Shown piece after piece: positions 1 through 64,000 of a stretch of DNA of 64,000 bases (position 1 is the stretch's first letter; each line of letters opens with the position of its first letter). The translations under genes and the position numbers were made by a program. The DNA is from an uncultured Bacteroidales bacterium (GTDB taxonomy: Bacteria > Bacteroidota > Bacteroidia > Bacteroidales > Muribaculaceae), in assembly GCA_902760865.1 (NCBI GenBank), contig CACWID010000003.1:124001-188000 (forward strand), given 5' to 3'. The notes under the pieces were generated by a model. The model was not told the origin of the DNA. It saw only the letters and a list, made by a program, of their open reading frames with translations, and did not search any database.

Positions 1-70
1 AAGGCCTGAAGGAGTCATACCCCCAGTATTTCTTGAGGATATCAAGAATCGGCTTGCTCGGCGTCGGCAT
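1..70 (-). CDS. recQ: RecQ-family DNA helicase, N-terminal fragment cut by the window edge
   Basis: Reading leftward from an ATG at 70, the first 23 codons give M-P-T-P-S-K-P-I-L-D followed by ILKKYWGYDSFRP. That KYWGYDSFRP pattern is how one of the Bacteroidales RecQ-type helicases begins, just before its glutamine and Walker A motifs, which lie outside the window. The start overlaps the end of recJ by 29 bases, so the two DNA-repair genes would be translationally coupled. RecQ is a 3'-5' ATP-dependent helicase that works with the RecJ nuclease in the RecF recombination pathway, which fits the pairing. Only 23 codons are visible, so the call depends on one motif and the neighbour. Confidence 0.55.
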   Translation of the reverse strand, partial: MPTPSKPILDILKKYWGYDSFRP

Positions 71-1799
71 CTTCGTGCAGTTTTATAGCCTTCACCATAA
101 GTTGCACCGAGGAGTTCATGCGATGTCTCGTCTCTTCGATGGTGTAGCAGATGTCTATCGGCTTGCCGGCCTTGAGCGCTTCGCTAAACCCGGCTTGACC
201 GAATGCAATCGCATTGGTCACCTTGTTGCCTTCCTCGTCCCTGAGGTCGAGCTTGATGTGCTCCATCTTCTTGCCGACGACCTTGCTAGTGCCGATGTCA
301 TAGACCTTGCGGGTAATGAACACGGGCTTGCTGTTGCCCGGCCCGTAAGGATTGAGCATGCGCAGGTAACGCAGCAGGGCTCCGTTGATCTCGCTGAACT
401 TGATCTCGCAATCAATGTCCATGGCGGGGGTCACCTGTTCGTCCTCGATATGGTCCTCGACATACTCGGTGAGGCGGCGCCTGAACTCGGGGATATTCTC
501 CTCCTTGATCGACAGGCCCACGGCATTGGTGTGGCCGCCGAAGGTCTCGAGCAGGTCACGGCAGGACTTGATGGCCGTATAGACATCAAAACCGCGTACC
601 GAACGCGACGAGCCGGTGGCAATGCCATCGGCATAATAGGTCAGCACGACAGACGGGCGGAAGTAAAGTTCGGCCAAACGGGCAGCAACAATGCCGATGA
701 CGCCCTTATGCCAGTTGCGGTCATAGATGACGATGGGCTTCTTGCCGTCAAGCACCTGGGCGTGACGGTCGATGATTTCATTGGCCTCGACGGTCACCTG
801 GCTGTCCAGCTCCTTACGGTTGCTGTTATACTGGTCGATGCGCTTGGAAATCTCCATAGCGCTGGCCATGTTGCGGCTAACCAGCAGCTCGACAGACTCT
901 TGACCTGACTCCATGCGTCCCGAAGCATTGATGCGGGGACCGATCTTGAAGATAATGTCGTTGATGGTCAAGTCGTGACGATTCAAGCCACAGGTTCGGA
1001 TGATGCTGCGCAGACCCACATTGGGGTTATTGTTCAGCCGTCGCAGGCCGTAGAACATCATCACCCTGTTTTCGCCGGTGAGCGGCACGATGTCAGCAGC
1101 GATGCTCACTGCCACGAGGTCGAGCATGGCCTCGAGATTGTACATCGTCCCCAGGCCGTTGCTCTTGGAGAATGCCTGCATGAACTTGAAGCCCACGCCA
1201 CAACCCGAGAGCCCCTTGTAGGGGTAGGTGTCGTCAACGAGTTTGGGATTAAGGATGGCCGAAGCATCGGGCAGCACATCGTCCGGGACATGGTGGTCAC
1301 ACACGATGAAGTCTATACCCTTCTGCTTGGCATAGGCGATTTCGTCGATTGCCTTGATGCCGCAATCGAGCACTATGATCAACTTCACTCCAATCGACTC
1401 TGCATAGTCAATGCTCTGCAGTGAGATGCCATATCCGTCGTCATCACGCGTCGGGATATAGTAAGTCAGCTTGGAGTAAATGTTCTGAAGATACTTATAC
1501 ACGAGCGCTACGGCTGTGGTTCCATCCACGTCGTAGTCCCCGTAAATCATGATCTTCTCTTTTGCCCCTAACGCCTGGTTGAGCCTTGCAACCGCCTTGT
1601 CCATGTTCTTCATCAAGAACGGATCGTGCAGCTGCTGGAGTGACGGGTAGAGGAAGTCGTGGACGTCGTCCGCCGTCTTCAGCCCCCTGAGCACCAACAG
1701 CCGAGCGAGGGCGGGACAGTTGGGGAACTGGGCCGCCAGCTGCTCCTTTGCAATGCGTTCGTCGGATGTTAGAGGTAAGTAATTCCATTTACTTATCAT
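42..1799 (-). CDS. recJ: Single-stranded-DNA-specific exonuclease RecJ
   Basis: RecJ degrades single-stranded DNA 5' to 3' during recombination and repair. The 585-residue product has the usual length. It carries the DHH phosphoesterase signature: GDYDVDGTT near residues 87-95 (motif I), LDCG near 145, and the CDHH metal-binding motif near 167-170. A DHHA1 region follows, with GHTNAVGLS near residues 430-440, and then a C-terminal OB-like domain. The ATG at 1799 is the only sensible start and begins right at the conserved N-terminus. Upstream on the same strand is a structured RNA with its own promoter; downstream the reading frame overlaps a recQ-like start. All key metal ligands that can be read are present, so the enzyme looks intact. 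Confidence 0.95.
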   Translation of the reverse strand: MISKWNYLPLTSDERIAKEQLAAQFPNCPALARLLVLRGLKTADDVHDFLYPSLQQLHDPFLMKNMDKAVARLNQALGAKEKIMIYGDYDVDGTTAVALVYKYLQNIYSKLTYYIPTRDDDGYGISLQSIDYAESIGVKLIIVLDCGIKAIDEIAYAKQKGIDFIVCDHHVPDDVLPDASAILNPKLVDDTYPYKGLSGCGVGFKFMQAFSKSNGLGTMYNLEAMLDLVAVSIAADIVPLTGENRVMMFYGLRRLNNNPNVGLRSIIRTCGLNRHDLTINDIIFKIGPRINASGRMESGQESVELLVSRNMASAMEISKRIDQYNSNRKELDSQVTVEANEIIDRHAQVLDGKKPIVIYDRNWHKGVIGIVAARLAELYFRPSVVLTYYADGIATGSSRSVRGFDVYTAIKSCRDLLETFGGHTNAVGLSIKEENIPEFRRRLTEYVEDHIEDEQVTPAMDIDCEIKFSEINGALLRYLRMLNPYGPGNSKPVFITRKVYDIGTSKVVGKKMEHIKLDLRDEEGNKVTNAIAFGQAGFSEALKAGKPIDICYTIEETRHRMNSSVQLMVKAIKLHEDADAEQADS

Positions 1800-1821
1800 T
1801 TATGTTAGTTTTTTAGTATGC

Positions 1822-1966
1822 AATAACAGGGGGCTCGATGCAGCGTGACATCGAACTCGTGGAGATGGGTATATATCTTTTTGCGGTTCAGTCAGTTAAC
1901 GCACCAGTTTTCAAGAAGCCCCGTTGATAGGATGCCACCGGTAGCACGACCGAACCCTTTTTCAGT
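1822..1966 (-). ncRNA. Candidate 6S-like structured RNA
   Basis: Between tRNA-Cys and recJ a transcript of about 145 bases can be drawn on the minus strand, starting just after a good Bacteroidota promoter. Its ends pair: GGGTTCG near the 5' end with CGAGCCC near the 3' end (one G-U), then CGTG with CACG. A large internal loop follows, and a distal stem begins with GTGG/CCAC. A long rod closed at the base, with a central bubble and a distal arm, is the architecture of 6S RNA, which binds RNA polymerase holoenzyme in stationary phase. The segment GGGGCTTCTTGAAAACTGG resembles the segment GAAGCCUUAAAACUGC of E. coli 6S. It may match the Bacteroidales-1 motif, which I recall being linked to 6S. 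Identity is inferred from shape and position, not from a covariance search. Confidence 0.5.
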
Positions 1967-1970
1967 GCCA

Positions 1971-2001
1971 CAAAATTACTGCAAAAGTGACATTTTTCAA
2001 A
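1971..2001 (-). promoter_or_regulatory. Promoter of the candidate 6S-like RNA
   Basis: On the minus strand the sequence reads TTTG (2001-1998), then 19 bases, then TAATTTTG (1978-1971). This is an exact fit to the Bacteroidota sigma-ABfr consensus TTTG-N19-21-TAnnTTTG. Transcription should begin near 1966, at the base of the structured RNA, and may continue into recJ. The bases 2002-2143 upstream hold nothing recognisable. Confidence 0.7.
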
Positions 2002-2143
2002 GAAAAGCGGCTACAAATTACTAACCATTATCATTATTTTATAGAAATTTAACAACCATCCCCACCATAATAACGCCGCTGGACAAGCATCAGATTTAAA
2101 GTATTACTTTAAGAAATTTGCGGCATCTGGCTGACAGACATAA

Positions 2144-2180
2144 CAAAAAAATCACCGACCGGCAATACTGCCAATCGGCG
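2144..2180 (-). terminator. Rho-independent terminator after tRNA-Cys
   Basis: A 12-base-pair stem (2153-2164 with 2169-2180, allowing G-U pairs) closes on a four-base loop. On the minus strand it is followed by a run of T. It lies just downstream of tRNA-Cys and ends that transcript before the next promoter. Confidence 0.85.
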
Positions 2181-2193
2181 ATCTTCTCCTCAG

Positions 2194-2265
2194 AGGTCGC
2201 TAGCGGATTCGAACCGCTGTGCCCGGTTTTGCAGACCGATGACTAAACCACTCATCCAAGCGACC
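2194..2265 (-). tRNA. tRNA-Cys (anticodon GCA)
   Basis: A complete cloverleaf is readable on the minus strand. The acceptor stem is GGTCGCT with AGCGACC, and the T arm is AGCGG-TTCGAAT-CCGCT. The anticodon loop reads CTGCAAA, so the anticodon is GCA. The discriminator base is U, the known identity base for tRNA-Cys. The 3' CCA is not encoded. It has its own promoter inside the end of the neighbouring small gene and a terminator at 2144-2180, so it is a single-gene unit. Confidence 0.95.
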
Positions 2266-2282
2266 CTTCGTGTTTAGCGGTG

Positions 2283-2290
2283 CAAAATTA
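2283..2290 (-). promoter_or_regulatory. -7 box for tRNA-Cys
   Basis: TAATTTTG on the minus strand matches TAnnTTTG and ends 18 bases before the mature 5' end of tRNA-Cys. It overlaps the stop codon of the small membrane-protein gene. No clear TTTG -33 box is seen. Confidence 0.5.
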
Positions 2291-2500
2291 CTGCTTCTTT
2301 TTGACCTGTGCAACTTTATCGGCACATTTTTTTGCTGAATTTTTCTCAGGACGCTGGCAAACATCCCGTAACTTGCAACCAGCACAGGCTGTTAGCGCCG
2401 TTTTTTCATCGCGTGCAGTGCGCACGATTGTCCGCGCAACGGCAAAAATGGCGACTGCAACGACGATGCCTGCTATTATATATTGTATGGTTTCGTTCAT
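2288..2500 (-). CDS. Small FeoB-associated-type Cys-rich membrane protein
   Basis: The 70-residue product has one N-terminal membrane helix (about residues 6-27). A cytoplasmic-looking tail follows with the Cys pattern CAGCKLRDVC and one later Cys, and it ends in a lysine-rich stretch. This layout matches the small proteins annotated as FeoB-associated Cys-rich membrane proteins, whose role is unknown and which often sit near ferrous iron transporters. No feoB is in view here. The start codon lies one base past the topB stop, so the gene is very likely co-transcribed and perhaps translationally coupled with topB. The family assignment rests only on size, helix and Cys spacing. Confidence 0.6.
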   Translation of the reverse strand: MNETIQYIIAGIVVAVAIFAVARTIVRTARDEKTALTACAGCKLRDVCQRPEKNSAKKCADKVAQVKKKQ

Positions 2501-2501
2501 A

Positions 2502-4592
2502 TTACTTCTTTGGTGTCTTGAAGTTCTTTTTCACCATCTGGGAGAGTTTTGCGGGCGTCAAGTCGGCAGGATACTCCGTAAACGGAAGCACGGTGTGGCA
2601 ACCGTTCTTGTACTCGCTGCAGCCATAGCCTGTATTGCCTTTCATGAGGTGGCCCTTGCCGCAGACGGGGCACGGTATCTCCTCGATGCTCTTCAACCGC
2701 GGTGCGCGGGCCTTCTTTTCTTTACCGGCCCCTCCCGAGGCGGAGGGCGACTTGGGCTTGGACGGCTTTCCTTGCTCAATGGTGATGCTGCCGCTGTTGT
2801 TGTCGCGCAGCACGTTGAGGACGATCTCTCCTATCATTTGCTTGAGCTCTGCGATAAACTGCGCGGCACTGTACTCTCCTCGTTCTATTTCGCGCAACTT
2901 CTTCTCCCATAAGCCAGTGAGTGATGCACTCTTGAGCAATGGTTCATGTATCGTATCAATCAGCTGGATGCCTGCAAGTGTAGGCGCCAAGCTCTTGCGC
3001 TCCTTACGGATGTAGTGGCGCTTGAACAGCGTCTCGATGATCGCGGCGCGTGTGGACGGGCGACCGATGCCGTTCTCTTTCATCGCGTCGCGCAGTTCCT
3101 CGTCATCGACCATCTTGCCGGCGGTCTCCATCGCGCGCAGCAGCGTGCCCTCGGTATAGGGTTTGGGTGGCTGCGTGGTGCGCTTGAGCACCGACGGCTC
3201 ATGAGGGCCGCTCTCCCCTTTCTCGAAGTGCGGCATCACGCCATTGTCCTCATCGTCAGCCTTTTCCTTGCCTTCCTCCTCATTGGCCTTGTCACCTGGC
3301 TTGTTGTACAGCTCACGCCAACCGGGCTTGAGGATCTCTTTGCCGGTCGCCTTGAACCCATATTCGCCCACCTCGGCCATGACGGTCGTGGTATTGAACT
3401 CACAATCAGGGTAAAAAGCGGCGATAAACCGGATGGCAATGAGATGATAGACGCGTTTCTCGTCGGGCGTCATCGCCACGGTAGCGGGATTGACGTTGGT
3501 GGGGATGATGGCATGGTGGTCGGTCACCTTGCTGTTGTCAAACACCTTTTTGCTCTTTGGCAACTTGTTGAGCGCCAGCACGGGAGCGGTCAGGTTGGCA
3601 TAGGGAACCATCGCCTGCATGATACCGGGCACCTGGGGGTAGATGTCATCACTCAGATAGGTGGTATCAACACGCGGATAGGTAGTCGCCTTTTTCTCGT
3701 ACAGTGACTGGATGGTCTTGAGCGCCTCGTCGGCCGACATGCCGAACTTCTTGTTACACTCCACCTGCAGGCTGGTCAGGTCAAACAGGCGAGGAGGAGC
3801 TTCGCGGCCTTTTTTCGTCTCGACCGATGTCACCGTGAGCGGTAACTTCTTGATCTGCTCGACAATGCCGGCGGCCTCGCCTTCGGTCTTGAAGCGTCCG
3901 CGCGTGCTGTTGAAGGTGACACCACGGTATTTGGTCTTCAGCTCCCAATAGTTCTCGGGCACAAAATTATCAATCTCACGCTGACGGGCCACGATCATGG
4001 CAAGCGTCGGCGTCTGCACACGACCCACCGATAGCACGTCACGCGAGCGCGAGTATTTCAAGGTGTACAGGCGCGTGGCATTCATGCCCAGAATCCAGTC
4101 GCCGATGGCGCGCGACAAGCCCGCAAAATACAGATTATCAAAGTCTTTTGAATCCCGCAACTCCTGAAATCCCTTACGGATGCTCTCGTCGGTCAAGGAT
4201 GAAATCCACAGGCGCTTCACCGGCTTGTTGCATTCGGCCTTCTGATAGACCCAACGTTGAATGAGCTCTCCCTCCTGGCCGGCATCACCGCAATTAATCA
4301 CCTCGTCGGCTCCGGCAATCAGGCTTTTGATAACATTAAACTGTCGCTTGATACCTTCATCGTCTTTTAGCTTAATACCAAAGCGTTGCGGTATCATGGG
4401 CAGTTGGCCTAGGCTCCACCATTTCCACTGATCGGTGTAGTCGTTGGGCTCCTTGAGTTCACACAAGTGCCCGAAGGTCCATGTCACCTGATAGCCATTG
4501 CCCTCAAAGTAGCCTTCATGCCTATCGTTGGCACCAAGCAGGCGGGCAATGTCACGTGCCACACTGGGTTTCTCTGTTACACAGACCTTCAT
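2502..4592 (-). CDS. topB: DNA topoisomerase III (type IA)
   Basis: This is a type IA topoisomerase that passes single DNA strands to relax or decatenate DNA. Of 696 residues, the N-terminus is a TOPRIM fold with EKPSVAR (7-13) and the acidic metal site GDAGQEGE (102-109). The catalytic tyrosine is in TTYPRVDT (Tyr305). The C-terminus holds one zinc-ribbon-like module (CPVCGKG...CSEYKNGC) followed by a basic tail. Length and the single zinc module match chromosomal TopB of Bacteroidales. It lies 69 bases after mazG on the same strand, with a weak hairpin at 4641-4659 between them, and is followed at once by a small membrane-protein gene. These three probably form one operon. Confidence 0.93.
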   Translation of the reverse strand: MKVCVTEKPSVARDIARLLGANDRHEGYFEGNGYQVTWTFGHLCELKEPNDYTDQWKWWSLGQLPMIPQRFGIKLKDDEGIKRQFNVIKSLIAGADEVINCGDAGQEGELIQRWVYQKAECNKPVKRLWISSLTDESIRKGFQELRDSKDFDNLYFAGLSRAIGDWILGMNATRLYTLKYSRSRDVLSVGRVQTPTLAMIVARQREIDNFVPENYWELKTKYRGVTFNSTRGRFKTEGEAAGIVEQIKKLPLTVTSVETKKGREAPPRLFDLTSLQVECNKKFGMSADEALKTIQSLYEKKATTYPRVDTTYLSDDIYPQVPGIMQAMVPYANLTAPVLALNKLPKSKKVFDNSKVTDHHAIIPTNVNPATVAMTPDEKRVYHLIAIRFIAAFYPDCEFNTTTVMAEVGEYGFKATGKEILKPGWRELYNKPGDKANEEEGKEKADDEDNGVMPHFEKGESGPHEPSVLKRTTQPPKPYTEGTLLRAMETAGKMVDDEELRDAMKENGIGRPSTRAAIIETLFKRHYIRKERKSLAPTLAGIQLIDTIHEPLLKSASLTGLWEKKLREIERGEYSAAQFIAELKQMIGEIVLNVLRDNNSGSITIEQGKPSKPKSPSASGGAGKEKKARAPRLKSIEEIPCPVCGKGHLMKGNTGYGCSEYKNGCHTVLPFTEYPADLTPAKLSQMVKKNFKTPKK

Positions 4593-4661
4593 TCAATTAA
4601 TAGATATACTAATTTACAATCAGATTATTAATTATTAAAACCTAAAGCGATAGTTTAGGCT

Positions 4662-5459
4662 TTATTCTCCGAGGTGTTGGACCTTGGCTTCGTTCCAGAG
4701 TTCATCCATCTCGGCGAGGGTGAGTTCGTTGACATGGCGTCCCTGCTCGTTGGCCTTCTGCTCTATATAGTTAAAGCGGGCTATAAACTTGCGGTTGGTG
4801 CGCTCCAGGGCGTTGTCAGGGCGCACACCATAAAGTCGCGCCGCATTGACCAACGAGAAGAACAGGTCACCGAACTCCTTCTCGCGGTCGGCATCATTAT
4901 TTCCACGCAACTCGGTCTCTACTTCACTGAGTTCCTCCTTGACCTTGTCCCAGACGTCCTCGCGCTGTTGCCAGTCGAAGCCCACGTTTGCGGCCTTTTC
5001 CTGGACACGCTCGGCCTTGATGAGCGACGGCAGGCTGCGAGGCACGCCACTGAGTACCATCTTGTTACCGTCCTTCTCGCTCATCTTGATCAGCTCCCAA
5101 TTCTTGAGCACTTGAGCGGCAGTATCGGCCTTCTCGTCACCAAAAACGTGGGGATGACGGAAGATAAGTTTCTCGCACAGGGCATCGCACACGTCAGCGA
5201 TGTCAAATTTGCCTTTCTCGTCACCTATCTTGGCATAAAAGACGATGTGCAGCAGCACGTCGCCCAGCTCCTTGCGGATTTTATCGTCGTCTTCGCCCAT
5301 GATGGCGTCGGCAAGTTCCATGGTTTCCTCAATGGTGTTGGGACGCAGGCTCTCGTTGGTCTGCTTGCGGTCCCACGGGCACTTCACGCGCAGCTCGTCC
5401 AGGATGTCGAGCAAGCGTCCGAAGGCTTCCAGTTTCTTCTCTCTGCTGTTGTTAGGCAT
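4662..5459 (-). CDS. mazG: Nucleoside triphosphate pyrophosphohydrolase MazG
   Basis: MazG hydrolyses nucleoside triphosphates to monophosphates and pyrophosphate, cleaning up non-canonical nucleotides. The 265-residue product has two MazG-type domains. The first has CPWDRKQTNESL and the metal-binding helix EETMELADAI...EELGD-like (KELGDVLLHIVFYA). The second has EVETELRGN...EKEFGDLFFSLVNAARL. I start it at 5459 (MPNNSREKK), not at the in-frame ATG at 5504, because the promoter -7 box (TACTTTTG, 5499-5492) lies downstream of that ATG. The extra 15 residues also have no counterpart in the family. It is divergent from the sialidase gene and leads into topB. Confidence 0.92.
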   Translation of the reverse strand: MPNNSREKKLEAFGRLLDILDELRVKCPWDRKQTNESLRPNTIEETMELADAIMGEDDDKIRKELGDVLLHIVFYAKIGDEKGKFDIADVCDALCEKLIFRHPHVFGDEKADTAAQVLKNWELIKMSEKDGNKMVLSGVPRSLPSLIKAERVQEKAANVGFDWQQREDVWDKVKEELSEVETELRGNNDADREKEFGDLFFSLVNAARLYGVRPDNALERTNRKFIARFNYIEQKANEQGRHVNELTLAEMDELWNEAKVQHLGE

Positions 5460-5491
5460 GTTTCTAGAGCTTTTTAATTGTTTTTGAGCCA

Positions 5492-5530
5492 CAAAAGTAC
5501 TCATTTTTTTTGAGAAATGTAGTAATTTTG
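5492..5530. promoter_or_regulatory. Back-to-back promoters for mazG (minus) and the sialidase gene (plus)
   Basis: Two TAnnTTTG boxes point away from each other. TACTTTTG on the minus strand at 5499-5492 serves mazG, and TAATTTTG on the plus strand at 5523-5530 serves the sialidase gene. Each box lies about where the -33 region of the other promoter should be, so the two polymerase footprints must overlap. The plus-strand box ends only four bases before the ATG of the sialidase gene. Confidence 0.6.
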
Positions 5531-5534
5531 CTGC

Positions 5535-6596
5535 ATGAGTAAAATCAAACTGCTACTATTGTGTTTGGCACTGGCCGTGAGCGGAAGCCTCAAGGCGCAG
5601 ATCCTGTGCAAGGAATTCATCTATGAGCCCAAAGCATTCCCGTCATGCCATGCCTCGACCATCGCATGCCTGCAGAATGGCGACCTGGTGGCAGCCTTCT
5701 TCGGCGGCTCCTATGAGGGCAGCCCGGACGTGTGCATCTGGGTATGCCGCAAGCCGGCTGACAGTGATCACTGGACAGAGCCGGCGATGGCAGCCGACGG
5801 TGTCATCAACGACACCCTGCGCAAGGCTTGCTACAATCCCGTGCTGTACCAAATGCCAGACGGCGAACTGTGGCTGTTCTTCAAAATCGGTTCCTGTGTG
5901 GCCGACTGGAGCGGATGGCTGACTCGCTCCAGCGACCATGGTAAGACCTGGAGTCCGCGCGAACCGCTGCCCGATGGTTTCCTGGGGCCCATCAAGAACA
6001 AACCCGAGCTTATCGGCAACCGCCTTGTATGCCCTTCCAGCACCGAGAATGACGGCTGGAAAATCCATTTTGAGATCTATGACCTCAATACCCGCCAGTG
6101 GCACAAGACTCCGGCGATAGAGGCCTCACTGGCTCCCTCGCTTCAAAATCCCGGTACCATCGCTCCCATCGGCGCCATCCAGCCCTCCATCATCCGTCTT
6201 GCTGACGGCACTTTGCAGGTGCTGTGCCGCACCCAGAACGGAAAAATCGCCACTTCTTATTCCCACGACGATGGAGAGACCTGGAGCCGCGTGGAACTGA
6301 CCGATATCCCCAATAACTGCTCTGGAACCGATGCGGTCACTGTTAACCCCACCCTTCACGCGCTGGTCTATAATCCCGTAGAATCCATCCTGGGCGACTA
6401 TCGCGACCCGCGCACGCCCATCGATGTCGCCACCAGCATGGACGGCATCTACTGGAACCGGCTCGTCACCCTTGACCACGAGCCCGGCAGCGAGTTTTCT
6501 TACCCCGCCGTCGTCGTCGATCCCCGCGACAGCACCTTGCACATCACCTATACCTGGAAGCGACAGCGCATCGTCTATGCCCATGTGAAGCCTTGA
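5535..6596 (+). CDS. Exported sialidase-family (BNR repeat) protein
   Basis: The 353-residue product begins with a clear signal peptide (KIKLLLLCLALAVSGSLKAQ, cleavage after residue 22). It then folds as a six-bladed propeller of the BNR/sialidase superfamily. Asp-box-like turns are visible: SSDHGKTWS near 137, SHDDGETWS near 250 and a weaker SMDGIYW near 300. An early HAST...NGDLVAAFFGG segment is typical of the family. Members include true exo-sialidases, but many Bacteroidales relatives act on other glycans, so the substrate is not settled. There is no other Met within the signal peptide, so the start is fixed. The next gene, a porin, has its own promoter, so this is probably a single-gene unit. 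Confidence 0.75.
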   Translation: MSKIKLLLLCLALAVSGSLKAQILCKEFIYEPKAFPSCHASTIACLQNGDLVAAFFGGSYEGSPDVCIWVCRKPADSDHWTEPAMAADGVINDTLRKACYNPVLYQMPDGELWLFFKIGSCVADWSGWLTRSSDHGKTWSPREPLPDGFLGPIKNKPELIGNRLVCPSSTENDGWKIHFEIYDLNTRQWHKTPAIEASLAPSLQNPGTIAPIGAIQPSIIRLADGTLQVLCRTQNGKIATSYSHDDGETWSRVELTDIPNNCSGTDAVTVNPTLHALVYNPVESILGDYRDPRTPIDVATSMDGIYWNRLVTLDHEPGSEFSYPAVVVDPRDSTLHITYTWKRQRIVYAHVKP

Positions 6597-6632
6597 AAAA
6601 GTCCACCCTTTACTAAGAACAAGAGGGTTTTC

Positions 6633-6664
6633 TTTGGTGGAGGCATACTTTTGGAGTAATTTTG
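6633..6664 (+). promoter_or_regulatory. Promoter of the porin gene
   Basis: TTTG (6633-6636), 20 bases, then TAATTTTG (6657-6664): both boxes and spacing fit the Bacteroidota consensus. The transcript would have a leader of about 32 bases before the ATG at 6700. Confidence 0.75.
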
Positions 6665-6699
6665 CAGCCAATTTTAGAAACAATATCACGAAAACTGCA

Positions 6700-7911
6700 A
6701 TGACAAAGAAATCTATGTTGCTCACCCTGTTGGCTATCCTGCTGGCAATGAGCGCCATGGCACAAGGCAACAACACCCGCATGGGTGGTGATGATAATGA
6801 TGACACCGAGTCGCTCGCTGAGCGCATCTTCAAGCTGGAGAAGAAAACCGACGCTTTTAATTTCCATATCAATTTCGCCTCAAGCCTGATGGCCGAGGAC
6901 GCCAACCACGGCGAGTGGGACTCGAGGTTCATCTGCCGCGACCTGCGCCTGGACATCAAGGGCGACATCACGCCCAAGGTGTACTACCGCCTCCGTCACT
7001 GCCTCAACCGCAGCCAGGAAGCCAAAGGCCTGGACTATATCGCCAAGGCAACCGACATCATGATGGTGGGCTATCGGCCCAGCAGCAAGGTGGATATCGC
7101 AGCAGGCAAACTCTGCCAGATTTGGGGCGGCTTTGAGTACGACCAGAACCCGATGGAGATCTACCGCTATAGCGACATGGTAGAGATGATGGACATCTTC
7201 ATGGTGGGCGCGATGGTGAGCTACCGCCCGGTACCCACCCAGGAAATCGCTGTCCAGATGACCAACAGCTATAACGGCTCCTTTACCGAGGAACTAGGCG
7301 AAGACCCGCAAATCGTCACCAGCGACCTCCTGCGTCCCGAGAAGCTGAGCCGCAGCCGCGCCCCGTTCACCTACATCGTGAACTGGAACGGCAACTTCCT
7401 GCACGACCAGCTGCAGACGCGCTGGGCATGGGGCATCCAGACGCAGGCCAAGCACAAGTACTCGCGCATGATCACCCTGGGGCAGCAACTGAACCTGCCT
7501 AATTACCAGCTTTATTTCGACTACTTCGGGGAATGGGACGACGTGGACCGCCTCCACTTTGCCACAACCGATCTGAGGGACAAGATTGCGCCGGGTGACA
7601 CCCATCTGGGCAAGGTGCACAGCCACACCGTCATCGCCAAGATGAACTGGCAATTTGCCCCCAAATGGAACCTGATGCTCAAGGGCACCTACGAGACGAC
7701 CAGCGTTGCCAAAATCGACGACCTGCACAACTATCGCAAGTCCATCGGTTACCTGGGCAGCATCGAGTACTGGCCCGTGCCCAAGCACGACTTCCGCGTG
7801 TTCCTGGCCTACCTAGGTCACAAGTACGACTTCAACAAGGCGTGCGGCCTCGAGGACTACAACACCAACCGCGTGGAGCTGGGCTTCATGTACCGCATCA
7901 AGTGCTATTGA
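6700..7911 (+). CDS. Phosphate-selective porin (OprP/OprO)-like outer membrane protein
   Basis: The 403-residue product starts with a signal peptide (MTKKSMLLTLLAILLAMSAMAQ). It continues as an outer-membrane beta-barrel with alternating strand patterns, many aromatic girdle residues, and a C-terminal strand ending in MYRIKCY. The order of motifs (FHINFASSLM..., RDLRLDIKGDITPKVYYRLRHCLN..., ATDIMMVGYRPSSKVDIAAGKL, then FEYDQNP) matches the porin O/P family common in Bacteroidales. Members form passive channels for anions such as phosphate, although that specificity is inferred here. The promoter at 6633-6664 lies downstream of the upstream in-frame GTG/ATG codons and fixes the start. A strong terminator follows at 7964-8000. 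Confidence 0.75.
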   Translation: MTKKSMLLTLLAILLAMSAMAQGNNTRMGGDDNDDTESLAERIFKLEKKTDAFNFHINFASSLMAEDANHGEWDSRFICRDLRLDIKGDITPKVYYRLRHCLNRSQEAKGLDYIAKATDIMMVGYRPSSKVDIAAGKLCQIWGGFEYDQNPMEIYRYSDMVEMMDIFMVGAMVSYRPVPTQEIAVQMTNSYNGSFTEELGEDPQIVTSDLLRPEKLSRSRAPFTYIVNWNGNFLHDQLQTRWAWGIQTQAKHKYSRMITLGQQLNLPNYQLYFDYFGEWDDVDRLHFATTDLRDKIAPGDTHLGKVHSHTVIAKMNWQFAPKWNLMLKGTYETTSVAKIDDLHNYRKSIGYLGSIEYWPVPKHDFRVFLAYLGHKYDFNKACGLEDYNTNRVELGFMYRIKCY

Positions 7912-7963
7912 CGCCCGTCGACGGCATCTCTGCCGCCCACGGCACGACACACATTGACTCCAG

Positions 7964-8000
7964 ACGGGGCTGTCGCGAAACTGCGGCAGTCCCGTTTTTT
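7964..8000 (+). terminator. Rho-independent terminator after the porin gene
   Basis: A 13-base-pair stem with two G-U pairs (7964-7976 with 7983-7995) encloses GAAACT and is followed by a run of T. It cleanly separates the porin gene from the glycine-cleavage cluster. Confidence 0.9.
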
Positions 8001-8075
8001 GACCGCTGTTCACGGGGAATAGCGGGTTTTAATAAATATTTTGATTTATTATTTTATAATGTGGGGAATATGTTC

Positions 8076-8083
8076 TACCTTTG
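8076..8083 (+). promoter_or_regulatory. -7 box for the lipoate ligase-gcv cluster
   Basis: TACCTTTG matches TAnnTTTG, with only a T-rich stretch at the -33 position. Transcription should start near 8087, giving a leader of about 15 bases before the lipoate ligase ATG. No glycine-riboswitch-like structure is visible in this short leader. Confidence 0.55.
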
Positions 8084-8101
8084 TGGGTAGTTTAGAAAGA
8101 C

Positions 8102-9082
8102 ATGATGAAATACCTGAGTCTGCCCGACAACGCGACGCACATTCTTCCATTCTATCTGGCAATGGAGGAGTATGCTGCACGCATCATTGGAGAGGATGAC
8201 ATCTTCTTCATGTGGCAGGTGGACCCCACGGTTATCTTTGGCCGCAACCAGCTGATTGACAACGAGGTGAATGTAGAATACTGTCGTGAGCACGGCATCG
8301 CCTTCTACCGTCGTCGCAGCGGTGGCGGCTGCGTGTATGCCGACAGGGACAACATCATGTTCAGCTACATCACGCGCAGCGACGAGGTGCAGACGACCTT
8401 CAGCGCCTATACCGACGCCGTCGCTTCGATGCTTCGCGGCCTGGGGCTGAACGCCACCGCCAGCGACCGCAACGACGTGCTCATCGACGGGCGCAAGGTG
8501 AGCGGCAACGCGTTCTACCACATCCCCGGCCGGAGCATCGTGCACGGCACCATGCTCTATGGCACCAACATGGAGCACATGCTCAACGCCATCACCCCCT
8601 CGCGTGAGAAGCTGACCAGCAAGGGAGTAGAGTCAGTGAGAAGCCACATCACCACGCTTGGCGAACACTTGACGATGAGCATCGAGGACTTCAAGCAGCA
8701 CGTCCGCAAGACGTTGTGCGATGGCGAGATACGGCTCACCGAGCCTGACGTGGCCGAGATTGAGCGTATCACCCGGCGCTACCTGGAGCCGTCATTCCTG
8801 TGGGGCAACAACCCGCGCAGCGAGTTGACCCGCGGCGGACGCATCGAGGGCGTGGGCAGCCTGTATCTCAACATCGAGCTGCAGCACGACGTGATCCATG
8901 ACCTGCACCTGACCGGCGACTTCCTGCCCCTGTGCGAGGATGCGCGCTCTACCCTGCTCGACCACCTGCGAGGCGCCAAACTCACTGCCGAGGGGCTCGA
9001 GTCGGCCTTGCACGGTAGTGACGTCAGCCAGTGGATATTGAACTTAACCAACGAACAATTAATAACACTTTTAACCATTTAA
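8102..9082 (+). CDS. lplA: Lipoate-protein ligase A-type enzyme
   Basis: This family attaches lipoic acid through lipoyl-AMP to a lysine of carrier domains such as GcvH. The 326-residue product has the LplA/LipB core with the lipoate-binding loop RRRSGGGCVY (70-79), then DVLIDGRKVSGNA (126-136) containing the catalytic lysine Lys132, and HGTMLY near 150. A C-terminal accessory domain follows (about 230-326). It is first in a run with gcvT 15 bases later and gcvH behind it, so GcvH is the obvious target. An alternative is an octanoyl- or lipoyl-transferase of the same fold, which cannot be excluded from sequence alone. The second in-frame Met at codon 2 is an equally good start. Confidence 0.88.
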   Translation: MMKYLSLPDNATHILPFYLAMEEYAARIIGEDDIFFMWQVDPTVIFGRNQLIDNEVNVEYCREHGIAFYRRRSGGGCVYADRDNIMFSYITRSDEVQTTFSAYTDAVASMLRGLGLNATASDRNDVLIDGRKVSGNAFYHIPGRSIVHGTMLYGTNMEHMLNAITPSREKLTSKGVESVRSHITTLGEHLTMSIEDFKQHVRKTLCDGEIRLTEPDVAEIERITRRYLEPSFLWGNNPRSELTRGGRIEGVGSLYLNIELQHDVIHDLHLTGDFLPLCEDARSTLLDHLRGAKLTAEGLESALHGSDVSQWILNLTNEQLITLLTI

Positions 9083-9097
9083 AAACCATTTTAAACC

Positions 9098-10195
9098 GTG
9101 ACTGAAGAAATCAAAGTTACCTGTCTGCATGACAGGCACGTGGCGCAAGGCGCTCTCATGTCCCCGTTTGCCGGTTACGACATGCCCATCCAGTATGTAG
9201 ATATTACCACCGAGCACAACGCTGTGCGCCAGAAGGTGGGTGTTTTTGACGTGTCCCACATGGGCGAGGTGGAAATCACCGGTCCCGACGCTGCCAAGTT
9301 CACCAACTACATTTTCACCAACGACATCAACGCCATCAAGGCCGGCCAAATTCTGTACGGCATGATGCTCTACCCCGACGGCGGTACCGTTGACGACCTG
9401 CTGGTTTACCGTGTTGATGACAACGACTACTTCCTCGTTATCAACGCTGCCAACATCGACAAGGACGTGGCTTGGATCATGGAGCAGGCCAAGAACTTCG
9501 ACGTGAAGGTTGACCACCAGAGCGACCTCTACGGCCAGATCGCCGTTCAGGGCCCCGACGCCGAGAAGACCATGGCCGCCGTGCTGGGTATCGACACCAC
9601 AGACCTGACGTTCTACACGTTCAAGAAGATGGAATATGACGGCAAGACCATCATCGTGAGCCGCACCGGCTACACTGGTGAGGACGGTTTCGAGGTATAT
9701 GCCGATCCCGCTATCATCTGCAAGATGTGGGACATGCTCATGGAAGCCGGCGTTCAGCCTTGTGGACTGGGTTGCCGCGACACCCTGCGCTTTGAGGCAG
9801 GTCTGCCCCTGTACGGCGACGAGCTTACTCCCGAGATTTCGCCCATCGCAGCCACTTTCGGCATGTTCGTGAAGCTTGACAAGGAAGGCGGTTTCATCGG
9901 CCGTGACGCCTGCGCTCAGCAGAAGGCTGAGGGTACTCCCAAGAAGCTTGTCGGTCTGGAGCTTGAAGGCAAGGCTATCCCCCGCCACGGCTACGAGGTA
10001 CTCGACGGCGAGAACGTCGTGGGTTATATCACCACCGGCTACCACAGCATCACACTGGACAAGAGCGTAGCCTTTGCTCTGGTTGACCGCGCTGTCGGCG
10101 CTCTGGGCAACACCCTGAACGTTCGCATCCGCAAGAAAGTCTTCCCCGCCACCGTGGTAAAGAAACGCTTCTATACCCCCAACTACAAGAAGTAA
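9098..10195 (+). CDS. gcvT: Glycine cleavage system aminomethyltransferase (T protein)
   Basis: GcvT takes the aminomethyl group from lipoyl-GcvH, releases ammonia and passes the one-carbon unit to tetrahydrofolate. The 365-residue length is usual. Visible family features are SPFAGYDMPIQY near the start, FDVSHMGEVEITGPDA, GTVDDLLVYR, SRTGYTGEDGFEVY and CGLGCRDTLRFEAGLPLYGDEL. The start is a GTG at 9098: it gives the expected distance to the AGYDMPIQY motif, and no ATG lies in the right place. It follows the lipoate ligase by 15 bases and precedes gcvH by 96. That spacer contains tandem 9-base CTAGA repeats. Confidence 0.95.
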   Translation: MTEEIKVTCLHDRHVAQGALMSPFAGYDMPIQYVDITTEHNAVRQKVGVFDVSHMGEVEITGPDAAKFTNYIFTNDINAIKAGQILYGMMLYPDGGTVDDLLVYRVDDNDYFLVINAANIDKDVAWIMEQAKNFDVKVDHQSDLYGQIAVQGPDAEKTMAAVLGIDTTDLTFYTFKKMEYDGKTIIVSRTGYTGEDGFEVYADPAIICKMWDMLMEAGVQPCGLGCRDTLRFEAGLPLYGDELTPEISPIAATFGMFVKLDKEGGFIGRDACAQQKAEGTPKKLVGLELEGKAIPRHGYEVLDGENVVGYITTGYHSITLDKSVAFALVDRAVGALGNTLNVRIRKKVFPATVVKKRFYTPNYKK

Positions 10196-10202
10196 TTTCC
10201 TC

Positions 10203-10242
10203 TAGATATTCTAGACTATCTAGACCATCTAGACCACAACAG
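10203..10242. repeat. Tandem 9-base CTAGA repeats between gcvT and gcvH
   Basis: Four imperfect 9-base units in a row (CTAGATATT, CTAGACTAT, CTAGACCAT, CTAGACCAC) start eight bases after the gcvT stop. They are unlike the coding sequence around them. A related block lies between gcvH and gcvPA. Function unknown. Confidence 0.7.
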
Positions 10243-10291
10243 ACAATCTTAAAAGAAACAAAATATTAACTAATTAATTATTTATAACACA

Positions 10292-10672
10292 ATGAGTAAA
10301 GTAATCGAAGGACTCTATTACAGCGAGTCACATGAGTATGTAAAGGTAGAAGGCGACTTCGGCTTCATCGGTATCACTGATTATGCACAGCACGAGCTGG
10401 GCAACGTAGTTTACGTGGACATGCCCGAGGTGGACGACGAGGTAACCGCAGGTGAGGACTTTGGCGCCGTTGAGAGCGTTAAGGCCGCCAGCGACCTGAT
10501 GTCACCCGTGAGCGGTACCGTTGTCGAGGTGAACGACGCCCTCGAGGACGAGCCCGGCCTGATCAACAAGGATGCCTTTGAGAACTGGATCATCAAGGTT
10601 GAACTCAGTGACAAGAGCGAGCTCGACAACCTGATGGATGCAGCTGCCTACAAGGCCATGATCGGCGAGTAA
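10292..10672 (+). CDS. gcvH: Glycine cleavage system H protein
   Basis: GcvH is the lipoylated shuttle that carries the aminomethyl intermediate between the P, T and L proteins. The 126-residue length is standard. The lipoyl-lysine lies in FGAVESVKAASDL (Lys64). Conserved surrounds include GFIGITDYAQHELGNVVYVDMP near 24-45 and a C-terminal FENWIIKV near 102. It sits between gcvT and gcvPA in one run, with repeat-bearing spacers on both sides. The upstream lipoate ligase would modify Lys64. Confidence 0.97.
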   Translation: MSKVIEGLYYSESHEYVKVEGDFGFIGITDYAQHELGNVVYVDMPEVDDEVTAGEDFGAVESVKAASDLMSPVSGTVVEVNDALEDEPGLINKDAFENWIIKVELSDKSELDNLMDAAAYKAMIGE

Positions 10673-10695
10673 TTATTTATTAAACAAATCGATTT

Positions 10696-10741
10696 CTTTG
10701 TTCTAGATCATCTAGAAGAATCTAGGTCGTCTAGAACAAAG
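10696..10741. repeat. Inverted repeat built of CTAGA units between gcvH and gcvPA
   Basis: CTTTGTTCTAGA (10696-10707) is repeated as its exact reverse complement at 10730-10741, with two more CTAGA-type units between. The RNA could fold as a 12-base-pair hairpin. It lacks a T tract, so a simple terminator is unlikely. It may be an RNA-stability or processing element within the operon, or a mobile repeat remnant. Confidence 0.65.
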
Positions 10742-10768
10742 TATTTGAAAACAGAGATCTGAAATATA

Positions 10769-12115
10769 ATGAGTTATAAATTTTTTCCGCACACCGACGA
10801 TGAGTTGCAAGCCATGCTCAGCACGGCTGGCGTCAAGTCGCTGGACGACCTCTATCAGGACGTGCCTCAGGAACTTCAGCTCCAGAAGGAGTATGAACTT
10901 CCCGAGTCGATGAGCGAGATTGAAGTGCGCCGTTTCTTTGACGACCTGGGCATGGGCAATATCACCATGCGCACCTTCCTGGGTGCCGGTTACTATGACC
11001 ACTACAGCCCCGCCGTCGTTCAAGACATCATCAGGCGCAGCGAGTTCCTCACGGCCTATACCCCCTATCAGGCTGAAATCTCCCAGGGGACCCTGCAATA
11101 CATCTTTGAGTACCAGAGCATGATGGCCGAGCTGACGGGTATGGAAGTGAGCAACGCCTCGATGTATGACGGAACCACCGCCACTGCCGAGGCCATGATG
11201 ATGGCCGTAGCTAACGCCAAGAAGCGCAAACGCGTGCTGGTGAGCGAGACCGTGAGCCCCTATGTGCTGCGCGTTATCAAGACCTACGCCAAGTTCCAAG
11301 GCATCCAGATCGACATGGTTCCTGCCAAGGGTGGCGTGATGGACCATGAGGCCCTCAAGGTTGAGCTCGAGAAGGACGATGTGGCTGGTGTTATTGTCGC
11401 CACGCCCAACTTCTATGGCATCCTCGAGGACTACACCGGCGTTGCCGACATGTGCCACGAGCACAAGGCCCTGTTAATCATGAACTGCGTGGCCACCGCG
11501 CTGAGCGTTGTCAAGACGCCCGCCGAGTGGGGTGCCGACATCGCCTGCGGTGACGGCCAGAGCCTGGGCATTCCTCTGAACTATGGCGGTCCTTACGTGG
11601 GCTTCCTGTGCACGACCAAGAAACTCATCCGCAAGATGCCGGGCCGCATCGTCGGTGCCACTAAGGATGCTGACGGCAAGCGCGCCTTCGTCCTCACCCT
11701 GCAAGCCCGCGAGCAGCACATCCGCCGCGAGAAGGCCACGAGCAACATCTGCTCCAACCAGAGCCTCATGGCCCTGTATGTGACCATCTACATGGGTCTG
11801 ATGGGTGCCAAGGGTCTGAAGGAGGTGAACTCCATCAGCTACAGCAACGCCCACTACCTGGCCGACAGCCTGGTGAAGACGGGTCTGTTTGAGATGGCCT
11901 ACCCCGACAAGCCGTTCCTCAACGAGTTTGCCGTGAAGACCAAGCTCAATATCGACGAGTTGCAGCAGTATTGCGGCGAAGAGTACCTGCAGTGCGGTCT
12001 CAAGATTGCTGACGACACCTTGTTGCTGGCAGTGACCGAAACCAGCAGCCGCGAGGATTGTGATGACCTTGTTGACGCATGTGTAACCTTTAACGAAGAA
12101 AAGGAGGGCAAGTAA
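10769..12115 (+). CDS. gcvPA: Glycine dehydrogenase (decarboxylating) subunit 1
   Basis: This is the N-terminal half of the P protein, which decarboxylates glycine with pyridoxal phosphate and loads the aminomethyl group onto GcvH. The 448-residue product has the type I aminotransferase fold of the alpha subunit, with MSEIEVRRFFDDLG, FLGAGYYDHYSP, YTPYQAEISQGTLQYIFEYQSM and NASMYDGTTATAEAMMMA. It lacks the PLP lysine, as expected for this subunit; that residue is in gcvPB. The next gene begins four bases after its stop. Several Bacteroidales that I know, such as Bacteroides, have P protein as one chain of about 950 residues, so the split form is worth noting. Confidence 0.95.
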   Translation: MSYKFFPHTDDELQAMLSTAGVKSLDDLYQDVPQELQLQKEYELPESMSEIEVRRFFDDLGMGNITMRTFLGAGYYDHYSPAVVQDIIRRSEFLTAYTPYQAEISQGTLQYIFEYQSMMAELTGMEVSNASMYDGTTATAEAMMMAVANAKKRKRVLVSETVSPYVLRVIKTYAKFQGIQIDMVPAKGGVMDHEALKVELEKDDVAGVIVATPNFYGILEDYTGVADMCHEHKALLIMNCVATALSVVKTPAEWGADIACGDGQSLGIPLNYGGPYVGFLCTTKKLIRKMPGRIVGATKDADGKRAFVLTLQAREQHIRREKATSNICSNQSLMALYVTIYMGLMGAKGLKEVNSISYSNAHYLADSLVKTGLFEMAYPDKPFLNEFAVKTKLNIDELQQYCGEEYLQCGLKIADDTLLLAVTETSSREDCDDLVDACVTFNEEKEGK

Positions 12116-12119
12116 AGTT

Positions 12120-13613
12120 ATGAATAACACATTTTACGGTAAACTCATATTTGAGTTGTCAAAGGCTGGCCGTCAGGGTTATTCCCTGCCCGAGAACAGG
12201 TGTGACGAGTATCAGATGAGCGACCTGCCCCAGGGCCTGATGCGCGAGAATGCGCCCCTGCTGCCCGAGGTAGATGAGCTGAGCGTCGTTCGCCACTACA
12301 CCAACATGAGCAACAACAACTTCGGTGTGGACACGGGTTTCTACCCCCTGGGTTCCTGCACGATGAAGTACAATCCCAAGATCAACGAGGAAATCGCTGC
12401 CCACCGCGAGTTCACGGGCCTGCACCCGCTGCAGAACCCCGAGACCGCACAGGGCGCCCTGGCTGTGTACTACTTCCTGCAGACCAGCCTGGCCGAGATT
12501 TCAGGCCTGAGCGAGTTCACGTTGAACCCCTTTGCCGGTGCACACGGCGAGTTGACCGGTCTGATGATCATGCGCAGCTACCACATGGAGCGCGGCGACA
12601 TGAAGCGCACAAAGGTGATCATCCCCGACAGTGCCCACGGCACCAACCCCGCCAGCTCGGCCGTCTGCGGCATGGACGTGGTGGTTGTGAAGAGCCGTCC
12701 CGACGGCACCGTCGATGTTGACGACCTGCGTCCCCTGCTCGACGACACCGTTGCCGGTATGATGATGACCAACCCCAACACGCTGGGTATCTTTGAACAG
12801 AACATCGGCGTGATTGCCAAGGCCGTGCACGACTGTGGTGGCCTGATGTACTATGACGGCGCCAACCTCAACCCCATGCTGGGCAAGGTACGCCCCGGTG
12901 ACATCGGCTTCGACATCATGCACATCAACCTGCACAAGACCTTCTCGACGCCTCACGGCGGTGGCGGTCCCGGCAGTGGCCCCGTCGGCGTACGCGCCGG
13001 ACTGGAGCACCTCTTGCCCAATCCCCGTGTCGTGAAAGTGAGCGAGGAGGACTATGACTACTTCAAGCTGGAGTGCAGCGACAAGTCCATCGGCAGCATC
13101 AGCGGTCACCTGGGCAACTTCGGCGTGATGATGCGCGCCCTGGCCTATATCCTGACCTTGGGCCGTGACCAGATCAAGTGGGTCGGCCCGCTGGCTACCC
13201 TCAACGCCAACTACATCAAGGAGTCGTTGAAGGACGTCTATGAGCTGCCCATCAGCGGCGTGTGCAAGCACGAGTTCGTTTACGACGGCTTGAAGGACAA
13301 GTCCACCGGCGTGACCACGCTCGATGTGGCCAAGCGCCTGCTGGACTATGGCTTCCATGCCCCCACCATCTACTTCCCGCTGCTGTTCCACGAGGCCCTC
13401 ATGGTAGAGCCCACCGAGAATGAGAGCAAGCAGACCCTGGACGAGTTCATCCGCATCATGCGCGTGATTGCCCAGGAGGCCAAGGATGATCCCGAGATGG
13501 TGAAGACTGCTCCGCACAACACGCCCGTGCGTCGTCTCGACGACACCCAGGCCGCCTTGCATCCCATCGTGACCTGGCGCGAGCTCGTTGCCGATAACCA
13601 AGTTGCTGAATAA
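12120..13613 (+). CDS. gcvPB: Glycine dehydrogenase (decarboxylating) subunit 2
   Basis: This is the catalytic C-terminal half of the P protein. It is 497 residues long and carries the pyridoxal-phosphate lysine in HINLHKTFSTPHGGGGPG (Lys273). Other family hallmarks are FYPLGSCTMKYNPKIN near 78-92, PDSAHGTNPASSA near 170 and MTNPNTLGIFE near 218. It starts four bases after gcvPA, so the two subunits are surely co-translated. The spacer to the lipoamide dehydrogenase gene (137 bases) holds an inverted array of 7-base repeats. Confidence 0.96.
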   Translation: MNNTFYGKLIFELSKAGRQGYSLPENRCDEYQMSDLPQGLMRENAPLLPEVDELSVVRHYTNMSNNNFGVDTGFYPLGSCTMKYNPKINEEIAAHREFTGLHPLQNPETAQGALAVYYFLQTSLAEISGLSEFTLNPFAGAHGELTGLMIMRSYHMERGDMKRTKVIIPDSAHGTNPASSAVCGMDVVVVKSRPDGTVDVDDLRPLLDDTVAGMMMTNPNTLGIFEQNIGVIAKAVHDCGGLMYYDGANLNPMLGKVRPGDIGFDIMHINLHKTFSTPHGGGGPGSGPVGVRAGLEHLLPNPRVVKVSEEDYDYFKLECSDKSIGSISGHLGNFGVMMRALAYILTLGRDQIKWVGPLATLNANYIKESLKDVYELPISGVCKHEFVYDGLKDKSTGVTTLDVAKRLLDYGFHAPTIYFPLLFHEALMVEPTENESKQTLDEFIRIMRVIAQEAKDDPEMVKTAPHNTPVRRLDDTQAALHPIVTWRELVADNQVAE

Positions 13614-13627
13614 TCAGCAACTTGACT

Positions 13628-13742
13628 GATTAGTGATTAGAGATGAGTGATTAGCGAGGGAACACCTCCAGCCAATCAGCCAGTTTCTAATCACTAATCT
13701 CTAGTCGTCATTCACTAATCTCTAATCACTAATCACTAATCT
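13628..13742. repeat. Inverted array of 7-base TTAG/CTAA repeats between gcvPB and lpdA
   Basis: The left arm is GATTAGT, GATTAGA, GATGAGT, GATTAGC (13628-13655). The right arm is eight 7-base units, mostly CTAATCA or CTAATCT (13687-13742). The arms are reverse complements in type and could form a long imperfect hairpin. Each unit carries a stop codon on both strands, and the 7-base period moves it through all frames. The right arm ends nine bases before the lpdA start. Confidence 0.8.
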
Positions 13743-13750
13743 AATATAAT

Positions 13751-15088
13751 ATGTTTGACATTATTATAATAGGAGCCGGCCCTGGCGGATATGAGACCGC
13801 TGCCGACGCTGCAGCCCACGGACTGACTGTCGCCATCGTCGAGCGTGACCAGATGGGCGGTACCTGCCTGAACCGCGGTTGCATCCCCACCAAGGCCCTG
13901 TGCCGCAACGCCGAGGTCATCAACCTGATGCGTGAGAGCGAACTTTGGGGCGTGAAGACCGGTGAGATGGCCTTTGACTACGCACCCGTGTTTGAGCGCA
14001 AAGAGGCTGTCGTCAAGCAGTTGCGTGAGGGCGTGGAGATGCTCATGGGCGCTCCCGGCATCACGGCCATCAAGGGCGAAGCCTGTCTGAAAGACGCCAA
14101 TACCGTCGTTGTCAACGGTGAGGAATACAGTGCCAAGAACATCATCATCGCTACCGGTTCTGCGCCGCGCGGCCTGCCCATCGAGGGCGCCGACCTGGCA
14201 ATGACCAGCGACGATATCCTGGCAATGGAAACGCTGCCCAAGAGCCTGTGCATCGTGGGCGGTGGTGTCATCGGTATGGAGTTTGCCGCCGTGTTCAGCA
14301 CATTTGGCGTGGAAGTGACCGTCATCGAGTACTGCAAGGAAATCCTGCCGCCATTTGACAAGGACGTGGCCAAGAGGCTGAAAACCGTCCTGAGCAAGCG
14401 CGGCATCAAGATCATCACCAGCGCTGCCGTCAACGGCATCACAGAGGGTGAGGACGGCATGACCGTGACCTATGAGCTCAAGGGCAAGCCCCAGAGCGTC
14501 ACCTGCGAGAAGGTGCTCATGTCAGTCGGTCGCCAGCCCGTGCTGCCCCAGGGTCTTGACGCTGTGGGCGTTACCGTGGGCCGCCGCGGCATCGAGGTGG
14601 ACGACAACATGATGACCAACGTGCCCGGCGTCTATGCCATCGGCGACGTGAACGGTCGCATGATGCTCGCCCATGCCGCCAGCGCACAGGGCCAGCGCGC
14701 CCTGCACGCCATCCTGGGCAAGGCCGACGACATCAAGCTCGACATCGTGCCCAGTGCTGTGTTCACCGTGCCCGAGTTGGCCATGGTGGGCCTCACCGAG
14801 GAACAGTGCGCCGAGCGCGGCCTTGACGTGACGGTCAAGAAGGCATTCTTCCGCAGCAACGGCAAGGCTGTCGCCATGAACGAGACCGATGGCCTGCTGA
14901 AGATGATTGTCGATAACGCGACACGCCAGATTGTGGGTTGCCACATCTGCGGTGCTCACGCTGCCGACCTCATCCAGGAAGTGGTTACCGCCATGAATGC
15001 CGGTGCCACCGTCGACCTGCTGGCCCGCAGCATCCACGGTCACCCCACCTTGAGTGAGGTAACCATGACAGCCGCTAGGCAGTTCTGA
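13751..15088 (+). CDS. lpdA: Dihydrolipoyl dehydrogenase (L protein)
   Basis: This flavoenzyme reoxidises the dihydrolipoyl group of GcvH and reduces NAD. The 445-residue product has the N-terminal FAD-binding GAGPGGYETA and the redox disulfide GGTCLNRGC (Cys39, Cys44). It also has the NAD-binding GGGVIGMEFA near residue 175, GDVNGRMMLAH near 298, and the C-terminal dimer-interface His in HGHPTLSE. Its place at the end of the gcv run points to service in glycine cleavage, although it could also serve a 2-oxoacid dehydrogenase. A strong terminator follows at 15124-15157. Confidence 0.95.
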   Translation: MFDIIIIGAGPGGYETAADAAAHGLTVAIVERDQMGGTCLNRGCIPTKALCRNAEVINLMRESELWGVKTGEMAFDYAPVFERKEAVVKQLREGVEMLMGAPGITAIKGEACLKDANTVVVNGEEYSAKNIIIATGSAPRGLPIEGADLAMTSDDILAMETLPKSLCIVGGGVIGMEFAAVFSTFGVEVTVIEYCKEILPPFDKDVAKRLKTVLSKRGIKIITSAAVNGITEGEDGMTVTYELKGKPQSVTCEKVLMSVGRQPVLPQGLDAVGVTVGRRGIEVDDNMMTNVPGVYAIGDVNGRMMLAHAASAQGQRALHAILGKADDIKLDIVPSAVFTVPELAMVGLTEEQCAERGLDVTVKKAFFRSNGKAVAMNETDGLLKMIVDNATRQIVGCHICGAHAADLIQEVVTAMNAGATVDLLARSIHGHPTLSEVTMTAARQF

Positions 15089-15123
15089 AACGTGCTAGAC
15101 CGATTTCACGTCTAATAGACACA

Positions 15124-15157
15124 AAGAAAGCGGGCCACTTTCCGGGTCCGCTTTCTT
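15124..15157 (+). terminator. Terminator closing the glycine-cleavage cluster
   Basis: A stem of ten A/G-rich pairs (AAGAAAGCGG with CCGCTTTCTT) encloses a loop that can pair further. It starts 35 bases after the lpdA stop. It is nearly symmetric, so it may also work from the other side. Confidence 0.8.
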
Positions 15158-15171
15158 GATGCCTTAACGTA

Positions 15172-15363
15172 AGTTCGACAGAACTACTGATTGTCAATCA
15201 GCACTTTAGCAGCTCCCCCTCTTAGATAAGAGGGGGCTGGGGGGCGTTGATGCACCAAGAGGAAGTGTTTTGAGGATGAATCATACTCCTCCGGCGCTAC
15301 GCGCCACCTCCCCTATCTTAGGGGATGAATTGAGTATCAGCAACTTATATTCGTCAAACTCAC
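15172..15363. repeat. MITE-like palindromic repeat, family 1, copy 1
   Basis: About 192 bases lie between short inverted ends of the type AGTTCGAC/GTCAAACT. Inside are two hairpins: a perfect ten-pair one, CCCCCTCTTA-GA-TAAGAGGGGG (15215-15236), and a second with CCCCTA/TAGGGG near 15310-15324. A second copy in the same direction lies at 17520-17764, on the far side of the dockerin gene. It holds no coding sequence. It looks like a non-autonomous mobile or REP-type element. Confidence 0.7.
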
Positions 15364-15425
15364 GATAAAATTATATAAAAATATCGTCTTGTTTAATTTC
15401 TCCGTGTGAAGCACGGACATTAACA
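15364..15425. repeat. Partial copy of AT-rich palindromic repeat, family 2
   Basis: The motif GTTTAATTTCTCCGTG followed by GAAGCACGG, with hairpin CCGTG-TGAAG-CACGG at 15402-15416, matches one end of the family 2 elements at 41981, 43652 and 62699. Only the right half is present, so it looks like a truncated copy. The remaining bases to 15477 show nothing recognisable. Confidence 0.5.
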
Positions 15426-15477
15426 CATGCTTGATGCAAGACATCCCCAGTTGCGATCGCGCTGATTGTCAGTCAGT

Positions 15478-17061
15478 TTACCACGACCCGCGAAGCAGGT
15501 AGTTGATCAGTGCAGTCACGTCAGAGATATTCACGACGGAGTCTAAGTTGCAGTTGGCCTCTTCGGGGGCCTCTTCTCCTCTCAGCAGAATATTGATGAG
15601 CGCAGTCACATCGGCAATAGTCACCGCCTTATCATGGTTAACGTCACCGCGAAGGATATCACTAGCCGCCTTGCTATAGGAGAAACTGATCATGGGAAGG
15701 AACGGAACAAATTCGGTATCAAAGATATCGGCATACCACACCGTATTGAAGACACCGCAATTGTACTCAACAGGAGTTCCGTAGAAGAAGGTCTGCCTGT
15801 AGTTGGTGATACCCGGCTCGATGACAGTGCAATCGACAAGCAGGTTGCCGCCATGGTAATGGTAGGGTTCGTCAAAAATAAACTCCAGATCAATTCCTCC
15901 GTACTCAGGCACAACGGTAGCCACAGCGGTCAGACCCGTGGATTCCACAACTGGCTCGGCAAATGCCTCTCTCTTGGCTTCCTTGAGCGAAAGCTGGATG
16001 GTGCCTCCATTCATCTGAATAGTTCCATAAGTGAAGAACTTAAGTGACAGGATGTCGCGACCCTTCATGCTAGACAACAACGATTCTGGGTAAATCACCT
16101 GGCCCTGGGTGCCGACAATATCAATTTCAGCGCCATAGATGGGCACGTAGCTCGCATAGTCGATGGAGTCTCCCTTGACGAGCAAGTCCAGAGCAGCCTG
16201 CATGGCGTTGCCGTGCAGGGCCACTTGCAGCGTTCCTGCCGGGCCGCAATTGATGTTCAGGGTGCCATCATAACTGCCAGCTTCCATGGGGGCGAATCTA
16301 ACCGGCAGTTCGAGCGTCTCGCCGGGAGCGATCTCGCCTGCTTCCAGATCAACAAAGAATGGAGCCTCTACGCTGAAGGCAGGAGTAAATCCACGCTGGC
16401 CGATATTCTTGATAACCGTGGTCAGGGTGTCTTCGCGCTCGGCACGGATCTCCTTGAATGTCAACTCTACAGGCACCACCTTAGCAGCGTAATCCTCGTT
16501 GACGCCGTAGTCAAAGGTGGTCTTCGGCAAGAATTTTGCCAACTCGCCACGTGTCATGGCGTTATAGTTATCAGGGCGCACTCCCTCAAACAAGTCCTCG
16601 GAATCATCCGTCATCTGCTCTACATAGGTTTCCAGTAAGAGGTTGCCGCCATGGTAAACAAAGGGTGTGTCGAACGTCACCACCAGTTCGGTCACGCCGG
16701 GTGTCAACGAGATTGTGGCGACCGTGGTCAGTCCCTCGTCGATATAGCCACCAATCATGCTTTCTCGGGTGGTTTCGCCAATCGAGAAGCGCACCAGACC
16801 GCCGTCGACGGTAACACCTTCATTGACAAGATAAAATGTCATGGAATTGATAGGTTCCTCTGTCATCTCGGCCAATGCTGAGGCGGGATACAGCAACTGG
16901 GTGCGTGTTCCTACCTCGCTAAGATACACCATATTAATGGGGAAATTGTTACTGAGTTCTTCACCGCCACTGAAAACGGCCAACTGACTGTTGGCCACAG
17001 CCGTGACCGAAACTGCTAGCGAAGTCAACAACGCCAGCAGGAATGTGATTTTTCTTTTCAT
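15478..17061 (-). CDS. Large exported protein with duplicated beta-sandwich domains and C-terminal dockerin
   Basis: The 527-residue product starts with a signal peptide (MKRKITFLLALLTSLAVSVTAVA). Two homologous segments follow, about residues 45-200 and 305-465. Both have patterns such as FPINMVYLSEVGTRTQLLYP/VPIYGAEIDIVGTQGQVIYP and VYHGGNLLLETYV/HYHGGNLLVDCTV. Between them is an immunoglobulin-like domain (about 205-300). The C-terminus (about 470-527) is a type I dockerin with two calcium-binding repeats, GDVNHDKAVTIADVTALIN and CNLDSVVNISDVTALINYL. Dockerins bind cohesins, but no cohesin is visible here. Function unknown; such proteins are common and unassigned in gut Bacteroidales. Repeat elements lie on both sides. 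It has its own promoter near 17225. Confidence 0.7.
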   Translation of the reverse strand: MKRKITFLLALLTSLAVSVTAVANSQLAVFSGGEELSNNFPINMVYLSEVGTRTQLLYPASALAEMTEEPINSMTFYLVNEGVTVDGGLVRFSIGETTRESMIGGYIDEGLTTVATISLTPGVTELVVTFDTPFVYHGGNLLLETYVEQMTDDSEDLFEGVRPDNYNAMTRGELAKFLPKTTFDYGVNEDYAAKVVPVELTFKEIRAEREDTLTTVIKNIGQRGFTPAFSVEAPFFVDLEAGEIAPGETLELPVRFAPMEAGSYDGTLNINCGPAGTLQVALHGNAMQAALDLLVKGDSIDYASYVPIYGAEIDIVGTQGQVIYPESLLSSMKGRDILSLKFFTYGTIQMNGGTIQLSLKEAKREAFAEPVVESTGLTAVATVVPEYGGIDLEFIFDEPYHYHGGNLLVDCTVIEPGITNYRQTFFYGTPVEYNCGVFNTVWYADIFDTEFVPFLPMISFSYSKAASDILRGDVNHDKAVTIADVTALINILLRGEEAPEEANCNLDSVVNISDVTALINYLLRGSW

Positions 17062-17224
17062 GAATTTATTTGATAAATTGGTTGATAATGGTTGATAATC
17101 ATGTTAGTTTTTAAGATAGAACATATTCCCTACGCTCTGTCCTCATCGAGCCTCTGGTGGTTTTGAAACTAGGTTTACGGATTGCTTCAAAGTCCAAAAA
17201 CAGATTCTACGATCTAATTCTTTG

Positions 17225-17232
17225 CAAAATTA
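17225..17232 (-). promoter_or_regulatory. -7 box for the first dockerin gene
   Basis: TAATTTTG on the minus strand fits TAnnTTTG and would give a leader of about 155 bases before the ATG at 17061. The long leader shows no clear riboswitch fold. Confidence 0.5.
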
Positions 17233-17284
17233 CACATAATATTTAATAAATCAGCAATTATTCGTCATTTTCTTTAATATATAT

Positions 17285-17326
17285 GTGATTCCATTCATTG
17301 CTTTTCGTCATGGTGATTCCATTCAT
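17285..17326. repeat. 14-base direct repeat in the 0.8-kb gap before deoD
   Basis: GTGATTCCATTCAT occurs at 17285-17298 and again at 17313-17326, upstream of the dockerin promoter. The rest of 17327-17519 is AT-rich and shows no gene. The repeat could be a regulator-binding pair or chance. Confidence 0.4.
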
Positions 17327-17519
17327 CTTCCTATTACTTTTGCTGGTGTTAAGCATGCAACCCATCACGGGCACCAAGAACGGGCGCTTCAGTTCGTCAC
17401 CCTGATTTACAACACAATCAACTGAATATCAGCCGACTAATATTTTTAACAACAATTATTTAACACTATTTTAACATCCCCCCCGCTTTTTTATCAGTAG
17501 TTGACTAATAACATCAGCA

Positions 17520-17764
17520 TGAGTTCAACGAGATTATTAATTGTCAATCAGTCCATTAACAGCTCCCCCTCTTAGATAAGAGGGGGCCGGGGGGCGTTGA
17601 TGCACCAAGAGCAAGCGCTTAGAGGGGGCGTTGATGCACCAAGAGCAAGTGCTTTAAAGGAAAATCATACTCCTCCCTGACAGGCATCTCCCCCTTCTTA
17701 GGGGAGGAGTTGAGTAGCAGCAATTTATTTCGGCTTCGTCGAGCTAAAGTTTCACCGAACTCAC
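17520..17764. repeat. MITE-like palindromic repeat, family 1, copy 2
   Basis: Same element as at 15172-15363, in the same direction, with ends GAGTTCAAC and CCGAACTC. It keeps the CCCCCTCTTA-GA-TAAGAGGGGG hairpin. It differs by an internal duplication of about 34 bases: the segment containing GGGGGCGTTGATGCACCAAG occurs twice, near 17590 and 17624. Together the copies bracket the dockerin gene. Confidence 0.7.
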
Positions 17765-17816
17765 ATTAACACTAAAAAAAACAGGGCCGAAACTCACACA
17801 TGTGGGAAAATGTGAT

Positions 17817-17824
17817 TATCTTTG
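17817..17824 (+). promoter_or_regulatory. -7 box for deoD
   Basis: TATCTTTG fits TAnnTTTG, 34 bases before the ATG. A perfect palindrome CACATGTG (17797-17804) lies just upstream, close to the -33 position. Confidence 0.5.
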
Positions 17825-17858
17825 CAGGAATAAGTATAACCCTTAAAAATTATTTGAT

Positions 17859-18569
17859 ATGGCAGATAAAACACCCACTCCGCACATCGGTGCGAAACGT
17901 GGCGAGATTGCATCCACAGTGATTATGGCTGGCGACCCCTTGCGCGCCAAGATGATGGCAGAACGATATCTGGAGAACCCCGTGCTCTATAACCAAGTGC
18001 GCGGCATGCTGGGCTACACTGGCACCTACAAGGGCAAACGCGTGTCGGTCCAGGGCCACGGCATGGGCATTCCCTCAATCGGCATTTACACCTATGAGTT
18101 ATACAACTTCTATGATGTAGATACCATTATCCGCGTGGGTTCGGCCGGTTCGATCCATCCTGACCTGCATGTGGGAGACCTGGTCATGGCGATGGGTGCC
18201 TGCACCAACAGCACCTATGGCGCCCAGTATCACCTGCCGGGCACCTTTGCTCCGATTGCCGACTTTGACCTGTTGCGCGCAGCAGTGCAGAAAGCCGAAG
18301 AACTGGGTTACCGCTACAAGGTGGGCAATGTGTACTCGACCGACACATTCTATGATGACACCCCCGACACCGCACTATGGCAGAAGATGAACGTGCTAGC
18401 CATCGAGATGGAGGCTCCCGCCCTGTACATGAACGCAGCACGCGCCGGCGCTCGCGCCCTGTGCCTGTGCACTATCAGCGACTCGCTTATTACCGGTGAA
18501 GAGACGACCGCCGAGGAGCGCCAGAACAACTTCACCCAGATGATGGACGTGGCACTCGGCATCATCTGA
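17859..18569 (+). CDS. deoD: Purine-nucleoside phosphorylase, DeoD type
   Basis: DeoD splits purine (deoxy)nucleosides with phosphate into free base and (deoxy)ribose 1-phosphate for salvage. The 236-residue length is normal. Visible features are the N-terminal [25 protein letters not shown] with the phosphate-binding [27 protein letters not shown] near 92 and the base-binding [13 protein letters not shown]. The region [18 protein letters not shown] holds the catalytic Asp. The next gene begins 41 bases later, with a heptamer repeat filling the gap, so the two may be co-transcribed. Confidence 0.95.
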
Positions 18570-18574
18570 TGAGG

Positions 18575-18609
18575 CTGAAAACTGTCAACTGAAAACTGAA
18601 AACTGAATT
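18575..18609. repeat. Tandem 7-base CTGAAAA repeats between deoD and the flavoprotein gene
   Basis: Units CTGAAAA, CTGTCAA, CTGAAAA, CTGAAAA, CTGAATT run without a gap up to the ATG at 18610. TGA is carried in most units and shifts frame each time. This is a variant of the CTAA/TTAG heptamer class seen elsewhere in the window. Confidence 0.75.
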
Positions 18610-19599
18610 ATGGCAATGTTATCAAGGATCACCGAATTGTTCGAAATCGACTATCCGGTGATTGCAGGAGGCATGGTGTGGTGCAGCGGATGGGAACTCG
18701 CTGCTGCCGTGAGCAATGCTGGTGGACTGGGACTGATCGGTGCCGGTTCCATGAGTGCTGATGTCCTGAAAGATCACATCATCAAGTGCAAGGAAGCAAC
18801 AGGTTATGCCTACGGTGTAAACGTGCCGCTGATGCGTCCCGATGCACCTGAACTGATGGAAGTCATCGCAGAGCAGAAGGTGCCCATCGTCTTCACCTCG
18901 GCCGGGAGCCCCAAGAAATGGACCGAATGGCTCCACCAACACGGCATCAAGGTCGCCCACGTAGTCTCTTCATCGGCTTTTGCCGTGAAATGCGAGGAGG
19001 CAGGTGTCGATGCTGTTGTCGCCGAAGGCTTTGAGGCCGGCGGACACAACGGCAAGGAAGAAACAACCTCGTTGTGCCTGATTCCCGCAGTGCGACGCGC
19101 CACTTCGTTACCGCTTATCGCCGCCGGAGGCATTGCTACGGGCGATGCCATGCTGGCCATGGAAGCACTTGGCGCCGACGGTGTTCAAGTCGGAACCCTG
19201 TTTGCCCTGACTCAAGAGAGTTCCGCCCATGAGAATTTCAAGCGCCTGTGCCTGAACCTGGACGAAGGCGGCACGAAGCTCCACTTCAGGAAGCTCTCGC
19301 CCACCCGACTGGTCAAGAACGGCTTCCAGGCTGCTGTTCAAGAAGCCGAAAACCGTGGAGCCAGCGAGGAAGAACTGCTCGAACTCATCGGCATCGGCAA
19401 AACCAAAATCGGCATCTTTGATGGTGATGTCGAGAATGGAGAACTGGAAATCGGCCAGGGTGCCAGCCTGCTCAAGGGACGCGAAATCGAGCCTGTGGAT
19501 CTTGTCATGCAACGCTTTGTGCAGGAATACTACATCGCTCGTAAACAGCTCATCAACCAAGCAATGGAGGAGCAGATTTCAAGAAGAACTTTAATGTAA
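18610..19599 (+). CDS. FMN-dependent nitronate monooxygenase / FabK-type flavoprotein
   Basis: The 329-residue product is a TIM-barrel FMN enzyme of the 2-nitropropane dioxygenase/enoyl-ACP reductase II superfamily. Landmarks are YPVIAGGMVWCSGWELAAAVSNAGGLGLIGAGSM at the start, VVAEGFEAGGHNG near residue 138-150, PLIAAGGIATGDAMLAMEALGADGVQVGTLF near 173-203, and a C-terminal helix. Two roles are possible: detoxifying nitronates, or reducing enoyl-ACP in fatty-acid synthesis as FabK does. The sequence alone does not choose between them. It is preceded by a heptamer repeat and followed by about 150 bases with another heptamer array and no visible terminator. Confidence 0.8.
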   Translation: MAMLSRITELFEIDYPVIAGGMVWCSGWELAAAVSNAGGLGLIGAGSMSADVLKDHIIKCKEATGYAYGVNVPLMRPDAPELMEVIAEQKVPIVFTSAGSPKKWTEWLHQHGIKVAHVVSSSAFAVKCEEAGVDAVVAEGFEAGGHNGKEETTSLCLIPAVRRATSLPLIAAGGIATGDAMLAMEALGADGVQVGTLFALTQESSAHENFKRLCLNLDEGGTKLHFRKLSPTRLVKNGFQAAVQEAENRGASEEELLELIGIGKTKIGIFDGDVENGELEIGQGASLLKGREIEPVDLVMQRFVQEYYIARKQLINQAMEEQISRRTLM

Positions 19600-19642
19600 A
19601 TAGTTCTCACTGAGAAGGACGAATCACCCTTCGCCATGAGAG

Positions 19643-19670
19643 GATTAATGATTAGAAGTTAGCGCTTAGA
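19643..19670. repeat. Short 7-base TTAG repeat array
   Basis: GATTAAT, GATTAGA, AGTTAGC and GCTTAGA follow without gaps in the 150-base spacer before the DUF4494 gene. It is a degenerate member of the same heptamer class as at 13628 and 56300. Confidence 0.55.
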
Positions 19671-19749
19671 GAGCTATCTGGTCAAGAATCGGAGTATAAT
19701 TGCTATAAATATTTAAATCATCACTTTAAAAAAATAAAATCAAATAATT

Positions 19750-20229
19750 ATGTCACAGTGGTTTGAATGTAAAGTAAAATATGACCGCATGATGGAAAAC
19801 GGTGTGCTTAAGACCGTTTCAGAACCTTATCTCGTTGATGCTTTTTCGTTTACTGAGGCCGAGGCCCGCATCACCGACAAGATGCAGCCTCACATCAGTG
19901 GCGAGTTCAATGTTGATGCCGTCAAGCGTGTAAACCTGAGCGACATTTTCTATAATGAAGCAGGAGACCGCTGGTACAAGGTGAAGACCAACTTCATCAC
20001 CATCGACGAGAAAACTGCCGTAGAGAAACACACTGCCAGCTATCAGCTGGTCCAGGCCAGCGATTTCAAGGGTGCCCTTGCCACCTTCCTGGAGGGCATG
20101 CACGACACGATGGCCGACTTTGAGATCGCTTCCATCACTGAGACTCCGCTGATGGACGTCTTCCCTGCCGACCTGAGTGAGACCCGTGAAGAACGTGAGG
20201 CACGCCAAAAAGCGCAGAACAAGGGCTGA
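19750..20229 (+). CDS. DUF4494 protein
   Basis: The 159-residue protein matches the Bacteroidota-specific DUF4494 family as I know it: MSQWFECKVKYDRMMENG at the start, then YLVDAFSFTEAEARI, DIFYNEAGDRWYKVKTNFITIDE and a C-terminal acidic/basic tail. It has no signal peptide or membrane segment, so it should be cytoplasmic. Function is unknown. It ends six bases before the yggS start, so the two are co-translated and may act together in vitamin B6 or amino-acid balance; that is inference from position only. Confidence 0.8.
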   Translation: MSQWFECKVKYDRMMENGVLKTVSEPYLVDAFSFTEAEARITDKMQPHISGEFNVDAVKRVNLSDIFYNEAGDRWYKVKTNFITIDEKTAVEKHTASYQLVQASDFKGALATFLEGMHDTMADFEIASITETPLMDVFPADLSETREEREARQKAQNKG

Positions 20230-20235
20230 TGTGTC

Positions 20236-20910
20236 ATGGATAGCATCAAGGAAAATCTCAAGAAAGTAACTGAGCAGTTGCCCAGCGGCGTACGCCTCGT
20301 GGCTGTGTCCAAGTTCCACCCTGTTGAAGAGCTGGCTGAGGCCTATGAAGCCGGCCAACGGCTCTTCGGCGAGAATCGCGCTCAAGAACTTGTCGCCAAG
20401 GCGCCCCAGCTTCCCGACGACATCCGCTGGCATTTCATCGGACACCTGCAGAAGAACAAGGTGCGTGCCATCATGCCCTATGTGACCGTGATCGAGAGTG
20501 TGGACAGCGTGGAACTGCTCAGGCTCATCGAGAAGGAGGCCGCACGCATCGACCGCACAGTCGAGGTCCTGCTCCAGCTGCATGTAGCCCAAGAGGAGAC
20601 CAAGAGCGGGTTCAGCATCGACGAGGTGCTTGAGGCCGCCGAGGCTGGCGAACTGACCGAGGGGCTGCCGCACGTCCGCGTCTGTGGCGTGATGGCGATG
20701 GCCTCGCTCACCGACGACATGGAGCAGGTGGCACAGGAATTTGACCTCGTCCGCCGCACCTACATCACGCTGAAGGACGGTGCCTTCGACGAGAGCGAGT
20801 ACTTCAACGAGCTGAGCATGGGCATGAGCGACGACTGGCAAGTCGCCGTCAAGTATGGAGCGACGCTGGTACGCATCGGCACCGCCGTGTTCGGCCCGAG
20901 GAAATATTGA
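20236..20910 (+). CDS. yggS: YggS-family pyridoxal-phosphate homeostasis protein
   Basis: YggS proteins bind pyridoxal 5'-phosphate and help keep its level steady; they have no proven catalytic reaction. The 224-residue product has the single-barrel fold: LVAVSKFHP near the start with the PLP lysine (Lys26), FGENRAQELVAK near 42-53, WHFIGHLQKNK near 64-74, VCGVMAMASL near 150 and LSMGMSDDWQVAVKYGATLVRIGTAVFGPR at the end. The start at 20236 gives the usual distance to the lysine. It is coupled to DUF4494 upstream. Confidence 0.94.
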   Translation: MDSIKENLKKVTEQLPSGVRLVAVSKFHPVEELAEAYEAGQRLFGENRAQELVAKAPQLPDDIRWHFIGHLQKNKVRAIMPYVTVIESVDSVELLRLIEKEAARIDRTVEVLLQLHVAQEETKSGFSIDEVLEAAEAGELTEGLPHVRVCGVMAMASLTDDMEQVAQEFDLVRRTYITLKDGAFDESEYFNELSMGMSDDWQVAVKYGATLVRIGTAVFGPRKY

Positions 20911-20956
20911 TTTCACAAAAAATCGTCCAGAATACGGCATTTTGAAAAAAATGTCG

Positions 20957-20964
20957 TATTTTTG
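20957..20964 (+). promoter_or_regulatory. -7 box for the FucP-like permease
   Basis: TATTTTTG fits TAnnTTTG, 51 bases before the ATG at 21016. It overlaps an in-frame ATG at 20962, which rules that earlier ATG out as the start. Confidence 0.55.
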
Positions 20965-21015
20965 CCCAAATTTTACACGAAAAGAACATTTAATCATCAA
21001 TTATTTAGAACCAAA

Positions 21016-22269
21016 ATGAGTACAGAAAAGAAAAACGGAGCCTTGGTGTCAATTATCGCCATGATGTTCCTCTTTGCCATGATTTCGTTTGTGACTAACA
21101 TGGCAGCGCCTTTTGGCACGATTTGGGATGACCACTACGACTGGGCCGGCATGATGGGTAACATGATGAACTTTGCTGCCTATCTGTTCATGGGTATTCC
21201 TGCCGGTATTCTCATCACCAAGATTGGATACAAGAAGACTGCACTTGTCGCTTTGGCACTCGGTTTCATCGGTATGGCAATTCAGTACTTGTCAAGCACG
21301 ATGAGCGCCAGCGAAATCGGCACCTATATCATTTATCTTATCGGTGCTTTCATCTGCGGTTTCTGTGTCTGCATCCTCAACACGGTAGTAAACCCCATGC
21401 TCAACCAGTTGGGCGGTGGTGGCAACCGTGGTAATCAGCTCATCCAGACTGGTGGCTCGCTCAACTCCCTGGCAGCAACGTTAACCCCCATGCTGGTGGG
21501 TATGCTGGTGGGTGAAACGACCGAGAAGACCACTATGGAAGCTGTCCAGCCGCTGCTGTTCATCGCTATGGGCATCTTCCTCATCTCATTCATTATCATC
21601 TACTTCACCAAGTTGCAGGAGCCCGAGACCGAGGCCCAGAATGTCATGCAAGGTGTGAAAGGCGCCCTCAGTTACCGTCACCTGGTGCTGGGTATCATCG
21701 CCATCTTCTTCTATGTAGGTGTCGAGATAGGTATTCCCGGCCAGCTCCTTTTCTACCTCACCGAGCCTGTTAATGAGGGCGGTGTCCTGGGTAGCGCACC
21801 CATTGCCGGTACCATTGCCGGTATCTATTGGTTGCTCATGCTCGTCGGCCGTTTCTGCAGTTCGCTCATCTCGGGTAAGGTATCTCCCCGCGCCCAGCTC
21901 ATCTGCACCACTTCATTGGCTATCGTGCTGTTGCTGATTGCCATCTTCATGCCCGAGGATGTTAAGATGACCCTCAAGGGCGCTGAGGTTCCCGTCAAGG
22001 TGCTGTTCATCATCCTGTGCGGTATTTGCACTTCGGTGATGTGGGGTGTTATCTTCAACCTGGCTACCGAGGGACTGGGCAAGTTCACTGCAGCTGCTTC
22101 GGGTCTGTTCATGACTATGGTTGTCGGTGGTGGCGTGATGCCGCTCATCCAGAACTTCATGGCCGATAAGGTTGGTGATATCCAGAGCTACTGGCTGATA
22201 ATTGCCATGCTTGCCTACATGTTGTTCTACGCACTGGTCGGCAGCAAGCCCAACAAGACTGCAGAGTAA
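21016..22269 (+). CDS. Sugar MFS permease, FucP-like
   Basis: The 417-residue inner-membrane protein has 12 predicted helices in the major facilitator fold. Notable segments are MISFVTNMAAPFGTIWDDHY in the first helix region and GIPAGILITKIGYKKTALVALALGFIGM around helices 2-3. Also visible are the asparagine- and glycine-rich NPMLNQLGGGGNRGNQLIQTGGSLNSLAATLTPMLVG near helix 5, and a mid-protein basic loop. These features are close to the fucose/glucose/galactose proton symporter group FucP. The exact sugar is unknown, and no monosaccharide operon surrounds it. It has its own promoter and a strong terminator, so it is a single-gene unit. Confidence 0.8.
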   Translation: MSTEKKNGALVSIIAMMFLFAMISFVTNMAAPFGTIWDDHYDWAGMMGNMMNFAAYLFMGIPAGILITKIGYKKTALVALALGFIGMAIQYLSSTMSASEIGTYIIYLIGAFICGFCVCILNTVVNPMLNQLGGGGNRGNQLIQTGGSLNSLAATLTPMLVGMLVGETTEKTTMEAVQPLLFIAMGIFLISFIIIYFTKLQEPETEAQNVMQGVKGALSYRHLVLGIIAIFFYVGVEIGIPGQLLFYLTEPVNEGGVLGSAPIAGTIAGIYWLLMLVGRFCSSLISGKVSPRAQLICTTSLAIVLLLIAIFMPEDVKMTLKGAEVPVKVLFIILCGICTSVMWGVIFNLATEGLGKFTAAASGLFMTMVVGGGVMPLIQNFMADKVGDIQSYWLIIAMLAYMLFYALVGSKPNKTAE

Positions 22270-22296
22270 TCGTTATCAACTGATTATCAGCTATAT

Positions 22297-22337
22297 AAAT
22301 GTGGTTACGACTAGATGGTCGCAACCACATTTTTTTA
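22297..22337 (+). terminator. Rho-independent terminator after the permease gene
   Basis: AAATGTGGTT-x-CGAC pairs with GTCG-x-AACCACATTT around a six-base loop, and a T run follows. Nearly perfect, and usable in both directions. Confidence 0.9.
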
Positions 22338-22389
22338 TTTATTTAAAAAAATGTAGGGCGAGATTATCTCTGGTTATCAAAAAAAGCAG

Positions 22390-22397
22390 TAAATTTG
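22390..22397 (+). promoter_or_regulatory. -7 box for transketolase
   Basis: TAAATTTG fits TAnnTTTG and would give a leader of about 35 bases before the ATG at 22437. No good TTTG is seen upstream. Confidence 0.5.
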
Positions 22398-22436
22398 TAG
22401 TTTAGATAAAAAGCATTCCTAAAACTTGTAAAAATT

Positions 22437-24473
22437 ATGATAGACTCTAAACTGATGACACGCGCGGCAGACAACATCCGCATTCTTGCCGCTTCGATGG
22501 TTGAGCAAGCCAAGTCTGGACACCCCGGTGGCGCCATGGGAGGTGCCGACTTTGTCAACGTACTTTTCTCGAAATACCTCGTGACCGACCCCGACGACCC
22601 GACATGGTTCGCTCGTGACCGGTTCTTCCTGGATCCGGGCCACATGTCCCCCATGCTCTACAGCGTGCTGCACCTGGCCGGACGATACACCACCGACGAC
22701 ATCAAGGCCTTCCGCTCGTGGGGCAGCATCACACCCGGCCATCCCGAGCTTGACGTGGAACACGGCGTGGAGAACACCTCCGGCCCTCTCGGGCAAGGAC
22801 ATGTCATGGCCGTGGGATGTGCCATTGCCGAGCGTTTCATCGCAGCCCATTACAGTGAGGCCTTCGCCCACAAGACCTACGCCTTCATCAGCGACGGCGG
22901 CGTGCAGGAGGGCATCTCACAGGAGGCAGCCCGCATTGCCGGCTACCTGGGGCTCAACAACCTGATCATGTTCTATGACAGCAACACGGTGCAGCTGTCC
23001 ACCGACTGTGACGCCGTGAGCAACGAGAATACAGCCATGAAATACCGCGCCTGGAACTGGAACGTCATCGAGTGTGACGGTACCGATCCCGTCGCCCTGG
23101 CCGACGCCCTGGACAAGGCCATCGCCGAGACCGAGCGCCCCACCATCATCATCGGCCGTACCATCATGGGCCGCGGCTGCGTCACCGCCGAAGGTGAGAA
23201 CTTCGAGGGCAAATGCAGCACCCATGGTAACCCGTTGAGCAAGTCGGGTGCCGACTACGGCAAGACCATCGAGCACCTGGGCGGTAATCCCGAGAATCCC
23301 TGGGTGGTATTCCCCGAGGTGGCCGAGCTGTACGCACAGCGTGCCGCTGAGCAGCGCGCCATCGTCGCCCAACGCAAACAGCTGATTGACGCATGGGCCA
23401 AAGAGAACCCCGAGGCCATGAACCGCCTTCAGGATTATATCAACGGCAAGGCTCCCCAAGTGGACTATGCCGCCATCGAGCACAAGCCCGGCATCGCCAC
23501 ACGCGCCGCATCGGCCAACGTGCTGGCAGCCCTTGCGCGTGACGTGGAGAACATGATCGTGTCATCGGCCGACCTCGCCAACAGTGACAAGACCGACGGC
23601 TTCCTCAAGGTGCGCGGCGCCTTCAAGACCCACGACTTCAGTGGCGCCTTCCTGCATGCTGGCGTTTCCGAACTGGCCATGGCCGCCATCATCAACGGAA
23701 TGGCCCTGCACGGTGGCGTAATCGCCGCCTGCGGCACCTTCTTCGTCTTCAGCGACTACATCAAGCCGGCAGCCCGTCTGTCAGCCCTGATGGAGTTGCC
23801 CGTCAAGTTCATCTGGACTCACGACGCCTTCCGCGTGGGCGAAGACGGTCCTACCCACGAGCCCGTTGAGCAGGAGGCCCAGATACGCCTGATGGAAGAA
23901 CTCCAGAACCACCATGGCCGCAACAGTATGCTCGTGCTGCGTCCTGCCGATGCCGCCGAGACTTCAGTGGCGTGGAAGATGGCCATAGAAAACAACTTGA
24001 CGCCCACCGCCCTGATTCTCTCACGTCAGAATATCGACGACCTGCCCAGCGCATCCGGCAACCGTTATGCCGACGCCCTGGGTGCCGAGCGAGGCGGCTA
24101 TGTCGTCATCAAGCAGGACAATCCTGATGTCGTCCTCGTGGGTAACGGCTCGGAGGTTGCCACCCTGGTTGCCGCCAATGCCATCATCCGTGAGAAGGGC
24201 ATCAAGGCCCAAGTGGTATCGGTTCCCTCTATCGGCCTGTTCCTCAACCAAGATGCCGATTATCGCAATGCAGTAATCCCGTGCGACGTGCCCGCATTCG
24301 GCCTCACATCCGGCCTGCCCTCGACCTTGCGCCGCGTGGTACCCTCGGGGACCATCTTCGGCCTAGACCACTTCGGAGCCTCCGCACCCTACAAGGTGCT
24401 TGACGAGAAATTCGACTTCACTCCTGGTCAGGTTGCCGAGCGCATCATGGCAAGCCTGCAACCTAAGGGTTGA
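22437..24473 (+). CDS. tkt: Transketolase
   Basis: Transketolase moves two-carbon units between sugar phosphates in the pentose phosphate pathway, using thiamine diphosphate. The 678-residue product has full length. It shows KSGHPGGAMGGADF near 26-39, the HGVENTSGPLGQGHVMAVGCAIAERF region, the ThDP-binding SDGGVQEGISQEAARIAG...NNLIMFYDSN (residues about 150-185), and ACGTFFVFSDYIKPAARLSAL with the catalytic Glu region EDGPTHEPVEQEAQIRL. It appears to stand alone; the rpiB gene that often follows tkt in Bacteroidales is not present here. Confidence 0.95.
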   Translation: MIDSKLMTRAADNIRILAASMVEQAKSGHPGGAMGGADFVNVLFSKYLVTDPDDPTWFARDRFFLDPGHMSPMLYSVLHLAGRYTTDDIKAFRSWGSITPGHPELDVEHGVENTSGPLGQGHVMAVGCAIAERFIAAHYSEAFAHKTYAFISDGGVQEGISQEAARIAGYLGLNNLIMFYDSNTVQLSTDCDAVSNENTAMKYRAWNWNVIECDGTDPVALADALDKAIAETERPTIIIGRTIMGRGCVTAEGENFEGKCSTHGNPLSKSGADYGKTIEHLGGNPENPWVVFPEVAELYAQRAAEQRAIVAQRKQLIDAWAKENPEAMNRLQDYINGKAPQVDYAAIEHKPGIATRAASANVLAALARDVENMIVSSADLANSDKTDGFLKVRGAFKTHDFSGAFLHAGVSELAMAAIINGMALHGGVIAACGTFFVFSDYIKPAARLSALMELPVKFIWTHDAFRVGEDGPTHEPVEQEAQIRLMEELQNHHGRNSMLVLRPADAAETSVAWKMAIENNLTPTALILSRQNIDDLPSASGNRYADALGAERGGYVVIKQDNPDVVLVGNGSEVATLVAANAIIREKGIKAQVVSVPSIGLFLNQDADYRNAVIPCDVPAFGLTSGLPSTLRRVVPSGTIFGLDHFGASAPYKVLDEKFDFTPGQVAERIMASLQPKG

Positions 24474-24546
24474 TAATAATGTAGTTTCAATGAAATTTGT
24501 TTTTCAAATTTTTTGAAAATAATTTTCATATAACAACAAAAAAGTT

Positions 24547-24554
24547 TACTTTTG
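24547..24554 (+). promoter_or_regulatory. -7 box for the OmpA-family gene
   Basis: TACTTTTG fits TAnnTTTG; a T-rich stretch lies at the -33 position. The leader would be about 95 bases long and AT-rich, with no clear fold. The bases 24474-24546 are AT-rich and hold nothing else. Confidence 0.6.
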
Positions 24555-24652
24555 CAACTTGAAAGAGAGCTTAAGTCGTTGTAATAGTTGTAACATAACT
24601 TACAATCAAGCCCTTATATCATATTGTACGAAACATCTAACAATATATCAAT

Positions 24653-25888
24653 ATGAAAAAAATTGCATTATTAGCGTTACTCTGTGTATCGTATCTGGTA
24701 CCGATGACCACTAACGCACAGGAGGTCACCTATGTTGAGGATCCTTCACAAGGCTATCTGCTCAACAGGATGAGAGACAACTGGTTCATCATGGCTGACG
24801 GTGGTGTCGGCATGATGATGTCGTCCTATGACAGGCACGAGCACTTTGGCCACCGTCTGGGTGCCAAGGCTGACTTGTTTGTCGGTAAATGGTTCTCACC
24901 GCTGCTCGGTCTTCGCGGTGGTGTTGACTTCGAGCAGATCAAGGGTGCTACCTGGACCGGCAACTATGCCGCTCTGGGTTACCGCAACTGGCCCCGCCAG
25001 CTCGACGGCGGCAAGTATGTGCCCCAGCACTTCAATGACATCGGTCTCGTCGGTGACGTGCTCTTCAATGTCTCGAACTGGCTCTGTGGCTACAAGCCTC
25101 ACCGCTTCTACAATGCCATCTTCTACGTCGGCATGACTGTTAACTGGGTATATGCCCGTGATGGTGCCCGTCCCGTTTCCGACGGTCCCTGGAAATATGG
25201 TGCTAACGACGACCCCGACCACAGCCGCAACTACAGTATGCAGGCCGGTCTGCTCAACAGTTTTGCCATCACCAAGAAGATTGACATCAACTTAGACCTG
25301 CGCTTTGACCTCATGCAGGAGCACATTGACGGTGCCGGTATGGGTTACAGGACTTGGAACGAGTATCCTGGTGTGCTCATCGGTATGACCTACAAGTTCG
25401 GTAAGAGCGAGTGGAACGCTCCGACAAAGGTCATCTGCCCCGAGTGGAAATATCCCGATGCCAAGGGCGATTCGCTGGTTGCTGCACTGGAAGAAGCCAA
25501 GCGCACAATTGCTGATCTGGAGGACCAGTTGAAAGACTGCCTTGAGCAGCAGACTAAGAAGGTTGAATCTCCTCTTGCAACCGTTTATTTCCCCATCAAC
25601 AGGACCGAAATCCTGGGCATCCAGCGCAATGTCGTGAATGCTATTGCTGAGGTGATGAACAACGAGAACCGCAACTACGTGCTGACCGGTTGGGCTGACA
25701 ACTACACTGGTAATGACAAGATCAACACCCGCCTGCGTAAGGGTCGCGTTGCCTCTGTCAAGAATGAGCTCGTGAAGCAGGGTGTGGCTGAGGGCCGCCT
25801 CGACACCGAGATCAACCCCGGCAATCTGACCAACTACGGTCCCAAGTGCGCTTCTCTGGACCGCGCCGTGACCATCCACCGCAAGTAA
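24653..25888 (+). CDS. OmpA-family outer membrane protein
   Basis: The 411-residue product has a signal peptide (KKIALLALLCVSYLVPMTTNAQ). An N-terminal beta-barrel follows (about residues 25-255) with glycine- and aromatic-rich strands, then a short coiled-coil linker (EEAKRTIADLEDQLKDCLEQQ, about 278-298). The C-terminal OmpA-like peptidoglycan-binding domain (about 305-411) has VYFPINRTEI, VLTGWADNYTG, NTRLRKGRVASVKNELVKQGV and CASLDRAVTIH. It anchors the outer membrane to the cell wall. A long AT-rich leader suggests strong, possibly regulated expression. A bidirectional terminator follows. Confidence 0.9.
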   Translation: MKKIALLALLCVSYLVPMTTNAQEVTYVEDPSQGYLLNRMRDNWFIMADGGVGMMMSSYDRHEHFGHRLGAKADLFVGKWFSPLLGLRGGVDFEQIKGATWTGNYAALGYRNWPRQLDGGKYVPQHFNDIGLVGDVLFNVSNWLCGYKPHRFYNAIFYVGMTVNWVYARDGARPVSDGPWKYGANDDPDHSRNYSMQAGLLNSFAITKKIDINLDLRFDLMQEHIDGAGMGYRTWNEYPGVLIGMTYKFGKSEWNAPTKVICPEWKYPDAKGDSLVAALEEAKRTIADLEDQLKDCLEQQTKKVESPLATVYFPINRTEILGIQRNVVNAIAEVMNNENRNYVLTGWADNYTGNDKINTRLRKGRVASVKNELVKQGVAEGRLDTEINPGNLTNYGPKCASLDRAVTIHRK

Positions 25889-25913
25889 TCAGTGATTACA
25901 CTGCTCACATGAT

Positions 25914-25951
25914 AAAAAGATGTCCCGCTCTAATCGTGGGACATCTTTTTT
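25914..25951 (+). terminator. Rho-independent terminator after the OmpA gene
   Basis: AAAAGATGTCCC (25915-25926) pairs exactly with GGGACATCTTTT (25938-25949), with extra loop pairing and flanking A and T runs. A strong terminator. Confidence 0.92.
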
Positions 25952-25997
25952 ATAACAATACAATATAACCCGCCATCCCACAATAATATAACAAATC

Positions 25998-27425
25998 ATG
26001 GCATCCCAAGCCGGCAAAGACGCCCTGCTGAGGCTCATTCGTGAAGGCAAACCGTTGTCTTTCGGGCAACAACTGCAACTGACCTTCACGTTGAGTCTGC
26101 CGGCTATCCTTGCCAATGCGTCGGCGATGGTCATGCAGTTTATCGATGCCGCCATGGTGGGTCAACTGGGAGCCGACGACTCGGCGTCAGTGGGGTTGAT
26201 GGGCTCGACCAACTGGCTGTTTGAGGGTGTCTTGAGTGCTTTTGCTGCGGGATATGCTGTACAGGTCGCCCACCTGCTGGGCGCTAAGCGCAACGCCGAT
26301 GCTCGCCAGGTCGTCCGTCAGGCGATTGTGGTATGCCTGCTCTTCAGTGGATTGTTGGCCGGTTTGGGCCTGTTGCTCTGCAAACCGCTCCCGGTCTGGC
26401 TGGGAGCAGAGGCGCATATCCGCAGCAATGCCACCATCTACTTCGGCACGTTCATGCTCTTTGTGCCATTTTTCATGGTTGATATCGTTGCGAGCTCCAT
26501 GCTGCGCAGCAGTGGCAATATGCGCGTGCCCAGCGCGCTCAACATCCTGATGTGTGTCCTGGATGTGATTTTCAATTTCCTGTTCATTTTTCCCACACGC
26601 GAAGTCAGCCTGCTGGGCCATCCGGTCACCATGCCTGGTGCCGGATTGGGCGTCATGGGCGCCGCCCTCGGCACAGCCTGTGCTGGTTTTGTCATTGCCA
26701 TGTTGATGATGTATTACCTCGTGTTCCGTTCCAACGACCTGCGCCTGACACTTGACAAGGGGTCGTTCAAGCCCACTTGGAGCACTTTCAAGAAAGCCGT
26801 CAACATATCTACACCCATGGGCCTGCAGCATACGATGATGTGTTGTGCTATCATTGTCATCACAGGCATTGTCGCTCCGCTAGGCAGCATTGCCCTTGCC
26901 GCCAACTCATTCGGCATCACGGCCGAGAGCCTGTGCTATATGTCGGGCTACGGCATCGCCGATGCGTCAACGACACTGATCGGACAAAGCCTTGGCGCCA
27001 AGCGCCAACGCCTCACCCGCAGCTTTGCATGGATCAACGTGCTGACAGGAATGGTCATCATGGGTTGTATGGCGATATTGATGTTTGTTTTTGCCCCTGA
27101 GCTGATGGGGTTCATGTCGCCCGTGCCCGAGGTGGTTGAGCTGGGTGCTCGCTGCCTGCGCGTTGAAGCGTGGGCCGAGCCGCTCTTTGCCGCGTCCATC
27201 ATCGGCTACGGCGTGTTTGTCGGTGCAGGTTACACGTTAGTGCCTTGCGGCATCAATCTGGTCAGTTTGTGGATTGTGAGGCTGGGGCTTTCGGCGCTGT
27301 TGGTCAAGACAATGGGCCTGTACGGCGTGTGGATGGCCATGTCGATTGAGCTATGCTTCCGCGGCATCATCTATCTCGTGTGGCTCTCTTCCAAGCGATG
27401 GATGAAGAAGGCCGTCATCGACTAA
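25998..27425 (+). CDS. MATE-family efflux transporter
   Basis: The 475-residue inner-membrane protein has 12 predicted helices in two homologous halves typical of multidrug and toxic-compound exporters. Helix 1 contains LSLPAILANASAMVMQFIDAAMVGQLGA, the classic family opening. The second half has ISTPMGLQHTMMCCAIIVITGIVAPLGSIALAANSFGITAESL and GIADASTTLIGQSLGAKR. Such proteins use sodium or proton gradients to expel cationic compounds. It is convergent with the EamA gene, the two stops being only 14 bases apart, with no separate terminator visible. Confidence 0.92.
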   Translation: MASQAGKDALLRLIREGKPLSFGQQLQLTFTLSLPAILANASAMVMQFIDAAMVGQLGADDSASVGLMGSTNWLFEGVLSAFAAGYAVQVAHLLGAKRNADARQVVRQAIVVCLLFSGLLAGLGLLLCKPLPVWLGAEAHIRSNATIYFGTFMLFVPFFMVDIVASSMLRSSGNMRVPSALNILMCVLDVIFNFLFIFPTREVSLLGHPVTMPGAGLGVMGAALGTACAGFVIAMLMMYYLVFRSNDLRLTLDKGSFKPTWSTFKKAVNISTPMGLQHTMMCCAIIVITGIVAPLGSIALAANSFGITAESLCYMSGYGIADASTTLIGQSLGAKRQRLTRSFAWINVLTGMVIMGCMAILMFVFAPELMGFMSPVPEVVELGARCLRVEAWAEPLFAASIIGYGVFVGAGYTLVPCGINLVSLWIVRLGLSALLVKTMGLYGVWMAMSIELCFRGIIYLVWLSSKRWMKKAVID

Positions 27426-27439
27426 TCAGACGCCATGAA

Positions 27440-28354
27440 TCAAGTATCGGCAGGTTTGCGCTTGAATTTCTCGGCAATGATCACGCCGGCCAGAATGAGG
27501 ACACAACCGATGTAGGCTACCGCCGTGGTGCGCTCGCCGAACCAGATGGCGGCCGAGATCATCGAGATAATGGGACTCAGGTAGAAATAATTGCTGGCAC
27601 GCACCGCGCCAATGCGCTTGACGGTAATACCCCAGATGAAGTAAGCAGCCATCGAACAAATCAAGCCCAGATAAAGCAGGTTGCCCCACACTTCGGGCTT
27701 CCTCAACGTCGTTGCCCAATCCACCCGGGAACTCTCCATGAACAACAACGGCAACGCCGACAGCACACCGTAGAAGAACAATTTGCGTGTGATAAACAAC
27801 GTCGTGTAAGTGCGGTTCAATCGTTTCAAAGCCATTGAATAGAACGCCCAAACAAAGGCGGCCAACAATGCCAGCAGGTCGCCGACAATGCTATCGCCCC
27901 ACACCAGGCCATTCTTCATCGCCAGCATCACCGATCCGATAAAGGCAATCACCATACCCAAACAGGTCATCCATGTGATGCGCTCGTCACGGTAGAAAAT
28001 AGCACCCATCAATGCCGTCGTCAACGGCGCAGTGCTCACCAGAACTGCCACATCACTGATGAGCGTGTATTCCAGTGCCGTGTTCTCGGCAATGAAATAG
28101 GCCGAACCGCCAGCGACACCACAGACGACGAACAACAACTCGTCACGCCAACCGGTGTATCGCACCTTGAAGCGGCTCACGGCCAACAACGACAGATAAG
28201 CAATGGTGAAACGTGCCACAAAAATCTCGGTCGGTGTTAAGCCGGCATCAAGCAGCACCCTCGTGTTGAGAAACGAGATGCCCCATACCAGTATCATGGC
28301 AAATGCCGCCACATGATACCAGAAGTCGCTATGTCCATTCTTGGCCTGTCCCAT
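27440..28354 (-). CDS. EamA/DMT-family transporter
   Basis: The 304-residue inner-membrane protein has ten predicted helices formed by two EamA repeats. The first repeat starts with FAMILVWGISFLNTRVLLDAGLTPTEIFVARF; the second begins near LLALLAAFVWAFYSMALKRL. The ends of each half show the usual TAPLTTALMGAIFYRDERIT and LSPIISMISAAIWFGERTT patterns. Substrates vary in this family (amino acids, nucleosides, other metabolites), so none is assigned. It is divergent from tilS with both promoters visible, and has a leader of only about ten bases. Confidence 0.88.
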   Translation of the reverse strand: MGQAKNGHSDFWYHVAAFAMILVWGISFLNTRVLLDAGLTPTEIFVARFTIAYLSLLAVSRFKVRYTGWRDELLFVVCGVAGGSAYFIAENTALEYTLISDVAVLVSTAPLTTALMGAIFYRDERITWMTCLGMVIAFIGSVMLAMKNGLVWGDSIVGDLLALLAAFVWAFYSMALKRLNRTYTTLFITRKLFFYGVLSALPLLFMESSRVDWATTLRKPEVWGNLLYLGLICSMAAYFIWGITVKRIGAVRASNYFYLSPIISMISAAIWFGERTTAVAYIGCVLILAGVIIAEKFKRKPADT

Positions 28355-28367
28355 GAGAATTGCAGTG

Positions 28368-28375
28368 CAAAGGTA
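28368..28375 (-). promoter_or_regulatory. -7 box for the EamA transporter
   Basis: TACCTTTG on the minus strand fits TAnnTTTG. Its end is 13 bases before the ATG at 28354. Confidence 0.6.
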
Positions 28376-28458
28376 CTACTAAGTTTTCAGTTCTCGGTTT
28401 TCGGTAAACGGTTTTTTTGCGATTTGACTCTACGCTTGCCGAAAAGCCGAAAAAACAC

Positions 28459-28466
28459 TACCTTTG
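28459..28466 (+). promoter_or_regulatory. -7 box for tilS
   Basis: TACCTTTG fits TAnnTTTG and ends five bases before the tilS ATG, so the transcript should be leaderless or nearly so. A CTTG lies 20 bases upstream. Confidence 0.55.
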
Positions 28467-28471
28467 CGACA

Positions 28472-29791
28472 ATGAATCATGACGAGTTTCTCAGCAGGGT
28501 GCTCAATGCCGAGGAAATGCAGGCCCTCAACGGGAGGCCGGTGCTGGTAGCATTGAGCGGAGGAGCCGACTCGGTAGCGCTATTACGCGTGCTGCTCGAG
28601 GCTGGCTGTACGTGCCATGCGGCCCATTGCAATTTCCACCTGCGCGACAGCGAATCTATGCGTGACGAGGAGTTCGTGCGTGAGCTCTGCCAACGGTTGA
28701 ACATACCATTGACGGTCAAGGACTTTGATGTCCCCGCATGGCAGCTGGAGCATGGCGGCTCGGTCGAGATGTCATGCCGCGAAATGCGATACCACTGGTT
28801 TGAACAGGAGCGGAATCGCCTGAATTGCGCTTACATTGCCGTCGCGCACCATGCTGATGACCAAGTGGAGACTCTCTTCCTCAACCTGACAAGGGGTACC
28901 GGTGTGAGGGGGCTCACGGGAATGGACCGCATGAGCCATAGGATTTGGCGCCCGTTGCTGTCTTTCACCCGCAACGACATCATTGATTACCTCAAGTCCA
29001 TTGGCCAAGACTATGTCACCGACAGTACCAATGCCCAAAATGACTATCGGCGTAACCGACTGCGCAACATCGTCTTACCTACCCTAGAACAACAATTCCC
29101 GAAATCCCGGGAACGCATTCTCAATACCATGGACAACCTCAGGCGAGACCGGGAACTGCTGGACTCGTTGATCAACGACATCCTGCCCGATGATCACCAC
29201 ATCAGCATTGCCATCCTGCTTTCCTGCCCCCAAGCCCCCACCCTGCTCTATCACCGCATCCGGCACATGGGCTTCAACCGTGAGCAATGCGCCCAGGCTG
29301 TCGAAGCAGCCCAGCAGGGCCACACAGGAAGACTTTTCCCAGCTAATGGCCAGCAACTTGTCGTGAACAGGTTTTCACTCGACATCACGCCCACGGACAC
29401 CGATCAGGACATCGAAATCCCTATCGACCTCCATTCCGGCCTGCATAGCCCCGTTCACATTGACATCATTCACGGCGGGACACCCTTCACTCCCCGGATG
29501 TGTGATGGTAAATCCAAGATCGCATTCAACACACAATTGGCCGATTGTCAACGCACTGTGCTGCGGCACTGGCGTCGCGGTGACCGAATCAAGCCATTCG
29601 GCATGAAAGGCACAAAACTCGTGAGCGACCTCTTTGCCGACCTCAAACTCGACTATGCCGATAAACAAAACGCATGGATTATGGAGGCCGACGGGCAGAT
29701 TATTTGGGTTTTAGGGTACAGAGCGTCAGCACTATTTCCCGTCAAACCAGAGGCACAAGAGTACCTGCTCTTGACCCTCACCAAAAAATAA
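28472..29791 (+). CDS. tilS: tRNA(Ile)-lysidine synthetase
   Basis: TilS converts the wobble cytidine of the CAU-anticodon tRNA-Ile to lysidine so that it reads AUA. It is an ATP-dependent essential enzyme. The 439-residue product has the PP-loop motif VALSGGADSVAL (residues 26-37), HCNFHLRDSESMRDEEFV near 53-70, and AHHADDQVETLFLNLTRGTG near 129-148. A C-terminal TilS domain contains RHWRRGDRIKPFGMKGTKLVSDLFAD. I place the start at 28472 (MNHDEFLSRV) because the promoter -7 box ends at 28466; longer in-frame starts upstream would not be transcribed. The C-terminal domain appears complete. Confidence 0.94.
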   Translation: MNHDEFLSRVLNAEEMQALNGRPVLVALSGGADSVALLRVLLEAGCTCHAAHCNFHLRDSESMRDEEFVRELCQRLNIPLTVKDFDVPAWQLEHGGSVEMSCREMRYHWFEQERNRLNCAYIAVAHHADDQVETLFLNLTRGTGVRGLTGMDRMSHRIWRPLLSFTRNDIIDYLKSIGQDYVTDSTNAQNDYRRNRLRNIVLPTLEQQFPKSRERILNTMDNLRRDRELLDSLINDILPDDHHISIAILLSCPQAPTLLYHRIRHMGFNREQCAQAVEAAQQGHTGRLFPANGQQLVVNRFSLDITPTDTDQDIEIPIDLHSGLHSPVHIDIIHGGTPFTPRMCDGKSKIAFNTQLADCQRTVLRHWRRGDRIKPFGMKGTKLVSDLFADLKLDYADKQNAWIMEADGQIIWVLGYRASALFPVKPEAQEYLLLTLTKK

Positions 29792-29814
29792 GAAAGCAAA
29801 AATCAACCGAAAAA

Positions 29815-29846
29815 TTTGCATAAAACGAAAGTTGGCAGTACCTTTG
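29815..29846 (+). promoter_or_regulatory. Promoter of the tRNA-Ser/tRNA-Arg unit
   Basis: TTTG (29815-29818), 20 bases, TACCTTTG (29839-29846): an exact consensus promoter placed 38 bases before tRNA-Ser. Confidence 0.75.
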
Positions 29847-29884
29847 CACCCCAAATGAGTGGTTTTGCACCCAAAATCACTTCC

Positions 29885-29970
29885 GGAGAGATGGCAGAGT
29901 GGTCGATTGCGGCGGTCTTGAAAACCGTTGAGGCTAACTACCTCCAGGGGTTCGAATCCCTTTCTCTCCG
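29885..29970 (+). tRNA. tRNA-Ser (anticodon UGA)
   Basis: The 86-base gene has acceptor stem GGAGAGA with TCTCTCC, discriminator G and the long variable arm expected of a class II tRNA. The anticodon loop CTTGAAA gives anticodon UGA, and the T loop is TTCGAAT. No encoded CCA. It is first in a two-tRNA unit. Confidence 0.95.
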
Positions 29971-30010
29971 CATTTTTTTGCCCTTAAGTAAAGGCAAAAT
30001 CACAACGGAT

Positions 30011-30084
30011 GGTCCTGTAGCTCAGCTGGATAGAGCAACAGCCTTCTAAGCTGTGGGCCCTGGGTTCGAATCCCAGCAGGATCA
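30011..30084 (+). tRNA. tRNA-Arg (anticodon UCU)
   Basis: The 74-base gene has acceptor stem GGTCCTG with CAGGATC (one G-U pair), discriminator A, T arm CTGGG-TTCGAAT-CCCAG and anticodon loop CTTCTAA, giving UCU. It lies 40 bases after tRNA-Ser and is followed by a terminator. Confidence 0.95.
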
Positions 30085-30096
30085 CGCTTCCAATTT

Positions 30097-30142
30097 AGGC
30101 GCTGGATTTCTACGGTTTACCAAAGAAATTCCGCGCCTTTTT
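30097..30142 (+). terminator. Terminator of the tRNA-Ser/tRNA-Arg unit
   Basis: AGGCGC and GGATTTCT pair with AGAAATTCC and GCGCCT in a long stem (30097-30138), followed by TTTTT. Starts 13 bases after tRNA-Arg. Confidence 0.85.
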
Positions 30143-30208
30143 ATATTAATACAATTCGTTCTCCTCACAAAAGCAAGTAAGGTTTATCTCTCAACGACTG
30201 CAAAAAAT

Positions 30209-30220
30209 CCGATATATCGG
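30209..30220. promoter_or_regulatory. Perfect 12-base palindrome in front of the candidate small RNA
   Basis: CCGATATATCGG is its own reverse complement. It lies 23 bases before a TAnnTTTG box (TACTTTTG, 30244-30251), that is, where a -33 box would be. No good TTTG is found there. The placement would suit a repressor or activator site, but it may be chance in an AT-rich gap. Confidence 0.35.
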
Positions 30221-30250
30221 AGGTGCGTTTCATCTAATTGTACTACTTTT

Positions 30251-30335
30251 GCAGTGCGGAAGGATTGGTGGGAGCAATCCCATCCCTACTGCACCCAAAA
30301 CGGACGGCCTCGATGGACGTCCGTTGGCTTCTTAA
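30251..30335 (+). ncRNA. Candidate small structured RNA
   Basis: After the -7 box TACTTTTG comes a stretch with two good hairpins. The first is GGTGGGA-GCAA-TCCCATC near 30267-30284, a seven-pair stem on a GNRA tetraloop, enclosed by GTGC/GCAC pairing of the flanks. The second is AACGGACG (30299-30306) with its exact complement CGTCCGTT (30318-30325). A modest T-rich tail follows (GGCTTCTT). This could be an independent small RNA of about 80 bases. The second hairpin could equally be the terminator of the decayed gene on the other strand. No family is recognised. Confidence 0.35.
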
Positions 30336-30548
30336 AGGATTCCCAATTCCTTGAGTTCCTTGGTCATCTTCTCGGCCGGGTTGATGACCTTGGCAAAAGA
30401 TTGCGAGGTTCCGCGGACAGTCTGCCAGGGGCAGTTCTATCTTCAAGCTGTAGTCATCGGCGTCGGAGAAGATGCGGCTCTCCGAGACTTATTCCATTGA
30501 CAAGCCTTTTTTGAGGGCGACTTGCAGCTCGTTGATGGTGAGTATCAT
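30332..30548 (-). pseudogene. Remnant of a small gene with a stop codon and a frameshift
   Basis: From ATG at 30548 the frame reads MILTINELQVALKKGLSME and then a stop. The same frame continues with VSESRIFSDADDYSLKIELPLAD. A second frame then takes over with FAKVINPAEKMTKELKELGIL and a proper stop at 30332. The pieces have coherent, protein-like composition, so this looks like one gene of about 70 codons broken by a nonsense change and a one-base shift. The family is not recognised. It lies next to the tRNA pair, a common place for remains of integrated elements. Confidence 0.4.
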
Positions 30549-30658
30549 AAAACAAAAGCGGTTGATTTGCCACAAAGGAAATCAACCGCCTGTGTCTTGA
30601 AAAGACCTTAAGAATATTCACGTATATCCAAGTCACAGATGAGGTCTCAGCGCTCTTT

Positions 30659-31330
30659 TTATTTGTTGATAAACATCAAGACTTGCTGTGCAATTGACCT
30701 CATTCCTTTTACCGTGGGATGATTCTGTTTCTTGTCAATATCTTTTAGCTCTATATATGGAATGTCGTAATGGTTACAGATAACTTTGGTCGATTCCTTA
30801 AAATCTTTATCCAGTATGTCATTGATGAGAAAGAAGATCTTGACATTGGGATACCTCTCCTTTGCCTGCTGGAGCAGGTTAGCCAATGCGGGACGATAGG
30901 TGTAGAAGTCGGCCTGAGTGAAATCATCATATTGATAATCGCCCAATTCTGCCCCAGCCCAGTCGTCGTTGGTGGCTCCAAAGATGAAAATCACATCAGG
31001 GCTGCCCAGGCGAGGCAAACGGGTGACAAACGACCTGTAGCTGTAATCTTCATTGTTGTAGCCGTGGTTGCTGACCGTGGCACCGCTGTAAGAGTCATTT
31101 TTTTCAATGAGGCAGCCAGCCTGATTGATGACCTGCCACCACCAGGTCTGAGTGACATTGTCCACATCGGTTCTTGAAGTATCGGCCGGGGTATAGTACC
31201 ATGTCTCGTTTCCCTCAGGTATATACCCCTGAAAAGTCGAGTAAGAGTCACCCAAAACGGAAATGCGTAGTCGATTCTGCGCACTGGCTAACAGCGGAAT
31301 CATCAGAATGAGAAGCAATATTTTTTTCAT
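30659..31330 (-). CDS. Exported SGNH/GDSL hydrolase
   Basis: The 223-residue product has a signal peptide (KKILLLILMIPLLASAQ) and an SGNH esterase fold. Block I is VLGDSYSTF with the nucleophile Ser29. Block III is FIFGATNDDWAGAE, with the oxyanion Asn. Block V is KKQNHPTVKGMRSIAQ, with the catalytic Asp-x-x-His replaced by the N-H-P arrangement often seen in this group. Relatives deacylate carbohydrates, but a substrate cannot be named. The promoter shows strong similarity to that of the dockerin gene upstream on the same strand. Confidence 0.8.
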   Translation of the reverse strand: MKKILLLILMIPLLASAQNRLRISVLGDSYSTFQGYIPEGNETWYYTPADTSRTDVDNVTQTWWWQVINQAGCLIEKNDSYSGATVSNHGYNNEDYSYRSFVTRLPRLGSPDVIFIFGATNDDWAGAELGDYQYDDFTQADFYTYRPALANLLQQAKERYPNVKIFFLINDILDKDFKESTKVICNHYDIPYIELKDIDKKQNHPTVKGMRSIAQQVLMFINK

Positions 31331-31360
31331 AACTAATAAAGACTGATGTTATTAATAGCG

Positions 31361-31368
31361 CAAATGTA
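31361..31368 (-). promoter_or_regulatory. -7 box for the SGNH hydrolase, with a conserved upstream block
   Basis: TACATTTG on the minus strand fits TAnnTTTG. Upstream is a block (AAGTAAGAGAAAGTGAATG then TTTAGC) that recurs in front of the second dockerin gene. The 31369-31584 gap holds this control region and no convincing gene. Confidence 0.5.
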
Positions 31369-31584
31369 GCGAATATTTTTTTGCTAAACATTCACTTTCT
31401 CTTACTTTTCGGTAGTTTTGATAAATCGTTCTCGCTCGGCAATGCTCATGCAAGCATGGCATTACGCTCACTTCATCACGATTTTTATTGTTCATGAGGC
31501 GCTGGTACTCGTCCTGACTTTTATAATTTTGGTATAAGTTGTTCAACCGCAAATGTCGAGAAAAGACGGGGCTTTATCCTATCA

Positions 31585-32415
31585 TCAGTGACTTAAGATG
31601 ATGTCGATAATAGAATTCACATCTGCGATGTTAACCTCATGGTCACCGTTCACATCGCCAGCAGTGAGATTACCACTACCGCTCAAGATGATGTCAATGA
31701 CAGCATTTACATCAGCAATATTGACCTCGTAGTCACCGTTCACATCGCCAATTATGCTACTACCACCATCTCGTGAGACAATGATGTGAGTGGCACGATT
31801 TCCATCTCCTTGAGCGATGAAGTAGCCATATTCATCTTGATTGATATAGGCATCATTTGGATAAGTGATAGCGCAGTTCAAGAAAGTAATGGATTCACCG
31901 AATCTTTCTACTACACCATTGATGTCTGCTTGTACGTTGTCAAACTTAAGCGCACACAGCACTGCATCTCCACAATTAATGCCTTTGGTTGTCTGAAGGG
32001 TGATGTCTTTGATGGTCAGGCGAGCGCATTTGCAATAAATGCCACGCATAATGCTGGAAAGGTAGAGTTTGCCATTGCCTTGAATGGTCACATTTTTACT
32101 ATTAGTGCCTTCAAAGCTTATAGCAACAAAGCCCGTTGTGGTCAGTTTACATTCACCTTGGATAATAATGGTGGCCTCATCTTCAGTAAGACGGATAGGA
32201 TAAATATAATCGTAGGGCGTCTCGCTACTGTGTTCTACAACAGCATTGTTCAACGTGAGCGTGTGGTTACCTTTATTCCAGATGATGCTGCCGCTCTTAA
32301 TATAAGGGCAATCGAAATGTCCGTTTCTGTCGGGGCTTACGTCACAAACGGTAATTTCGGCAACAGCACCGAGGGCCGCTACCAGTGATAAGCAAAGTAA
32401 GAATAGTTTCTTCAT
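31585..32415 (-). CDS. Exported beta-helix-like protein with C-terminal dockerin
   Basis: The 276-residue product has a signal peptide (KKLFLLCLSLVAALGAVA). Its middle part has repeated short strands (TLTLNNAVVEHS, ATIIIQGECKLTTTG, NVTIQGNGKLYLSS, RLTIKDITLQTTKG), reminiscent of the beta-helix of adhesins or carbohydrate-active enzymes. The C-terminus (about 215-276) is a dockerin with two near-identical calcium loops, GDVNGDYEVNIADVNAVIDII and GDVNGDHEVNIADVNSIIDII. The DNA of the two loops is also alike, pointing to recent duplication. No cohesin is in view and no enzymatic motif is visible, so the function is unknown. Confidence 0.7.
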   Translation of the reverse strand: MKKLFLLCLSLVAALGAVAEITVCDVSPDRNGHFDCPYIKSGSIIWNKGNHTLTLNNAVVEHSSETPYDYIYPIRLTEDEATIIIQGECKLTTTGFVAISFEGTNSKNVTIQGNGKLYLSSIMRGIYCKCARLTIKDITLQTTKGINCGDAVLCALKFDNVQADINGVVERFGESITFLNCAITYPNDAYINQDEYGYFIAQGDGNRATHIIVSRDGGSSIIGDVNGDYEVNIADVNAVIDIILSGSGNLTAGDVNGDHEVNIADVNSIIDIILSH

Positions 32416-32505
32416 ATCGTTATATCTTGATTGGTTAATTGACTAAAGGACAATCGCCTCGGCGGTTCACCGTCATGGCGACGTGATTTGATATCATAAG
32501 ATGTG

Positions 32506-32513
32506 CAAATATA
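32506..32513 (-). promoter_or_regulatory. -7 box for the second dockerin gene, with the shared upstream block
   Basis: TATATTTG on the minus strand fits TAnnTTTG. The upstream block (AAGTAGAGAAAATGAGATG then TTTAGAC) matches that before the SGNH gene in order and spacing. The gap 32416-32763 otherwise holds no gene. Confidence 0.5.
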
Positions 32514-32745
32514 GCAAAAAATATTCGTCTAAACATCTCATTTTCTCTACTTTTTCAGTGATATATTATTCAATAGGCGCTGGTTACAGTGCCCGCGGCA
32601 ACTAATGGCACGGCCAATCGCTCGTTGAGAAGGGGCAATAATCTCTTTCAAGTCTTTACTCTCCTGGACAATCACTTGCGGCTGGGATTTGGCTAAATTA
32701 ATGATAAATAACTTCTGATATGCGGGATTTCTCGAAATTTATTGG

Positions 32746-32753
32746 TAAATTTG
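32746..32753 (+). promoter_or_regulatory. -7 box for the GH31-GH3-GH43-AraC-esterase operon
   Basis: TAAATTTG fits TAnnTTTG and gives a leader of about 20 bases. An in-frame GTG at 32764 would add four residues to GH31, but the ATG at 32776 starts a typical signal peptide. Confidence 0.5.
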
Positions 32754-32775
32754 TCCGTTTATAGTGCAATTTAAA

Positions 32776-35721
32776 ATGAAAAGAGTCCTACAACTGTTTT
32801 TGATAGCGGCATTTGCGCTGTATGCCATTGTGGCACAGGCTGCTGTCAAGACCGAAGGCAACTTCGTGACAATCGACATCGAGAATGCTCAGGCAGGTGC
32901 TGCCCGCGTGGTACGCCTGCAAGTAGTTAACGACAACATCATTCGCGTGCAGGCCACCTGCGAGGCACAGCTGCCGACCAAGCCGGCCAGCCTGATGATT
33001 GTGCCGCAGACGGCCAGGCCCAAGTTCACGGTCACCGACAATGGCGACAGCTATTGCGTCAAGGCCAAGAACGTGACGGCTACCGTCAACAAGGCCGACG
33101 GCCGCATCAAGTTCACCGACGTGGGCGGCAAGGTCCTGGCGACGGAGGCCGTGGGCGGTAAGTCGTTCAAGCCATTCAAGGTGCCCGAGCGCGAAATCGG
33201 CATCGGCACCCTAACCGACGAACAGAGCAAGGGCTTGACCTGGACACTCAAGTTCGAGAACCAGGATGAGGCGCTCTACGGTCTGGGGCAACACCAGTCG
33301 GGCGAACTCAACATGAAGGGCAAGAACGAGGACCTGTTCCAGTATAATACCAAGGTGAGCGTGCCCATGGTGCTGAGCACCAACGGCTACGGCATCCTGT
33401 GGGACAGCTACAGCTATTGCCGCTTTGGCAACCCCGAGGACTACCTGCAGCTCAACCGTGCCTTCAACCTCTATGACAAACGCGGCAAGAAAGGCAACCT
33501 GACGGGCACCTATACCGACAAGAACGGTCAACGCCTAGTGCGCGGCGAGGACTCCCTCTATTTTGAGTTTGACATGCCCGCAGGATCGGAACTGGGCAAG
33601 TTAACCGAGCCCGGCGGCATCAAGAACCTGCCGAAGGGCTTTGCCCTGAACGGCGCGACGGTGGTCTATGAAGGCTTCATCGAGCCCAAGGGACGCGTGA
33701 GCGAGACCCTGCGCCAGTTCATCCTCTACTATGCCGGCTACATCAAGGTGTACATTGGCGGCGAGGAAGTGGTTCCCGAGCGCTGGCGCACGGCATGGAA
33801 CCCCAACGCATGGAAATTTACCGCCCAGGTGCCTTCAAGCAAAAAGACGCAGCTGCGCATCGAGTGGCAACCCGACGGCGACGTTTCTTATTGCGGACTG
33901 CGCGTGTCGGCACCCCGCAGCGCTGCCGAACGTGAGCAACTCACCGTGTGGAGCGAGATGAGCCGCGACATGGACTACTACTTCATCGCCGGTCAGAACT
34001 TTGACGAAATCATCTCGGGCTACCGCACCCTCACAGGCAAGGCTTCGTTGTATCCCAAGTGGGTGCTGGGCTTCTGGCAGAGCCGCGAGCGCTACAAGAG
34101 TTCGCAAGACATCGAGCAGACGCTTACCGAGTTCCGCAACCGCCACATTCCCATCGACAACATTGTGCAGGACTGGAATTACTGGAAACTGGAGAACTGG
34201 GGCGACCACACCTTTGAGGCTGCGCGCTACCCCAACCCGCAGGCCATGCTCGACTCGGTCCACGACATGGGCGGCCGATTCATGATCAGCGTCTGGCCCA
34301 AGTTCTATGAGACCGTCGACAATTACAAGGCGCTTGATGCCAAAGGCTGGATTTACAAGCAAGCCATCGTTGACGACATCCACGACTGGCTGGGATTCCG
34401 CGGTTCGTTCTATGATGCCTATGACGCAGGTGCCCGCAAGCTGTTCTGGAAACAGATGAACGACAACCTGTACGCCAAGTACGGCCAGGGCATCGACGCC
34501 TGGTGGATGGACGCCAGCGAGCCCAACATACGCGACTGCACCCCCATGTGGTACCGCAAAGCCCTGTCTGGCCCCACCGCATTGGGCAGCTCGACCGAAT
34601 ATTTCAACGCCTACTCTATCGTCAACGCCGACGCCATATATAACGGCCAGCGTGCCACGGGCAACAACAAGCGCGTGTTCCTGCTGACCCGCAGCGGTTT
34701 TGCCGGCGAACAGCGCTACTCGACCGCCACTTGGAGCGGCGACATCGGCACCCGCTGGGAGGACATGCGTGCCCAGATGACGGCCGGCCTGAACTTCTCG
34801 ATGTCGGGCATCCCCTTCTGGGGCATGGACCAGGGCGGCTTCTGCGTCGAGAACCGTTATGTCGCCGCTCAGCAAGAGTTTGACCAAACGGGCCACGAGA
34901 ACAGCGACCTGACCGAGTGGCGCGAGCTGCAAGCCCGCTGGAACCAGTTCGGTTGCTTCATTCCCCTGTACCGTGCCCATGGCCAGTGGCCCCTGCGCGA
35001 AGTGTGGAACATCGCCCCCGAGGGTCATCCCGCCTATAACAGCATCGTCTATTACCACAAGCTGCGCTACCGCATGATGCCCTACCTCTACTCAATGGCC
35101 GGTTGGGCACACTTTAAGGACTACACGCTCATGCGCGCCCTGGTGATGGACTTTGCCGACGACAAGAACGTGCTTGACACCCCCGACCAGTGGATGTTCG
35201 GTCCCGCCTTTATGGCTTGCCCCGTCGCCACCTACAAGGCCCGCAACCGCCAGGTCTATTTCCCCAAGCAGTGCGGTTGGTATGACCTGTACAGCGGCCA
35301 GTATATCGAAGGCGGCCAAAAGTTGGTGGTTGACGCCCCCTATGAGACAATGCCCGTGTTTGTGCGTGAAGGCAGCATCATCCCCTTCGGTCCCGAGATG
35401 CAGTGGAGCGACGAGAAACCCGCCGAGCTCATCAACGTGTATGTCTACACCGGTGCCAATGCCCAATTCCAGCTCTATGAGGACGAAGGTACCAACTACA
35501 ACTACGAGAAAGGCAAATATGCCACCATCGACTTCAGCTACGACGAAGCCACGCGCACACTCACTATTGGCGAACGCAAAGGTTCGTTCAAGGGTATGCT
35601 CAAGCAGCGCCACTTCAACGTCGTTGTCATTACCCGCGACAATCCCCGCGAGCTCGACCTCGAGAATCCCGCAGGGCAGATGATAGAGTACAACGGCAAG
35701 CAAGTGACCGTCAAACTTTAA
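32776..35721 (+). CDS. GH31 family glycosidase, probable alpha-xylosidase with PA14-like insert
   Basis: The 981-residue exported protein begins with a signal peptide (KRVLQLFLIAAFALYAIVAQA). An N-terminal beta-sandwich is interrupted at about residues 275-385 by a PA14-like insert (GFIEPKGRVSETLRQFILYYAGYIKVYIGGEEVVPERW...). The catalytic barrel has the nucleophile in WWMDASEPN (Asp579) and the acid/base in WSGDIGTRWEDM (Asp656), followed by C-terminal beta domains. A PA14 insert at this place is known from xyloglucan-directed alpha-xylosidases, where it helps hold longer oligosaccharides. The product therefore probably removes alpha-xylosyl branches. It leads an operon with GH3 (46-base gap), GH43, an AraC regulator and an esterase. 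Alpha-glucosidase activity is the main alternative. Confidence 0.85.
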   Translation: MKRVLQLFLIAAFALYAIVAQAAVKTEGNFVTIDIENAQAGAARVVRLQVVNDNIIRVQATCEAQLPTKPASLMIVPQTARPKFTVTDNGDSYCVKAKNVTATVNKADGRIKFTDVGGKVLATEAVGGKSFKPFKVPEREIGIGTLTDEQSKGLTWTLKFENQDEALYGLGQHQSGELNMKGKNEDLFQYNTKVSVPMVLSTNGYGILWDSYSYCRFGNPEDYLQLNRAFNLYDKRGKKGNLTGTYTDKNGQRLVRGEDSLYFEFDMPAGSELGKLTEPGGIKNLPKGFALNGATVVYEGFIEPKGRVSETLRQFILYYAGYIKVYIGGEEVVPERWRTAWNPNAWKFTAQVPSSKKTQLRIEWQPDGDVSYCGLRVSAPRSAAEREQLTVWSEMSRDMDYYFIAGQNFDEIISGYRTLTGKASLYPKWVLGFWQSRERYKSSQDIEQTLTEFRNRHIPIDNIVQDWNYWKLENWGDHTFEAARYPNPQAMLDSVHDMGGRFMISVWPKFYETVDNYKALDAKGWIYKQAIVDDIHDWLGFRGSFYDAYDAGARKLFWKQMNDNLYAKYGQGIDAWWMDASEPNIRDCTPMWYRKALSGPTALGSSTEYFNAYSIVNADAIYNGQRATGNNKRVFLLTRSGFAGEQRYSTATWSGDIGTRWEDMRAQMTAGLNFSMSGIPFWGMDQGGFCVENRYVAAQQEFDQTGHENSDLTEWRELQARWNQFGCFIPLYRAHGQWPLREVWNIAPEGHPAYNSIVYYHKLRYRMMPYLYSMAGWAHFKDYTLMRALVMDFADDKNVLDTPDQWMFGPAFMACPVATYKARNRQVYFPKQCGWYDLYSGQYIEGGQKLVVDAPYETMPVFVREGSIIPFGPEMQWSDEKPAELINVYVYTGANAQFQLYEDEGTNYNYEKGKYATIDFSYDEATRTLTIGERKGSFKGMLKQRHFNVVVITRDNPRELDLENPAGQMIEYNGKQVTVKL

Positions 35722-35767
35722 TGTGTGAGCTAATAACAAAAGACGATTATAACCAAAACAATAGTTA

Positions 35768-37969
35768 ATGAAAAGATTAATTTCGACCATTGCCATAGCC
35801 CTGATGCTGGCAACGACCACCGTATCGGCACAAAAAACGAAGCCGATTTACCTGGACAACAACGCCCCCCTCGAACAACGCGTCGAGGATGCGCTGTCAC
35901 GCATGACGCTGCATGAGAAAATCCAAGTGATTCATGCCCAGAGCAAGTTCACCAGCGCCGGTGTGCCCCGCCTGGGCATCCGTCAGCTCAACATGGACGA
36001 CGGCCCTCACGGCGTGCGCGAGGAGTTGGAATGGAACACCTGGTCACCTGCCAAGTGGACCAACGACAGCATTGTCGCCTTCCCGTCGCTCACCTGCCTG
36101 GCAGCAACCTGGAACCGTGACTTGGCAGCGCTCTACGGCAATGCCCTGAGCGAGGAGTTCGCCTTCCGCGGCAAGGACATCCTGTTGGGCCCTGGCGTGA
36201 ACATGGCCCGCCTGCCGCTGAACGGCCGCGCCTTTGAATACATGGGCGAAGACCCCTATCTGGCCGGCGAGATGGTAGTGCCCTACATCAAGGCCGCCCA
36301 GGCCAACGGCGTGGCCTGCTGCCTCAAGCACTTCTTCCTTAACAACCAGGAGGTGGACCGCTTTGCTGCCAATGTCAACGCCAGCGAACGAGCCATCAAC
36401 GAAATCTATCTGCCCGCCTTCAAGAAGGCTGTCGAGGAAGCCCAGGTGTGGAGCATCATGGGCAGTTACAACATGTGGCAAGGCATCCACTGCTGCAACA
36501 ACGACTCGCTGCTGAACGGCATCTTGAAACGCCAGTGGGGATTTGACGGAGCCGTCATCAGCGACTGGGGCGGCACGACTGACACCTGGCAGGCCGCTAC
36601 TGGAGGCCTCGACATCGAGATGGGCTCCTATACCGACGGCAAGACCAAAGAATCAGAATATACCTACGACGACTACTATATGGCCCGCCCGATGGAGACT
36701 CTCATCAAGGAAGGCAAACTCGACGTGTCCTATCTCGACGACAAGGTCCGCCGTGTGCTGCGTACCATGTTCCGCACCTGCATGAACCCCGACAAGGTCA
36801 TCGGCAAGCAGTGCAGCGAGGACCACTACGAGGCCTGCCAAGCCATCGGCGAGGAAGGCATCACCCTGCTGCGCAACGAGAAGAACATCCTGCCCATCGC
36901 CCCCGAGCGTTACAAGAGGATTCTCGTCGTGGGCGAGAATGCCACCCGCAGCCTCACTCAGGGCGGCGGCTCATCGGAACTCAAGACCCTGCGCGACATC
37001 AGTCCGCTCGAGGCCATCAAGAAGCTCTATGGCGACAAGGTCGATTATGCCCAGGGTTATCTCTCGGGCCGTGCCCTGTATGACCAAGTGGACGAAGTCA
37101 ACCCCTCGGATCGCGTGCGCCTGAGAGAAGAGGCCCTGCTCAAGGCCAAAGAGGCCGACCTCATCATCTACATCGGCGGCTTGAACAAGAACCACAAGGA
37201 GGACTGCGAGAACGGCGACCGTCTGGGCTATAACCTGTCATTTGAACAGAACGAGCTCATCGAGGGCCTGGCCAAAATCCAGAAGAATATGATTGTCATC
37301 ACCTTCGGCGGCAACCCCTATGCCATGCCTTGGCTCGGCAAAATCAAGGGCCTGCTGCATTGCTGGTACCTGGGTTCGATGAGCGGCGACGCGCTGGCCG
37401 GTGTGCTCAGCGGCAAGGTCAACCCTAGCGGCAAACTGCCCGTCACCTTTGCCAAGACCATCGAGGACTACCCCTACTATGAATACGGCGAGAAAGCCTA
37501 TCCCGGCGTGAACAAGCAGGTCTATTACAGCGAGGGCATCTACATCGGCTACCGTCACTTCGACACCCGCAAGGTTGAGCCGCAGTTCCCCTTTGGCTAC
37601 GGTCTGAGCTACACCACCTTCAAGTACGGCAAACCCATGCTCTCCTCCCCCACCATCGCCAACGGCGCCCCCATCACGGTGAGCGTTCCCGTAACCAACA
37701 CGGGCAAGGTGGCAGGTAAGGAAATCGTACAGCTCTACATCGGCGACCTGGAGTGCAGCGTTGACCGCCCGCGCAAGGAGCTCAAGAACTTCGTCAAGCT
37801 CAATCTCGCCCCCGGCGAGACCCGGATGGCCGAGTTCACCATCACGCTCGATGACCTGAAGTACTATAGCGAAGCCATCCACGGCTGGACCGTTGAGCCC
37901 GGCACCTTCCGTGCCTACCTGAGCACCAATTCCAGCGACGAGGGCTGCTATGTAGATTTCAGCTATTAA
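35768..37969 (+). CDS. GH3 family beta-glycosidase
   Basis: The 733-residue exported protein has a signal peptide (KRLISTIAIALMLATTTVSAQ) and a GH3 barrel with FPSLTCLAATWNRDLA, GPGVNMARLPLNGRAFEYMGEDPYLAGEM and CCLKHFFLNNQE. The nucleophile is in VISDWGGT (Asp266). The second alpha/beta domain begins near 380 (GITLLRNEKNILPI) and contains GGGSSEL. A C-terminal fibronectin III-like domain (about 615-733) ends it. In this operon, a beta-glucosidase or beta-xylosidase acting after the GH31 enzyme is likely. It is 46 bases after GH31 and 18 before GH43. Confidence 0.92.
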   Translation: MKRLISTIAIALMLATTTVSAQKTKPIYLDNNAPLEQRVEDALSRMTLHEKIQVIHAQSKFTSAGVPRLGIRQLNMDDGPHGVREELEWNTWSPAKWTNDSIVAFPSLTCLAATWNRDLAALYGNALSEEFAFRGKDILLGPGVNMARLPLNGRAFEYMGEDPYLAGEMVVPYIKAAQANGVACCLKHFFLNNQEVDRFAANVNASERAINEIYLPAFKKAVEEAQVWSIMGSYNMWQGIHCCNNDSLLNGILKRQWGFDGAVISDWGGTTDTWQAATGGLDIEMGSYTDGKTKESEYTYDDYYMARPMETLIKEGKLDVSYLDDKVRRVLRTMFRTCMNPDKVIGKQCSEDHYEACQAIGEEGITLLRNEKNILPIAPERYKRILVVGENATRSLTQGGGSSELKTLRDISPLEAIKKLYGDKVDYAQGYLSGRALYDQVDEVNPSDRVRLREEALLKAKEADLIIYIGGLNKNHKEDCENGDRLGYNLSFEQNELIEGLAKIQKNMIVITFGGNPYAMPWLGKIKGLLHCWYLGSMSGDALAGVLSGKVNPSGKLPVTFAKTIEDYPYYEYGEKAYPGVNKQVYYSEGIYIGYRHFDTRKVEPQFPFGYGLSYTTFKYGKPMLSSPTIANGAPITVSVPVTNTGKVAGKEIVQLYIGDLECSVDRPRKELKNFVKLNLAPGETRMAEFTITLDDLKYYSEAIHGWTVEPGTFRAYLSTNSSDEGCYVDFSY

Positions 37970-37987
37970 TTCCTAATCCAGCGCCAA

Positions 37988-39550
37988 ATGAAATTGCAAC
38001 GATTGCTCTGGCTCACGGCAAGTGTTATCACTGCCTTGCAGCTCACGGCACAGCCCGCAGGAGCCTATCTGAATCCTGTCATACCGGGCTTCAACCCCGA
38101 CCCGTCGATTTGCCGGGTCGGTAACGACTACTATGTCGTCAACTCCACTTTCCAATACTTCCCCGGCGTGCCTATCTATCACAGCACCGACTTGGTGAAC
38201 TGGGAGCAAATCGGCAACGTGCTCACCCGTGACTCGCAACTGCCGCTCAACCAAGCCTCGTCGTGGCTGGGCATCTATGCCACCACCATCCGCTATCACG
38301 AGGGCACTTTCTACATGATCACGACCAACGTGGGCAACGGCGGCAACTTCATGGTCACCGCCACCGACCCGCGCGGCCCGTGGAGCGAACCCATCTGGCT
38401 CAAGCAGCAAGGCATCGACCCGTCGCTCTACTGGGAAGACGGCCATTGCTACATGGTGAGCAACCCCGGCGACAAGATCTGGCTGTGCGAGATCGATGAC
38501 AAGACGGGCGAACAGCTCACCGAGAGCGTTGCCCTGTGGTGCGGCGACGGCGGCCGTTATCCCGAGGCGCCGCACATCTACAAAAAAGACGGCTACTACT
38601 ATCTGCTCATCTCGGAGGGCGGCACCGAGCTCGCCCACTCGCTCACGATAGCCCGCAGCAAGAACATCGAGGGTCCCTACATCTCCAATCCCGCCAATCC
38701 CATCATGACCAACTGCAGCCAGAAGGGCCAAGTCCTGCAGGTGCAGGGCACGGGACACGGCGACTTTGTGCAGGCCCCCGACGGCTCGTGGTGGTTGGCC
38801 TTCCTGGCCTACCGCAACTTTGGCGGCAGCTATCACCACCTGGGCCGCGAGACCTTTCTGGCTCCCGTACAATGGCCAGAAGGCGGTTGGCCCGTTGTGA
38901 ACGGCGGCGAACCCATCGACACGCTGATGCAAGCCGACCTGGGAGGCACACCTGTGCGCAGGCTGCGCACGGTCACCCACGAGGACCTCATGGCCTGGCC
39001 CGAACGCCCCATGTGGATGCACATACAGAGCCCCATCGAGGCCAACTATGAACGCACCGGCAGCCGTCTGCGCCTGCATGCCGGGCAACCCGTTGCCCAG
39101 ACCGACCATCCGACCTTCATCGGCATGCGACAGACAAGCGAACGCATGACCGTACAGGTCGATGTGGATGCGGCCCATATCAACGAGGGCGACGAAGCCG
39201 GAATCATCGTCTATCAGATTGATGACGGATGGCAATCGCTGTCATGCACCCGCCAGAATGGCGAACTGATCGTGAAGCTGGATTGTCGCCTCAAGACGAT
39301 GAGCGACATCAAGACCTACAGACTTGACCAGTCCAAGGCGAGGCTGCGCATCTCCAGCGACGGCCTCACCTACCGATATGAATGCTCGACCGACGGCGGC
39401 AAGACCTGGCACGAGCTGGGCAGCCAGAGCTGCACACTGTTGAGCACCGAGGTGGCCGGAGGCTTCACTGGCGTTGTCCTGGCCTTGTACGCACAAGGTT
39501 CCAAGGACTCCTATGCCGACTTCACCAACTTCGGCTACCAAGAGTATTGA
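37988..39550 (+). CDS. GH43 family arabinofuranosidase/xylosidase with C-terminal beta-sandwich
   Basis: The 520-residue exported protein has a signal peptide, then a five-bladed GH43 propeller opening with NPVIPGFNPDPSICRVGNDYYVVNSTF (catalytic base Asp in NPDPS). The pKa-modulating Asp is likely in GIDPSLYWEDG, and the acid Glu in YPEAPHIYKKDGYYYLLISEGG. GTGHGDFV follows. The second half (about 330-520) is a beta-sandwich of the type found in exo-acting GH43 enzymes. In a cluster with GH31 and GH3 the probable role is removal of arabinofuranosyl or xylosyl side groups. It starts 18 bases after GH3, in one operon. Confidence 0.9.
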   Translation: MKLQRLLWLTASVITALQLTAQPAGAYLNPVIPGFNPDPSICRVGNDYYVVNSTFQYFPGVPIYHSTDLVNWEQIGNVLTRDSQLPLNQASSWLGIYATTIRYHEGTFYMITTNVGNGGNFMVTATDPRGPWSEPIWLKQQGIDPSLYWEDGHCYMVSNPGDKIWLCEIDDKTGEQLTESVALWCGDGGRYPEAPHIYKKDGYYYLLISEGGTELAHSLTIARSKNIEGPYISNPANPIMTNCSQKGQVLQVQGTGHGDFVQAPDGSWWLAFLAYRNFGGSYHHLGRETFLAPVQWPEGGWPVVNGGEPIDTLMQADLGGTPVRRLRTVTHEDLMAWPERPMWMHIQSPIEANYERTGSRLRLHAGQPVAQTDHPTFIGMRQTSERMTVQVDVDAAHINEGDEAGIIVYQIDDGWQSLSCTRQNGELIVKLDCRLKTMSDIKTYRLDQSKARLRISSDGLTYRYECSTDGGKTWHELGSQSCTLLSTEVAGGFTGVVLALYAQGSKDSYADFTNFGYQEY

Positions 39551-39581
39551 AACAGGTTAAAGAACCAGAAAGGACAAGACG

Positions 39582-40478
39582 ATGAAATCTGACACTAAAG
39601 TTCTGCACGAAATCACACCGCTGGGCGACAGGGACTTCATGTATGTCGCCGACCGCTACAAGAACGAGTTCAACTATCCCATCCACTGTCATGACATGAT
39701 GAACATGATGGAGCTGAACTTTGTGGAGAATGCTGCCGGCTGCCTGCGAGTGGTGGGTGACAGTAACGAGGTGATAGGCCCCTATGACCTCGTGCTCATC
39801 ACCAGTTCCGAGCTGGAACATGCCTGGGAGCAGAACGGCCGCCCGGCAACCGACATTCACGAAATCACGATTCAGTTCCGCCTTGATTTCGACCGCGAGA
39901 ACAGCGCATTCCTGACCAACCCGTTTGACTCCATCTACAAGATGCTGGTGCGGGCGCGCAAGGGTCTGGCATTCCCCATGTCATCCATCATGCGGGTCTA
40001 TCGCCAGCTCACCAATCTGTCGAGCATTAAAGAGGGCTTTGTGGCCGTGCTGGAACTGCTCGACATCCTGTATGAACTGTCCAAAGGCGAAGCCACCGAA
40101 CTCTCGTCGTCGGCCTTTGCCCAGGTGCCTGTGACCAGCGACTCGCGCCGTGTGCTCAAGGTGAAGAACTTCATCGATGCGCACTACATGGAGCCGCTGC
40201 GCCTCACGCAGCTGTGCGACATAGCCGGCATGACGCCGAGTGCCTTCTCGCGCTTCTTCAAACTGCGCACCGGCAAGACACTCAACGAGTACATCATCGA
40301 CGTGCGCTTGGGCTACGCCACCCGCATGCTGGTCGATACCACGAGCACCATCGCCGAAATCAGTTACAGTTGCGGCTTCAACACGTTGAGCAACTTCAAC
40401 CGCCAGTTCAAGAAAGGCAAGGGCTGCAGCCCGTCGGAGTTCCGCAAGAAATACCGCAAGACCAAAATCATCATCTAG
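39582..40478 (+). CDS. AraC-family transcriptional regulator with cupin-like sensor
   Basis: The 298-residue cytoplasmic protein has an N-terminal cupin-like ligand domain (about 15-110, with YPIHCHDMMNMMELNFV and the conserved GPYDLVLITSSELEHAW). It has a helical middle and two C-terminal helix-turn-helix motifs (about 195-298): VKNFIDAHYMEPLRLTQLCDIAGMTPSAFSRFFKLRTGKTLNEYI and ISYSCGFNTLSNFNRQFKKGKGCSPSEFRKKYRK. It lies inside the GH31-GH3-GH43 operon with 31- and 29-base gaps, so it most likely responds to a sugar from that pathway and controls its own operon. Other targets, such as the mannan genes nearby, are possible. Confidence 0.92.
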   Translation: MKSDTKVLHEITPLGDRDFMYVADRYKNEFNYPIHCHDMMNMMELNFVENAAGCLRVVGDSNEVIGPYDLVLITSSELEHAWEQNGRPATDIHEITIQFRLDFDRENSAFLTNPFDSIYKMLVRARKGLAFPMSSIMRVYRQLTNLSSIKEGFVAVLELLDILYELSKGEATELSSSAFAQVPVTSDSRRVLKVKNFIDAHYMEPLRLTQLCDIAGMTPSAFSRFFKLRTGKTLNEYIIDVRLGYATRMLVDTTSTIAEISYSCGFNTLSNFNRQFKKGKGCSPSEFRKKYRKTKIII

Positions 40479-40507
40479 TATATAAACGAATTCAAATAAT
40501 CAACACA

Positions 40508-41944
40508 ATGAGAAGAAACTTAAGTTTACTATTGCTTCTGGCATTATGGGCAACGGCCCAAGCGACAATTACACTGCCCGAAATCATCGGCAACGACATG
40601 GTGCTGCAGCAACGCACCCAGGCCCGCTTGTGGGGCAAGGCCAATGCTGATGCCACCGTGAGCGCCGACGCCGACTGGCTGGGCCAGCCGGTGACAACCC
40701 AAGCCGACAAGAACGGCAACTGGTCACTGATGCTGCCCACACCCCCTGCCGCCAAACAGGAACACCGCATCACGCTCTTGGAAAACGGCAGCCAACAGGT
40801 TGTGCTGGAGCGCGTGCTCATCGGCGAGGTGTGGTTCGCCTCGGGGCAATCCAACATGGAGATGCCCCTGAACGGATTTTGGAACTGCCCAGTTGAGGGC
40901 TCCAACGAGGTCATCGCCACCGCGAGTGAGAACCGCTGGCTGCGCATCGCGCAAATCAAGCAAAATGGTCAGACCAAGCCCGTCGAGGAGGTGTCCGGCA
41001 AGTGGCTGGTGCCCTCGCCCGAGACCGCGCCGTGGATGAGCGCTACAGGCTTCTTCTTCGGCCAGATGCTGCAACGCGTGCTCGACATCCCCGTGGGCGT
41101 GATTGCCTGTGCCTGGGGCGGCTCGAAGGTCGAAGGCTGGGTTCCCGAGGAAATCGTCAAGACCTATGATGACATCGATATCGCCAAGGAACAAAAAGAA
41201 GGCTGGAACGGCTCCTGGTGGCACTACTACACGCCCGTCATCATGTATAACGGCATGCTGCACCCCCTGCGCCACTACACCATCCGCGGCTTCATCTGGT
41301 ATCAGGGTGAATCCAACGTGGGCAAGGAGCAGACCTACGCCCAGCGCTTGAAGGACATGGTTGACACCTGGCGCAAGGAATTTGGCGGCACAGCCCAACA
41401 ACTGCCGTTCTATCTGGTGGAAATCGCACCTTGGGGTGGCTATGGCGAGTGGCTGAGTTCGCCGCTGCTGCGTGAAGCCCAGCACAATGCCGCACAACTG
41501 ATCGAGAACTGCGGCATCATCTCGACCAACGACCTGGTCAAGCCCTACGAGTTCAACCAGATACACCCCGCACAAAAACGCGAGGTGGGCAACCGCCTGG
41601 CCTATATGGCCCTGAACCGCACCTACGGCTACAAGGGCATCACTTGTGACTCGCCCGAGTATGACCACATGGAGATCCAGGGCAACGAGGTCGAGGTATT
41701 CTTCAAGAATGCCGACGATGGCCTCTCGCCCTGGCAGGACATCGAGGGCTTTGAGATAGCCGGTGCCGACGGCGTGTTCAAGACCGCCAAGGCCACGCTC
41801 AACGAAGGCCACAAGTCAATCATGGTATCCTCGAGCGAGGTGCCCGCACCCGTGGCCGTGCGCTACTGCTTCAAGTCTTTCCAGATTGGAAACCTCAAGA
41901 ACATGCGCGGTCTGCCCGTTGTTCCTTTCCGTACAGATAAGTAA
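40508..41944 (+). CDS. Sialate O-acetylesterase-type SGNH esterase
   Basis: The 478-residue exported protein starts at the ATG at 40508 with a signal peptide (RRNLSLLLLLALWATAQA). A longer frame from 40214 only overlaps the AraC gene and is not real. A beta-sandwich domain is followed by the SGNH fold: GEVWFASGQSNMEMPL with the nucleophile Ser, CAWGGSKVEGWVP, FIWYQGESNVGKEQTY and NQIHPAQKREVGNRLAYMA with the catalytic His. In plant-glycan loci this family removes acetyl groups from hemicellulose; true sialic-acid activity is less likely here. It ends the operon and is followed by a palindromic repeat element. Confidence 0.87.
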   Translation: MRRNLSLLLLLALWATAQATITLPEIIGNDMVLQQRTQARLWGKANADATVSADADWLGQPVTTQADKNGNWSLMLPTPPAAKQEHRITLLENGSQQVVLERVLIGEVWFASGQSNMEMPLNGFWNCPVEGSNEVIATASENRWLRIAQIKQNGQTKPVEEVSGKWLVPSPETAPWMSATGFFFGQMLQRVLDIPVGVIACAWGGSKVEGWVPEEIVKTYDDIDIAKEQKEGWNGSWWHYYTPVIMYNGMLHPLRHYTIRGFIWYQGESNVGKEQTYAQRLKDMVDTWRKEFGGTAQQLPFYLVEIAPWGGYGEWLSSPLLREAQHNAAQLIENCGIISTNDLVKPYEFNQIHPAQKREVGNRLAYMALNRTYGYKGITCDSPEYDHMEIQGNEVEVFFKNADDGLSPWQDIEGFEIAGADGVFKTAKATLNEGHKSIMVSSSEVPAPVAVRYCFKSFQIGNLKNMRGLPVVPFRTDK

Positions 41945-41980
41945 TCTAACAATAACGATATAGCATTTGACCCATCAGTT

Positions 41981-42105
41981 ATATTAACCGCCCTGCGGGC
42001 GGGAAATTAATCAAATTATATTTAAAAATTAGTTTACAAACCATTGTACTATCAATTTTAATCTAGAAATTTGTTTAATTTCCCGTGCGTAAGCACGGTT
42101 ATAGT
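41981..42105. repeat. AT-rich palindromic repeat, family 2, copy A
   Basis: A hairpin CCGCCC-TGC-GGGCGG (41988-42002), an AT-rich core of about 80 bases containing GAAATTAA and TTTGTTTAATTTC, and a second hairpin CCGTGC-GTAA-GCACGG (42083-42098). Copy B at 43652 has the same two hairpins in the opposite order, so A and B are inverted around the GH5 gene. No coding sequence. Confidence 0.7.
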
Positions 42106-42154
42106 AGCGACATTCAGTTGCTATCATTGCCTAACCAAACAATCATAAAGCATC

Positions 42155-43636
42155 ATGAACAAATTCAAATTTTTAGCATTCATCCTGCTGGCCGCAATGA
42201 CCCTCGGTTTCTCGGCCTGCGGAAGCGACGACGAACCCGAAAAGCCCAAACAGGCTGCTCCTGTCGTGGTCAGCACATCGCCCGAAAATGGCTCGACGAC
42301 AGTAGAACCGGGCGCCATCAGCGTGACCATCACCTATGACAAGACGATTACCATGACGGCCGGCGACATCAGCAAGATTCAGGCTACCGGAGCCACCATC
42401 AGCAACGTGCGCACCATGAGCGCCGCCCTGATGCTCACCGCCACCTGTGCCGCAGAGGGCCAGGCCGTGACCATCACCATTCCCGCCGGAGTCATCAAGA
42501 ACACCGACGGCGAGGCAGCAGCGGCCTATTCACTGAGCTTTACCACCAAGAAGACCGAGTTGCCCGACCCCGTCGCCCCCGACGGACACGAGTCGGCCGC
42601 CCAGGCTGTGCTCAACATGACCCCGGGCTGGAACCTGGGCAATACGCTCGAGAGCTACGGTGACTGGATTGGCAACCATCAGGAGCCCTACAGATATGAG
42701 ACGGCATGGGGCCAGCCCATCACCGACGCTCACCTGATGCAGGCTTTCAAGGAGAAAGGCTTCAAGGGCATCCGCGTTCCCGTGACCTGGTACCAGCACA
42801 TGGATGACCAGGGCAACGTTGACGAGGTTTGGATGAACCGCGTGCAGGAGGTTGTGGACTATGTCATCAACCAGGGCATGTATTGCATCCTCAATGTGCA
42901 CCACGACACCGGAGCCCACAATGCCGCATGGGTTGTCGCCAGCTCGACGCTGCAACTCGACCGCTATGCCAAGCTGTGGACACAGATTGCCACCCGCTTC
43001 AAGAACTACGACCATCACCTGCTGTTCGAGGGCTATAACGAGATGCTCAACACAGCCCAGCAGTGGAACCAGCCGAGCAATCTGTCCGACCTCGTGTACG
43101 TGAACCAGCATGCAGCCAAGTTTGTCGAGGCCGTGCGCGCCACCGGTGGCAACAACACCTACAGGAACCTGGTTGTTTCGACCTATGCTGCCGCCCATGG
43201 CACCGCCGTGTTGAACGGTCTCACCATCCCCACCGACCCGTGCGGCAACCAGAGCCACATCGCCGTCGAGGTTCACTCCTATGACCCCTGGGACTGGTTA
43301 CACGTCTACAACATGACCTGGACCAGCGAATGCCGCGAGGTCCTCAAGAGCATGTTCAGGGATTTGGAAACCTATTTCATCTCCAAGGGCTATCCCGTTA
43401 TCATCGGCGAGTATGCCACCAACGGTGCCGGCGAGATTACCATTGACAAGAACAGCACCACTGCCCAGAAGGCCGAGGCCGGCAAGCAAGCCGGCGACAT
43501 GAACCGCCTGTGCAAGAAGTACGGTGCCGCCTCGTTCTACTGGATGTTGCTCGTTGACGGAGCCGACCGCAGCGAGGCCACCTTCCGCTGGTCGATGGAA
43601 CAAGTTGCCGACTCGATTGTCAACGTGTATAAATAA
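42155..43636 (+). CDS. GH5 family endo-beta-glycanase lipoprotein (mannanase or glucanase)
   Basis: The 493-residue product is a lipoprotein (Cys22 in FSACGSDDEPE). The acidic stretch after the Cys is the surface-export signal known from Bacteroidota. An immunoglobulin-like domain covers about residues 35-132. The GH5 barrel follows, from AAQAVLNMTPGWNLGNTLESYG to the end, with the acid/base in LLFEGYNEML (Glu296) and the nucleophile in VIIGEYATNG (Glu419). It should cut beta-1,4-glucan or glucomannan chains inside the polymer at the cell surface. It is convergent with the GH26 gene and has inverted copies of a palindromic element on both sides, so it may be a later addition to the locus. Confidence 0.9.
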   Translation: MNKFKFLAFILLAAMTLGFSACGSDDEPEKPKQAAPVVVSTSPENGSTTVEPGAISVTITYDKTITMTAGDISKIQATGATISNVRTMSAALMLTATCAAEGQAVTITIPAGVIKNTDGEAAAAYSLSFTTKKTELPDPVAPDGHESAAQAVLNMTPGWNLGNTLESYGDWIGNHQEPYRYETAWGQPITDAHLMQAFKEKGFKGIRVPVTWYQHMDDQGNVDEVWMNRVQEVVDYVINQGMYCILNVHHDTGAHNAAWVVASSTLQLDRYAKLWTQIATRFKNYDHHLLFEGYNEMLNTAQQWNQPSNLSDLVYVNQHAAKFVEAVRATGGNNTYRNLVVSTYAAAHGTAVLNGLTIPTDPCGNQSHIAVEVHSYDPWDWLHVYNMTWTSECREVLKSMFRDLETYFISKGYPVIIGEYATNGAGEITIDKNSTTAQKAEAGKQAGDMNRLCKKYGAASFYWMLLVDGADRSEATFRWSMEQVADSIVNVYK

Positions 43637-43651
43637 TGAGGAATCAAGGGG

Positions 43652-43842
43652 TGTGTCATAATTGCGACTCGGTAATATAACCGTGCTATCGCACGGGAAC
43701 CTTTAACTCGGCGAAGCCAAATTAAACAAATTTCTAAATTAAAATTAATATTTTATTCATATTAAAAAAAAATTTTAAAAACTAATTTGTTAAATTTCCC
43801 GCCCAACGGGCGGTTATGTTATTATAGTTGTTTATGTCACAC
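43652..43842. repeat. AT-rich palindromic repeat, family 2, copy B with terminal inverted repeats
   Basis: The ends are TGTGTCATAA and TTATGTCACA (one mismatch as inverted repeats). Next to them lie the hairpins CCGTGC-TATC-GCACGG and CCGCCC-AAC-GGGCGG, with a core of A/T runs between. It lies between the convergent GH5 and GH26 genes, where it may also act as a two-way terminator. Confidence 0.75.
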
Positions 43843-43910
43843 TAATAAAAAACAGGTAGAGCGCGCGATGGCGTCCTACCTGTTTTAGGTTTCACTACAG
43901 TGTCAAGTCA

Positions 43911-45356
43911 TTATTTGAGGTCGGGCAACTGGTCTCGGGTGATGACATAGGCGTTGCTCATGGCGTTCTTCCACCATGCATCGCTGCAGAAGTTGCTGCC
44001 ATACCACACCATGAACGAACCCCACTTGGCTCCAGCACCCCAGACGTCGGACATGTTGGCAAAGCTGGTGCTGCCGTCAGCGCCGCACTCGCCCAGGATA
44101 ACCATCTTGCCTTGATAAGTAGCCTGAATCTCTTCAAACTCCTGCTTGTTCTGAGCGGCGTTGTAGCCGTACAGGTCGCGGGCAATGATATCCACATACT
44201 GGTTGCCGGGATACCAATCGGTGTCCTGGTTGTATTTTGAGCTGTCGCCGTTGTAATTCTGGGTGGTCCATACCCAGATGAGGTTATTCACACCCTTCTG
44301 CTTGAAGTAGTCAAACATGGCAACCCACAACCGCTTGTAGGTATCGGCGCCGTCATATCCCCACCAGAACCAACCCGTGGTCCAAGAGGCCTGTTGCTTG
44401 GCACATGCATTGCCTGCGCCCTCGTGGAAGGGACGCCACATGGCGGCGATGCCTGCATCCTGCAACTTGAGCAGGACGTCAATCACCTTGTCCATCTGGC
44501 CATAGAACCATTTGTTTTCCCAAGTGCCGCTGACCAGGGCATTGGATGCCTTGTAAGTGGTCAAACTGGGCGTGCAGGTCACGCCCGAGCCATCGCTACC
44601 GGGCACGGTGCTCTCAGTGAGAGGCACGTTGAAGTGCCACATGAGCTGGACGATGCCACCGGCGTCGAACCACTCCTTGACAGGCGTGATATTGCTGTAG
44701 TCGATCCAGTTGTTCTGGGGGACATAGATCTGGATGAAGTCATAGCAGTTCATGGCCGGATACTTACCGGTCACGCCCTTCACATAGTCAGCCAGACGAT
44801 GATTCCAGTTCACCTCGGCCATGACGCTCGAGATGGTCTTGCTGCCATACTGCGACCACATGTAAGCCAGCAGTTTCTTGGCGGGCTCGGTGGTAGCAGC
44901 CACAGGTTCCTGTCCCTCGGCAGGAGGAATCACGGTACCCTCCTTGGTCTTGAAGTTCAAGGTAAACTCTGGAGCCGAAGCCGAAGCGTCGGTAGTAGAA
45001 ACGATGGCCCCCTTGGGCACCTTGACAGTATAACTGGTGCCGGCAACGAGCGATAACGGGATGTCTACCGCCATCGTCGTCTGTGCATTGCTCTTGGCGG
45101 CAACAGCGGTGCCGTTGACCGTGATGCCGGTCGAGGAAGCGACCTTGACCGTCGTGTTATAGGTCAGCGTGAGCACAGTGGTGGTTTCAGCATCCACCTC
45201 GGCTCCCTCGGCAATGGTCTGTTGACGCAGGACCACGGTCACGCTGGGCGTGGGTTCATCTGGCTCATCTTCACTACCACACGAGGAGAAAGTGAATGCC
45301 GCAGGCAATAGCATCAGGGCGAATAACGCAAGATTAACGAGATGATTTCTTTTCAT
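43911..45356 (-). CDS. GH26 endo-beta-1,4-mannanase lipoprotein
   Basis: The 481-residue product is a lipoprotein (Cys26 in FSSCGSEDEPDEP, with the acidic surface-export signal). It has an immunoglobulin-like domain (about 35-140) related to that of the GH5 protein. The GH26 barrel has AEVNWNHRLADYV, the acid/base in WRPFHEGAGN (Glu312), GWFWWGYDGADTYKRLW and the nucleophile in VILGECGA (Glu423). GH26 mannanases cut mannan, glucomannan and galactomannan inside the chain. I start it at the ATG at 45356, which gives the lipoprotein signal; longer in-frame starts only overlap the preceding gene. It overlaps the end of the 180-residue ORF by 23 bases and so is translationally coupled to it. Confidence 0.93.
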   Translation of the reverse strand: MKRNHLVNLALFALMLLPAAFTFSSCGSEDEPDEPTPSVTVVLRQQTIAEGAEVDAETTTVLTLTYNTTVKVASSTGITVNGTAVAAKSNAQTTMAVDIPLSLVAGTSYTVKVPKGAIVSTTDASASAPEFTLNFKTKEGTVIPPAEGQEPVAATTEPAKKLLAYMWSQYGSKTISSVMAEVNWNHRLADYVKGVTGKYPAMNCYDFIQIYVPQNNWIDYSNITPVKEWFDAGGIVQLMWHFNVPLTESTVPGSDGSGVTCTPSLTTYKASNALVSGTWENKWFYGQMDKVIDVLLKLQDAGIAAMWRPFHEGAGNACAKQQASWTTGWFWWGYDGADTYKRLWVAMFDYFKQKGVNNLIWVWTTQNYNGDSSKYNQDTDWYPGNQYVDIIARDLYGYNAAQNKQEFEEIQATYQGKMVILGECGADGSTSFANMSDVWGAGAKWGSFMVWYGSNFCSDAWWKNAMSNAYVITRDQLPDLK

Positions 45357-45876
45357 TGTCTTTACCTTGTAATGTTGTGCATAATGTTTGTACTCGGGCA
45401 GTGATCGATGCGATGTAGCGGGCACGGCATTGCTCGGGCACCGTCTGCGCCATCTTCTGCAAGCGCTCCTGATAGGACAGCCACGCCCGGCGGGCATGAC
45501 CTACAGCCGACTTGCGCTTGGGCACGCTCTGATCGATGAGTTTGAAATAAGCGCTGTCGATGGGAGTCATATCAGGCCACTGGCCAATCTCGGCGATATT
45601 GTCGGGACCATAGAGGGCATCATTCAGGATGGCGTCGACACTCATGACTTGCGTCTTGGTGCCCACACGGGCTTTAGCCTCCATTTCCTGCCATTCGTCA
45701 TAGGCCTTCTTGGCCTTTTTGGCGGCATGGTAGAACTCGGGGTAGTGGCGCAACACATCATCGACGCGTGCCGAGCACAGCGTGTCGCCGGGCTCCACAG
45801 CGATGGTGTCGATGCCATAACCCTCGATATTGGCAATGAGGACACGACAGCAGACAAAGAGAGGACTCGCCGACAC
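45334..45876 (-). CDS. Unknown 180-residue protein upstream of the mannanase gene
   Basis: I do not recognise this protein. The frame opens with a GTG at 45876 directly after a stop codon. It is helix-rich and strongly charged (YHAAKKAKKAYDEWQEMEAKARVG, ARRAWLSYQERLQKM) with a motif-like VEPGDTLCSARVDDVLRHYPEFY near its start. No signal peptide is present in this frame. An ATG at 45893 in another frame (MKLEFKCRRVLSLSAVV) looks more like a real beginning, so a frameshift near 45830-45870 is possible. It lies after a hairpin that separates it from the SusC-SusD genes, and overlaps GH26 by 23 bases, which argues that it is translated. Confidence 0.5.
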   Translation of the reverse strand: MSASPLFVCCRVLIANIEGYGIDTIAVEPGDTLCSARVDDVLRHYPEFYHAAKKAKKAYDEWQEMEAKARVGTKTQVMSVDAILNDALYGPDNIAEIGQWPDMTPIDSAYFKLIDQSVPKRKSAVGHARRAWLSYQERLQKMAQTVPEQCRARYIASITARVQTLCTTLQGKDNEKKSSR

Positions 45877-45912
45877 TTAAATTCCAATTTCATTATTAGT
45901 GTGTTTAAAATA

Positions 45913-45946
45913 ATATTCCCGCCGCCATAAAATGTAGCGGCGGGAA
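45913..45946 (-). terminator. Strong GC hairpin after the glycan-binding protein genes
   Basis: ATTCCCGCCGC pairs with GCGGCGGGAAT around a 12-base loop; ATTATTTT follows on the minus strand. It probably ends or reduces transcription of the SusC-SusD operon before the GH26 gene, setting surface-binding proteins above enzyme in level. Confidence 0.7.
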
Positions 45947-45974
45947 TAATTAAGAGATTGAATGTCAATTTGGA

Positions 45975-47837
45975 TTACATGGGAGCTACGGTCACCTTGG
46001 TCAAGACGAAGCCCGTACCCTGGACGATGAACGTGCCGCCCCACCATTGCTGGGTGTAAGCTGCATCGAGCATGGCCTGGGTGAGCGTCAACTTGATGCA
46101 GTTGCCGTTGCCAGCAAAGTCATAGCCTTCAAACTCGCCCTCGGCAGTCTCGGCTACAGCCAGATAGGTGGGACCCCAGTGGCCCTCAACAATCTTGGCC
46201 TGCCAGCCAGCGGCAACCTCGCCATAGAAGCGGACCACACTGCCTTCCTGCGGGTTGCAAGCAGCCAGCTCGGGGGACGTATCGGTACCGATGGTGATGT
46301 TGTTGCCCCAGCCGCTGGTGTCCTCACGGCCTTCCCAGATAACCTGTTCAGCGCCTGCACCGATAAACTTCACGTACTGCAGCTTGATGCCGTCACCCCA
46401 GATAACCATACCCAGGCCGCCGTCGCCAAACATCTGAGCAGCTTCCTCGGCAGTGATGTCAAACACGAGGTCGGTGACATTGGTGCCGGGAGTGATGTTG
46501 CCATCAGCACCGTACATGCTTGCCAGACCACTGAGCGGAGTGCTCCAGTCACCCATGCGGAAGTTGAAGATGGGATTGCTGTTGGTAGCAACAAAGTGAA
46601 CGGTCATCTGACCAGGACCGGTGATGGCCTCGTGGAACTTGGTCCACAGGTCGCCGCTCCAGTTGAATACGCCCCAGTTGCTCCAGCCACTCAGTTCCTC
46701 ATTACCCTGCCAGATAACACCGGCGAGCTTACGGATCTCGAGCGGATAGGTAGCAGTGATGTTGGAGTTCTGCTTAACCACTACATCACCATCAACCAGA
46801 TATTCGGGAACGGTAAAGGTCAGAGTGTTGTCCACGATGCTGTATTCACCGGCGTTCAGGGGAGCAGTGCCACCAGGCAACTTAACCTCGATAATGCGGT
46901 CGAAGTTCTCACCATACAGGGTGACAACGTCGCCAGCAACGAGGTCTTTGCTCTGTGATGCACCAGTGATGACAACGGTGGGAACCGAGAACGCATCGGT
47001 CTGCAGTGCAGCGCCCGAATAGAGCAGCAGCGAGATAGCACCCGACTTACACTCGGCGGGAACAGTTGCGGTAATGGTCCTGTTGTCTTCCGAAACAGTG
47101 TATTCGGCAGCAACACCACCGGCGAACAGCACTTGCTCAACCGTGTGCAGGTTGGTACCGTGGATCTTGATCTGCTCGCCAAAGTCGGCTGCGGCAGGCT
47201 CAAGGCTCAGATAGCTGGCCGAAACGATCTCGAGCGGAGTCTCGAAGGTGTACTCCCAGTCAGCACCGTCATTCATGGTGATGGTACCGGTCTCGGCAGC
47301 CAGAGGCACGCGAACGCGAATCTCGCGACGCGAAACATATTCAAAGTCTTCGGCGAACACCGAGGCGCTCCTGGTGAAGATTACCTCAGCAATGTTGTAG
47401 ACATAGTCACCCGTGATGGAGATGATGTCGCCTGCATTCAGGCCAGTGACGGGAGTCACATTGACCACATCGATGGGCTCTTCAAACACGAGCGTACCAA
47501 TCGAAACGATAGTATCGTTGCCGGCAACCAACCTGATGTGACCGGGAACTGTCTCGTCGGGCACGTTGCAATAGATGTTCTCGTTGTCGCTGCGGTTGAA
47601 AGACGAGCGCTCAACGATGGCATTACCCGGGAAGATGACCTTGTCCACCTTCTGCATGTTGGTACCCGTGAGGCGGATTTCAGTATTGCGCAGGATGGGC
47701 GACGGTCCATAAGCCAGCAGGTTCACACCCGACTTGCTATAGGGGTCGGTGACCAGGTCCTCATCATTACAGCTTGTGAGCGAAACCCCAACGAGGGCTA
47801 CCACAAACAGGATGAAAATATTTCTGAACTTTTTCAT
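45975..47837 (-). CDS. Surface glycan-binding lipoprotein with IPT/TIG repeats
   Basis: The 620-residue lipoprotein (signal ending in VSLTSC, then NDEDL) is made of several immunoglobulin-like IPT/TIG repeats over about residues 35-390. Each has a GxxI-x-GxN/D pattern (LRNTEIRLTGTNMQKVDKVIF, NAGDIISITGDYVYNIAEVIF, FGEQIKIHGTNLHTVEQVLF, AGDVVTLYGENFDRIIEVKL). Two C-terminal carbohydrate-binding-like segments begin with AGVIWQGNEELSGWSNWG and EQVIWEGREDTSGWGNN. This is the plan of SusE/SGBP proteins, which hold the polysaccharide at the cell surface for the SusC-SusD importer. Both tail modules carry Trp residues suited to sugar stacking. It is fourth in the operon, 15 bases after the next upstream gene. 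Confidence 0.83.
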   Translation of the reverse strand: MKKFRNIFILFVVALVGVSLTSCNDEDLVTDPYSKSGVNLLAYGPSPILRNTEIRLTGTNMQKVDKVIFPGNAIVERSSFNRSDNENIYCNVPDETVPGHIRLVAGNDTIVSIGTLVFEEPIDVVNVTPVTGLNAGDIISITGDYVYNIAEVIFTRSASVFAEDFEYVSRREIRVRVPLAAETGTITMNDGADWEYTFETPLEIVSASYLSLEPAAADFGEQIKIHGTNLHTVEQVLFAGGVAAEYTVSEDNRTITATVPAECKSGAISLLLYSGAALQTDAFSVPTVVITGASQSKDLVAGDVVTLYGENFDRIIEVKLPGGTAPLNAGEYSIVDNTLTFTVPEYLVDGDVVVKQNSNITATYPLEIRKLAGVIWQGNEELSGWSNWGVFNWSGDLWTKFHEAITGPGQMTVHFVATNSNPIFNFRMGDWSTPLSGLASMYGADGNITPGTNVTDLVFDITAEEAAQMFGDGGLGMVIWGDGIKLQYVKFIGAGAEQVIWEGREDTSGWGNNITIGTDTSPELAACNPQEGSVVRFYGEVAAGWQAKIVEGHWGPTYLAVAETAEGEFEGYDFAGNGNCIKLTLTQAMLDAAYTQQWWGGTFIVQGTGFVLTKVTVAPM

Positions 47838-47852
47838 ATTCTTCTTACATTA

Positions 47853-49238
47853 TTATTTATTAGGAACCACACGGATGTTGTCAATCTTGATGATGGGGGT
47901 GCATTCTACACCTTCAACGCCACAGCTCGAGACGAAGATCCACATGCTGGTGAAGCTCTCGGCAGTAAGCGTTCCGCTAGATACCGAGCCGTCCCAACCA
48001 TAAACAAAGTTGGCTGCAAGGGGCAGAGTAACGGTTACCCACTCGCCACCGGTGTCATAGCTGCCCGTCGGGCTGGTTGACCAGGGACGGTACAGGGCAC
48101 GAGGATTGGCATTGTTGGTCATGTAGGTGTTGTTGGCACCAGCCACGGTCTTGCCATAGATGTCGACACCAGCACCACCGAAGGTCACCTTGTCAACGCC
48201 AGCAAAGCAAATCTGCATGGCTGCATTGTTCCAAGGATACTCGCTGGGAATGCACATCTCAAACTTGAGAGCCAATTCGCTCCAGTCGCTGAAGTCGGCT
48301 ATATCCGTCAGACGGATACCGTTCTCACCTTCATCATCATAGTCCTCGGGTGAGTTCCAGCTGCCAGGCCAGTAAACGAACGAGAAGTGTTGCTCATCCC
48401 AGGTCTCTCCATTCAGTACCGCGCTACCGTCACCCAGCTGGATGAACTTGCCGCTCAATGCGGTATCATCGATCGTGCTGCTGTGACCGTTCCAACCGTG
48501 GTTGTCCAGGCCGTTGGAGTCGAAGTCGAACAGCATGCCGCGCGAATCCATGTAATGGAAGCTCGTCCTGGTAGTTCCGTAAACCGAAGTCACATAGATG
48601 GGACCCTCGACAGCACCGTCGGGAACAATGAATGATACCTGGGTGAAATCGGAGGAGATGTCGACGATATCGGCAGGAATCATAGTTCCACCGGCACCAG
48701 TGAAGTTAACGGTCAGCAGAGTGCCGGGATCATCGATGAAGTAGTTACCAGTCAGCGTCTGTAATGAGCCTACAGGTGCATACTCGTTGCCCATACTGAT
48801 GACTTGCGGAGCTGAGATTACAACGTGGAAGTCATAGGCCACAGTATCCTTCTCCTTGGTGATCATGTAAATCCTGTCGGTAACTGTTTCGGGTACCGAG
48901 CGGGGGATTTGCACGATCAGGGTGTTGTCGGTGATGTAGCTCGAGTTGAGAATCGCCTTCTTGTCGTTGAAGTAGATCTCATAGACACTACGCAGGTTCT
49001 TACCCACAAGGCAAACGATGCTTTGAGGAGAGGCCTCGGTCACCAACTCACCATTGGTGTAGTGCATGTCGGGGTCGTCGTTAGTGCCTTCAATCTCGGT
49101 GCTCAGACAGCGCACATAGCTTACCGAAGGCAATCCGCTTGCCACCACATACTTGTCAGGCTCGTCGGCACATGAGAACAAACCCAATGCCATAACGGCA
49201 AGTGCCATGACCATGAAATTATATTTGAAATTTTTCAT
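47853..49238 (-). CDS. Surface glycan-binding lipoprotein (SGBP-B type)
   Basis: The 461-residue lipoprotein (GLFSC, then ADEPDKY) has two or three immunoglobulin-like domains (about 35-240, with VCLVGKNLRSVYEIYFNDKKA and VGSLQTLTGNYFIDDPGTLLTVNF). A C-terminal beta-sandwich (about 245-461) contains GMLFDFDSNGLDNHGWNG, WSELALKFEMCIPSEYPW and IKIDNIRVVPNK. That C-terminal pattern is the ligand-binding domain of SGBP-B proteins, first described for xyloglucan and found in mannan loci as well. It should bind mannan at the cell surface. It lies 40 bases after susD and 15 before the other binding protein. Confidence 0.85.
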   Translation of the reverse strand: MKNFKYNFMVMALAVMALGLFSCADEPDKYVVASGLPSVSYVRCLSTEIEGTNDDPDMHYTNGELVTEASPQSIVCLVGKNLRSVYEIYFNDKKAILNSSYITDNTLIVQIPRSVPETVTDRIYMITKEKDTVAYDFHVVISAPQVISMGNEYAPVGSLQTLTGNYFIDDPGTLLTVNFTGAGGTMIPADIVDISSDFTQVSFIVPDGAVEGPIYVTSVYGTTRTSFHYMDSRGMLFDFDSNGLDNHGWNGHSSTIDDTALSGKFIQLGDGSAVLNGETWDEQHFSFVYWPGSWNSPEDYDDEGENGIRLTDIADFSDWSELALKFEMCIPSEYPWNNAAMQICFAGVDKVTFGGAGVDIYGKTVAGANNTYMTNNANPRALYRPWSTSPTGSYDTGGEWVTVTLPLAANFVYGWDGSVSSGTLTAESFTSMWIFVSSCGVEGVECTPIIKIDNIRVVPNK

Positions 49239-49278
49239 TTTCTTTAATCTTTAATTGAATAGGTGTCAAACTAAAGTA

Positions 49279-51066
49279 TCAATAGCTATAGGTTGCCCTC
49301 ACGTCAACATGGACACCGTCAACATTGCTGCCCAGGTTGGGATTGAACACAACGTCTTCCTGCGGGAACGGCATGAAGAAGTAACGCTTGCTGCCGTCGG
49401 GGCTGGTCTTCATCATAGCCTCGGGATTGGGAGCAGACTGTGCATCGTTATAGCCAGCCGACTCGGTGATCGACCAGATACCGGTCTCGGCATAAGTCTT
49501 GTAAATGTCGCTCAGGCCATAGAACGTGCTGCGCTTTTGAGACCTGAGTTCGGCAACGCAGAAGTCGGGATCGAAGTAAGATACACGCACGTAGTCAAAC
49601 CAGCGGTCACCCTCGAAGGCGAGCTCCAGGCGGCGCTCTTTCCAGATGTCGTCAAAGGTGATGACACTGGGACGCTGGGCGTTCCTGATTGCGCGGTGGC
49701 GCACTGCATAGAATGCGTCGATGGCGCTACCGTCAGAGGTCGACTTGGCAGTACCCATCTTGGCCTCGGCATAAATCAGATAGATGTCGGCAAGACGCAG
49801 CAGGTGGGTCGACAGCGAGCTGGCCATGCGGTCATCAGAATGTCCGAACTCAGCAACGTGGTCGGCAGTGTTGCCGTACAGGTGCTTCACACAGTTGGAA
49901 CCGGTACCCGAGTTGAGCTGGCCACCAGCCGACTTGTTATAATCGGTGTCGAACATAAACTTCAGATAATCGAAGCCCATCTCATGGGTAGTGCTGTTCA
50001 TCTCATGATCACGCCAGAAGTAGGGATAGGTGAAACCGGGCAGCATCATGGTAGCCTTCAGGCGGCTGTCAACGTTGTTGAGCCACATGTCAGGGCTGTT
50101 CTCCAGCAGCTTGATGCCAAAGGCTTCCTGCAGGTCAACCGAAGGATCGGTCCAGTCGCCCCAAGTGGCACTGTAGCCCTCGAAGCCGGTCAAACCCAGG
50201 TCACTCTCGAGCGAGTTCTGAGCGGTCCAAACGTTGCCGTCGGCAGTCCAACGCCAAGCGATAAGGCTCTCAGAGCAGTTGTTGTTGTGACCGCGGAAGA
50301 TGTCCTCATAGTTCTCCATGAGCGTGCGGCCGCTGTTGTCAATCACCTCCTTGGCATACTGGGCAGCCATGGCCATGTCGTCACCATCGATGGTGCCGCT
50401 GATACCGGCCTTCATCCAGTAAACCTTGGCCAACAGACCGGTTGCTGAATAATAGTCTACACGGCCGTTGGTGGGCGTCTTGACACCTGCAAGGAGTTCA
50501 CGGGCTTTTTCGAGCGTCATGATTATGTACTCATAGACGTCAGAACGCCAGACTTTCTCCTTGGTATTATAGGCACCGGTAAGTTCCTCGGTGTTGTTGT
50601 GCACGATGGGCACCTCACCGAATGAGCGAACCAGATAGAAATAGGCCATTGCCTTCCAGACGAGGCATTCGCCCATCGTCTGGTTCTTAACAGCCTGCGA
50701 GGGACCGCTGCTGCCGTTGATGTAGTTATAGACGGTGCTTGAGTGACCGATAACGGCCCACAGAGAGTAAGCCATGTTCACCAAGTCCTGGTCGGTACCG
50801 TTCAGGGTGAACTCACAGTAAGGCGAATTGCTCATGTAGAGGTTGCCCGAAAGGCCCTCACCCACTTTAAAGAAACCACGCTGGTAGTCATACCAGGGAG
50901 AGTTGTACAGGTAGTTGACGCCTGCAATGCACTGCTCGTCGGTCTTGTAGTAGTTCCCGGCGTTGTAGCTGTCCTCATTGGGTCGGTCGAGGAAGTCCTC
51001 GCACGAAGTCATGGTCAGCGCAACGAATGCCAGAGCAATGATATATTTAATCTTGAATAGTTTCAT
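49279..51066 (-). CDS. SusD/RagB-family nutrient-binding lipoprotein
   Basis: SusD proteins form the lid on the SusC channel and deliver oligosaccharides to it. The 595-residue product starts at 51066 with the lipoprotein signal KLFKIKYIIALAFVALTMTSC followed by EDFLDRPNEDSY. Helical SusD features follow: CIAGVNYLYNSPWYDY, VKNQTMGECLVWKAMAYFYLVRSFGEVPIVHN (a TPR-like helix pair) and LRLADIYLIYAEAKMGTAKS. It ends with ERRLELAFEGDRWFDYVRVSYFDPDF and the C-terminal PFPQEDVVFNPNLG. An in-frame ATG at 51105 gives 13 extra residues that spoil the lipoprotein signal. It is 44 bases after susC and belongs to the same operon. Confidence 0.95.
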   Translation of the reverse strand: MKLFKIKYIIALAFVALTMTSCEDFLDRPNEDSYNAGNYYKTDEQCIAGVNYLYNSPWYDYQRGFFKVGEGLSGNLYMSNSPYCEFTLNGTDQDLVNMAYSLWAVIGHSSTVYNYINGSSGPSQAVKNQTMGECLVWKAMAYFYLVRSFGEVPIVHNNTEELTGAYNTKEKVWRSDVYEYIIMTLEKARELLAGVKTPTNGRVDYYSATGLLAKVYWMKAGISGTIDGDDMAMAAQYAKEVIDNSGRTLMENYEDIFRGHNNNCSESLIAWRWTADGNVWTAQNSLESDLGLTGFEGYSATWGDWTDPSVDLQEAFGIKLLENSPDMWLNNVDSRLKATMMLPGFTYPYFWRDHEMNSTTHEMGFDYLKFMFDTDYNKSAGGQLNSGTGSNCVKHLYGNTADHVAEFGHSDDRMASSLSTHLLRLADIYLIYAEAKMGTAKSTSDGSAIDAFYAVRHRAIRNAQRPSVITFDDIWKERRLELAFEGDRWFDYVRVSYFDPDFCVAELRSQKRSTFYGLSDIYKTYAETGIWSITESAGYNDAQSAPNPEAMMKTSPDGSKRYFFMPFPQEDVVFNPNLGSNVDGVHVDVRATYSY

Positions 51067-51110
51067 ATCTTTAAATCCTTTGAATAATTTAAAACCGTTA
51101 ACCATGAATG

Positions 51111-54100
51111 TTAGAAAGTAACATTAACGCCAAAGCTATAGGTCGTGGGCGACGGATAGCGGCCGTTGTCAAGACCCATCACATGATTAGATGCCGTGCT
51201 GGCACCGATTTCAGGATCGTAGCCTTTATAACCGGTAATCGTGAGCAGGTTCTGGATGTTCACCTGCAGACGCAGGGTCTCAAGACCGATCTTGCCGACA
51301 AGGCGCTTGGGGAACGTGTAACCCAAAGTGACGTTCTTCAGACGGATGTAGCTGCCGTCCTCGATGTAACGGTCGCTGATGCGGTCGTTGTCGTTCGGGT
51401 CCATAATCGAAGCGCGAGGCAGTTTGCCTTCCTTGTCGATGCGCACGTTGGTGATGTCATCATACCAGTTCCAGACGAGCTGGCCATCGCCACGGTCAAC
51501 GCCTGCCGAGTAATCCTTATTAGGATCGATGGGAGCCAGCGTGGTGCAGTCGAGCACGTCAACAAGCTGGTTGGTCCAGGTCGAATTCATGTGCGTGAGC
51601 TTCATCTTCATGTAGTTGAACACCTTGTTGCCATAAGAGCCGTTGATGAAGATGCTCAGGTCGAAGTTCTTGTAACGGAAGGTGTTGGTCCAACCGAAGG
51701 TGAACTTGGGCAGCGGCGAACCGATGTTGGTGCGGTCGTTCTCGTCGATGATACCGTCACCGTTGATGTCCTTATACTTCACGTCGCCAACCCAAACGGT
51801 GGTGTTCTTCGAGAACACGCCGTTGGCGGGATACTTCTCGGCCTTGGGCGAGGTCTGGATATCCTCGAGCGAGGTGTAAACACCGTCGGTCTTATAGCCG
51901 TAGAAATTGAACAGGCTCTGGCCCACATTGGTCACGCTGACCACGTCGGTCCACTGACCGTAGCCCACGATCTGGGCATTGTCGGTACCGTCAAGAGCGA
52001 TAAGCTTATTCTTGTTGAACGAGATCTGAGCCTCAGAATCCCACTCAAACGCGCCAACGATGGGGTGAGTGGTCAAGGTGATCTCGACACCAGTGTTGCG
52101 GATGTGGCCATAGTTGCCCATGGGAGCGGTCAAGGCCGAAGATGCATTACCCGAGGTGCCCATGTAAGACGGCAACTGCAGGTTCATCAGCATGTCCTTC
52201 GACTCCTTGCGATACCAGTCAACAACCAGGGCGATGCGGTCGTACAGGAAGCCCAGGTCGAGACCGACGTTGAACTGCTCCTGCTTCTCCCACTTCACAC
52301 TCTCGTTGGGAAGGTTCTGGGGCTTGTAGCCCGTGCCCAGCGAAGACTTGATCATAGCGATGGTGGTGCCCCAGAGGTAACCACCGATGTTGGAGTTACC
52401 AGTCTGACCCCAACCCAGACGCAGCTTACCGTTGGTGAGCCAATTCACGTTCTCCATGAACTTCTCGTTGGTAAAGCGCCACGAACCGGCGAGCGAGTGG
52501 AAACCTGCCCAGCGGTTAGAGGGACCGAAGTTGGAGCTACCGTCATAGCGGTAGGTGTAGGTTGCATTGTAACGGTTATCGTAGCTGTAGGTCCAACGGG
52601 TGAAGAACGAAGCCATCGACGAGCTGCCAAAGCCGTAGTTGATTTGGGGCGAACCCTGACCCAACTTGGGATTGTGAACCTCGTCAGAGGGCAGGTTGGT
52701 GTTGGTTATACTCGAGTAGTCATATTTCGACTCCCAGCACTCTTGACCAAGCATGGCGGTCAGGTTGTGACGGTCAGCAATGGTCTTGGTGTAGGTCAAG
52801 TAGTTCTTCAACTGCCAGAAGGTGCTTGAGTTCTTCTGAACCGAGCTTCTGTTGGTGGTACGGTGCCAGGTACCCAGGTTAACGGTGGGTTCCCACTGTT
52901 CACCCTTCGACGACGAGATGTCGTAACCAACCTCGGCGTGCCAAACGATGTCCTTCAAGAAATTGGGGTTAACCTCAAAGAAGATGTTACCGGTCAGTTT
53001 CTTACGGTTCAGCAGGATCTCGTCCATCAATGCCAGAGCAACAGGGTTGGGGTTGGTGTAACCTTCCTGTGAGATACTGCTGTAGCTGCCGTCAACATTA
53101 TAGATAGGAATCGAGGGAATGGTGGTCAACGAGTAGTTGATGATACCCTCGTCACTGTCGGCGAGCTTCAGGTTATCGTTGGTATTAGAGAACGTGGCGT
53201 TCAAGCCTAACTTCAACCAGCTGTTGAGCTGGGCGTCAAGGTTGGAACGAACCGAGAAACGGTCGAACTTAGAACCGATGATAGTACCTTCCTGGCTCAT
53301 GTAAGAACCCGAAACGTAGTACTGAATCTTCTCGGTACCGCCCTGAGCACTGATCTGGTGGCTATGCTGGATAGCGGTGCGGAAGACTGCATCTTGCCAG
53401 TTGGTACCCTTACCCAGGATCGAAGGATCGCTGTAGTTGGCGTTGGCCTGAGTCTCACCCTGTTGTACCAGGTTGTTATAGAACGTACCAAACTCACGCA
53501 GGTTCATCATGTCAAGACGCTTGGTCTGGCGGTTCATGGCCACCATACCGTTGTAAGAGAACTTAGCCTCACCGGCCTTACCGTGCTTGGTGGTAATCAG
53601 GACAACACCGTTAGCACCCTGCGCACCATAGATGGCGGTTGCCGAGGCGTCCTTCAAGATTTCCATCGAAACGATGTCGGCGGGATCGATGGTCGACAGC
53701 GGGGAGATGGTCGAAACCGAACCGTTACCCAGAGCATCGCCCAGACCGAAGTCGGCACCCGACGAACCACCGCCTTGAACAATCACACCGTCGATGACGT
53801 AGAGAGGTTCGGCGTTAGCGTTGATGGTTGCGGTACCACGCACGCGGATTGAAGAGCTTGAACCGGGAGCACCACTGGTCTGTACAGCGGTAACACCAGC
53901 TGCACGACCTTGCAGTGATTGGTCAAGCGAGGTGATGATAGAGCCCTTCACAGCCTTTTCGCCCAGTGATACACTGGAACCGCTGATGTCGCTCTTCTTC
54001 ATTGTACCATAACCAACTACGACAACTTCGTCGAGGAGCTGATGGTCTTCCTCAATGAAAATGTCGTAGCTGCTCTGCTGGCCAACCTTCACCTCCTTGG

Positions 54101-54395
54101 TGAGATAGCCCACATAAGTCACTACCAGCGTCTGGCCCGGGCTGACGTTGAGCGAGAACCGACCGTCATCGTCGGTACTGGTGCCGTTGGTCGTACCCTT
54201 AACGGCAACCGTGGCTCCGATAATCGGACCCATGGCATCGCTCACCACACCCGTAATCCTCTTGGTCTGCTGTGCCGACTGCTGAGGAGCGCCCGCTCCC
54301 CCGCTGCTGGCTGCAAACGCTTGCGGCGCCACGCTCAGCATGACGAGCGAGCAAACGGCCGCAATCATAGATTTTTTACAGTAATTAAAATACAT
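51111..54395 (-). CDS. SusC/RagA-family TonB-linked outer membrane transporter
   Basis: The 1094-residue protein imports oligosaccharides across the outer membrane using energy from TonB. It begins with a signal peptide (KKSMIAAVCSLVMLSVAPQAFA). A carboxypeptidase-regulatory-like domain follows (ITGVVSDAMGPIIGATVAVKGT... to about 125), then the TonB-box region LLDEVVVVGYGTMKKSDISGS, the plug (about 140-260) with RVRGTATINANAEPLYVIDGV, and a 22-strand barrel ending in YSFGVNVTF. It heads the mannan operon and has a TAACTTTG -7 box about 110 bases upstream. The substrate, beta-mannan or glucomannan oligosaccharides, is inferred from the enzymes around it. Confidence 0.95.
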   Translation of the reverse strand: MYFNYCKKSMIAAVCSLVMLSVAPQAFAASSGGAGAPQQSAQQTKRITGVVSDAMGPIIGATVAVKGTTNGTSTDDDGRFSLNVSPGQTLVVTYVGYLTKEVKVGQQSSYDIFIEEDHQLLDEVVVVGYGTMKKSDISGSSVSLGEKAVKGSIITSLDQSLQGRAAGVTAVQTSGAPGSSSSIRVRGTATINANAEPLYVIDGVIVQGGGSSGADFGLGDALGNGSVSTISPLSTIDPADIVSMEILKDASATAIYGAQGANGVVLITTKHGKAGEAKFSYNGMVAMNRQTKRLDMMNLREFGTFYNNLVQQGETQANANYSDPSILGKGTNWQDAVFRTAIQHSHQISAQGGTEKIQYYVSGSYMSQEGTIIGSKFDRFSVRSNLDAQLNSWLKLGLNATFSNTNDNLKLADSDEGIINYSLTTIPSIPIYNVDGSYSSISQEGYTNPNPVALALMDEILLNRKKLTGNIFFEVNPNFLKDIVWHAEVGYDISSSKGEQWEPTVNLGTWHRTTNRSSVQKNSSTFWQLKNYLTYTKTIADRHNLTAMLGQECWESKYDYSSITNTNLPSDEVHNPKLGQGSPQINYGFGSSSMASFFTRWTYSYDNRYNATYTYRYDGSSNFGPSNRWAGFHSLAGSWRFTNEKFMENVNWLTNGKLRLGWGQTGNSNIGGYLWGTTIAMIKSSLGTGYKPQNLPNESVKWEKQEQFNVGLDLGFLYDRIALVVDWYRKESKDMLMNLQLPSYMGTSGNASSALTAPMGNYGHIRNTGVEITLTTHPIVGAFEWDSEAQISFNKNKLIALDGTDNAQIVGYGQWTDVVSVTNVGQSLFNFYGYKTDGVYTSLEDIQTSPKAEKYPANGVFSKNTTVWVGDVKYKDINGDGIIDENDRTNIGSPLPKFTFGWTNTFRYKNFDLSIFINGSYGNKVFNYMKMKLTHMNSTWTNQLVDVLDCTTLAPIDPNKDYSAGVDRGDGQLVWNWYDDITNVRIDKEGKLPRASIMDPNDNDRISDRYIEDGSYIRLKNVTLGYTFPKRLVGKIGLETLRLQVNIQNLLTITGYKGYDPEIGASTASNHVMGLDNGRYPSPTTYSFGVNVTF

Positions 54396-54503
54396 AGGTT
54401 TTGGTTTGAAATTAAATAAAATTTGTATTATAGATTTGAGTTATAATTCTTACAATCTCATGACCGTATCCTTTCTAACACAATTATAATAATAAAGTCG
54501 TTG

Positions 54504-54511
54504 CAAAGTTA
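54504..54511 (-). promoter_or_regulatory. -7 box for the SusC-SusD operon
   Basis: TAACTTTG on the minus strand fits TAnnTTTG and gives a leader of about 105 bases. No good TTTG is seen at -33, which is common for promoters needing an activator. Confidence 0.5.
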
Positions 54512-54974
54512 ATGTGAATTATCCAACATAATAAACTATTTTTTGCTCTATATTGACACTATTTTAACATTATGAGTGAAAACAGTAGCTAAAAAAGGGT
54601 CAGGCCACTAAAACAAAGAAACAGAATGCCCTATCTGTTACCGCCTCGTCAAAATGCCACAATAAAGCGAATTGAGCCAAAGCGACATGAGGGTTTGAGA
54701 AGACTCAAAGTACCGAAAACACTAATAAATACTATGATTATCAGCACGGCTGAACGCTATTTATGATTCTTAAAACACATTGACGATGTAACCAGACGCG
54801 AGATGCCACACCTGCATAAACCGACAAATCATACATTAACATTCAATCAAAATTATAACAAAATCATGTTTTTCACGATAATTTACCCACGTTTGATTAA
54901 TTTAAAGGCCCCAAAATATTAAAAAAGTACAAGAGTTAGTGAAAATAGTACCACTCCAATTAGGGAAATATACT
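54512..54974. other. Divergent control region between the two halves of the mannan locus
   Basis: About 460 bases without a gene lie between the -7 boxes of the SusC operon and the CE7 operon. The stretch is AT-rich and has no terminator or repeat of the families seen elsewhere. It is the natural place for binding of the regulator that switches both operons on with mannan. No regulator gene for this locus is inside the window apart from the AraC protein at 39582. Confidence 0.45.
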
Positions 54975-54982
54975 TAATTTTG
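54975..54982 (+). promoter_or_regulatory. -7 box for the CE7-GH130-GH94-GH36 operon
   Basis: TAATTTTG fits TAnnTTTG, 34 bases before the ATG at 55017. No clear -33 box. Confidence 0.5.
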
Positions 54983-55016
54983 CCACATAATTAAATAACC
55001 TAATAACATTTTCTAA

Positions 55017-56303
55017 ATGAGACGTCAACTATTGTGCTTATTGCTGCTCTTAGTGGTGCTGCCGCTTGGAGCGCAGATCAGAGGTAACAACATCGTGGTC
55101 ACCGTGGAACCAGACCATCAGGACTGGAACTATAAAGTGGGCGAAAAATGCAAGTTCGATGTCGAGGTGCGCCGCTCGGGCACATTGCTCGACAACGTGG
55201 ACATCGACTATGAAGCCGGTCCCGAGATGTATCCTGACGTGAAGAAATCAACCACCTTGAAAAAGGGGACTATGAGCTATACGGGCCAGATGAAGACTCC
55301 GGGCTTTTATCGCCTGAAAGTCACCGCCCACGTGAACGGCAAGGATTACTCGGCATGGTGCACCGCAGCCTACTCGCCTGAGAAGCTGGTACCCACGACA
55401 GTTGACCCGAAAGATTTTGACCAGTTCTGGGCGAAAGCCATCGAGGAGGCCCGCTGGACCAAACTGGAGCCCACCAAGACGTTGCTGCCCGAGCGATGCA
55501 CACAAGACGTGAACGTCTATCAAGTCTCGTTCCACAACGTGCGTTGGGGAAGCCGCACCTATGGCATCCTGTGCGAGCCTGTCAAGCCCGGCCGCTACCC
55601 TGCCCTGCTGCGTGTGCCCGGTGCCGGTGTGCGTCCCTATCATGGCGACGTCTATACAGCTTCACAAGGTTTCATCACACTCGAGATCGGCATCCATGGC
55701 ATCGACGTGACCATGCCGCAGAGCCTCTATGACGACCTGGCTAATGGTGCTCTCAACTGCTATTGGGAATTTGGCATGGACGACCGTGACAAGAGTTATT
55801 ACAAGCGCGTCATCGTGGGTTGCGTGCGTGCCATCGACTACATTGAGCAATACACCGACTGGGACGGCAAGAACCTGGGCGTGACGGGCAGCAGCCAGGG
55901 CGGTTTCCTCTCGCTGGCAACGGCCGGACTCGACAAGCGCGTGAGCTGCTACGGTGCAGTCCACTCCGCCCTGTGCGACCACACGGCTTCGCTCCAGGGC
56001 GTGGCTTGCGGTTGGCCCCATTATTTTTACTGGATGTCGCCCGAGCAGCGCCGGGCCAGTCAGGACAAGATCGAGACCTCTCGTTATTACGATGGCGTGA
56101 ACTTCGCCCGCCGCATCACCTGCCCGGGTTGGTTCTCGTTTGGCTACAACGACGACGTGGTGCCTCCCACGACAGCCTATGCGACCTACAACGTGGTAAC
56201 TGCCCCCAAGAAGTTGAGTGTCTATCAGCAGACGGCCCACTTCTGGTACCAGGAACAATGGGACGAATGGCTACAATGGCTCATGGACCAATTGAGGCAT
56301 TAG
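55017..56303 (+). CDS. CE7-family acetyl esterase (acetyl xylan esterase type)
   Basis: The 428-residue exported protein has a signal peptide (RRQLLCLLLLLVVLPLGAQ), then an N-terminal beta-sandwich (about 25-120), then the AXE1/CE7 alpha/beta hydrolase. The nucleophile is in VTGSSQGGFLSLATAGL (Ser293), the Asp in FGYNDDVVPPTTAY and the His in QQTAHFWYQE, close to the end. It should take acetyl groups off imported or periplasmic manno-oligosaccharides so that the downstream enzymes can act. It leads the plus-strand half of the mannan locus. Its stop codon lies within a heptamer repeat that fills the gap to GH130. Confidence 0.88.
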   Translation: MRRQLLCLLLLLVVLPLGAQIRGNNIVVTVEPDHQDWNYKVGEKCKFDVEVRRSGTLLDNVDIDYEAGPEMYPDVKKSTTLKKGTMSYTGQMKTPGFYRLKVTAHVNGKDYSAWCTAAYSPEKLVPTTVDPKDFDQFWAKAIEEARWTKLEPTKTLLPERCTQDVNVYQVSFHNVRWGSRTYGILCEPVKPGRYPALLRVPGAGVRPYHGDVYTASQGFITLEIGIHGIDVTMPQSLYDDLANGALNCYWEFGMDDRDKSYYKRVIVGCVRAIDYIEQYTDWDGKNLGVTGSSQGGFLSLATAGLDKRVSCYGAVHSALCDHTASLQGVACGWPHYFYWMSPEQRRASQDKIETSRYYDGVNFARRITCPGWFSFGYNDDVVPPTTAYATYNVVTAPKKLSVYQQTAHFWYQEQWDEWLQWLMDQLRH

Positions 56304-56410
56304 ACTTTAGACGTTAGACGTTAGACTTTAGACTTTAGACTTTAGACGTTGGCGGATGCCAACTAGGGACTAGGGAGTAGAAACTAGAAACTAAAAAACT
56401 AAAAAACTAC
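56300..56410. repeat. Two tandem 7-base repeat arrays between the esterase and GH130 genes
   Basis: The first array is seven units of TTAGAC(T/G), 56300-56348, whose first unit overlaps the esterase stop codon. The second (56362-56410) is built of ACTAGGG, AGTAGAA, ACTAGAA and ACTAAAA units, the last ones stretched to eight bases. It ends seven bases before the GH130 start. Every unit contains TAG or TAA, shifting frame from one unit to the next. Confidence 0.85.
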
Positions 56411-56416
56411 AATATA

Positions 56417-57592
56417 ATGAGTGAATTCAAGAATAAAGTGACCGATTTGCGCAAGCATCATGAGGAGTTACTGAACCGCAAGAATGAACCCCTCGCTTGG
56501 GGCAACGGCATCTACGAGAAATACAAGAATCCCATCATCACCGCCGAGCATACTCCGCTGGAGTGGCGCTATGACTTCAACGAGCAGGACAACCCCTACT
56601 TGATGCAGCGCATCATGATGAACGCGACGCTCAATGCGGGCGCCATCAAATGGCAGGGCAAATATGTACTTGTTGTGAGGGTTGAAGGAGCCGACCGCAA
56701 GTCGTTCTTCGCTGTGGCCGAGAGCCCGAACGGCGTGGACAACTTCCGATTCTGGCCCGAGCCCATCACGATGCCCGATGATGTGATTCCCGCCACCAAC
56801 ATCTATGACATGCGCCTCACGGCTCATGAAGACGGCTGGATCTACGGCGTCTTTTGCGCAGAACGCCACGATGACACTTGCCCGGGCGACCTGAGCGCTG
56901 CCACGGCGACAGCCGGCATTGCCCGCACCCGTGATCTCAAGACCTGGGAACGCCTGCCCGACCTCAAGAGCAAGAGCCAGCAGCGCAACGTGGTGCTTCA
57001 CCCCGAGTTTGTCGGCGGCAAGTATGCCTTCTATACCCGTCCCCAAGACGGCTTCATCGACGCAGGCAGCGGCGGCGGCATCGGCTGGGCACTGGTGGAT
57101 GATATCACCCATGCCGAGGTCGTTGATGAAAAAATCATCAACGCACGCCACTATCACACCATCATGGAAGTGAAAAACGGTGAGGGTCCCCACCCCATCA
57201 AGACTCCGCAAGGCTGGCTGCATCTTGCCCACGGCGTGCGCGGCTGCGCCTCGGGTCTGCGTTATGTATTATATATGTACATGACAGCACTCGACGATCC
57301 CACACGCGTCATCGCACAACCGGGCGGATATTTCCTCGTTCCCGAGGGTGGCGAGTATATCGGTGACGTGATGAATGTGGCCTTCTCTAACGGCTGGATT
57401 GCCGACGAGGACGGACACGTCTTCATCTACTACGCCTCGAGCGACACCCGCCTGCATGTAGCCACCTCGACCATCGACCGCCTGGTGGACTACTGCATGA
57501 ACACGCCGCAAGACGGCCTGACCACCACGGCCAGCGTGGAGACCATCAAGCGACTCATCGAGAAGAACCGATCAACCAATAAAGAATTATAA
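56417..57592 (+). CDS. GH130 family phosphorylase, probable 4-O-beta-D-mannosyl-D-glucose phosphorylase
   Basis: This cytoplasmic enzyme splits mannosyl-glucose with phosphate to give mannose 1-phosphate and glucose. The 391-residue product has no signal peptide. It has the GH130 five-bladed propeller with NPIITAEHTP, NATLNAGAIKWQGKYVLVVRVEGADRKSFFAVAES, IYDMRLTAHEDGWIYGVFCAERHD (with the catalytic Asp), RNVVLHPEFVGGKYAFYTRPQ and LHLAHGVRGCASGLRYVLYMY. The length and N-terminal extension suit subfamily 1, which acts on mannosyl-glucose. A 2-epimerase of the right type two genes on makes that disaccharide, which supports the call strongly. Confidence 0.9.
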   Translation: MSEFKNKVTDLRKHHEELLNRKNEPLAWGNGIYEKYKNPIITAEHTPLEWRYDFNEQDNPYLMQRIMMNATLNAGAIKWQGKYVLVVRVEGADRKSFFAVAESPNGVDNFRFWPEPITMPDDVIPATNIYDMRLTAHEDGWIYGVFCAERHDDTCPGDLSAATATAGIARTRDLKTWERLPDLKSKSQQRNVVLHPEFVGGKYAFYTRPQDGFIDAGSGGGIGWALVDDITHAEVVDEKIINARHYHTIMEVKNGEGPHPIKTPQGWLHLAHGVRGCASGLRYVLYMYMTALDDPTRVIAQPGGYFLVPEGGEYIGDVMNVAFSNGWIADEDGHVFIYYASSDTRLHVATSTIDRLVDYCMNTPQDGLTTTASVETIKRLIEKNRSTNKEL

Positions 57593-57612
57593 ACAAGGGG
57601 CGGTAAACATTT

Positions 57613-57641
57613 CCTAACTCCTAAATTCCTAACTCCTTACT
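57613..57641. repeat. Short CCTAACT repeat array before the transporter gene
   Basis: CCTAACT, CCTAAATT, CCTAACT and CCTTACT stand in a row, ending seven bases before the next ATG. Same heptamer class as in the preceding spacer. Confidence 0.65.
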
Positions 57642-57648
57642 AACAGAA

Positions 57649-58955
57649 ATGGCAAGTTTAAAAGAAAAAATCGGCTACGCCCTTGGTGATGCGGCTGCCG
57701 GTGGCATTACCTGGAAAGTCATGTCAATCGCTTTCCCGTTGTTTTTCACCAACGTCTTTGGCCTCACGGTTGCCGACACGGCTACGCTGATGCTCATCGC
57801 CCGCATGTTTGACGTCGTCACCGACCCCTTGATGGGCAGTCTGGCCGACCGCACACAGTCGCGCTGGGGTACCTATCGTCCCTGGCTCATCTTCTTTACA
57901 CTCCCGACTTCGGTCCCGTGGGCAAGCGCATCTATGCCTACACGCTCTATCTGCTCATGATGGCCGTTTACACTGCCGTCAACGTGCCTTACGGCTCGCT
58001 GCTGGGCGTGATGACCGATGATGACAACGAGAAGAACCAGTTCTCGTCGTTCCGCATGGTAGGCGCCTACGCCATGGGCTTTATCACCCTGCTCTCCTTC
58101 CCCTATCTGCAGAAGATGGTAGGCGGCACCGAGGCACATCAATATGCCGTGCTGGGCGCTGGCCTTGGCTTCTTGGCCACAATCATGACGCTGGCCTGCG
58201 GTCTGCTGACCAAGGAGCGTCTGAAACCCGTTCGTGCCGAGAAATTCTCCTTAAAGCCTTTTGCCGACCTCTTCAAGAACAAGCCCTGGATTTACCTGAC
58301 GCTCATCGGTATCTGTACCAACTTCTTCAACGGCTTCCGCTATGCCGTGGCCGGTTACCTGATGGAATACTGTCTGCACGGTGACGTGACCGTGAGCGGC
58401 CTGATCATCAACTACACGGTATTCATGACCTTTGGCGAGGTGACCTGCATGATCTTTGGTGGTCTGTCGCCCAAGTTCACCCAGTGGATGGGCTCAAAGC
58501 GCAAAGCCTTTACCGTCGCAGCCATCATCTGCATGGTAACCTCCATCGCCTTCTTCTTTGTGCCGATGGATCCCAAGTACATTTGGGTATTGGTGGGCAT
58601 CGTTATCCTCACTTCGGTTGGCGTGGGCCTCTATTCCCCGCTGCTGTGGTCGATGTATGCCGACGTGGCCGACTATGCCACCGAGAAGAACGGCACCTCG
58701 TCGACGGGCCTCATCTTCTCGTCGGGTACGATGGCACAGAAGTTTGGCACGGCCATCTCGGGTTCGCTGGTTGCCCTGCTGTTGGGCTTCGCCGGCTTTA
58801 TCTCGGGTACTGACCCCGCCACGGGCCAGACGGTGGTAACCATCAGCGACGAGGAATCAGTTCGCAACATGGTGTGGGCACTGTTCTCGCTCTTCCCTGC
58901 TGCCATTATCATCATCATGCTTTACCTGCTCCACCTGTATCCCATCAAGAAGTAA
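57649..58955 (+). pseudogene. GPH/MelB-type sugar symporter with an internal frameshifting deletion
   Basis: The first frame (57649 to about 57895) gives a perfect start of a glycoside-pentoside-hexuronide symporter: KEKIGYALGDAAAGGITWKVMSIAFPLFFTN and the loop motif GSLADRTQSRWGTYRPWLIF. The second frame, from about 57897 to 58955, continues with YTPDFGPVGKRIYAYTLYLLMMAVYTAVNVPYGSLLGVM and the rest of the protein to a normal end. Compared with the family, some 13 residues forming transmembrane helix 3 are missing, and the lost length is not a multiple of three. As read, the protein stops after 103 residues. The gene would bring manno-oligosaccharides into the cytoplasm, so its loss would matter; an assembly error is the main alternative. 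The next gene starts one base after its stop. Confidence 0.85.
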
Positions 58956-58956
58956 G

Positions 58957-60192
58957 ATGAACGACGATATCAAGACGCTGAAAGCCGAAGTTCAGGATGT
59001 GTTGGAAAACAACATCCTGGACTTTTGGCTGTCCAATATGATAGACGACGAGCACGGCGGCTTCTACGGCCAGATGACCGGTGAGGGCCAGCTCGTCAAG
59101 GACGCCGACAAGGGCGGCATACTCTCGGCCCGCATCCTGTGGGCCTTCTCGGCTGCCTACCGTGTGCTGGGCAATCCTGAGTACCTGATGGCGGCAACGC
59201 TCATCAAGGATTACATCATCGAGTATTTCTACGACGACAAGTTCGGCGGCACCTACTGGTCCGTGGACTATCTGGGCAATCCCAAGGATACCAAGAAGCA
59301 GTTCTACGCCATCGGGTTCATGATTTATGGCTTGAGCGAATATGCCCGAGCTACCTGCGACCAACAGGCGCTGGATTATGCCATCAAGTTGTTTGACTGC
59401 ATCGAGCAACATTCGTTCGATAAGGTGTACAACGGCTATATCGAGGCTCAAACGCGCGAATGGAACGAGATTGCCGACATGCGCCTGTCGGAACTCGACG
59501 CCAACTTCCCCAAGTCGCAGAACACCCATCTGCACATCATCGAGCCCTACACCAACCTGTACCGCTGCCTCATGGAATACGAGGGCGGCACAGTGTCTAG
59601 CGACGTAGTAGAGCGTGTGGAGAAAGCCCTGCGCAACCTCATCGATATTTTCACCGACAAGATTATGAATCCCGAGACGCATCATCTGGACCTGTTCTTT
59701 GCCATGGACTGGACCCGCGAGGCCGGGGCTCTCGAGAGTTACGGGCACGACATCGAGTGCTCATGGCTCATGCACGAGGCGGCACTGGTGCTGGGCGACC
59801 AGGCCGTGCTTGACAAAGTGGAACCCATCGTGAAACTCGTGGCAAAAGCCAGCGAAAAAGGCTTGAATGCCGACGGGTCGATGGTACATGAGGCCAATCT
59901 TGACACCGGCCGTGTCGATGACGACCGCCACTGGTGGGTACAGGCCGAGACTGTGGTAGGATTTATTAACCTGTATCAGCACTTCGGCGACGAGAGCGCA
60001 CTGCAAAAGGCGCTGCACTGCTGGCAATACATCAAGGACAACCTCATCGACCGCGAGGGCGGCGAGTGGTTCTGGAGTCGCGATGCCCAGGGCAACATCA
60101 ACCGCCGCGACGACAAGGCGGGCTTCTGGAAATGCCCTTATCACAACTCGCGCATGTGTCTTGAAATCATGGAACGCAATTTCGAACAATAA
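58957..60192 (+). CDS. AGE-family sugar epimerase, probable cellobiose 2-epimerase
   Basis: The 411-residue cytoplasmic protein has the alpha6/alpha6 barrel of N-acylglucosamine/cellobiose 2-epimerases. Visible motifs are FWLSNMIDDEHGGFYGQM near 23-41, KGGILSARILWAFSAAYRVL, FGGTYWSVDYLGNPKDTKKQFYAIGFMIYGLSEYARA, NTHLHIIEPYTNLYRC and DDRHWWVQAETVVGFINLYQ with the catalytic His pair. It turns mannobiose into mannosyl-glucose for GH130, or cellobiose into glucosyl-mannose. It begins one base after the transporter stop and ends nine bases before GH94, so all are co-translated. Confidence 0.9.
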   Translation: MNDDIKTLKAEVQDVLENNILDFWLSNMIDDEHGGFYGQMTGEGQLVKDADKGGILSARILWAFSAAYRVLGNPEYLMAATLIKDYIIEYFYDDKFGGTYWSVDYLGNPKDTKKQFYAIGFMIYGLSEYARATCDQQALDYAIKLFDCIEQHSFDKVYNGYIEAQTREWNEIADMRLSELDANFPKSQNTHLHIIEPYTNLYRCLMEYEGGTVSSDVVERVEKALRNLIDIFTDKIMNPETHHLDLFFAMDWTREAGALESYGHDIECSWLMHEAALVLGDQAVLDKVEPIVKLVAKASEKGLNADGSMVHEANLDTGRVDDDRHWWVQAETVVGFINLYQHFGDESALQKALHCWQYIKDNLIDREGGEWFWSRDAQGNINRRDDKAGFWKCPYHNSRMCLEIMERNFEQ

Positions 60193-60201
60193 TTAAAAGA
60201 T

Positions 60202-62685
60202 ATGGATAACAAAAGATACGGTCACTTTGACGACCAACACCGCGAATATGTCATCACCGACCCGCAGACGCCGTGGCCCTGGATCAACTACCTGGGCAAC
60301 GAGGATTTCTTCTCGCTGATTTCCAACACGGCAGGCGGCTACTCCTTCTACAAGGATGCCAAGTTCCGCCGCTTGACGCGCTACCGCTACAACGGCGTGC
60401 CTATGGACAACGGCGGCCGCTACTTCTACATCAACGATGGCGGCACCGTGTGGAATCCGGGATGGAAGCCCTGCAAGACGCCGCTCGACAGCTACGAGTG
60501 CCGCCATGGCATGAACTACACCCGCATCACGGGCAGCAAGAACGGTATCGAGGCATCGGTGCTGTTCTTTGTGCCCTTGCACACATGGGCCGAGGTGCAG
60601 AAACTCACGCTCACCAACAACAGCAATGAGGTGAAGCGCCTCAAGTTATTCTCCTTTGCCGAGTGGTGCCTGTGGAATGCGGCGACCGACATGGAGAACT
60701 TCCAACGCAACTTCTCGACCGGTGAGGTCGAAATCGAGGGCTCGGTTATCTACCACAAGACCGAATACCGCGAGCGCCGCAATCACTACGCATTCTACGG
60801 GGTGAACGTTCCTATCCAAGGCTTTGACACCGACCGTGAGACGTTCGTCGGCCTCTATAACGAGTTTGCCAACCCTGATGCCGTCATCGAAGGCCGTCCG
60901 CGCAACAGCCATGCCCACGGCTGGAGCCCCATCGCTTCGCACTACATCGAGGTGGAACTGCAGCCTGGCGAAAGCCGTGACTTTATCTTCCTGTTGGGCT
61001 ATGTCGAGAACAAGCAAGACGAGAAATTCATCGCTCCGCAGGTCATCAACAAGACGCAGACCATGGCTATGATGGCACGCTTCGACACCAGCGAGAAGGT
61101 AGATGCTGCTTTTGCCGAACTGTGCAACTATTGGGACAACCTGCTCAACATCTACACGGCACGCACCGGGAACGATAAACTCGACCGCATGGTCAATATT
61201 TGGAACCAATATCAGTGCATGGTCACCTTCTGCATGTCACGCTCGGCCTCTTTCTTCGAGAGCGGCATCGGCCGCGGCATGGGATTCCGCGACAGCAACC
61301 AGGACCTCGTGGGCTTTGTACACCTCATCCCCGAGCGTGCCCGTGAGCGCATCATCGACATCGCCTCGACGCAGTTCCCCGACGGCGGCTGCTATCATCA
61401 GTATCAGCCATTGACCAAGCGCGGCAACAACGACATCGGCGGCGGCTTCAATGACGACCCCTGCTGGCTCATCTTCGGCACCGTGGCCTATATCAAAGAA
61501 ACGGGTGACTTCTCGATTCTCGACGAAATGGTTCCGTTTGACAACCAACCGGGCACCGAGGTCACGCTGTTTGAGCACCTGCGAGTGTCATTCAACCACG
61601 TGGTCAATAATCTGGGGCCCCACAGTCTGCCCCTCATCGGCCGCGCCGACTGGAACGACTGCCTGAATCTGAACTGCTTCTCCTGGGACCCCAACGAGAG
61701 TTTCCAGACCACTGAGAACAAGACCGAGGGCTCACAAGCCGAGTCATTGATGATTGCTGGGCTGTTTGTCGTGACAGGCAAAGACTACGTCGAACTCTGC
61801 AAGATTCTGCCTGACCACATCAAGACGATGCAAAATCTCAAAAATATCGATTTCGCCGCCGAGGCCGACCGTGCCCAGCAGCATGTCGACGGGATGGTCA
61901 ATGCCGTCAAGGCCCATGGCTGGGACGGTGAATGGTATCTGCGTGCCTATGACTTCTATGGCAACAAAATCGGCAGCGACGAGTGCGAGGAAGGCAAAAT
62001 CTTCATCGAGTCACAGGGCTGGTGCACCATGGCGGGCATCGGTCTAGAAGAAGGACTCGTGAAGCGTTCGCTCGACTCGGTGAAAGAGCGCCTGGAATGC
62101 GAACACGGCATCGTGCTCAACAATCCTGCCTTCACCACCTATCATGTCGAGATGGGTGAAATCAGCTCCTATCCCGAAGGCTACAAGGAGAATGCGGGCA
62201 TCTTCTGCCACAACAATCCTTGGATCATCATCGGCGAGACGGTGGCTGCCCGCGGCGATGACGCTTGGAGCCACTACAAGAAGATTCTGCCCAGCTACGT
62301 CGAGGAGGACCGCCAGACACTGCACAAGGTTGAGCCCTATGTCAACTGCCAGATGGTGGCAGGCAAGGATGCCTATCGTCCCGGTGAGGGCAAGAACTCA
62401 TGGCTCACCGGCACCGCAGCGTGGATGTGGTACACCGTGTCGGAATTCATTCTTGGCATCAAGCCGCACTATGATGGTCTGCTCATCGACCCGTGTCTGC
62501 CCAAGACAGCGCACGACTACACGGTGACCAGGCGCTTCCGCGGTGCGGAATATGTAATCCGTGTGAGCAACCCCAAGGGCGTGAGCAAGGGCGTTGCCAA
62601 GATGACCGTTGATGGAGTGTCGGTCGAGGGCGCTGTCGTGCCCGCACAACCCGGCAAGCACCTTGTCGAGGTCATCATGGGATAA
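60202..62685 (+). CDS. GH94 family phosphorylase, cellobiose phosphorylase type
   Basis: The 827-residue cytoplasmic enzyme has an N-terminal beta-sandwich ([48 protein letters not shown]...). A helical barrel follows, with [25 protein letters not shown] near 353-377, [32 protein letters not shown] and the catalytic Asp region in [12 protein letters not shown] (about 480-490), then [30 protein letters not shown] near 715-745. With phosphate it yields glucose 1-phosphate and a free sugar from cellobiose or a related disaccharide. In a glucomannan locus it would deal with glucose-glucose links. No signal peptide, as expected. Confidence 0.92.
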
Positions 62686-62698
62686 TCTCTTAAGAAGC

Positions 62699-62844
62699 TG
62701 TGTCATAATAGGCCTCTAGTTTTTTGATCGGCCTAGCGGCCGAGAAATTAAACAAAATTATTAATAAAATTAAAATAAAAATTTATCATGTTTAATTTCT
62801 CGCGCGAAGCGCGACTCAATTTGCAACGAAGGAATTATGACACA
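62699..62844. repeat. AT-rich palindromic repeat, family 2, copy C with perfect terminal inverted repeats
   Basis: The ends TGTGTCATAAT (62699-62709) and ATTATGACACA (62834-62844) are exact reverse complements. Inside are a CGGCC-type hairpin (GGCCTAGCGGCC), an AT-rich core with GAAATTAAAC and GTTTAATTTC, and hairpin CGCGCGAAGCGCG. It lies between GH94 and GH36 and contains no reading frame. Confidence 0.8.
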
Positions 62845-62851
62845 CCCCCGT

Positions 62852-62968
62852 TTAGAGGTTAGAGGTTAGAGAAGAACAATTCTTCGAAATTTTTTATTTT
62901 TTATTTTTTGCACGAGTACGGCAGTTAATGTCAGATTTCGCTAAACTCTAACCACTAAACACTAAACC
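62852..62968. repeat. Inverted pair of 7-base repeat arrays before the GH36 gene
   Basis: TTAGAGG, TTAGAGG, TTAGAGA (62852-62872) face CTAAACT, CTAACCA, CTAAACA, CTAAACC (62941-62968). Between them are a small palindrome GAAGAA-CAA-TTCTTC and an ATTTTTT-rich stretch. The layout resembles the inverted array between gcvPB and lpdA. Confidence 0.75.
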
Positions 62969-63054
62969 TCAAGGTTTTAAAGTGGCTTTCCTCTTTAAAA
63001 ACTTGAATCTTCATTGAATAAGTAGAACAACATTAAATAAAACATATCAAAACG

Positions 63055-64000
63055 ATGAAAAGATTCTCGCTTATCCTTGCAGCGATGATGTCCCTGGGTT
63101 GCGGCACGATGAGTGCTTGGCAGGGGGACGTCGCTGTGCAAACGCCCAACACCCAGCTGGTGTTGCACGCCTATGAGGGCGGCGACCTGCGCATGGGCTA
63201 CTACGGCAACAAGAGCGCCACGATGCAGCAACTGCGTGACGGTGGTGCCGACCTTAACTTCTCGGCATTGCCCGCATTCGGCACCGTGGACGCCATCCAG
63301 CTGCCTGCTATCCAGGTGCAGCATGCCGACGGCGACCTGAACCTTGAGCTCAAGGTCACCAACTACGAGACAAGCAGCGACGACCGCTCGCAACTTCACA
63401 TCTTCACGATGACCGACAAACTGCTGCCCGTCACAGTGAAAGTGTTCTATAAAGCTTACAAAAATGTAGACGTGATTGAGACTTGGACCGAAATCTCTCA
63501 CAAGGAGAAACGTGCTATCACGCTCAAGCGCTTCGATTCGGGCCACTTGACACTGCGCCAGGGCGACGTGTGGATCAGCCACCTGCACGGCAACTGGGCT
63601 GCCGAGACCGAGCCCACGACCGAACCGCTCACCCAAGGTCTGAAGACCATCCGCAATACCGACGGCGCCCGCAACTCGCACATGGACGCTCCCGAGCTGA
63701 TGATTTCGCTCGACGGTGAACCGCAGGAGACCACGGGTCGCGTCATTGCTGCCATCCTGTGCTGGAGCGGCAACTACGAGCTCCGCATCAACACGACAGG
63801 CCATCGTCAGCACCAGTTCTACGCCGGTATCGACCCCATGTCGTCAGAATATGTGCTCGAGCCCAACGAACTCTTTGAAACTCCGCATCTGGCTCTTGCC
63901 TACTCCGAGGACGGCTTGGGAGGCGCCAGCCGCACCATCCACCGCTGGGCGCGCACCGAGGGCATGTTCCACCGTGGCATGAAGACGGGCGACATCCTAC
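63055..64000 (+). CDS. GH36-type alpha-galactosidase, N-terminal part cut by the window end
   Basis: The frame is open from the ATG at 63055 to the last base (315 codons), so the catalytic barrel lies outside. It starts with a signal peptide (KRFSLILAAMMSLGCGTMSA). It then matches the N-terminal beta-supersandwich of GH36: LVLHAYEGGDLRMGYYG, DVIETWTEISHKEKRAITLKRFDSGHL, WISHLHGNWAAETEP, LTQGLKTIRNTDGARNSHMDAPELMISL and HRQHQFYAGIDPM...FETPHLALAYSEDGLGGASR. This enzyme takes off alpha-1,6-galactose branches, completing a galactoglucomannan pathway. Repeat elements fill the 370 bases before it, so it may have its own promoter. Confidence 0.88.
   Translation, partial: MKRFSLILAAMMSLGCGTMSAWQGDVAVQTPNTQLVLHAYEGGDLRMGYYGNKSATMQQLRDGGADLNFSALPAFGTVDAIQLPAIQVQHADGDLNLELKVTNYETSSDDRSQLHIFTMTDKLLPVTVKVFYKAYKNVDVIETWTEISHKEKRAITLKRFDSGHLTLRQGDVWISHLHGNWAAETEPTTEPLTQGLKTIRNTDGARNSHMDAPELMISLDGEPQETTGRVIAAILCWSGNYELRINTTGHRQHQFYAGIDPMSSEYVLEPNELFETPHLALAYSEDGLGGASRTIHRWARTEGMFHRGMKTGDIL

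Follow-up and report, generated by a model that had tools for sequence, protein, structure and literature searches.

Heptamer arrays in the analysed window

The window analysed in this study is a 64-kb stretch (bases 124001-188000) of one contig from a genome of 3.35 Mb in 61 contigs. Six tandem arrays of 7-base units had originally been predicted in it, and all six are present in the sequence, that at 19643-19670 being weak. As had been claimed, they all lie between co-directional genes, including those at 19643 and 62852, which are followed on the + strand by a DUF4494 gene and an ORF running from 63055 to the window end, respectively. Two arms in inverted order were found at three of these arrays, 13628-13742, 56300-56410, and 62852-62968; the inverted second arms lie within the arrays as first predicted, where they had gone undescribed. 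The following elements were identified, including one array of a second class with a period of nine bases:

10201-10236, + strand: array of the second class (period 9), unit TCTAGAC(T/C)A, palindromic core TCTAGA
13627-13654, + strand: 5' arm in the gap between a GcvPB-like and an Lpd-like gene, TTAGTGA/TTAGAGA and TGAG heptamers
13687-13741, + strand: 3' arm in the GcvPB-Lpd gap, CTAATCA/CTAATCT heptamers
18575-18609, + strand: lone start-side array of AACTGAA/AACTGTC heptamers, reported by Tandem Repeats Finder
19643-19670, + strand: weak lone array of about four TTA(G/A)NNN units
56300-56347, + strand: esterase-side 5' (stop-side) arm of TTAGAC(T/G) heptamers (Tandem Repeats Finder, 6.9 copies, 95% matches)
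56348-56363, + strand: apical element GTTGGCGGATGCCAAC, common to relatives with differing 5' arms
56362-56409, + strand: 3' (start-side) arm of CTAGGGA/CTAGAAA/CTAAAAA heptamers, reaching the next ATG at 56417
57612-57641, + strand: start-side array in the GH130/MFS gap, CTCCTAA/TTCCTAA heptamers, reported by Tandem Repeats Finder
62852-62871, + strand: 5' arm of TTAGAGG heptamers
62941-62967, + strand: 3' arm of CTAAACA/CTAACCA heptamers, inverted with respect to 62852-62871

The GcvPB-like and Lpd-like gene identities are based on Pfam. The esterase gene ends at 56303 with the first TAG of the arm at 56300-56347 as its stop codon, and the weak array at 19643-19670 was absent from the Tandem Repeats Finder list at score 30. 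Folding prediction resulted in a z of -4.4 for the gap 56304-56416 and of -5.1 for the GcvPB-Lpd gap of the window (L286), in which the best ungapped arm pairing comprised 20/21 Watson-Crick pairs, and in no predicted fold (z +0.45) for the gap holding the array at 18575-18609. Rfam matches above the gathering score were restricted to three tRNAs in the window. Intrinsic terminators were rejected as an explanation, since no terminator-like site (G+C-rich hairpin with a T run) was found in the six arrayed window gaps scanned.

Some further features of the window were recorded independently of the arrays. The MFS gene 3' of GH130 (57649-58955) appears as two overlapping ORFs in different frames, seemingly one frame in relatives; either the gene is broken or the assembly contains an error. 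A 90-base tandem repeat of 1.9 copies is located inside a - strand ORF (31595-31766), and an intergenic 34-base direct repeat with 96% matches at 17590-17654.

Abundance, placement and distribution of the arrays

Counting 4-mers that occur three times at a given lag in 464 kb of the genome revealed 490 places for lag 7 and 297 for lag 9, with 7-107 for the remaining lags in the range 4-13. At the level of arrays, 864 kb contained 62 of period 7 (60 intergenic) and 24 of period 9 (all 24 intergenic), with 0-3 each for lags 4-6, 8, and 10-13. Period-7 arrays are present far beyond chance, and the period-9 arrays form a second class with the cores TCTAGA, CTATAG, and CTTAAG.

In the genome, the arrays are not restricted to gaps between co-directional genes: among gaps of at least 30 nt, arrays of period 7 or 9 occupied 60/361 co-directional, 10/70 convergent, and 6/74 divergent ones, so that convergent gaps hold them nearly as often as co-directional ones. 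Densities per kb were 0.98, 0.53, and 0.25, respectively. Arrays equally common between convergent genes had been named originally as a refuting outcome, and the convergent counts go part of the way towards it. Arrays mostly inside a called ORF are rare (2/62 of period 7 in the 864 kb), as the prediction required. Gap classes as well as the side preferences, stop counts, and core and arm tests given below are based on a second gene caller, with nearly the same results as the first; the 37% null and the unit-order, G.U, and gap-folding figures come from the first caller, which misplaced two window genes.

Four TTAG units at period 7 were detected in 40 of 61 genomes (own genome, 36 congeners, and 24 of other families), with 0 to 412 matches per congener, and in 104 of 296 genomes of the phylum, own included, where some arrays were homogeneous and the reversed control was equally high in some genomes. 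In three genomes of the same class (G352, G175, and G186), we recognized by eye 20 places with heterogeneous TTAG arrays, several of them with an inverted partner. Arrays of AACTGAN occurred in 19/37 genomes of the genus; in the own genome the exact TAACTGA is not dominant, and among the matches listed A, C, or G precedes AACTGA.

Arms, tips and predicted folding

For the anatomy of the arrays, seven genomes of the genus (2.37 Mb) were sampled, containing 121 period-7 arrays in co-directional gaps. Arrays of TTAG were found 47 times on the stop side and three times on the start side, and the corresponding numbers were 7/15 for CTAA, 3/14 for CTGA, 8/9 for CTAG, and 2/4 for CTTA. Arrays of TTAG and of CTAA/CTGA can form the two arms of one inverted repeat, with arm lengths of 15-100 nt; many arrays are single-armed. 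In 34 two-arm gaps, own arms paired better than arms swapped within the species (p=0.002), and a GGCATCCGC-like tip was present in 12 of the 34 loops. In the genome under study, the intergenic density of this tip is 26.3 per 100 kb, compared with 3.4 within genes; the intergenic sequence sampled from G015 (array-poor) and G012 (array-free) contained none. Two other arrangements were noted: on contig C4 of G000 (about 5980-6170, L146), GGCATCCGC recurs in an intergenic tandem array at intervals of 35-36 bases, separated by ACGAATT-type sequence, and at L254 and L255 (G186) TTAG arrays lie within a longer inverted repeat having CTTGCGTCGCAC arms.

Among co-directional gaps of 60-200 nt, predicted folding with a z below -2 was obtained for 18/31 of those containing period-7 arrays versus 46/137 of those lacking them, a modest difference; convergent array-free gaps reached it in 21/26 cases. 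The arrays had been suggested to act as RNA-level spacers. This agrees with many inserts being strongly folding inverted repeats, but no mark of the RNA strand was detected: because G.U and A.C pairs are equally frequent in the arms (35 vs 32) and the sense fold is not clearly better than the antisense fold (lower in 17/28 GcvPB-Lpd gaps and in 8/25 and 3/18 for two other gaps), nothing marks the RNA level.

Orthologous gaps in related genomes

Relatives were obtained by protein search. Most of them are metagenome assemblies carrying the label Prevotellaceae or Muribaculaceae, and many come from ruminants. The gaps compared were picked because the genome of the window bears an array there; runs of N were dropped.

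The gap between the GcvPB-like and Lpd-like genes (13614-13750) was compared in 28 genomes, namely the own genome and 27 congeners; two of 30 loci (L301 and L308) were dropped, as the upstream gene was absent. Predicted folding had a z of -3.2 or lower in all 28, with a mean of -5.9. The inserts themselves were of different types, i.e., period-7 TTAG arrays in five genomes, period-8 CGCTAAG in ten, GACAAGAA in seven, period-9 ACGAATT in one, and plain hairpins in five. When placed on a flanking-gene tree of 27 of the 28 genomes (L309 left out), these at least five types change at least 11 times, even between 100/100 sisters. Within one insert type, the arms are better conserved than the loop. 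A role of the predicted hairpin has its best support at this gap; elsewhere it is only suggested.

For the RuvB-flippase gap, 26 genomes with 96.5-100% identical RuvB were included after four of 30 loci had been dropped, L345, L346, and L348 as distant and L347 for want of the neighbour gene; in the three distant ones, no period-7 arrays were seen by eye. Grouping by a threshold of six shared 10-mers, which splits some single-vocabulary inserts (e.g., three CTATAG ones), resulted in 15 clusters, and about ten vocabularies were distinguished by eye. Period arrays were found in 17/26 inserts (0.0 expected from shuffles), and 17/26 had a folding z below -2. The ruvB tree required 18 changes of cluster label, with a mean of 19.2 for shuffled labels and as few in 34/200 shuffles; the insert clusters show no clear signal of this tree, and genome pairs 94-95% identical in ruvB sit in different clusters.

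At the esterase-GH130 gap (56304-56416; L069 of 18 rows dropped), 17 close relatives could be compared: in 10 the gap is a plain spacer of about the same length, and in seven it contains arrays. Six relatives keep the 3' arm and the tip with a 5' arm of AGTGAAC/AGTTAAC, not the TTAGAC of the window; the 16 bases of GTTGGCGGATGCCAAC are identical in L054, L061, L065, and L067, one base off in L064, and only partly shown in L062. The insert of L070 consists of TTAGGC and CTAAAGC/CTGAAAA. A z below -2 was obtained for 6/18 of these gaps. In the adjacent GH130-MFS gap, relatives revealed shorter, longer, or entirely different inserts, some of just a few CTCCTAA units, and L070 carries a two-arm insert of the form TCAG-tip-CTGA. 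Finally, the gap at 18570-18615 was compared in 25 genomes (5/30 rows dropped): it is 24-30 nt long in 11, two genomes reach the array threshold and three more fall just under it, and a z below -2 was found in two.

Proposed interpretation as interchangeable inverted repeats

Since one and the same gap holds unrelated repeats in close relatives, the inserts likely act as interchangeable hairpins. Within the sampled quarter of the own genome, each of the 11 unit vocabularies searched for was encountered, in 1 to 75 gaps by raw counts without a shuffled control. We favour, with moderate confidence, a reading in which each array represents an arm or half-arm of a REP-like inverted repeat that is built from interchangeable 7-, 8-, or 9-base units, swapped between relatives, and likely active as an RNA hairpin between or after genes. 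The inserts would then be transcribed and would fold in the cell, where the hairpin may protect, or partly terminate, the upstream message, and they may spread via copying between gaps or via recombination between strains. A single array such as that at 18575-18609 would represent either a half-element or a plain A-rich leader.

If this is true, intergenic gaps keep a structure as their whole sequence is swapped between close relatives, and sequence conservation would overlook functional spacers. It would also join three loosely described phenomena, namely REPs, TAACTGA and other heptamer repeats, and operon-internal hairpins. Moreover, the different hairpins that naturally occupy one and the same gap would allow a direct test of an RNA role.

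A stronger version, which we regard as possible but not likely, holds that gaps are refilled from stop to start with a new inverted repeat drawn from shared 7-, 8-, or 9-base vocabularies, faster than the species diverge, so that gene order and, at some gaps, a hairpin are kept; a machinery dedicated to copying or strand switching would write the inserts, perhaps by acting on the GGCATCCGC tip.

Composition of the units and slippage

The arrays could also be ordinary long simple sequence repeats generated by polymerase slippage, with period 7 favoured by the polymerase and the products kept where harmless. According to the available text of PMC4679880, the survey of Mrazek et al. 2007 found heptanucleotides to be more abundant than any other repeat class of 5-11 nt in most of its genomes; related gaps differ by whole units, and many genomes of the phylum search show homogeneous arrays. 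Against slippage, however, stands the composition of the arrays in the genus. Each unit combines four core bases that hardly vary with three variable spacer bases, the departures from the array consensus amounting to 69/2312 cells in core columns and 295/1734 in spacer columns. As stated originally, units differ and the period is kept: only 3/104 arrays with at least four units were homogeneous, and in the 101 heterogeneous ones adjacent units were identical in 147/501 pairs, with a shuffled mean of 145.9. Identity at a distance of two units was raised (135/400 vs 115 shuffled; 0.45% of shuffles as high). Because of this heterogeneity and unit order, the arrays do not show the pattern of single-unit slippage. 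In addition, identical units reappear in numerous gaps and in other species, arms are inverted and partner-specific, and the 18570 array sits where 11/25 genomes have just 24-30 nt. We consider slippage an improbable explanation.

Stop codons in the units

The original prediction proposed translation-stop insulators. On this reading, each heptamer would place a stop in a new frame, so that three units halt read-through and stray ribosomes in all frames. The excess of stops it expected is real in this genus. A sense stop is contained in the consensus unit of 117/121 co-directional arrays of the seven genomes. Overlap with a gene end necessarily brings in a stop; for arrays clear of gene ends, the number is 88/92. 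Among heptamers drawn from array-free gaps, the fraction is 37%. Of 42 single changes of the core, 31 retained the stop (p=0.0009, with 49% expected); two double changes, which both lost it, are left out of this test. This bias is not predicted by the hairpin reading. CTAA, CTAG, and CTGA substitute for one another inside arrays. Stops on both strands had been noted in several cases; AACTGA units carry them on the sense strand only.

Other arrays do not share this property. Period 7 is again the most frequent in 62 Prevotella-type loci, with 40 arrays (lag 8, 16; lag 9, 8; lag 14, 21), but arrays clear of a gene end contained a sense stop in just 5/19 cases, i.e., at chance level; these loci (L071-L132) stem from one gene neighbourhood, so that their 27 arrays, some of which may be orthologous, are not a genome-wide sample. 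Stop-free 5' arms of TCAG occupy the same kind of gap, as do the GACAAGAA inserts at GcvPB-Lpd, whose 5' arm is stop-free in 6/7 congeners, and period-9 arrays put stops in one frame only. Because Prevotella-type arrays carry stops only at chance level, stop insulation is unsupported as the general function, and we regard it as quite improbable. The stop codons are likely a side effect. Under the hairpin reading, an array that overruns a gene end may be tolerated only if translation soon ends, with the genus mostly using stop-holding units.

Candidate binding proteins and transposases

RNA-binding proteins with an RRM were considered as readers of the arrays because of a binding preference for UUAG/UAG; they were ruled out, with PF00076 detected in none of 25 genomes of the genus, own included, and in 9/16 from other genera of the order. 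The more general explanation, a 4-base core read every seven bases by a DNA- or RNA-binding protein, agrees with the contrast between core and spacer, which would fit multivalent binding, and with the RNA-binding proteins suggested for TAACTGA repeats in the available text of MacGregor 2015 (PMC4679880). Yet the core differs among vocabularies sharing one gap, and the first candidate, the RRM proteins, is absent from the genomes of the genus searched; binding sites appear very doubtful to us.

Y1_Tnp was found in 34/37 genomes, with four matches in G000 and one in G012, whose sampled stretches carry no period-7 array; the profile does not separate RAYT from IS200. Being near-ubiquitous, Y1_Tnp is uninformative as to whether the arrays are mobile elements driven by a transposase.

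Comparison with known systems

Of the known systems, REPs and TAACTGA repeats come nearest to the arrays. The STRR heptanucleotide repeats of heterocystous cyanobacteria likewise have a period of seven bases and are intergenic, and the likeness to known heptanucleotide repeats noted originally holds. Intergenic heptamer arrays of TAACTGA are known from Beggiatoaceae, Cyanobacteria, and Bacteroidetes, and in the Beggiatoa genome they lie mostly just ahead of a start codon with a stop in each forward unit, according to the available text of MacGregor 2015 (PMC4679880). The AACTGAA/AACTGAC arrays described here differ from them by a base or two and likewise lie mostly on the start side (CTGA type, 14 vs 3). 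In that text, the TAACTGA system has one dominant unit and inverted partners are not described, whereas here many units share a core, inverted arms occur, and inserts are replaced between relatives.

The GGGANTN heptamers of Xanthomonas and Nostoc are similar in having conserved and variable positions, in being mostly intergenic, and in lying between the same flanking genes in related strains with varying repeat length and sequence (PMC4692102, as far as its text was available). In contrast to our arrays, they are G-quadruplex-forming and use one vocabulary, and inverted arms and vocabulary swapping are not described in that part of the paper.

REPs and REPINs are, in the accessible parts of PMC3733652 and PMC3116915, extragenic foldable inverted repeats downstream of coding sequences, mostly in co-directional and convergent gaps, with densities reported to decrease from co-directional to convergent to divergent gaps (PMC3733652). 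The arrays of this study likewise lie mostly in co-directional and convergent gaps (0.98, 0.53, and 0.25 per kb in the same order). In the same sources, REPs are near-identical palindromes of 20-40 bp with a GTAG or CGTC tag; here, the arms are heterogeneous arrays of 7-, 8-, or 9-base units with the cores TTAG, CTAA, CTAG, and CTGA, and instead of near-identical high-copy short palindromes we found heterogeneous units, with 3/104 arrays homogeneous. Short vocabularies of heterogeneous units combined with replacement at fixed gaps were not found described in the available parts of the related-repeat literature. The distribution, inverted arms, and lability of the arrays are those of REP-like extragenic inverted repeats.
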